Shown in pieces: positions 1 through 23,738 of a DNA stretch of 23,738 nucleotides. The stretch is from the IMG/VR virus record IMGVR_UViG_3300017727_003491, positions 1 through 23,738 of that record. The stretch is one strand, 5' to 3'. Below the pieces are notes generated by a model that saw only the letters and a list, made by a program, of their open reading frames with translations, searched no databases and had not been told where the DNA came from. A program made the translations under genes and the position numbers. The stretch comes from a virus. Each line of letters begins with the position of its first letter. Position 1 is the first letter of the stretch.

Positions 1-192
1 AAAATCGACTCGGCTGCAATGGACAAATCATTTAAAGCGTTCCTTAATAAACCACAAGGTATGGGTGATATTCAAGACGAAGCTGGAGTTCCTGTAATGG
101 AAACAGAAGGTGGAGACATGATGTCAAAGGCAATGAAGCCGATGCCCGAAGAGGATGAAGAAGAACTATTCATGGCTCGAATGAGAGCATAA
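1..192 (+). CDS. C-terminal end of an upstream virion gene (partial, portal possible)
   Basis: The window opens inside a reading frame that runs without interruption to a TAA at 190-192, giving 63 residues. The visible tail is rich in methionine and acidic residues (a PEEDEEE stretch just before the end) and has no recognisable domain. A scaffold-like gene follows 18 bases later, and in many short-tailed phages the gene before the scaffold encodes the portal, so a portal C-terminus is a reasonable guess, but nothing in these residues proves it. Start and true length lie outside the window. Confidence 0.75.
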   Translation, partial: KIDSAAMDKSFKAFLNKPQGMGDIQDEAGVPVMETEGGDMMSKAMKPMPEEDEEELFMARMRA

Positions 193-210
193 CTTACAAC
201 AGGAGAAAGT

Positions 211-1053
211 ATGAGTGAAGAAGTCAACAACCCCACAGCAGGTGTAGTAGAAAGTGCTGGGACTGACGTAGAAACAACAGAAACAGAAACATCAGTCACT
301 AAAAAATCATATCAAGGACGCGACCGTGTTGGTGAAGCGTTAGATATAGCAAAGAATGGTGAGGTTAATTTTAAGACAGAAGTGTCTATTGATAACCTTA
401 CAGATAACGAAGCCCTTGATGAAGGTGGACACAAAGGAATAGATTATAACCGAGTTATCGGTGCTCTTCCTGATGATGCCAAAAACCTGCTATCAAATAT
501 TCGTGCTGATTACACACGTAAGACGCAAGACTTAGCTAATCAACGTAAAGAACTGGAAGCATTGCAAGCATCTCTTATCAAAGGCGCAGAGGCATCTAAG
601 ATAGACGAGGTTGCAAACAGTGAAACTGTAGAACTTGACCCTTATGATACACAGTCTTTCGAGACTAGGATACAACAAGAGGTCGCTAAGCGATTGCAGG
701 AAATGATGCAACCGATGCGAGATGAGCAAGTGCGAATGACACGTCGTGCACAGTTAGATAAATTTAAGGCAGATAATCCTGACTTAATGGACTATAAAGA
801 AGATGTTGCTAAATTGTTGCAGTCTAATGCAAACATTTCACTAGAAGATGCTTACAATATTGTAAAAGGTCGTACATTGACTGAAAAGAACAGACAATTA
901 GAGAAAGAGTTGGCGGAACGAACCAACAGAATGCGTGATGTAGGATTAAAATTGTCACAAGGCAGCTCATCAAGAGACCTGAAGCAAGTTCCTAAGCATT
1001 TAAAGAAAGGTCATGAGATATATGCATGGCTCAAAAATAATAAAGCGGGATAA
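211..1053 (+). CDS. Probable capsid scaffolding protein
   Basis: The 280-residue product is hydrophilic and charged throughout. It has an acidic, Thr/Glu-rich N-terminus (about 1-30), a long helical part with coiled-coil character (about 95-180, rich in Lys, Glu, Gln and Arg), and a short basic C-terminus (about 255-280, several Lys). A disordered acidic start, central coiled coil and basic helical tail is the usual design of scaffolding proteins, which shape the procapsid and bind the coat protein through the basic end. It lies directly before the major capsid gene, where scaffolds are normally found. An AGGAGA ribosome site precedes the ATG. No catalytic motif is visible, so it is not an obvious protease-scaffold fusion. 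The assignment rests on position and composition. Confidence 0.7.
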   Translation: MSEEVNNPTAGVVESAGTDVETTETETSVTKKSYQGRDRVGEALDIAKNGEVNFKTEVSIDNLTDNEALDEGGHKGIDYNRVIGALPDDAKNLLSNIRADYTRKTQDLANQRKELEALQASLIKGAEASKIDEVANSETVELDPYDTQSFETRIQQEVAKRLQEMMQPMRDEQVRMTRRAQLDKFKADNPDLMDYKEDVAKLLQSNANISLEDAYNIVKGRTLTEKNRQLEKELAERTNRMRDVGLKLSQGSSSRDLKQVPKHLKKGHEIYAWLKNNKAG

Positions 1054-1153
1054 AAAGGAAAAAAAACCGTATTTATTGACAAGCCCCTTTCACGCATCAG
1101 AGAGGACAAGCTTTTGGGACCCTTCTATGGATAATCCAAGATGCAATAGGTAA

Positions 1154-1182
1154 TTCACAAAACAAAGGTTTCAGATTATAAT
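1154..1182 (+). promoter_or_regulatory. Sigma70-type promoter for the major capsid gene
   Basis: A TTCACA hexamer at 1154-1159 and a perfect TATAAT at 1177-1182 are separated by 17 bases, matching 11 of 12 consensus positions with optimal spacing. The predicted start near 1189 leaves a leader of about 29 bases with a strong GGAGGA site before the capsid ATG at 1218. It sits in the 164-base gap between scaffold and capsid genes. This would give the capsid and decoration genes a host-polymerase promoter of their own, fitting the need for hundreds of copies. Confidence 0.6.
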
Positions 1183-1217
1183 GAACCAGATAATTAAATT
1201 AAATAGCGGAGGAAATT

Positions 1218-2279
1218 ATGGCTATTAGTAATGATGTACTTTCATCAACTCTCCGTATTCTTTTAGACGAAGAGGTTGACCAGCTTTATCAAGCTACACC
1301 CCTTTTGGACAAGATGCGTGAACGTGGTGGAGTAATTACATACGACGGTGGACAGAAATTAAATGTACCACTTATACTCGAAGAACATTCTTCAATAACA
1401 CAATTGGACTCAGGATATGAGCCCGTAAACCTTGCAGTAAAAGATGCTTTGCGTCAAGCTGAATTCAACTGGTGTGACTTTGTTGCTCCAATCGTTGTTA
1501 CTCGTTCTGAAGAACTAAGTAATAAAGGTGAAAGAGCAATCATCGATATCGCTGAAGCTCGTATGAAATCAGTTATGGGTGCACTTAAACGAGAAGTTGA
1601 AAAACAAATTCTTGTTAATGCTTCTACTATCTTAACTAACCTTAACACATTCAACGGTCTTTCAACCGCAGATGGTGGGGCTGGTTCTGGTGGAAACTCT
1701 ACAGCAGGATTTTTCGATAACTTGGCATTCGGTTCTCAAACAGCTGGAACAAACGTTGGTGGACTTTCTAAGGCTACCTTCCCACGTTTGAACAACCAAT
1801 TTATGGATTCTGCTAACGCATTGTCTGTAGAACAGATGACAGAATTATATATTGACTGTCAATTAAACACTCCTGACGGAAGTGCTCCAGATTTGATTCT
1901 ATGTTCTCCACAGTTTTACAAGGCTTACAAAAGCATCTTGTTCAACCAAGAACGTTTTATCGATGAAAAAGTACTTGACGGTGGACGTTTGGCTCTTGCA
2001 TTTAATGGTGCAATGGTTACTCCTTCTCCTTTCCTTGGGTCAGATGTACAGAATCCTGCTGGAACTCCAGTTGGTAAAGAAATTATTTCAGCTTACTTCT
2101 TAAATACTCGTTATATGAAGATTGGTTTTGATAGTGCAGCTCAATTTGAGATGGACGATTTCGAATCAGTAAGCGGTTATGCTTCACGTTCTGCTAACAT
2201 CTACACTAGACTTCAGGTTTATTTCGAACATATGGCATCTCAAGGTATTCTTTGTGATGGCGAAACAGCTGCAAGTTAA
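1218..2279 (+). CDS. Major capsid protein (HK97-fold type)
   Basis: The 353-residue product has the pattern of a common phage coat family. A helical N-terminus leads to LLDKMRERGG (29-38), followed by a hydrophobic PLILEE segment, a GYEPVNL turn with a Trp/Phe-rich strand (about 82-92), and a TRSEELSNKGE segment (95-105) entering the long spine helix (about 106-135). A Gly/Ser/Asn-rich loop (about 145-175) and a C-terminal strand with aromatic residues complete it. Coat subunits of this fold form the icosahedral shell. The GGAGGA site 6 bases before the ATG is strong, and a promoter lies just upstream. Codon use is biased: 11 of 14 arginines use CGT, unlike the AGA-rich genes downstream, as expected for the most abundant protein. 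The decoration gene follows after 12 bases. Confidence 0.88.
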   Translation: MAISNDVLSSTLRILLDEEVDQLYQATPLLDKMRERGGVITYDGGQKLNVPLILEEHSSITQLDSGYEPVNLAVKDALRQAEFNWCDFVAPIVVTRSEELSNKGERAIIDIAEARMKSVMGALKREVEKQILVNASTILTNLNTFNGLSTADGGAGSGGNSTAGFFDNLAFGSQTAGTNVGGLSKATFPRLNNQFMDSANALSVEQMTELYIDCQLNTPDGSAPDLILCSPQFYKAYKSILFNQERFIDEKVLDGGRLALAFNGAMVTPSPFLGSDVQNPAGTPVGKEIISAYFLNTRYMKIGFDSAAQFEMDDFESVSGYASRSANIYTRLQVYFEHMASQGILCDGETAAS

Positions 2280-2291
2280 TAGGGGGATATT

Positions 2292-2852
2292 ATGGCTACA
2301 AATACATTAATTCAAAAATTATTCGCATCAGATGAAACCGGAGTCGGAGAAGATTCTAATGCGGTATCTAACAGACAACAGATTGAAAAGTTTCGTGCAA
2401 CCGAAGCTATTACAGCTGGAGCAACTGTTTCATTAGACGTCAGTCAAACATCCAATGGTCTTCGTGGCTTGTGTGTTGCTGAAGCTGATGGCACTGATTA
2501 TGTTCCAGTTGGGGTATATCAAGGTTACAATTCAATGGACGAAGCAGCAGTTATTGCAGGAACTAAAACTCCTCAAGATGCTGCTAGCGGTGATTTCATC
2601 GATATCGTTCTTCGCGGTATTGTTGAAAAAGCTCTTACCAAAGGTGATGTTGTTAATATCGCTGCTGGTGACCGCTTAACCATGAGTACTGACGGGAAAC
2701 TTGTCAAAGTCGATTCTTTTAGAACTGACCTTGGTGACGGAACTGGTACTACTACAGGTGCTGTTGCTCAGTCACCTCACGTGGTTGCTATCGCTATGGA
2801 AGCTCAAACTGGAGATAACTCCTCTAGAGTATTCGTACTTAAGAGTTGGTAA
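2292..2852 (+). CDS. Capsid decoration / head-stabilising protein
   Basis: The 186-residue product is small, beta-rich and Gly/Ala/Thr/Val-rich, with few charged clusters and no membrane segment. Alternating strands such as DFIDIVLRGIVEKALTKGDVVNI are followed by a Gly/Thr loop (about 145-158). Small beta-barrel proteins encoded next to the coat gene usually bind the capsid surface and reinforce the shell. Only 12 bases separate it from the capsid stop, and it shares the AGGGGG-type ribosome site strength of that operon. A strong terminator follows its stop, so it is the last gene of the capsid transcript. The role is inferred from size, fold character and position; I do not recognise the family with certainty. 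Confidence 0.65.
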   Translation: MATNTLIQKLFASDETGVGEDSNAVSNRQQIEKFRATEAITAGATVSLDVSQTSNGLRGLCVAEADGTDYVPVGVYQGYNSMDEAAVIAGTKTPQDAASGDFIDIVLRGIVEKALTKGDVVNIAAGDRLTMSTDGKLVKVDSFRTDLGDGTGTTTGAVAQSPHVVAIAMEAQTGDNSSRVFVLKSW

Positions 2853-2883
2853 TCGGCTAGTTATTAGTTAGATAATTGATATT

Positions 2884-2910
2884 GGCCCGCCCTTCCGGGC
2901 GGGCCTTTTT
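2884..2910 (+). terminator. Intrinsic terminator after the capsid-decoration pair
   Basis: A perfect 9-bp GC stem (GGCCCGCCC at 2884-2892 with GGGCGGGCC at 2897-2905) closes a TTCC tetraloop and is followed by TTTTT. This is a textbook Rho-independent terminator and one of the most GC-rich spots in the window. It lies between the decoration stop (2852) and the adaptor ATG (2928). Confidence 0.95.
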
Positions 2911-2927
2911 ATTAGGCGGGAGTAGAG

Positions 2928-4424
2928 ATGAACCTAAAAGAAATGCGCGACATGGTGGCAAACATATTGGACTATAATCCAGATGTTCCACAATATAACA
3001 AAGAAATAAATCGTATCATTAACGAGGTTTATCTGAACTTCTACATGACACAACCCTGGACATGGGCTCAACAAACATTAAATGTCTATACAAATCCTGA
3101 TACAACTCAGTCTGACTTACGTCTTATTCCTAAAAACGCTAATGGATTCTTTCAATCTGCTATTGAAGGTGTTAATAACACAACAGGAATTGGACAAGAC
3201 TTTCGTTTTGGACAAGGTAATCATGAAGGTGACTATGTAGAAATTACAAATGCCACCTCAGCAGAAAACAACGGTATCTATATTATCGATAAAATTGATA
3301 AAGGTACAAATGAAGTCTTTGTTAGTAAGCAAAGCAATAACTTTGAAAAGGTAAACTGGTATGGTACAGGTGGAGCCACACAGACGGTTACAGGAAACGC
3401 TTTTCAAAGATACCTAAATCTACCCCAAGACTGTGCTCAAGTACTTTCTGTAGGTATTAGAAACACAGCAGAGACCGGTGCAGGACAAGGTAATTCCTTA
3501 GGTCACATGTACAATTGCACACGCGTCAAAGAAGAAGAGTTAAACTATCGTTTTGACATTACAGGCACACCAACACAATTTGTCGTATTTGACAAAGCAC
3601 CTGCAGGTTATCAAGACCTAACACATTTCGTGCCTCGTGCAGGTAAAGATTTTAAAGTAGACACTTATACAGTATCACCAGGATGGCCAGTCGGAACATA
3701 TGAATTCCACATGGCTTATGAGTATCACAACATTCATGGTGAATTATCAAACGCCTTTGAATTAAAAATAACTGAAGCAAATCAGGCACCTCGTTTCAAT
3801 ACCATGGACACCAGACAATTTGGCTTTCACGGACTTCGTAAGAGATTTTTTGTCCGTCTTAAATCTATCGATGGCTACGATGCAGTAGCTTTTGAAGAAG
3901 ACTTTCTTCGTGACTTAGGCATGATTGATTATACAGTACTTCAAGCAACTGATGGTATCTCTTATCTTAGACAAGATGACTATGATGTACAACTTAATTG
4001 GCCACAAACACTAATTGAGATTAGTTCCACAGATAAGCTTAGAATGATTCCTCGCTTTAACCAACCAGTTATATCAAGGATGCGCATTCGGTTACATCCA
4101 CGACCAACTGTCCAAACGCCAATAAACATTCGTTACATAGCTTATCCAACTGAATTGGTAGATGATTATGACCAGCCAACATGTCCTATAGATTGTCATC
4201 GATATATCGTTTATCGGTCACTTCAAGAGGCGTTGTTTAAGCATGGTGAAGATACACAGGCGGTGTATTACGAAAAGAAAGCTGATAAAGAAATGCAGAA
4301 GATAGAAGAAAGACACTTAACACAGCGTTCGGCACTTTACATTAAAGAAGGTTTTAAATCCGGGCCAATGCGACTAGTACCCTACAGAACTTTAACGAGA
4401 ACGCTAGGTAAGGACGGAAGCTAA
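2928..4424 (+). CDS. Head-tail adaptor-like tail protein (tail tubular A type) with a large insertion
   Basis: The 498-residue product starts with a helical segment (MRDMVANIL...NRIINEVYLNFY, about 5-42) and ends with helices after a beta stretch (about 368-470: RMRIRLHPRP, INIRYIAYPTEL, then the CPIDCHRYIVYRSLQEAL helix). That split arrangement resembles adaptor proteins of short-tailed phages, which ring the portal and carry the nozzle. T7 gp11 is about 196 residues, so roughly 290 residues are extra here. They are beta-rich, include an EFHMAYEYHNIHGELS segment that looks like an immunoglobulin/FN3-type strand pair, and may form an external domain. The next gene encodes the nozzle-like protein with no gap between stop and start, as in T7. 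The family call is by architecture and position. Confidence 0.6.
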   Translation: MNLKEMRDMVANILDYNPDVPQYNKEINRIINEVYLNFYMTQPWTWAQQTLNVYTNPDTTQSDLRLIPKNANGFFQSAIEGVNNTTGIGQDFRFGQGNHEGDYVEITNATSAENNGIYIIDKIDKGTNEVFVSKQSNNFEKVNWYGTGGATQTVTGNAFQRYLNLPQDCAQVLSVGIRNTAETGAGQGNSLGHMYNCTRVKEEELNYRFDITGTPTQFVVFDKAPAGYQDLTHFVPRAGKDFKVDTYTVSPGWPVGTYEFHMAYEYHNIHGELSNAFELKITEANQAPRFNTMDTRQFGFHGLRKRFFVRLKSIDGYDAVAFEEDFLRDLGMIDYTVLQATDGISYLRQDDYDVQLNWPQTLIEISSTDKLRMIPRFNQPVISRMRIRLHPRPTVQTPINIRYIAYPTELVDDYDQPTCPIDCHRYIVYRSLQEALFKHGEDTQAVYYEKKADKEMQKIEERHLTQRSALYIKEGFKSGPMRLVPYRTLTRTLGKDGS

Positions 4425-6557
4425 ATGAAAACAAATCAAAAATTAGAAGTATTACCACAAGGTGGTTTATACATCGGTATACCTGCTCCTAATGAAAGTG
4501 CCAATAGATTAGTTAATTGGAAGTATGATTCTAAAACACGAGCATGGACTAATAATCTAGGTTTTGAAAAGTTTTTTAGTAATCAAACTGGTTTTGGTCC
4601 TTTCACTGCAGCACTACAAAGAGAAGTTGATAGTATCTATTGTTTTCAACAACATAACGGTGCACGTCAATCATTCTTATATGAAACAAATGGGAAACTA
4701 TTTGTACTTGACCCATCAACACCAGGTAGTGGTAACGAATTAGTGACACTTAAAACAAGCAGACAAACACCTAGTCCAACACAACCTCACACAAGTTATG
4801 AACCTTATGGTCGCTATTGTATTATTACAAACGGATTAGATGGACCACTTAAGTTTAAAGGTTCTAAAAACAGTGCATCAATATATGACTTAGGATGGCG
4901 ACAACAACCTGGAACGCCGACTATCCGGAGTGTAGGAGCACCAGACTCTGCACCACAAACTTTTTTAGATAGTACAGATGAAAACTTTAATGACCAAATA
5001 TGGTCCGGTGCAGACACAACATTTCGTGGTGTAAGTTCTTCTACTGATGCTGAGTCTGTAAGATACAGATACAAAGTAAGTTTTGTTAATGAAGCAGGTT
5101 CTGAGTCACCACTTAGTCAAGCATCAAATGAAGTTCGTATTACATCAGCAACAACTACAAGAGGTTCAGCCACAGGCGTTCCTACAACTGGACTTATACT
5201 TGACATACCAAAGGGGCCAAATGGCACACTGGCTAGACGAATATACAGAACAAAAAACGATTCAAACACTTTTTTCTTTGCAGCACAATTAAACAACAAT
5301 GCAGATGAGACATTCACAGACTTTACAGCTGATACAGAATTAGGTGCAGAAGCACCACTAGCTACAACGTCTGTACTTATGCCATCACCAGCATGCAGAT
5401 TTAGTGCAACGTTTAAGAATGTTTTATTTATCGACGGTGGTGAGATGGACCCCACGCGAATCTATTATTCGCAACCTCTACAACCAGACACTTTTTCAGC
5501 ACAAAGCTATTTTGAAGTGGGAACCCGTGAGGGTGGGGACATTACAGGTTTAGCGCCATATTATAATTCTCTATTGGTGTTTAGAGAAAATGCGATAGAC
5601 CTGATAAGAGGTGACAGTGTTAATGGACTTAATTTGGTTCCGTTCATTCAAGGGGTTGGAACACTGTCACCTCACACCATCGTCCCTATTCCAAACTTAG
5701 GTTTATCATTCATGTCACAAGATGGTGTTTATCTCATTAAAGGTGGACTAGATGGTGGAGCTGACTTAAAATTATCTAAAATATCGCAAGGTCTGCAAGA
5801 ATACTTTGAACGTGCAAGTAGAGACAAACTACCTGCTGCAATCGGCGTATACAGTCAACGTGAAAGAGAATTACATTATTACATGTGTATTGATGGCCAA
5901 ACATTCTTAAACTTAGGATTAGTCTATCACGTAGATGCAGCAACCTGGTCAGAAAGAAGTGGCTTTCCTTTTAAATGTGCAACAACAGATAAAGACGGAA
6001 ACATAATTGGTGGTTATGACTTAAACAATGTTTATACAGGTGCACCTTCTTCACCTGGTGAATCACCTGCTAAAGGTGGAATATTTGTAGTCAGTGGATT
6101 AAGACAAGAAGGCTATGTATTTACAGGTGTAAGCACAAACATTAAAAACGGACCGATTCCAAGTTCTTTATTTAGAAGTGCATGGTTAGACATGGGTATG
6201 CCACAACTTAAAAAGTATCCAAAGTATATCTACCTCTATGTTTTAACACGTGGTGATAATGACGTTGGAATGACAGTTTATAAAGATAGAGACTGGGGTG
6301 ATGCTTATCTCGCAACTGATATGAAAATGCAAAGAGCAGACCATAAAGACCAACCGGTTTATGATGATGTAGCTTATGTATGGGACGTAGCTTTCTGGCA
6401 AGATAAACTTTTGACACAAATAAGGTACGATGTATCTACGGCAGGCGCAGTTTCAGAGTTAGCATTTGAATTAAATACCCAATCTCCTTTAGAGTTTATC
6501 GGCTATTCAGTTGAATACCAGGTTGACGGAAAGAAAACTATACGAGGTAAAACATAA
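4425..6557 (+). CDS. Tail nozzle-like protein (tail tubular B type)
   Basis: The 710-residue beta-rich product fits the large nozzle protein of short-tailed phages, which forms the hexameric tube below the adaptor. The N-terminus has a GGLYIGIPAPNESANRLVNW segment typical of proteins that open with a bound-chain motif. The core contains TRIYYSQPLQPDTF (about 342-356) and LLVFRENAIDLIRGD (about 380-395), strand-loop patterns common in nozzle beta-propellers. A segment at about 207-240 (RYRYKVSFVNEAGSESPLS) reads like a fibronectin type III strand pair inserted in the propeller. The ATG directly follows the adaptor stop, and the stop overlaps the next ATG by one base, so translation is likely coupled. 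No enzymatic motif is visible. Confidence 0.65.
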   Translation: MKTNQKLEVLPQGGLYIGIPAPNESANRLVNWKYDSKTRAWTNNLGFEKFFSNQTGFGPFTAALQREVDSIYCFQQHNGARQSFLYETNGKLFVLDPSTPGSGNELVTLKTSRQTPSPTQPHTSYEPYGRYCIITNGLDGPLKFKGSKNSASIYDLGWRQQPGTPTIRSVGAPDSAPQTFLDSTDENFNDQIWSGADTTFRGVSSSTDAESVRYRYKVSFVNEAGSESPLSQASNEVRITSATTTRGSATGVPTTGLILDIPKGPNGTLARRIYRTKNDSNTFFFAAQLNNNADETFTDFTADTELGAEAPLATTSVLMPSPACRFSATFKNVLFIDGGEMDPTRIYYSQPLQPDTFSAQSYFEVGTREGGDITGLAPYYNSLLVFRENAIDLIRGDSVNGLNLVPFIQGVGTLSPHTIVPIPNLGLSFMSQDGVYLIKGGLDGGADLKLSKISQGLQEYFERASRDKLPAAIGVYSQRERELHYYMCIDGQTFLNLGLVYHVDAATWSERSGFPFKCATTDKDGNIIGGYDLNNVYTGAPSSPGESPAKGGIFVVSGLRQEGYVFTGVSTNIKNGPIPSSLFRSAWLDMGMPQLKKYPKYIYLYVLTRGDNDVGMTVYKDRDWGDAYLATDMKMQRADHKDQPVYDDVAYVWDVAFWQDKLLTQIRYDVSTAGAVSELAFELNTQSPLEFIGYSVEYQVDGKKTIRGKT

Positions 6558-7240
6558 TGGGATATCGTTGGACAAAAACACAAATAGAAGAAAAAACTAT
6601 TGTTGAAAGTAGACAGGTCGACATGGCTTTCTCTAACTATACATCAGTTGTAAATGGTGGCATGGATAGAGATAATCTACCTACTGCATCAGTTGGTGCT
6701 GCATCAGTTAATAATGAATCAATAGGTAGAGCTGAACTAGGAACAACTAACTTTCATATACCTTTTGCTGATACTTATCAAGACAGTAATTATGGAAATG
6801 GTACGATTACTGATAACAACACAAGAGGTAACAGGATTCGTGGCTATGTGTATCAACAAGACCCGATTAATGAAGGTGATACATTCAATGCTATAGAAAG
6901 TAAATCCATTGAGTGTGAAGAAGGAATGCTTCATTGTACATTCAAGGTCAATACATACATGCCTCAGTATTGGTCGTATTATAAAGCATTTACAACAACA
7001 CTAGTTGCACGGAAACGTGTACAATTTCAAATACTAGTCAATGGTGTTATTGTATATTATGGACCTGCTATAGCACAACCATTCTTTACTTCAAACATGT
7101 CAGCAATGATTCCTGTGAGTAAAGGTACAAACACAGTCGAAATAAGAATGAGGCTACCAGCCCGTTTAAATGAAGGTAATGACCAAGTAGTTATTTGCTA
7201 CTGGGGTGGCCAGTTATATTTACATAACTTTTACAGATAG
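6557..7240 (+). CDS. Tail appendage / fibre-like protein 1
   Basis: The 227-residue product begins in a TAATG overlap with the nozzle gene. Its N-terminus (about 18-70) alternates short helical and Ser/Asn/Gly-rich segments, including NGGMDRDNLPTASV and NNESIGRAELGT. This is the look of N-terminal attachment segments of fibres. The remainder is beta-rich and aromatic, ending in CYWGGQLYLHNFYR. It is the first of three adjacent genes with this design, which suggests tail appendages built on a shared plan. No catalytic motif is visible, and the exact role (fibre, hub or collar) cannot be fixed from the sequence. Confidence 0.5.
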   Translation: MGYRWTKTQIEEKTIVESRQVDMAFSNYTSVVNGGMDRDNLPTASVGAASVNNESIGRAELGTTNFHIPFADTYQDSNYGNGTITDNNTRGNRIRGYVYQQDPINEGDTFNAIESKSIECEEGMLHCTFKVNTYMPQYWSYYKAFTTTLVARKRVQFQILVNGVIVYYGPAIAQPFFTSNMSAMIPVSKGTNTVEIRMRLPARLNEGNDQVVICYWGGQLYLHNFYR

Positions 7241-7249
7241 GAGAAGAAG

Positions 7250-8362
7250 ATGGCAGAAGTTAAACTAAAAACGTTTTATCCAGAGAATGCAGTAACAGAT
7301 TCAGCTGAGATGAATGCAAATATGAACGCATTAGAAGGTTCATTGGGTTCTGGTGATATTGACGAGGAAAATGTAAGAGCAGAAGGTATAGACTTTCGTA
7401 ATCTTTCAGAGAGTTTGCACATTGCAGACATAGGACAACTAAACAACGGTTATCAGATATCATTTGGTGCATTGCCAGCAACTGGTGCACGATATGATTC
7501 ATACTCAATCGATATAAACGAACCTAAAGAAAAGCCTATTAATCATGACGATGCAGGCGCAACAAACACAGCAATAGGTAAAGGAACTAAACTACGCGTT
7601 AACGGTACTGCTGGTGAAGACTTAACCGGTGCAGAACTAATAACTGTACAATGGAATGTAAATGTAATGGATAATCTGTTGCATACACCTATTACAGAAT
7701 TAGTAACAAAACTTATCGACACAACAACAAAAGATGGTGGAACTGGTGCACCTCATCCTTATGGCTCAGGGATTGGAGAATGGTTCTGGATAATCTATCC
7801 AAAGTTTAATGTTACATCTAATGCACTAACTGATTCTGATTTCCAGGATGCAAAATCTGCTGGATTGGTTGATGGAACAGATTTCTTACGACCTGATACA
7901 ATAACAGGTACTAATTCTATTTCTAATAATTATTTTGACTTTGATGAACGACGATGGGACCATACAATGATTATTCCTAGTATGTTTGCTTCTGCAGGTA
8001 ATGTTGGTACATCACCGTTTCTTCTAAAGAATGCTGACAAAGACGGTGCAGATAATAATAATGCATTAGGTGGACCACAAATGTTTCATAGCTCTTTCAG
8101 TCTGCAAGTTAAAGATGGTGTGGCATCAGGTAAGAAACTTTTTGGTGTCCAATTATTTATTTCAGGCTACTGGAGAATGCATGCATCTGTTGCAGGTATA
8201 GGAATTGGTAACGATGTAGGTGCATTTTTAGAATATGAAGACTGTCAACCAGATAAAGTTAATACAGATGGTGACCCAATACCAATTTACGGTGTATCAG
8301 GTCAGCTTGCACTAGAAAGAATCCAGACTAGCTGCATCATACACAAAACAAAGGGGGCATAA
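7250..8362 (+). CDS. Tail appendage / fibre-like protein 2
   Basis: The 370-residue product starts after a GGAGAAG site. The N-terminal 55 residues (FYPENAV, AEMNANMNALEGSLGSGDID, then VRAEGIDFRNLSES) follow the pattern of phage fibre N-termini: a short strand, a helix with repeated Asn and Leu, a Gly turn, then a segment with Ile/Leu before the shaft. The rest is beta-rich with many Gly, Asp and Thr, compatible with a receptor-binding or spike-like domain. The stop overlaps the next ATG by one base. It may be a paralogue of the two neighbours at the level of its N-terminal segment. Confidence 0.5.
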   Translation: MAEVKLKTFYPENAVTDSAEMNANMNALEGSLGSGDIDEENVRAEGIDFRNLSESLHIADIGQLNNGYQISFGALPATGARYDSYSIDINEPKEKPINHDDAGATNTAIGKGTKLRVNGTAGEDLTGAELITVQWNVNVMDNLLHTPITELVTKLIDTTTKDGGTGAPHPYGSGIGEWFWIIYPKFNVTSNALTDSDFQDAKSAGLVDGTDFLRPDTITGTNSISNNYFDFDERRWDHTMIIPSMFASAGNVGTSPFLLKNADKDGADNNNALGGPQMFHSSFSLQVKDGVASGKKLFGVQLFISGYWRMHASVAGIGIGNDVGAFLEYEDCQPDKVNTDGDPIPIYGVSGQLALERIQTSCIIHKTKGA

Positions 8363-9027
8363 TGGCACTTAATATACCAAACGCGTTTACTACAAAAACA
8401 AAGATTGAAGCTGCCAAGCTACAAGAAAATGCTGATACATTGAAAACATATCTAAACGGTTCTATTGCAACTGGTGACATACAAACATCAGCATGGGCAA
8501 CAACAAAACATTTTATGAAAGGTTTGTATCATCCTGTTTCTAACACATACGAGATGATGACTGGTGTATTTGCCGGTCCTTCACTAACAGATTTACCTAC
8601 ATTCCACCCAGGATATGCTGGTTTGTTTATATCAGATTTAAGTGATAATCCTTCTCCTGCTCCAGGATGTGGTATTAGTTTTTATTTAGATGAAGATGCA
8701 GATGTTATGCTTAAGCTTAATTTGTCACCTCGAGGCTTACCAATTAATGTAGCTGGAAATGCAGACTTTTCATTAAATGTTAATTTAGATGGTGCCTTCA
8801 ACAACTATTCTCAGAGTTTCTTTGCTAAGGAAAAAGATTTATCACCTACAAGTGGTGCATCTACGGGAATACCAGGATTTTATAGACGTCGTTCTTATCA
8901 AGTTCATACAATATTTCCAGTCGTAGCAGCAGGACATCATAACATACAATTATTTGCACGCTCAAATACACGTGCAATTCCACTAAAATTTTATACGTAT
9001 TCAATCAGCGCCTATTACAGGGTGTAA
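8362..9027 (+). CDS. Tail appendage / fibre-like protein 3
   Basis: The 221-residue product has the same N-terminal design as its neighbour (AFTTKTKIEAAKLQENADTL, then YLNGSIATGDIQTSA, about 8-50). A beta domain of about 160 residues ending in KFYTYSISAYYRV follows. The start is in a TAATG overlap with the preceding stop. The similarity of the opening 50 residues to the 370-residue protein suggests that both dock to the same tail structure or to each other through that segment. No enzymatic motif is seen. It could equally be a head fibre; the tail position is inferred from gene order. Confidence 0.5.
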   Translation: MALNIPNAFTTKTKIEAAKLQENADTLKTYLNGSIATGDIQTSAWATTKHFMKGLYHPVSNTYEMMTGVFAGPSLTDLPTFHPGYAGLFISDLSDNPSPAPGCGISFYLDEDADVMLKLNLSPRGLPINVAGNADFSLNVNLDGAFNNYSQSFFAKEKDLSPTSGASTGIPGFYRRRSYQVHTIFPVVAAGHHNIQLFARSNTRAIPLKFYTYSISAYYRV

Positions 9028-9054
9028 AAAAAAGGTTATTATAGGAGGTTAACT

Positions 9055-9648
9055 ATGGACCCGGTTACTATTGGTTTATTAGCAGCAGGAGGACTGGCAC
9101 GCGGAATAGGCGGAGCTATGTCGACAAGAGCTGCAGGAAAAGCCGCATTTGGTGATGCTCAACAAGAGCGATTAGCAGAATTAAGAAGACAAGAAGAAAT
9201 GAACGCATTAGGTTTGTCAGATGTACAAAGACAAGAATTAGGCAGAATGGTATTAGACCCTGTTCAAGCAGCTAGTCAGGAAAGACTACTACGACAACAA
9301 GCCCTATTAGGTTCTACAGGTGCATTTCAATCAGGTGACGCATTAGCAGGATTAATGAGACAACAAGAAACTGAGGCAAGACAAATGGATGCTGCTTCAA
9401 ATAAACTTCTTGCTGCTGATATGGCTATGGAACAGAGACAACGAGCAGAAATGAACGCATTAAATGCAGCTGAATCAGCTGAGCAGGCTTCTAAACAAGC
9501 AGCAGCTGGTGCATTTATCGCTGGATTAGGTGGTGCAGCAGATGCAGGACTACAATATCAGGCTCTACAGGATGCAACTGCTAGAAGAAATATTAGTTCG
9601 GATGCCGCCATCGACCCTGAAATACTTAAATTATTGGAGAGTTTCTAA
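9055..9648 (+). CDS. Internal virion protein, small (T7 gp14-like position)
   Basis: The 197-residue product has two short Gly/Ala-rich hydrophobic stretches, VTIGLLAAGGLARGIGGAM (4-22) and about 150-168 (AAAGAFIAGLGGAADAG). They flank a long charged helical middle rich in Gln, Arg, Glu and Met. Small, alanine- and glutamine-rich helical proteins with membrane-prone ends, encoded before two larger proteins, are typical of the ejection machinery of short-tailed phages; they leave the capsid and help build a channel in the cell envelope. A near-perfect AGGAGGT site (9043-9049) lies 5 bases before the ATG. The stop overlaps the next ATG by one base. No direct homology to T7 gp14 can be shown by eye. 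Confidence 0.6.
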   Translation: MDPVTIGLLAAGGLARGIGGAMSTRAAGKAAFGDAQQERLAELRRQEEMNALGLSDVQRQELGRMVLDPVQAASQERLLRQQALLGSTGAFQSGDALAGLMRQQETEARQMDAASNKLLAADMAMEQRQRAEMNALNAAESAEQASKQAAAGAFIAGLGGAADAGLQYQALQDATARRNISSDAAIDPEILKLLESF

Positions 9649-11426
9649 TGGCTACAAACGCACAACTATTTAATACAGCTTACTTTTCTACGCATCAAGA
9701 ACTTTTAAATCAAAGTATCAAACTAGCAGAAAAAGAATTTGTTACACTTGCAGATAGAATACAACTACTTGAAGGTAAAATAGCAGATTATGAAAAAGCT
9801 ATTGCAACTGGTACAAACATAACTAAAGGCGGACTAAAAATTAGTGAGTCTGAAGTTACAGGAAGACTAAGAGTACAAGAAGCACGTAGACAAAATCAAG
9901 CAAAAGAATTAACAGCTGTTGAAAAGTCTGCAGAGAAATCATTCGATATCAGTCGCTTTAATATGCCTGATGTTCGTAATACTATGCAAGCAAAGATAAG
10001 AAGTGGTTCAACAGTTACACGAGCCGTTGATGATGCAATCAATAACGTTGGCGGTAAAGGTGCAGGAAAAGACCAAGTTCAGAAGTATGTTCTTGCTAAA
10101 TCAATCCTTCAATCAGCAAAATCAGCTGCTACAGCACAAGGTAAGGCTTACAATGAACAAGTTTTAAGAGACCAAATTGCTAGTGGTATGGGAATCGATG
10201 GTAATGTAATGTTACTATCAGATGAAAAGATAGTGCAAAGAGTTACACAACCTAAGAAAGATGCTATCAATGAGAAATACGCAAAGATGCCAAAACTTGC
10301 TGACATCAAAGCAAAACCTGGTGACATCAAGCGAATGCAAGGTGAACAGAGTGAAGCAGAAGAAAAGCTAAAAATACTCGAAGACCAAATGAAAGACCAG
10401 TATGGTGATGACGTTGACTTAGGTAAAATCATTGAAAGAGGTAGAGAAATATACTCACAGCAATATGCACCTCTCACACGTAAGCAAAGAAAAGAATTAC
10501 GAAAGATGAAAACTGCTGAGAACTTATCACCTACAGCACGTACAAACTACAAAGCATATACAACAGTCAGAGACAACGGCAAGTATATGAGCTATGTTAA
10601 TACTCTGTTTGATGAAGAAAACAATGAGGACCAGATAGCAAACGCAGCACGCAAAATTATTGAAGGTAAGAATGCAGGACTGGACACAGATGTTAGACTC
10701 TTAGCAAAACAATTAACAAACTCTGAAGAAGAAGCTAACGCTGCATTAGGCGTAGCAATGCATTACTTTGTACAAAATGTAGAAACAGGCCTCATACCAA
10801 ACTTAGAAAAGATGATTGAGAAAGTAGAACAAGAGTCAGATGAAAAGGCAGCACTTGATGAAGCAGCTAAAGAACAAGGTGTATCTGCTGATGCAATCGA
10901 AAGAGAAGCAGCTAAAGTTATTCCTGAAATTAATCCAGATTTTCCTAGTGAAGCAGACGTAGAATTTGATGAGAGTGGCGGTACAATAAATCGACCAGGT
11001 GCAGAACCTGCTAAGGTTGAAAAGAAAGACAGTTTCTTTGACAAGCTATTTTCAGGTCGTCTATTCCAAAAAGAAGAAGCAGCTAAACCACTACCTCAGG
11101 CACCAGTAGAAATACCTACTCAAGAAGATGTAGAATTTGATGAACGTGGTGGTATACCAGAAGTTATAGGCACTCCTCCTGTACAATTAGAACCTATCAT
11201 GCAGTTAGACATAGGAGATGTAGTTAAGAAAAACCCTAACTTTAGTTATGGATATCGCTTAGAAAGAATTGCACCAAACGGTCAAAGACAATATTCTGGA
11301 ACTGGAGCGATTGAAGGTAAGACACTAGACCCAGCTATGCAAGCAGAAGCTGATTTAGCCTATGAAGCAGAGCTATTAAGAAGGCAACAAGAAGCAGCAC
11401 AAAAGGCACAAGAAGAAGGAAAGTAG
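9648..11426 (+). CDS. Internal virion protein, middle (T7 gp15-like position)
   Basis: The 592-residue product is mostly helical and rich in Lys, Glu, Ala and Gln, with coiled-coil character in the first 300 residues. A low-complexity, Pro- and Glu-rich part follows (about 405-510). Within it a 13-residue motif of the form P-x-x-x-D-V-E-F-D-E-x-G-G occurs twice, at residues 433-445 and 490-502. The C-terminus is helical and charged. It stands between the small and giant proteins of the ejection module and probably travels with them in the virion. The start is in a TAATG overlap with the upstream stop. No enzymatic motif was found. Confidence 0.55.
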   Translation: MATNAQLFNTAYFSTHQELLNQSIKLAEKEFVTLADRIQLLEGKIADYEKAIATGTNITKGGLKISESEVTGRLRVQEARRQNQAKELTAVEKSAEKSFDISRFNMPDVRNTMQAKIRSGSTVTRAVDDAINNVGGKGAGKDQVQKYVLAKSILQSAKSAATAQGKAYNEQVLRDQIASGMGIDGNVMLLSDEKIVQRVTQPKKDAINEKYAKMPKLADIKAKPGDIKRMQGEQSEAEEKLKILEDQMKDQYGDDVDLGKIIERGREIYSQQYAPLTRKQRKELRKMKTAENLSPTARTNYKAYTTVRDNGKYMSYVNTLFDEENNEDQIANAARKIIEGKNAGLDTDVRLLAKQLTNSEEEANAALGVAMHYFVQNVETGLIPNLEKMIEKVEQESDEKAALDEAAKEQGVSADAIEREAAKVIPEINPDFPSEADVEFDESGGTINRPGAEPAKVEKKDSFFDKLFSGRLFQKEEAAKPLPQAPVEIPTQEDVEFDERGGIPEVIGTPPVQLEPIMQLDIGDVVKKNPNFSYGYRLERIAPNGQRQYSGTGAIEGKTLDPAMQAEADLAYEAELLRRQQEAAQKAQEEGK

Positions 11427-11429
11427 AAA

Positions 11430-14400
11430 ATGGCAACACCAACACCAGGTCTGACACCAGGCCAACAAAGTTTTTATGACACACTTTTAATTGACGACCC
11501 TGAAGCGGCCGAAGATTTTAAGTCAGCAATCCTTGCTGAACAAGCGAGAGATGCAGAGCGTGCACGACCTGCTCCAGTGTTAGAAGACGATGTGTTTATA
11601 CAACCTGATACACCTATAAACACACCAGAAACAGATTCAAGTATCACAGATGACAACGTCCAGTTCGCAGGACCACCTTCTCCTACTGCTCCTGAAAGCT
11701 TTGACGAACAACAAAAGAGTTTTTATGAAGACCTATATCAAGATGATACTGAAGCTGCTAATGAGTACTTACAAGGAATATTAGCCGAAAAGAAAAGAGA
11801 TGCTGTTATCGATGTAGATGAGACAGCACTACCTGATTTACCTCAGACTAGAAGTTTACCAGGTTTTGAGTTTGAAGGTGCACAACCACCAACTCCTCCA
11901 TCATTAAAATCTTTACAAGAAAACAAAGACTTAATAAAAGCAGAACAACTTATTATTCCTGGCCTGCTAGATGAAGAGCAGCGTAAAGGTTATGAAGCAG
12001 CTGTGCTTCGTTATGTATCTGAAGGATTACCTGATGAAGACTCATTGGCTGCACAATTTGGTATTGAGTTTGACCAAGATTATGAACGCAAAACTGGTGA
12101 ATCACCACCTAAAGAAAATGCTTTTGACCAAGCATCAAATAAATATATGCTTGATAAGCTTTCTTTTGTTCGTGAAAAGGTAGACAAATTACCTGAAACA
12201 GCACAAGATAAAGCTAAGGAACAATTCTTTGGTGTTAAATCACCTCGTAAGCCACGTGCAATCGGACAGTTTGAAGTTGAACCGACACCTGTCAGACCTG
12301 GAATGATACAAAGAAATCCACAATTAGCTGATGACATGTCGTTAACCGAACTGGCTGGCCAAGCTCTTTCACCTCAGGTTATAACAACTGCTGATGAATT
12401 AAGAAGACAGCGCGAACCAAGACGACAAGCAAAGAAACAACTAGTCGATTCATTGGTAGCCTTTGGTGAAGAAAACGAACTAGACCCAACAGATAGAGCA
12501 GCAACAGAGCAAAGTCGCATAGACTTCTTTACTAGTTATAGAGATAATGTTGTTGACCAAATAATTAATGCACGATTAGGTGGTGTGGAAGGTTTATCAC
12601 CTACAATGGCACCATTCTTTTATGGTTATTCGCCAGAAGAGATGCAAGAGTTGATAAAAGAAGTACAACCTGAAGCAAATGCTGTAACAAGACAAGCAAT
12701 AGAAATAACATTCAGACCTATTGATACAAACAATACTGGACGAGAAGGTACACAAACATCAGTAGAAAAAGAACTAAACAAATCTTTTCCAATTAAAGAA
12801 AGTGCAGGTGATGTTCTCAACAGAAACCTTGTCGAACCTGCAGTAGATTTTGTAGCTGAAGGTTTCACCTCCTTAACGACAAGTAAATATGACCCTGAGT
12901 TTAGACAGAACTTATTCGAGCAAGGTATTATAGAAAATCCAGATGCCATTACAGAATCTGCAGCAATGACTGTTGTTAGAGATGTTGCAGGTTTATTAAG
13001 ACTAGTCGTCAATCCAGCTGTTTCAGGTGCAGAAAACTTAGGATTAATAGATAGAAAAACACCAGAAGAAGAAATAGAAACAATACTACCAGCAGCAAGA
13101 AGAGAATACACAGAAGAAGTTGAGTTTGATATTGCAAATCCAATTGATAGTATGCTTGACTTAGGTGATGCTTACTTAAAAGAAGTCCTAGTAGAAACTG
13201 CAACTATGCGTTCGCTTGGTAATGATTTAGGACAATTAGACTCAGCACTTTTTGGAATGATTGATGAAGACTTTGGTACTTCAGGAATGTCAGATTATCT
13301 AATTCCTGATGCAATCGTACCATCAAGAAACTTTATAGTAGGTGCTGGAACACTAGCTGAGGCTTTTATTCCAATCGGTAAAGGTGGTGCAGTTAGAGCA
13401 TTAGGTGCACCAACAAGAGGATTATCAAAAGCACCAAGAGCTGCAAAGGCTGCAATCTCACAGAGAACTTTAAAACCTACATTGACAACACCAAGTAAAG
13501 GTGTTCAGGCAGCAGAAAGAGTTGGTGAAACTGCACTAGATATTATTGCTGGTGGTGGTAATCCTCTCTTCGCTACAATTAAACTTGCATCTGATTATGC
13601 ACCAGGTATCGCTAAGAAAGCTGTTGTTATGGGAAGAGCTGGAACTGATATATCAAAAATAGCTAGAACAATCGAAAATGGTGATATCGTAGCTTCAGGT
13701 TTCAAAGGACAGAAGTTATCAAACTTAGTATCAGATACTGCATCAGTCGAAGGTAAAGTACTCAACAACTTATCAGACCCGATACAAGCTTTAGAAATAC
13801 GTGCAAGAGGTGGAGCAGGTGCATTAGATGATGCTTTACAAGATGGAGTTATAGGTGGTCGTGCATATGCAGCTGTTGAACAGTTGACACCAGCACAAGC
13901 AGAAAAAGCGCTACAAGAAATTGTAACATCAGAAACAGAAGTTCTAAGCTCAATGGCTGAACGTGCTATGATTGGTTCTGAAAGAGGCGCATACAATTAT
14001 GAAAAGGCTTTGCAAAGACGCAGAGACATTAGAGGTGCAGGTGCAGAAGAATTAACAAAGTATGGTTTGGGTGACTATGTCATGCTTACAGACAAGACTG
14101 TTGTTAAGTCAAGTTGGTTAGATGAAAACATTGAATCAATAGATAATGCATTAGTAGATACTGATGGTACGTCTAAGTTATTTTTCACGCAAGAAACACC
14201 AACTGGTGAACTTATCTACTTTATTAAAGGTGAAAACATTGCTGATGATTTAATTGATATTGCTAGAAATACCGGTGACGGTCACTTAGAAAACTTAATT
14301 AACTTCAAAGGTGGTATGGACATTGGTGATACAATATATGTGACAAACAGATATATCGATGACATTGCCATGAAAGGTTCAGACACTGCATTTGTTGCTA

Positions 14401-17381
14401 GAAAAGCTAGTACATTAGAAGCAGCAGCGCAACCATTAGAAAGAAGAAGCGCTGCTATCATGAGTGCAAAAGAAGTTTATAATGCATTTACTCCGACAAG
14501 TGTAAAGAAAGTAGTCGATACAGGAATTAAAAAGTTAATGAACAAACCTACTGTTCAGCAAGCACAAACAGCACAAACCTCAGCAACATCAGCGCGCTTT
14601 GCTAATCAAGTAGACGAAGGTATTGCACGATTAGAAAGAACCATGAAAGGTGCATACGGTCAGACATCAAGAAATCTTGACGTTACAGGTGTGATAAGTG
14701 AATTTGCTGGTAAAGAATTTGTAGGACTTAAAAGATTAGGCCTTAAAACTTCCATTGTTTATGAAACAGTTTATAGACTACAAAGAAACCTTAATCTTTC
14801 TTTATCAGACATATCCAAGATGACACCTGACCAGCTTAAAAAAGCTAGAGAATTATACATAAGAAGACCAAGAAATTTGGAAGGGGGTAAGAAACTTGCA
14901 AACAGAGACACATTCGAAAATTACTTAAACACAGTGTATGGAATAGACCTCAGGTCTAATGATGCTATTGCAGCACTATTAGATAGAAGAATGGCTCGAG
15001 CAGAAGTTACACCTTTTGCAGAAGCAAATGCAATAATGAAAGAAATAGAAAACATTGCACCACAACTTAAGACTAATAAAGTCAGGAATCCTGCTGATGC
15101 TATTGCTTCAATGACTGCTAATTTAGAAACACAGATGATAGTTAAACGTGCAATTAGAGAAACATTTGGTGCTGATGAAGTGGCTACTGCATCGCTTACA
15201 GTCAATGAAAGAGTATTTGCCTTAGCTGGTTATGAAATGGCACTTCCTGAGATTACAGAAATTGTTCAAGACTTGGCAGCATTAAGATTTGGACCTGCTA
15301 AATTATCAATCAACACAATGTCACCTGCACAAATCGATATGTTTTTTGATAATCACAGTGGTTTAGCAGGAGCTTATAGAAATTATTTAAGAGATTCAAG
15401 TCGACCTGCTTTATATCCTGTAGGTGGGACAAGAAATATAGTCTTGAACAAACAACAATTCCTAGCACAATTAGATGGTGGTTCTGCTAATGCAATGGCT
15501 GATTACTTAGAAGTAACAGCACTTAAAAGAGGCATTACAGTAGACGAACTTCGAAACAATTATGGTTACCAGATAAGAGAACTACTAGCACCTACAAGGT
15601 TTGAAACGCTAGAAGGTGTAAAGAAACAAGCAGCTGCTGTTTATCCTTTAACTGAGGCTGAAAGAAAAGCAATACAGCAATATACTAGAACATTAGGTAG
15701 TTCAGATGCTAAAGCAATCAGCGATAACTTTTCTAAATTACAGAGAAGTAAAGATGTCTTTGAGTACTCAACAGGCATGATGAATTATGTGACCAACGGT
15801 ATGAGAAGAACCTTTGTATCTGGTCAGTTAGGTGGTAAGTATTTACCAAACATTCCTTATCAAATGGAAAACTTACTTACCGCTGGACTTATTACTTATG
15901 TCACCAATCCAAAGTACATAATGACAGTATTAGGCCAGACTGCTCAGACTCCACTTGGACTCACGCCCTATAGGAAACTAAGGTATATGGCAGCGGGTTC
16001 ACCAGATACCATTCTGCCAGGCACCAGATTTACATATGCACAGGTATACGAAGAGTTTACACGTCGTAACTTAGGTGTGTCAAATGCTGGACTAAACTTA
16101 GGTGACTCATTCTATGCTGACCTGGCACAAGAAGCAGCTGGTTGGACTCGCTTTACAAAAGGTGTTCCAGGTTATAAGTCACTACCTGACATGTTAAAGA
16201 ATGATAAAAAGTCATGGCTTGAAGGTATGTTATCTTACTTTAGAAGAGGAGCACAAGACGTCGCAGTCGGTACAGCTGAAGTAGTTAGACCTTACTCACC
16301 TACAATGTCACCTTATATGAAATGGGCTGATGAAACTGATAGAGCATTTAGAGAAGCAATCTTCGTCAAAGCTCTACAAAATGGTGAGAGTGTAGAAAGT
16401 GCTGCCAAATTAGCAAGAGAAGTAATGTTAGATTATGGAATGATGCCACCTGCTGCAAGACAAGGTGTTATGAAGTCTGCACTTTACTTATCATTTACAA
16501 TTGCTTCTTCAGCAGAGATGTTTAAGGCTATGACAACTACAAATGGTGCATTAAGAGTTGCAGCAATGGCATCATATCATAGAGATTTAAATCGTTTTTA
16601 TGGAACTTATTATTCAGGTGGTACAAGAACATTAGAGTCTGCATATATGCGTGAAGTACAAGACAATGAAGATGGTAAGATTGTTAATACTTACATGCGA
16701 AGTCCTTATCTTGGCAATCTACTTAATGTTGGTAAACTAATTGGATTTGGTTCAGGAATTGCACAAGGTAGAACTGAAGATACAGTACAAAGAACTAAGG
16801 AAGGATTAGCAAACTTCTTCTATATTCCAGCACTTGACTTCATAACAGAGCTAGATACTGATTATAAGCGTGGTGTATCAGGAAAACAAATGCTTCAGAT
16901 GCAACAGCAATATTATGCAATGGGTTTCTTTAACTTCAGTCCTCCTGCTATGTTTAGTTCAATGATGTCAGACGGTGCTAATCCATACTACTTTGTTGAT
17001 AGATACGATATCGAAGTTAGGCCAACAGAAAAACGTGTGCCAGGTGCACCAGACTTTGGTGGTTATCAGTATCGTTTTAGAAGTCAGGCAGGTAGAAACA
17101 ATTATTTAACTGACCAACTAATCATGGCTATAGCAGGAACTGGACGTGGTTTTAATGATTACTTCAATGCTGCTGTTATGGAAGGTTTGATTGCGGTGCC
17201 TGAAGGTACAAATCTTGGTTATCAAGGTGAATTACAGAAACCGTTTCTTTCACCAGGGTTGGACTACTTATTCTTAAAGGGTCGACCAGTTCGTATTCCA
17301 AAAGATTTAGAGATAGAGTATCGAGCATTGAAAGAGACAGAAAGACGTCTAATTGAGAAACGAAAGATATTTGAAAAATAA
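11430..17381 (+). CDS. Giant internal virion / DNA-ejection protein
   Basis: At 1983 residues this is by far the largest protein in the window, about a quarter of its length. Giant proteins at this position in short-tailed phages (such as T7 gp16, about 1318 residues) are carried in the capsid core and ejected into the cell to make the DNA channel. The N-terminus contains a duplicated segment (residues 12-42 and 94-125, both SFY-x-x-L then DD-x-EAA, then ILAE, then RDA) within Pro/Asp-rich linkers. The rest is helical. The region around 1600-1720 (FREAIFVKALQNGES, EVMLDYGMMPPAARQGV, ALYLSFTIASSAEM) contains amphipathic and hydrophobic helices suited to membrane contact. I see no lysozyme or transglycosylase signature such as the one at the start of T7 gp16. 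The start follows the previous stop by 3 bases. Confidence 0.6.
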   Translation: MATPTPGLTPGQQSFYDTLLIDDPEAAEDFKSAILAEQARDAERARPAPVLEDDVFIQPDTPINTPETDSSITDDNVQFAGPPSPTAPESFDEQQKSFYEDLYQDDTEAANEYLQGILAEKKRDAVIDVDETALPDLPQTRSLPGFEFEGAQPPTPPSLKSLQENKDLIKAEQLIIPGLLDEEQRKGYEAAVLRYVSEGLPDEDSLAAQFGIEFDQDYERKTGESPPKENAFDQASNKYMLDKLSFVREKVDKLPETAQDKAKEQFFGVKSPRKPRAIGQFEVEPTPVRPGMIQRNPQLADDMSLTELAGQALSPQVITTADELRRQREPRRQAKKQLVDSLVAFGEENELDPTDRAATEQSRIDFFTSYRDNVVDQIINARLGGVEGLSPTMAPFFYGYSPEEMQELIKEVQPEANAVTRQAIEITFRPIDTNNTGREGTQTSVEKELNKSFPIKESAGDVLNRNLVEPAVDFVAEGFTSLTTSKYDPEFRQNLFEQGIIENPDAITESAAMTVVRDVAGLLRLVVNPAVSGAENLGLIDRKTPEEEIETILPAARREYTEEVEFDIANPIDSMLDLGDAYLKEVLVETATMRSLGNDLGQLDSALFGMIDEDFGTSGMSDYLIPDAIVPSRNFIVGAGTLAEAFIPIGKGGAVRALGAPTRGLSKAPRAAKAAISQRTLKPTLTTPSKGVQAAERVGETALDIIAGGGNPLFATIKLASDYAPGIAKKAVVMGRAGTDISKIARTIENGDIVASGFKGQKLSNLVSDTASVEGKVLNNLSDPIQALEIRARGGAGALDDALQDGVIGGRAYAAVEQLTPAQAEKALQEIVTSETEVLSSMAERAMIGSERGAYNYEKALQRRRDIRGAGAEELTKYGLGDYVMLTDKTVVKSSWLDENIESIDNALVDTDGTSKLFFTQETPTGELIYFIKGENIADDLIDIARNTGDGHLENLINFKGGMDIGDTIYVTNRYIDDIAMKGSDTAFVARKASTLEAAAQPLERRSAAIMSAKEVYNAFTPTSVKKVVDTGIKKLMNKPTVQQAQTAQTSATSARFANQVDEGIARLERTMKGAYGQTSRNLDVTGVISEFAGKEFVGLKRLGLKTSIVYETVYRLQRNLNLSLSDISKMTPDQLKKARELYIRRPRNLEGGKKLANRDTFENYLNTVYGIDLRSNDAIAALLDRRMARAEVTPFAEANAIMKEIENIAPQLKTNKVRNPADAIASMTANLETQMIVKRAIRETFGADEVATASLTVNERVFALAGYEMALPEITEIVQDLAALRFGPAKLSINTMSPAQIDMFFDNHSGLAGAYRNYLRDSSRPALYPVGGTRNIVLNKQQFLAQLDGGSANAMADYLEVTALKRGITVDELRNNYGYQIRELLAPTRFETLEGVKKQAAAVYPLTEAERKAIQQYTRTLGSSDAKAISDNFSKLQRSKDVFEYSTGMMNYVTNGMRRTFVSGQLGGKYLPNIPYQMENLLTAGLITYVTNPKYIMTVLGQTAQTPLGLTPYRKLRYMAAGSPDTILPGTRFTYAQVYEEFTRRNLGVSNAGLNLGDSFYADLAQEAAGWTRFTKGVPGYKSLPDMLKNDKKSWLEGMLSYFRRGAQDVAVGTAEVVRPYSPTMSPYMKWADETDRAFREAIFVKALQNGESVESAAKLAREVMLDYGMMPPAARQGVMKSALYLSFTIASSAEMFKAMTTTNGALRVAAMASYHRDLNRFYGTYYSGGTRTLESAYMREVQDNEDGKIVNTYMRSPYLGNLLNVGKLIGFGSGIAQGRTEDTVQRTKEGLANFFYIPALDFITELDTDYKRGVSGKQMLQMQQQYYAMGFFNFSPPAMFSSMMSDGANPYYFVDRYDIEVRPTEKRVPGAPDFGGYQYRFRSQAGRNNYLTDQLIMAIAGTGRGFNDYFNAAVMEGLIAVPEGTNLGYQGELQKPFLSPGLDYLFLKGRPVRIPKDLEIEYRALKETERRLIEKRKIFEK

Positions 17382-17395
17382 GAGGTATTAATAGG

Positions 17396-17737
17396 ATGGC
17401 TAAAAAGAAATTATCAAAAGCAGCAGCAGCAAAGAAACGACTGAAGGTAGGTAAACCAGTTCCGTCATACAAACCAAAGAAGAAGAAGATGGTAGTTGTT
17501 ATGAAGAACGGTCGCAAAAAGCTGATACATTACGGAGCGAAAGGCTTTGGCCACAATATCAGTGCAGCTGCGAGGAAATCTTTTAGAGCACGTCATGGAT
17601 GTAGCAAAGCAAAAGATAGAACAACAGCAAAATACTGGGCATGCAAAGACTTATGGTCAGCATCCAGTCCAAAGAAAACTACAGGTACGAAAGGGCGTGT
17701 AGCCAAAAAGAAAACTAAAACTCGGAGGAAAAAATGA
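17396..17737 (+). CDS. Lysine-rich small phage protein with the SFRARHxC...YWxCK motif
   Basis: The 113-residue product has basic ends (several Lys runs at 3-33 and 95-113) and a compact middle. The middle reads SFRARHGC at 62-69, then KAKDRTTAKYWACK (71-84). I recognise this Arg-His-Cys...Tyr-Trp-x-Cys pattern from small conserved proteins in marine phage and algal virus genomes, where the function is unknown. The pair of cysteines (69 and 83) plus histidine could bind a metal. High charge suggests contact with DNA, perhaps packaged or ejected with the internal proteins encoded just upstream. It opens a cluster of six tiny genes. The ATG of the next micro-gene overlaps its TGA. Confidence 0.75.
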   Translation: MAKKKLSKAAAAKKRLKVGKPVPSYKPKKKKMVVVMKNGRKKLIHYGAKGFGHNISAAARKSFRARHGCSKAKDRTTAKYWACKDLWSASSPKKTTGTKGRVAKKKTKTRRKK

Positions 17738-17787
17738 GTGACGAATGTAAGAAGTGTCAATGTGACCCATGCAGATGTGAGGAATAG
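17734..17787 (+). CDS. Cysteine-rich micro-protein (17 residues)
   Basis: The ATG overlaps the preceding stop (ATGA) and has a strong GGAGG ribosome site at 17724-17728, five bases upstream. The product is only 17 residues, MSDECKKCQCDPCRCEE, with five cysteines in a CxxCxCxxCxC array and flanking acidic residues. That spacing resembles a metal-binding finger or metallothionein-like cluster. The next gene starts two bases after its stop. It is too short for routine gene callers, but the combination of strong ribosome site, tight coupling on both sides and regular cysteine spacing argues that it is translated. It could also be only a translational coupler. I know of no named family for it. Confidence 0.5.
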   Translation: MSDECKKCQCDPCRCEE

Positions 17788-17789
17788 AT

Positions 17790-17933
17790 ATGCAGAAATT
17801 AATACAATGGATGAACGAGAATAAAATCCGTGTTGGCTTTGTTGGTATGGCCTTAGTTATTACCACTCAATACGCGACATGTACTCTAGAACCAACAGTG
17901 GAAACACCAGAACAAGAACAAGTGGAGGAATAA
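17790..17933 (+). CDS. Small one-span membrane peptide
   Basis: The 47-residue product has a charged amphipathic start (1-13), one hydrophobic segment (14-28, VGFVGMALVITT), a single cysteine at 31, and an acidic tail rich in Glu, Pro and Gln. It lies between the micro-protein gene and a lysine-rich gene, with a GAGGA-type ribosome site before its ATG and one base between its stop and the next ATG. The cysteine after the hydrophobic stretch recalls a lipoprotein signal, but the residues before it (Tyr-Ala-Thr) are not a good lipobox. A role in lysis (spanin- or holin-like) or as a virion membrane peptide is possible. The assignment is open. Confidence 0.55.
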   Translation: MQKLIQWMNENKIRVGFVGMALVITTQYATCTLEPTVETPEQEQVEE

Positions 17934-17934
17934 A

Positions 17935-18042
17935 ATGCCAGGATATAAAGTTGGAAAGCCTATTAAGCGAAAGCCGATGAAGAAAAAGAAACCTGCTAAG
18001 AAGCCAATCAAAAGAAAGGCTCCTAAGAAGAAGAAGAAATGA
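17935..18042 (+). CDS. Lysine-rich mini-protein (protamine-like)
   Basis: The 35-residue product begins MPGYKVGKPIKRKP and is almost entirely Lys, Arg and Pro, with 19 Lys and 3 Arg among 35 residues and a repeat of the type K-P-x-K-R-K. GGAGG lies 6 bases before the ATG inside the end of the preceding gene. Its TGA overlaps the ATG of the next gene (ATGA at 18039-18042). Such composition can neutralise DNA charge, as protamines do. With neighbours of similar composition it may form a set of DNA-condensing or nucleoid-binding virion peptides. No fold or family is recognisable. Confidence 0.6.
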   Translation: MPGYKVGKPIKRKPMKKKKPAKKPIKRKAPKKKKK

Positions 18043-18290
18043 AAAGAAAGGCAAAGGTAAAGTCTTTACCTAAACAATACAAGGCTCCGAAAGGAAGCAA
18101 GCGTGCAAAATTAATTAAAAAAGCATCTAAACTCTATAAGCAAGGCAAGATTAAACAAGCCTCAGCCATTAGAGAAAAGATGGAGGAGAAAGAACGTGGC
18201 AAAAGCAAAAAAAGCACCCGCAAAAAAGTCGTCAAAGCGAAAAGGAAAAGGCGTAATGGCAACACTAAGAAAAAAGGCGTCAAAAAGTAA
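18039..18290 (+). CDS. Lysine/arginine-rich small protein overlapping the next gene
   Basis: The 83-residue product is very basic from end to end. A helical middle (about 20-55, KRAKLIKKASKLYKQGKI then SAIREKMEEKERG) is followed by a Lys/Arg tail (56-83). The last 95 bases also encode the start of the next protein in another frame. The low-complexity tail in the overlap is what one would expect if this frame is constrained by the other gene, or if the tail is tolerated as non-specific charge. The start is coupled to the preceding stop. A DNA-binding role is inferred from composition only. The first 55 residues look more gene-like than the tail. Confidence 0.6.
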   Translation: MKRKAKVKSLPKQYKAPKGSKRAKLIKKASKLYKQGKIKQASAIREKMEEKERGKSKKSTRKKVVKAKRKRRNGNTKKKGVKK

Positions 18291-18465
18291 GAAGTTTTCA
18301 GCATCAGAATTGAAGAAGTCTTATGATAAAGGATTAGCTGCTTATCTTAGTAGTGGTAGTAGAAAAGGTGTGACAGCACACCAATGGGCAATGGGTCGTG
18401 TCAATTCAGTTTTACGTGGTGGTAAAGCCAGAAAAATTGACTTCCCGCGCAAAGGAAAAAAATAA
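18196..18465 (+). CDS. Small conserved phage protein with the AHQWAMGRVNSVLRGGKA motif
   Basis: The 89-residue product starts at a GTG with a strong GGAGGAG site (18182-18188) seven bases upstream. An ATG at 18256 (residue 21) is a weaker alternative. The first 35 residues are Lys/Ala-rich. The folded part (36-80) reads SASELKKSYDKGLAAYLSSGSR followed by AHQWAMGRVNSVLRGGKA. I recognise this helix-turn pattern (YxxGLAAYxxSGSR, then HxWAMxRVNS) from uncharacterised small proteins of marine phages and algal viruses. The mostly basic, helical protein may bind DNA or RNA. It overlaps the previous gene by 95 bases in a different frame, which is unusual even here. Confidence 0.75.
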   Translation: MAKAKKAPAKKSSKRKGKGVMATLRKKASKSKKFSASELKKSYDKGLAAYLSSGSRKGVTAHQWAMGRVNSVLRGGKARKIDFPRKGKK

Positions 18466-18494
18466 GGTTATAATGAGCCCTGAGGAGGTAGATG

Positions 18495-18914
18495 ATGGGT
18501 AAGACAGGAAAGTTTGTTCATAGAATTACAGATGCGGTTAACGTCACATTTGATAGTAGCTACGGAACAGCAAAAAAAATAAGAATACAACTAAACAAAA
18601 TCGACGACGGAGGCAGTAATGCTTTCAAATATCGAAGAATCTATAGTGGAAACATACAACTCGTAAGGTTAAAAGGAACGGTCAGTGGAGCAACAAGCAT
18701 TATACTCAAAGGATACGAAGACGATAACGGAACTAAACTTCTGTTACCTGCTTCTCAATCTACTTTGGAAGATGCAGTTGGTGATTCATCAGTATCAGCA
18801 ACGTTTAAAGTCGACATATTTCACGCGGCCTCCCATGATGACCTATACCTATTTGCCAAAACAGATGCAGGGACGTTCACGGTTACTGAGGTTCAGGTCG
18901 CTTGGTTCGAATAG
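18495..18914 (+). CDS. Beta-rich small protein, probable virion decoration or tail component
   Basis: The product is 139 residues if it starts at the ATG at 18495, five bases after AGGAGGT (18483-18489). The ATG at 18492 is only two bases from that site and less likely. The sequence alternates strands and turns, with Thr, Ser, Gly, Asp and Val rich segments such as AVNVTFDSSYGTAKKIRIQLNKI, then a C-terminal strand TFTVTEVQVAWFE. No helix-rich or membrane segment is seen. It sits between the basic cluster and a fibre-tip-like gene, so a structural role on the virion surface or tail is likely. The family is not recognised. Confidence 0.6.
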   Translation: MGKTGKFVHRITDAVNVTFDSSYGTAKKIRIQLNKIDDGGSNAFKYRRIYSGNIQLVRLKGTVSGATSIILKGYEDDNGTKLLLPASQSTLEDAVGDSSVSATFKVDIFHAASHDDLYLFAKTDAGTFTVTEVQVAWFE

Positions 18915-18925
18915 GAGGGTGACAG

Positions 18926-19210
18926 ATGCCAGCAGAAACATCATTTGTCGGACCTTTTATTCCATTACAAGGTTCCGACTTGCAATCGCAGGACTTAACG
19001 TCCCAAATAAATGGAGTTACCGCAACTTTTACGGTACAAGAGTCGTTTCAGTCGATACGTATATTCGTCTTCCTAAATGGTCTATTTCAAGGACCAGCAG
19101 GCGGAACATTCATAACAGTAAACTCATCAACAACGTTCACAATCTCCGAGGTGCCGCAGACGGGAGATAACTTATCGGTGATTTATTCACCGGAAATCAA
19201 ACAAAACTAG
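18926..19210 (+). CDS. Small beta protein resembling a fibre tip module
   Basis: The 94-residue product follows a strong AGGAGGGTGA site and is beta-rich. Residues 43-56 (SIRIFVFLNGLFQG) and about 66-88 (NSSTTFTISEVPQTGDNLSVIYS) follow the same plan as the last 60 residues of the fibre gene downstream. There PQVMAFKNGLLMRL is followed by VTFGANLASGDTLEIRYMS. The plan, a hydrophobic strand with NGL, a variable loop, then ST-x-TF and GD-x-L-x-x-x-Y, is common in fibre knobs. It may be a detached tip or a cap protein acting with the fibre. Function is inferred from this resemblance. Confidence 0.55.
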   Translation: MPAETSFVGPFIPLQGSDLQSQDLTSQINGVTATFTVQESFQSIRIFVFLNGLFQGPAGGTFITVNSSTTFTISEVPQTGDNLSVIYSPEIKQN

Positions 19211-19230
19211 CTTAATCACAGGAGATTATC

Positions 19231-20175
19231 ATGGCTACAATTCAAATTAGAGGCGTCCAAATTAAAAATGCGAGTATTGGCGCTGCTCAAATAGACTTAA
19301 CCGCAACCTACGACTATTCGTCAGGTGTTCTACGTGCTGGTACTCCATCAGCTTCAACTGATGTAGCGAACAAGGCATATGTTGATGCTCAACTTCCAGA
19401 TGCTTTTTCTGGCGGTGATGGTATCGTTATTGATGCATCAGGTGACCCGGATGTAATTAGCGTCGACCTTGCTACCAATCCAGGTATGCAATTCAGTTCA
19501 AACAAACTTGACTTGAAAGTTAAGTCTGAATCTGGTGGGTCGATTACTAAAGATGCAGACGGTATCTACATTGCTGATGCAGCTATTTCATCTGCTAAAT
19601 TGGCAGGTTCTATTGCGAATGCAAAACTTGCTAACTCAACCATATCTGGTGTCGCTCTTGGTGGAACCTTAAATGCTCTTGCAGCTGGACAAGGTCTTGC
19701 TATTGGAAGTGCTTATACTGGTGCTGCTGGTCAGACAATGGACTTGAATCTTGATGGTTCAACTCTTGCTAAATCTGCTAACGGTGTTAAGATTGCTGAT
19801 GCTGGTGTTAGTGCAACTCAAATTGCTGATAACGCTGTTGTTTCTGCTGGTATCGCTTCAAACGCTGTAATTACTTCTAAAATCGCAGCTGCTGCTGTTG
19901 ACGAAGGTAAGTTAAGTATTGAAGGAAGCTTCGATGTATTTGCTCCTAACGGTTCAACATTGGCTTTCGCATTAACAAATCGCTATGCTACTGGTTTCGA
20001 ACCACAAGTTATGGCATTCAAAAACGGTTTGTTGATGAGATTAGTTGCTTCTTCACCAGCTGATGCTGACCAATACACTGTAACAGATAATGGTTCTGCT
20101 TCTACTGTAACATTCGGTGCTAACCTTGCATCAGGTGACACACTTGAAATCAGATACATGTCTAAGAAGAGCTAA
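19231..20175 (+). CDS. Tail fibre protein
   Basis: The 314-residue product contains ASTDVANKAYVDAQLP (41-56), the phage fibre signature in which a DVANKAYVD segment links an N-terminal attachment strand to the shaft. The shaft (about 60-240) is built from Ala/Gly/Ser/Asn-rich repeats such as ISSAKLAGSIANAKLANSTI and VSATQIADNAVVSAGIASNAVI, typical of trimeric beta or triple-helix stalks. The last 60 residues form a probable tip with a NGLLMRL strand and a GDTLEIRYMS end. It most likely contacts the host surface. It is preceded by CAGGAGA, well spaced, and is Ala-GCT and Gly-GGT rich. A 14-bp stem-loop follows in the gap before the next gene. Confidence 0.8.
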   Translation: MATIQIRGVQIKNASIGAAQIDLTATYDYSSGVLRAGTPSASTDVANKAYVDAQLPDAFSGGDGIVIDASGDPDVISVDLATNPGMQFSSNKLDLKVKSESGGSITKDADGIYIADAAISSAKLAGSIANAKLANSTISGVALGGTLNALAAGQGLAIGSAYTGAAGQTMDLNLDGSTLAKSANGVKIADAGVSATQIADNAVVSAGIASNAVITSKIAAAAVDEGKLSIEGSFDVFAPNGSTLAFALTNRYATGFEPQVMAFKNGLLMRLVASSPADADQYTVTDNGSASTVTFGANLASGDTLEIRYMSKKS

Positions 20176-20186
20176 TTAGTTTAGGT

Positions 20187-20217
20187 TGGTGGTGGTGACA
20201 AAGTGTCACCATCATCA
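20187..20217 (+). promoter_or_regulatory. Stem-loop between fibre and holin-like genes
   Basis: Bases 20187-20200 can pair with 20204-20217 (14 bp including two G-U pairs) around a three-base loop; the inner seven pairs (GGTGACA with TGTCACC) are perfect. No T-run follows, so it is not a standard terminator. It may attenuate, process or stabilise the transcript. Confidence 0.6.
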
Positions 20218-20242
20218 TCCTCGTTATTTCTAGAGGTATTGT

Positions 20243-20479
20243 ATGGAAGCACTTATGATGGAAATTTTACCGTGGTTAACTGGACCGGCAGCAGCTGTGA
20301 TAGTTGCACTTTATATGAACCGTCAGTTTATCATGTTCCAGAATCAGTCAATCGATAGAATACTGGCTGATGCAGAAAAAGACAGAGCACTATTCAAAGA
20401 AGCCATTGTTAAGATGGACCAGCGAATGGTTCTGATGGAAGAACAGTTAAAAGATATTAAACATAGTTTGCGCAAATAG
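20243..20479 (+). CDS. Holin-like one-span membrane protein
   Basis: The 78-residue product has a short N-terminus, one hydrophobic span (about 9-25, LPWLTGPAAAVIVALYM), then a long charged helix with coiled-coil spacing (about 34-78, DRILADAEKDRALFKEAI...MVLMEEQLKDIKHSLRK). A single span with a coiled, basic-ended tail in a small protein at the end of the structural operon is typical of small phage holins and holin-like peptides. It may instead be a virion-associated membrane peptide. No lysozyme or other lysin gene is present beside it, so the lysis assignment is tentative. An AGAGG site precedes the ATG, with in-frame alternatives at 20255 and 20258. A terminator lies about 60 bases after its stop. 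Confidence 0.55.
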   Translation: MEALMMEILPWLTGPAAAVIVALYMNRQFIMFQNQSIDRILADAEKDRALFKEAIVKMDQRMVLMEEQLKDIKHSLRK

Positions 20480-20490
20480 TAATATAAGAA

Positions 20491-20507
20491 TACATCCCAT
20501 GGGTGTA
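20491..20507. other. Short stem-loop upstream of the structural terminator
   Basis: TACATCC (20491-20497) can pair with GGGTGTA (20501-20507) through seven pairs, one a G-T wobble, around a three-base loop. Together with the terminator at 20537-20564 it makes two hairpins within 75 bases after the holin-like gene. Confidence 0.45.
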
Positions 20508-20536
20508 CTCCAAATAAAACATGCTAAACAAAACTA

Positions 20537-20564
20537 AGTCAGACCTAACAGTCTGGCTTTTTTT
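20537..20564 (+). terminator. Intrinsic terminator ending the structural genes
   Basis: AGTCAGAC (20537-20544) pairs with GTCTGGCT (20551-20558), eight pairs with one wobble, around a six-base loop, and is followed by a run of T ending at 20564. A second AT-rich palindromic A-run/T-run sequence lies at about 20571-20591. It probably ends the long structural transcript; the genes beyond have a different character. Confidence 0.9.
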
Positions 20565-20610
20565 ATTTTTCTAAGAAAAAAACTTTTTTAGCAGATAGTT
20601 ATACATCGTT

Positions 20611-20635
20611 TAGTTAAGTTGAGTTGAGTTGAGTT
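20611..20635. repeat. Five tandem 5-base NAGTT repeats
   Basis: Five consecutive pentamers read TAGTT, AAGTT, GAGTT, GAGTT, GAGTT. They sit about 60 bases before the nuclease-like ATG and just upstream of a perfect inverted repeat. Regular 5-base spacing equals half a DNA turn. A protein-binding array or simple slippage repeat are both possible. Confidence 0.7.
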
Positions 20636-20643
20636 TTATATGT

Positions 20644-20664
20644 GAGAACTAGGAAAAAGTTCTC
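20644..20664. promoter_or_regulatory. Perfect inverted repeat, candidate operator or leader hairpin
   Basis: GAGAACT (20644-20650) and AGTTCTC (20658-20664) form a perfect 7-bp inverted repeat with a seven-base A/G-rich loop. It lies 30 bases before the nuclease-like start codon. It could be an operator for a dimeric regulator or a hairpin in the mRNA leader. A CTATAG sequence follows at 20666-20671. Confidence 0.55.
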
Positions 20665-20694
20665 GCTATAGATGATAACAGCTGGAGTATAATC

Positions 20695-21210
20695 ATGTAT
20701 AATTGGAATGAGACATTCGATTGGGGTGTCAATGAAGAACTGCGTGTGCTTAAACACATGTCAAACCTAAAACCTGAGATGAATATCAGACCTTTAGGTG
20801 GTAAAAACGAACCAGATGGAATGAGTTCACTGGGTGGTATAGAAATTAAATCGTATTCAACTTGGTATTACCATCCAAGTATTGAAACAAAGTGTCTTAA
20901 ACCTTATCTCAAGGATTCGTGTTGGTTATCTGATGAAAGGACTACGATAGTTATTTGTAATCATCAAGGTTCATTGCATCTCTATAAAGCAGAAGCACTG
21001 AGGTATCACTATAACAAGGGTACATTTAGTACATATAAGAAGTGGGTTAGTCAAGGTAATGGAGAGAGTAAGCTGATGGAGTTTATTTCTATCAGAAGTT
21101 TAAGTACTCACACACATACAATTAAAGAACCTAATGATACTGATAATCTGAGGTGGGATTGTTCTCAAATTACAGATAATAATCCTTACATTTGTTCAGT
21201 GTCTATTTAA
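20695..21210 (+). CDS. Putative PD-(D/E)XK-type nuclease
   Basis: The 171-residue product contains RPLGGKNEPDGMSSLGGIEIKSYS, with Asp41, Glu50 and Lys52 in the spacing D-x8-E-x-K, preceded by an N-terminal helix with Glu14/Glu15. That is the catalytic pattern of PD-(D/E)XK nucleases, with the strand GGIEIKS carrying E and K. A following strand (TTIVICNHQG, about 83-92) fits the same fold. Such enzymes in phages include endonucleases, exonucleases and resolvases; I cannot say which this is. A GGAG site lies seven bases before the ATG. It stands alone between a terminator and the AT-rich non-coding region. No partner methylase is visible. The motif is short, so a false match is possible. Confidence 0.5.
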   Translation: MYNWNETFDWGVNEELRVLKHMSNLKPEMNIRPLGGKNEPDGMSSLGGIEIKSYSTWYYHPSIETKCLKPYLKDSCWLSDERTTIVICNHQGSLHLYKAEALRYHYNKGTFSTYKKWVSQGNGESKLMEFISIRSLSTHTHTIKEPNDTDNLRWDCSQITDNNPYICSVSI

Positions 21211-21278
21211 TGTAGAACGAGAGAGAGCAGGCATAAATCTACTCTCTCTCTAATAATAAATAAATTATCATCTACATT
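21209..21278 (+). promoter_or_regulatory. Nested GA/TC stem-loop at the end of the nuclease-like gene
   Basis: An outer 8-bp perfect pair (AATGTAGA at 21209-21216 with TCTACATT at 21271-21278) encloses an inner 9-bp perfect pair (GAGAGAGAG at 21219-21227 with CTCTCTCTC at 21242-21250). It begins inside the stop codon of the gene and ends in a short T-run. It may act as a terminator or 3-prime protecting structure. Confidence 0.6.
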
Positions 21279-21420
21279 TTCAAGGAGAAACTGAAACCTA
21301 AATGTCTAGAAAAGATTCCAGTCACTAATAACTATACCATAACTATTAGATTATCTTAAATTTTTATTTGAATGTAAAAGAACTAAGACTTAATGAAGTC
21401 ATAGAATAATAATAATATAA

Positions 21421-21501
21421 ATATATTATATCTAATAAGCTTCAGTTTTACAATTAAAGAATTAATATACTGAATAATAATTATTATTAGATATAATATA
21501 T
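21421..21501. repeat. 18-bp perfect AT-rich inverted repeat
   Basis: Bases 21421-21438 are perfectly complementary to 21484-21501, leaving a 45-base loop that contains a further 5-bp pair (TTCAG at 21441-21445 with CTGAA at 21470-21474). The right arm stops two bases before the first GC-rich hairpin element, so the two form a continuous structured block. Confidence 0.8.
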
Positions 21502-21503
21502 AT

Positions 21504-21536
21504 AACGTATATCGGCCGTTATGGCCGTACAACGTT
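21504..21536. repeat. GC-rich hairpin element, copy 1
   Basis: A symmetric palindrome. Outer arms AACGT (21504-21508) and ACGTT (21532-21536) are separated by four unpaired bases on each side from inner arms CGGCC (21513-21517) and GGCCG (21523-21527), around a five-base loop. The 15 bases from 21514 match the reverse complement of copy 2 with one mismatch. It is an isolated GC island in AT-rich DNA. Confidence 0.75.
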
Positions 21537-21539
21537 AGA

Positions 21540-21570
21540 AGATAGTTAATATATATAGTATTAATTATCT
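21540..21570. repeat. AT-rich hairpin beside copy 1
   Basis: Bases 21540-21551 pair with 21559-21570 (12 pairs, one of them a G-T wobble) around a seven-base loop. It lies four bases after the first GC-rich element. In such AT-rich sequence some short pairing is expected by chance. Confidence 0.5.
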
Positions 21571-21641
21571 CTTAGATATAACTATACAGTAACTTAAGAA
21601 AGTTTACAAATAAAATAAAAAAAAATAAAATCTAAAATAAA

Positions 21642-21670
21642 TTGTACACTTTCTCTAGATAGAGTATAGT
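21642..21670 (+). promoter_or_regulatory. Weak sigma70-like promoter with an inverted repeat in the spacer
   Basis: TTGTAC (21642-21647) and TATAGT (21665-21670) are 17 bases apart. The spacer holds CTCTA (21653-21657) and TAGAG (21660-21664), a possible operator. The -35 matches poorly and AT-rich DNA gives chance matches, so confidence is low. Confidence 0.3.
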
Positions 21671-21714
21671 TATATTAGAATAATAAATAATATATATACA
21701 GAATAAATAATAGA

Positions 21715-21741
21715 TAACTAATAATATAATAACTAATAATA
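21715..21741. repeat. 12-base direct repeat
   Basis: TAACTAATAATA occurs at 21715-21726 and again at 21730-21741, a 15-base period, just before the second GC-rich element. It could be part of an unwinding or binding region, or chance in low-complexity DNA. Confidence 0.55.
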
Positions 21742-21742
21742 A

Positions 21743-21771
21743 GCGAGAACGGCCGTAACGGCCATAAACGC
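21743..21771. repeat. GC-rich hairpin element, copy 2 (inverted)
   Basis: Inner arms GGCC (21751-21754) and GGCC (21760-21763) flank a five-base loop, and outer arms GCG (21743-21745) and CGC (21769-21771) enclose them symmetrically. The reverse complement of 21749-21763 matches copy 1 (21514-21528) at 14 of 15 bases. The two copies are in opposite orientation, about 235 bases apart. Confidence 0.7.
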
Positions 21772-21788
21772 AGTAACTATAGAGAGAG
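21765..21788 (+). promoter_or_regulatory. T7-class RNA polymerase promoter-like sequence
   Basis: The sequence ends in ACTATAG followed by alternating AGAGAG. ACTATAG is identical to the core and start site of the T7 class promoter, and the 11 bases before it match the T7 consensus at five positions, including an initial TAA. The start would be G21782, which would give only an 11-base leader before the ATG at 21793. No phage RNA polymerase gene is in the window, so this is a candidate only. Confidence 0.35.
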
Positions 21789-21792
21789 ATTA

Positions 21793-22074
21793 ATGAGAGC
21801 AGCTGACAAAATAGAAGTTTATAATTTAGATGAAACATGGAGCAAGATAGTAACTGTAACCTCAGTCGAAGTGGGAGCTCATCCTGAGAATATAGCATAT
21901 CTGAAACATGTTAATGCTAAGCATGAAGACTGGTATTTTGAAGATGACTGGGAAACCATATACCTCAGTGACGGTACGTGGATACAATGTGACCTAATGA
22001 ATGGTATCAATACTCTTATGTGCAGAGACGAAGTAGATTGGCGTCAACTACATAACTGGCACCAACGACGTTAA
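21793..22074 (+). CDS. Small acidic protein of unknown function, first gene after the AT-rich region
   Basis: The 93-residue product is acidic and rich in aromatic residues, with five Trp (for example EDWYFEDDWETIYL and DEVDWRQLHNWH). It is mixed alpha/beta and has no membrane segment. It is preceded by a GA-rich stretch (21781-21789) rather than a typical ribosome site and sits just after a T7-class promoter-like sequence. As the first gene of the right-hand cluster it may be an early host-takeover protein, but no family is recognised. Confidence 0.6.
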   Translation: MRAADKIEVYNLDETWSKIVTVTSVEVGAHPENIAYLKHVNAKHEDWYFEDDWETIYLSDGTWIQCDLMNGINTLMCRDEVDWRQLHNWHQRR

Positions 22075-22093
22075 TCACAGAGGGATTGTAATC

Positions 22094-22222
22094 ATGAAAC
22101 AGTATGGAAACCTATTAAGTAAATTACAAGTGGCTCTATCACCATTCTGCGTTATTACAAATACAAACAAAGATAATACATGCGTCACTACTTTCATATA
22201 CAAAACAAGGGCAAGAAGATGA
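22094..22222 (+). CDS. Small hypothetical protein (42 residues)
   Basis: An ATG at 22094 follows AGAGGGA (22079-22085) at good spacing. The frame runs 42 residues to a TGA at 22220-22222. The product has a hydrophobic patch (LQVALSPFCVIT, 11-22), two cysteines and a basic end (KTRARR). The stop overlaps the ATG of the next gene in an ATGA, which supports translation as one linked pair. No domain is recognised. It would be missed by callers with a longer minimum length. Confidence 0.5.
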   Translation: MKQYGNLLSKLQVALSPFCVITNTNKDNTCVTTFIYKTRARR

Positions 22223-22611
22223 AGAAGATACTATCAGGCAGTGAAGAGGAAAAAAAAGAGGTATTAGGTGAGGGGTTGAATCAAGAAAAATCTAGTTCTG
22301 CCAAACTTAATAATCTCGTAAGATACGATTCCCCCTCTCTTTCTACCTTAGAAAACACACCATTTGCAGATGCATTAGGCGAAGCATTAGGAATGGGACT
22401 GACATCCTCAGTAGATATTACAGAGGGTGATAACGTGCACATAGAGACATCATTTGGTGAGTATGTAATAAGAGGCACAATAATTCTTATTGAAGATATG
22501 CATGTAACACTAGATACTGGATGGTCATGGGAAGAGACTGAAGGTATAAGAAACATCTCAAACGGTACAGAAACACACATCATCAAATCAATAGGAGTAA
22601 TTCATGCCTAA
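22219..22611 (+). CDS. Hypothetical protein with a small beta domain
   Basis: Two starts are possible. The ATG at 22219 has AAGGG seven bases upstream and overlaps the preceding stop, giving 130 residues. The in-frame ATG at 22180 has no ribosome site and would add 13. The N-terminus is Lys/Glu-rich and disordered (1-40). The C-terminal half (about 70-130) is beta-rich: DNVHIETSFGEYVIRGTIILIEDMHVTLDTGW suggests a small barrel or SH3/Sm-like strand set. The last eight bases overlap the next gene. Function is unknown; it may be an early regulator or a small adaptor. Confidence 0.6.
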   Translation: MKKILSGSEEEKKEVLGEGLNQEKSSSAKLNNLVRYDSPSLSTLENTPFADALGEALGMGLTSSVDITEGDNVHIETSFGEYVIRGTIILIEDMHVTLDTGWSWEETEGIRNISNGTETHIIKSIGVIHA

Positions 22612-22915
22612 ACAGAGAGACATGGAACAATCAAAGAGTTTAGTTAAAGCCTGTCAGAGCAGAATGCAAATAGCATTTGAACTACAAATAAAACTGGCTG
22701 AGGTTCAATCATATCTGGAAACAGAGAACCAAAGAAAACTACTACTCAGAATCCCACACTACGATGCATCACTCAATGACCTGCGTAAGATACAAGCACG
22801 CATCAGGAAATGGCGCAGCAAATTAGAATTAATTGAAAGACAAGAACAATTAAAAATCGATAAACAACTTATCACTATTCAAGAGGCAAAGAATGAACAA
22901 ACAACAGAAAGATAA
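22604..22915 (+). CDS. Small coiled-coil protein
   Basis: The 103-residue product is almost wholly helical and charged, with heptad-like Leu and Ile spacing in two stretches (about 22-50 and 57-92), separated by a short break at RIPHYDASLND. AGGAG (22593-22597) lies six bases before the ATG. It overlaps the previous gene by eight bases and the next by 23. It may dimerise, but I recognise no family or activity. Confidence 0.6.
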   Translation: MPKQRDMEQSKSLVKACQSRMQIAFELQIKLAEVQSYLETENQRKLLLRIPHYDASLNDLRKIQARIRKWRSKLELIERQEQLKIDKQLITIQEAKNEQTTER

Positions 22916-23162
22916 TCTATTCAAAGAATACATCAACGAAATAGAAAACGAATTCCTTCAAGCAGTACCTGAAATAAGAAACAGACTCGGTGAAATGACC
23001 AAACCTGAAGACAACGGATTCGCTATGTTTGAAATACCAATGGACCACATCATACCTCAGGTCAATCTAACCGTTGCATGTGAAGGGAAATGGGACACAG
23101 GCAGAATTAAGATAACACACTACAAGATGGAGGCCAAAGATGAAACAGAAGAGGTGTCCTAA
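22893..23162 (+). CDS. Small hypothetical protein, alpha/beta
   Basis: The 89-residue product has a helical acidic N-terminus (about 5-35) and a beta-strand part (about 43-78, FAMFEIPMDHIIPQVNLTVAC, then GRIKITHYKME). GAGG precedes the ATG within the overlap with the upstream gene. Its last 23 bases overlap the start of the zinc-ribbon gene in another frame. The family is not recognised. Confidence 0.6.
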   Translation: MNKQQKDNLFKEYINEIENEFLQAVPEIRNRLGEMTKPEDNGFAMFEIPMDHIIPQVNLTVACEGKWDTGRIKITHYKMEAKDETEEVS

Positions 23163-23319
23163 ATGCAAAACCACAAAACCTCTTTATCTTTTCGGCATGA
23201 GGAAATGCAAGAAGTGGGTGAAGTCTATTCAGAAATACAGACTCTACTGGCATACACAATCTTATTGCTACTCCTGCAGACACTCTTATCCTCCATCTGG
23301 GTGTGACGAGAATGAATGA
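23140..23319 (+). CDS. Zinc-ribbon-like mini-protein (59 residues)
   Basis: A strong GGAGG site (23129-23133) six bases before an ATG at 23140 opens a 59-residue frame ending at a TGA at 23317-23319. Cysteines occur at 6, 9, 23, 43, 46 and 55: CPKC (6-9) and YCYSC (42-46, followed by Arg-His) make the two halves of a likely zinc ribbon, with 33 residues between the CxxC pairs. The rest is Lys/Arg/Tyr/Trp-rich, suggesting nucleic acid contact. It overlaps the gene before by 23 bases and the gene after by eight. The CxxC...CxxC fold is common in small transcription factors and early phage regulators. Identity beyond that is unknown. Confidence 0.65.
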   Translation: MKQKRCPKCKTTKPLYLFGMRKCKKWVKSIQKYRLYWHTQSYCYSCRHSYPPSGCDENE

Positions 23320-23695
23320 GATAGCAACTATCGTAGAATCTAATAGGTTTTATGGCCACTACCAAGTCATGTATCCAGACGGCCAACGTGTGGATTGCCA
23401 CAACTACAAAACAGCAGTCACCATCAGAGACAGAGTGAACTCACAGGCTGCTAAAAAAAAAGAGAACAAGGAGAAAGAGATGGGAGATAAAACAATAACA
23501 GACATACAAGGCGTAATCGATATACTAGAAGACATACTCGAAGACATAACAGACCTTCATGAGAGACGACCAATCATTCAAGTAATCCAATTCTGCCAAA
23601 GACAACAAGACCAGGGCAGACCTCTATCAGACATCATATGGTGGCTACAAAGAGAACTACCAAAAGGAATTGACAAAGCACTAGGTGACTTATAA
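23312..23695 (+). CDS. Small protein with two parts joined by a lysine/glutamate linker
   Basis: The start is chosen at the ATG at 23312, which overlaps the previous stop; an in-frame GTG at 23303 would add three residues and neither has a good ribosome site. The first part (about 1-45, FYGHYQVMYPDGQRVDCHNY) is a short beta-type domain. A linker AAKKKENKEKE is encoded by a stretch with nine A (23453-23461). The second part (about 57-127) is helical and acidic (GVIDILEDILEDITDL...). A strong AAGGAGA site lies before an in-frame ATG at 23480, so the second part may also be made alone. The function is unknown. Confidence 0.6.
   Translation: MNEIATIVESNRFYGHYQVMYPDGQRVDCHNYKTAVTIRDRVNSQAAKKKENKEKEMGDKTITDIQGVIDILEDILEDITDLHERRPIIQVIQFCQRQQDQGRPLSDIIWWLQRELPKGIDKALGDL
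23468..23482 (+). promoter_or_regulatory. Internal ribosome site and in-frame ATG
   Basis: AAGGAGA (23468-23474) lies five bases before an ATG at 23480 in the frame of the surrounding gene. It is a stronger start signal than the gene's own start and could give a 71-residue short form (helical, acidic) in addition to the full protein. Confidence 0.45.
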
Positions 23696-23738
23696 CCTCA
23701 GTTGCAAGAGACCTGGATAGCGCAAAATCGGTCTAATC

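Follow-up and report, generated by a model that had tools for sequence, protein, structure and literature searches.

The stretch of DNA analyzed here (the window) is a 23.7 kb IMG/VR record, namely the 23,738 nt of IMGVR_UViG_3300017727_003491. Between an upstream gene at 20695-21210 and a downstream gene at 21793-22074, both on the plus strand, lies a gap (21211-21792) that an earlier note on this DNA had described as 582 AT-rich bases without a gene. Both descriptions hold. The gap is not filled by any ORF of 50 aa or more that has a plausible start, and it is more AT-rich than any other part of the window, with GC down to 0.18-0.19 as compared to 0.385 window-wide. A minus-strand ORF at 21632-21898 overlaps the downstream gene, and nothing else backs it.

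The repeats, hairpins and promoter-like sequence listed in the earlier note are all present where it had placed them (Table 1), and the palindromes occur beyond chance. None of 300 dinucleotide shuffles contained an 18-bp perfect repeat (the longest was 14 bp), and three GC-rich stems, the GA/TC stem-loop and two GGCC dyads, compare to 0.01 per shuffle. The direct repeat is 13 nt rather than 12 bases long. Sigma70-like sites are present but no more numerous than in shuffled sequence (13 versus 10.4, sd 3.3), only their position being conserved. The leftward strand from 21573 to 21215 folds with z = -7. A single leftward RNA of ~350 nt was considered and set aside; it folds well, but its middle is common to relatives only as pairwise similarity.

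Table 1 Features of the gene-free gap. Positions are those of the window
Feature	Position	Strand	Basis
Predicted small-RNA gene, ~105 nt (5' ~21324, 3' ~21220)	21220..21324	-	Architecture scan, covariance model, fold, promoter and terminator positions; ends predicted
5' hairpin H1, 10-11 pairs, 13-nt loop UUUCUAGACAUUU	21289..21323	-	Covariation
Single-stranded anti-Shine-Dalgarno CUCCUU	21282..21287	-	CUCC invariant in 8 aligned members; unpaired in folds
Small-RNA terminator hairpin (the GA/TC stem-loop), weak U tail in the window	21219..21250	-	Tails across loci
Probable small-RNA promoter TTAAGA-17-TATAGT, TG before -10	21331..21359	-	9/12 matches, 7 nt before H1
Short hairpin GACTTCATTAAGTC upstream of the small-RNA promoter	21387..21400	-	Same place in relatives, by eye
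18-bp perfect inverted repeat (arms 21421-21438, 21484-21501)	21421..21501		Shuffles
GGCC dyad 1, outer arms AACGT/ACGTT	21504..21536	-	Relatives
Leftward sigma70-like promoter TTGTAA-17-TATAGT	21581..21609	-	Consensus match only
Rightward sigma70-like early-gene promoter TGTACA-16-TATAGT (TTGTAC-17-TATAGT reads equally)	21643..21670	+	Consensus match
13-nt direct repeat (copies 21714-21726, 21729-21741)	21714..21741		Direct sequence; no conservation seen
GGCC dyad 2, outer arms GCG/CGC, inverted relative to dyad 1	21743..21771	+	L067

Phage family and genome setting

Deposited phages include only remote relatives of the window's capsid protein (22-25% identity), and relatives of this protein were found at 46 loci in IMG/VR. 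Mapping the window proteins onto the larger relatives revealed a common gene order. A terminase and a portal-like protein were also identified. Two related contigs close on themselves, with terminal overlaps of 98 identical bases in G006 (a map of ~30.4 kb) and of 183 bases at 98% identity in G002 (~30.6 kb). The window itself lacks part of the early genes. Relative to the late genes, the control region of G014/G013 and G017 (L068:9633-10875, L078:2126-3900) has the opposite orientation to that of the window, and the inversion in L068 also takes in the early gene homologous to 21793-22074.

A-family DNA polymerase was not detected above the cut-off in the related records, in a search that detected its control. 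T7-type RNA polymerase was likewise not found in the relatives, a weak negative since control genomes gave no signal either. A gene resembling sigma region 4 lies directly upstream of the terminase (G006; L071:11763-12173) and is a candidate late transcription regulator. The gene upstream of the gap carries the pattern PDG...GIEIKSY, as in PD-(D/E)XK nucleases; it has no Pfam or PHROG match, and no prophage relatives of it were found. A second gene-free gap of 215 bp (20480-20694) precedes it. At 17396-18465, three small, very lysine/arginine-rich proteins occur in a row and are kept in relatives; these are possibly DNA-condensing virion proteins. The early genes of G002 include an MT-A70 adenine methyltransferase (L067:552-1145; E = 8e-23).

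Conservation of a putative small RNA

Orthologous gaps at L067, L071, L068/L069 and L078 share a hairpin (H1) whose stem sequence is different everywhere, with the loop (UAGACAUU on the minus strand) and the downstream CUCC being kept. The layout on that strand is a 5' hairpin with a GACAU loop, an unpaired UCUCCUU and a terminator hairpin. Among eight sequences, all eight modelled H1 pairs have changed on both sides and 100% of the cells are paired, with 30 double-change cells versus 8.2 (sd 2.5) in shuffles; when the partner was shifted by 1-3 columns, covariation collapsed. Leaving the window out and using four relatives, 7/8 pairs have changed on both sides and every cell is paired. The alignment consisted of N-padded sequences of equal length, MAFFT alignments being misregistered. 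N was placed in some loops and arms to hold the register, whereas the pairs themselves were read from the sequences, and linker bases were omitted (one T in L067 and two in the window between stem and CUCC).

A covariance model built without the window finds it at 21280-21320 on the minus strand (E = 0.015 in 0.7 Mb), which is the best match of the model outside the training sequences and near copies. The next match, L076, has on inspection the same layout together with a promoter and terminator. A mechanical scan for a GACAT loop on a stem of at least 5 pairs, with CTCC close behind and a terminator within 130 nt, returned eight matches in 637 kb of family loci (the window, L067, L068, L069, L071, L072, L076 and L089); 910 kb of unrelated phage contigs gave no match. 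As the scan was written after the first members had been seen, these counts speak to specificity and not to discovery; L072 had been noticed by eye beforehand and L089 was first found by the scan. A variant lacking the GACAU loop was seen by eye at L075. All eight matches are intergenic and lie just past the upstream gene wherever that gene is present. Conversely, each of the six relatives of the upstream gene in viral contigs has the element alongside, close to the 3' end of the gene, with one small gene intervening in L089. The window probably holds a conserved small-RNA gene on its minus strand, predicted from sequence. Neither the window nor seven relatives matched Rfam above the gathering score, and we rate the RNA as a new family of a known kind, that of base-pairing small RNAs, outside any named family.

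Strand, promoter and ends

The assignment to the minus strand is supported by terminator tails, which are T-rich on the small-RNA strand in 9/10 loci; the window itself is a tie, with 4 T on each strand. In addition, each of the five wobble cells in the H1 core reads as a G-U pair on the minus strand, whereas the opposite strand would have A-C mismatches there, and the folding energy of the longer region favors the small-RNA strand in 5/6 loci, L071 folding better on the other. Transcription is predicted from a promoter of at least 9/12 matches located 6-10 nt before H1 in 7/10 loci; L067, L072 and L078 have no good promoter directly before the hairpin. Promoter strength is beyond chance in L075 (2/500 shuffles) and L089 (0/500), and the window's 9/12 site is equalled in 29/500. 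The terminator ends 73-103 nt from the hairpin start, so the predicted RNA would be about 75-105 nt long.

The remainder of the gap

Relatives share in part the divergent promoter-like sites around an AT-rich centre, the short hairpin and the leader GGCC dyads. The stems of the short hairpin have changed to AGCTT/AAGCT in L067 and to AGAT/ATCT in L071 and L068. In place of the window's 18-bp repeat, L071 has a comparable AU hairpin of different sequence. The leftward promoter-like site has counterparts in L068 (TTTACA-17-TATAAT) and L071 (TTTAGA-17-TATAAT), and the rightward site has the same layout in relatives. Conservation of the palindromes among relatives, which the earlier note had proposed as a check, was borne out for the stem-loops. 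The GGCC dyads are less constant: the window and L067 have two, L068/L069 have one (CGGCCGTTGTCGGCCG) and L071 has none. Between the window and L067, a comparison of two sequences, the outer arms change together, with ACATT/AATGT in dyad 1 and GAG/CTC in dyad 2 of L067. The dyads may represent either a protein site or an element of an RNA leader.

A GGCC-motif scan of viral contigs gave five matches, the one inspected (L064) being a GC-rich repeat. Most matches of two long DNA-pattern scans were chance ones in coding sequence, and the matches from the first scan were reused as controls. Directly before the first early gene, AACTATAGAGAGAGA (21777-21791) resembles a T7-type promoter core. A T7-like promoter reading was rejected, no T7-type RNA polymerase having been found in the search described above, which had no positive control.

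Candidate targets

Gene starts reading ATGTCTA after a Shine-Dalgarno sequence occur in G002 (2), G006 (1), G014 (1) and G017 (3), seven in total, and all four genomes have a UAGACAU loop. None occur in G019, G021, G015 and G009, which are genomes without that loop, or in the window with its incomplete set of early genes. In G019, the two best duplexes of the RNA both involve the divergent early operon, one with its first gene, which gives the best (AAGGAGACAATATGTC), and one with a later gene. When RNAs were swapped between genomes, duplexes were as strong as the native pairs and showed no specificity for these candidate targets. The upstream nuclease-like gene was rejected as a target, its native duplexes being no better than swapped ones.

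Discussion

The best explanation for the gap, and one that we consider reasonably probable, is an early control region of a small podovirus-like phage that includes a small-RNA gene. From the AT-rich centre, host-type promoters would fire to the left and right, with the rightward one starting the early genes. A separate promoter on the left side would produce the ~105-nt minus-strand RNA, with termination at the GA/TC hairpin immediately beyond the upstream gene. Most likely the RNA would act in trans, its CUCCUU pairing with the ribosome-binding site AAGGAG and its GACAU loop with AUGUC at the start codon, so that one or more mRNAs, perhaps those of early phage genes, would not be translated. 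Pairing at translation starts is the most likely mode of action suggested by the conserved motifs. The early transcription control proposed in the earlier note fits the divergent promoter-like sites, whose position is conserved, and the leader dyads at the start of the early genes. The interpretation in that note is supported in part; it had missed the small-RNA gene, which accounts for the left part of the gap together with its GA/TC stem-loop.

We think it unlikely that the palindromes are instead DNA elements for initiation or cutting, i.e., a replication origin or a genome terminus/packaging site. The region does have the lowest GC in the window, long hairpins and a site between late and early genes, and the lack of an A-family DNA polymerase in related records implies that a host-driven origin must lie somewhere. 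However, GC skew is monotonic through the gap, with no switch, and covariation of the stem explains the left part as an RNA gene. In L072, the gap measures 301 bp and GGCC dyads are missing, although an RNA-like element and promoter-like sites are there. The genome end envisaged earlier is unsupported, since related contigs extending into the region continue across it and the G006 and G002 circles break elsewhere, although a collapsed terminal repeat may lie here. That the region is purely a promoter/operator, with palindromes that bind a repressor or activator and no acting RNA, seems to us quite improbable. Two mutually inverted GGCC dyads flanking divergent promoter-like sites would suit such an arrangement, and a protein-site reading may apply to the dyads alone; H1, however, keeps its loop and CUCC while its stem varies freely with pairing maintained, which fits an RNA rather than a protein site.

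Two other readings, both of which we regard as very unlikely, concern the strand and the breadth of action. The plus strand might be the functional one. It could then serve as a leader in which AAGGAG...AATGTCTA acts as a ribosome-binding decoy, or encode a tiny leader peptide; in favor of this, close relatives have ATGTCTA downstream of AAGGAG (or GGAG) on that strand. The tiny ORFs, however, vary in length and sequence (8, 20, 22, 14 and 7 codons), both the wobble pairs and the terminator tails favor the minus strand, and L076, L089 and L075 have an RNA-strand promoter directly before the hairpin. Alternatively, the small RNA might mimic the 3' end of 16S rRNA (a hairpin, then an exposed UCUCCUU) and serve as a broad decoy or sponge for ribosome-binding sites. 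This would explain the absence of a specific target, and host or phage translation would then be tuned as a whole and not at one target.

A conserved small-RNA gene in uncultured phages of ~30 kb, whose relatives among the cultured phage records searched are all remote, suggests translational control within a very compact early program. Rfam does not include this family, and ORF-based annotation can overlook RNA genes located in palindrome-rich gaps of such genomes.

In the working principle proposed for the phage RNA, its closest counterparts are the alphaproteobacterial anti-Shine-Dalgarno sRNAs alpha-r14/NfeR1 and alpha-R8/SisA-D, which repress translation at the ribosome-binding site (PMC10746234, PMC12559287). 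As in those RNAs, stems vary freely and the unpaired anti-Shine-Dalgarno motif is conserved (PMC10746234, PMC12559287), whereas the RNA described here is phage-encoded. In NfeR1 there are three hairpins, and CCUCCUCCC occupies unpaired regions; the phage RNA has a single hairpin, with GACAU in the loop and UCUCCUU beyond the stem. Given these differences in motif and hairpin number and the lack of an Rfam match, we do not assign it to alpha-r14/NfeR1. Among phage RNAs, PreS and VpdS are also phage-encoded and base-pairing (PMC12197685), but they are Hfq-dependent and belong to temperate phages, with PreS acting on host dnaN, whereas the window RNA is a prediction from sequence. Closest in the effect proposed here are c4 antisense RNA (P1/P7) and sar RNA (P22), which block translation initiation on their target mRNAs, c4 being thought to present its complement in loops (reviewed in PMC12197685). 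Those two regulate the antirepressor mRNA of temperate phages, whereas the pairing partners of the window RNA are candidates, the likeliest of its proposed actions being at translation starts.
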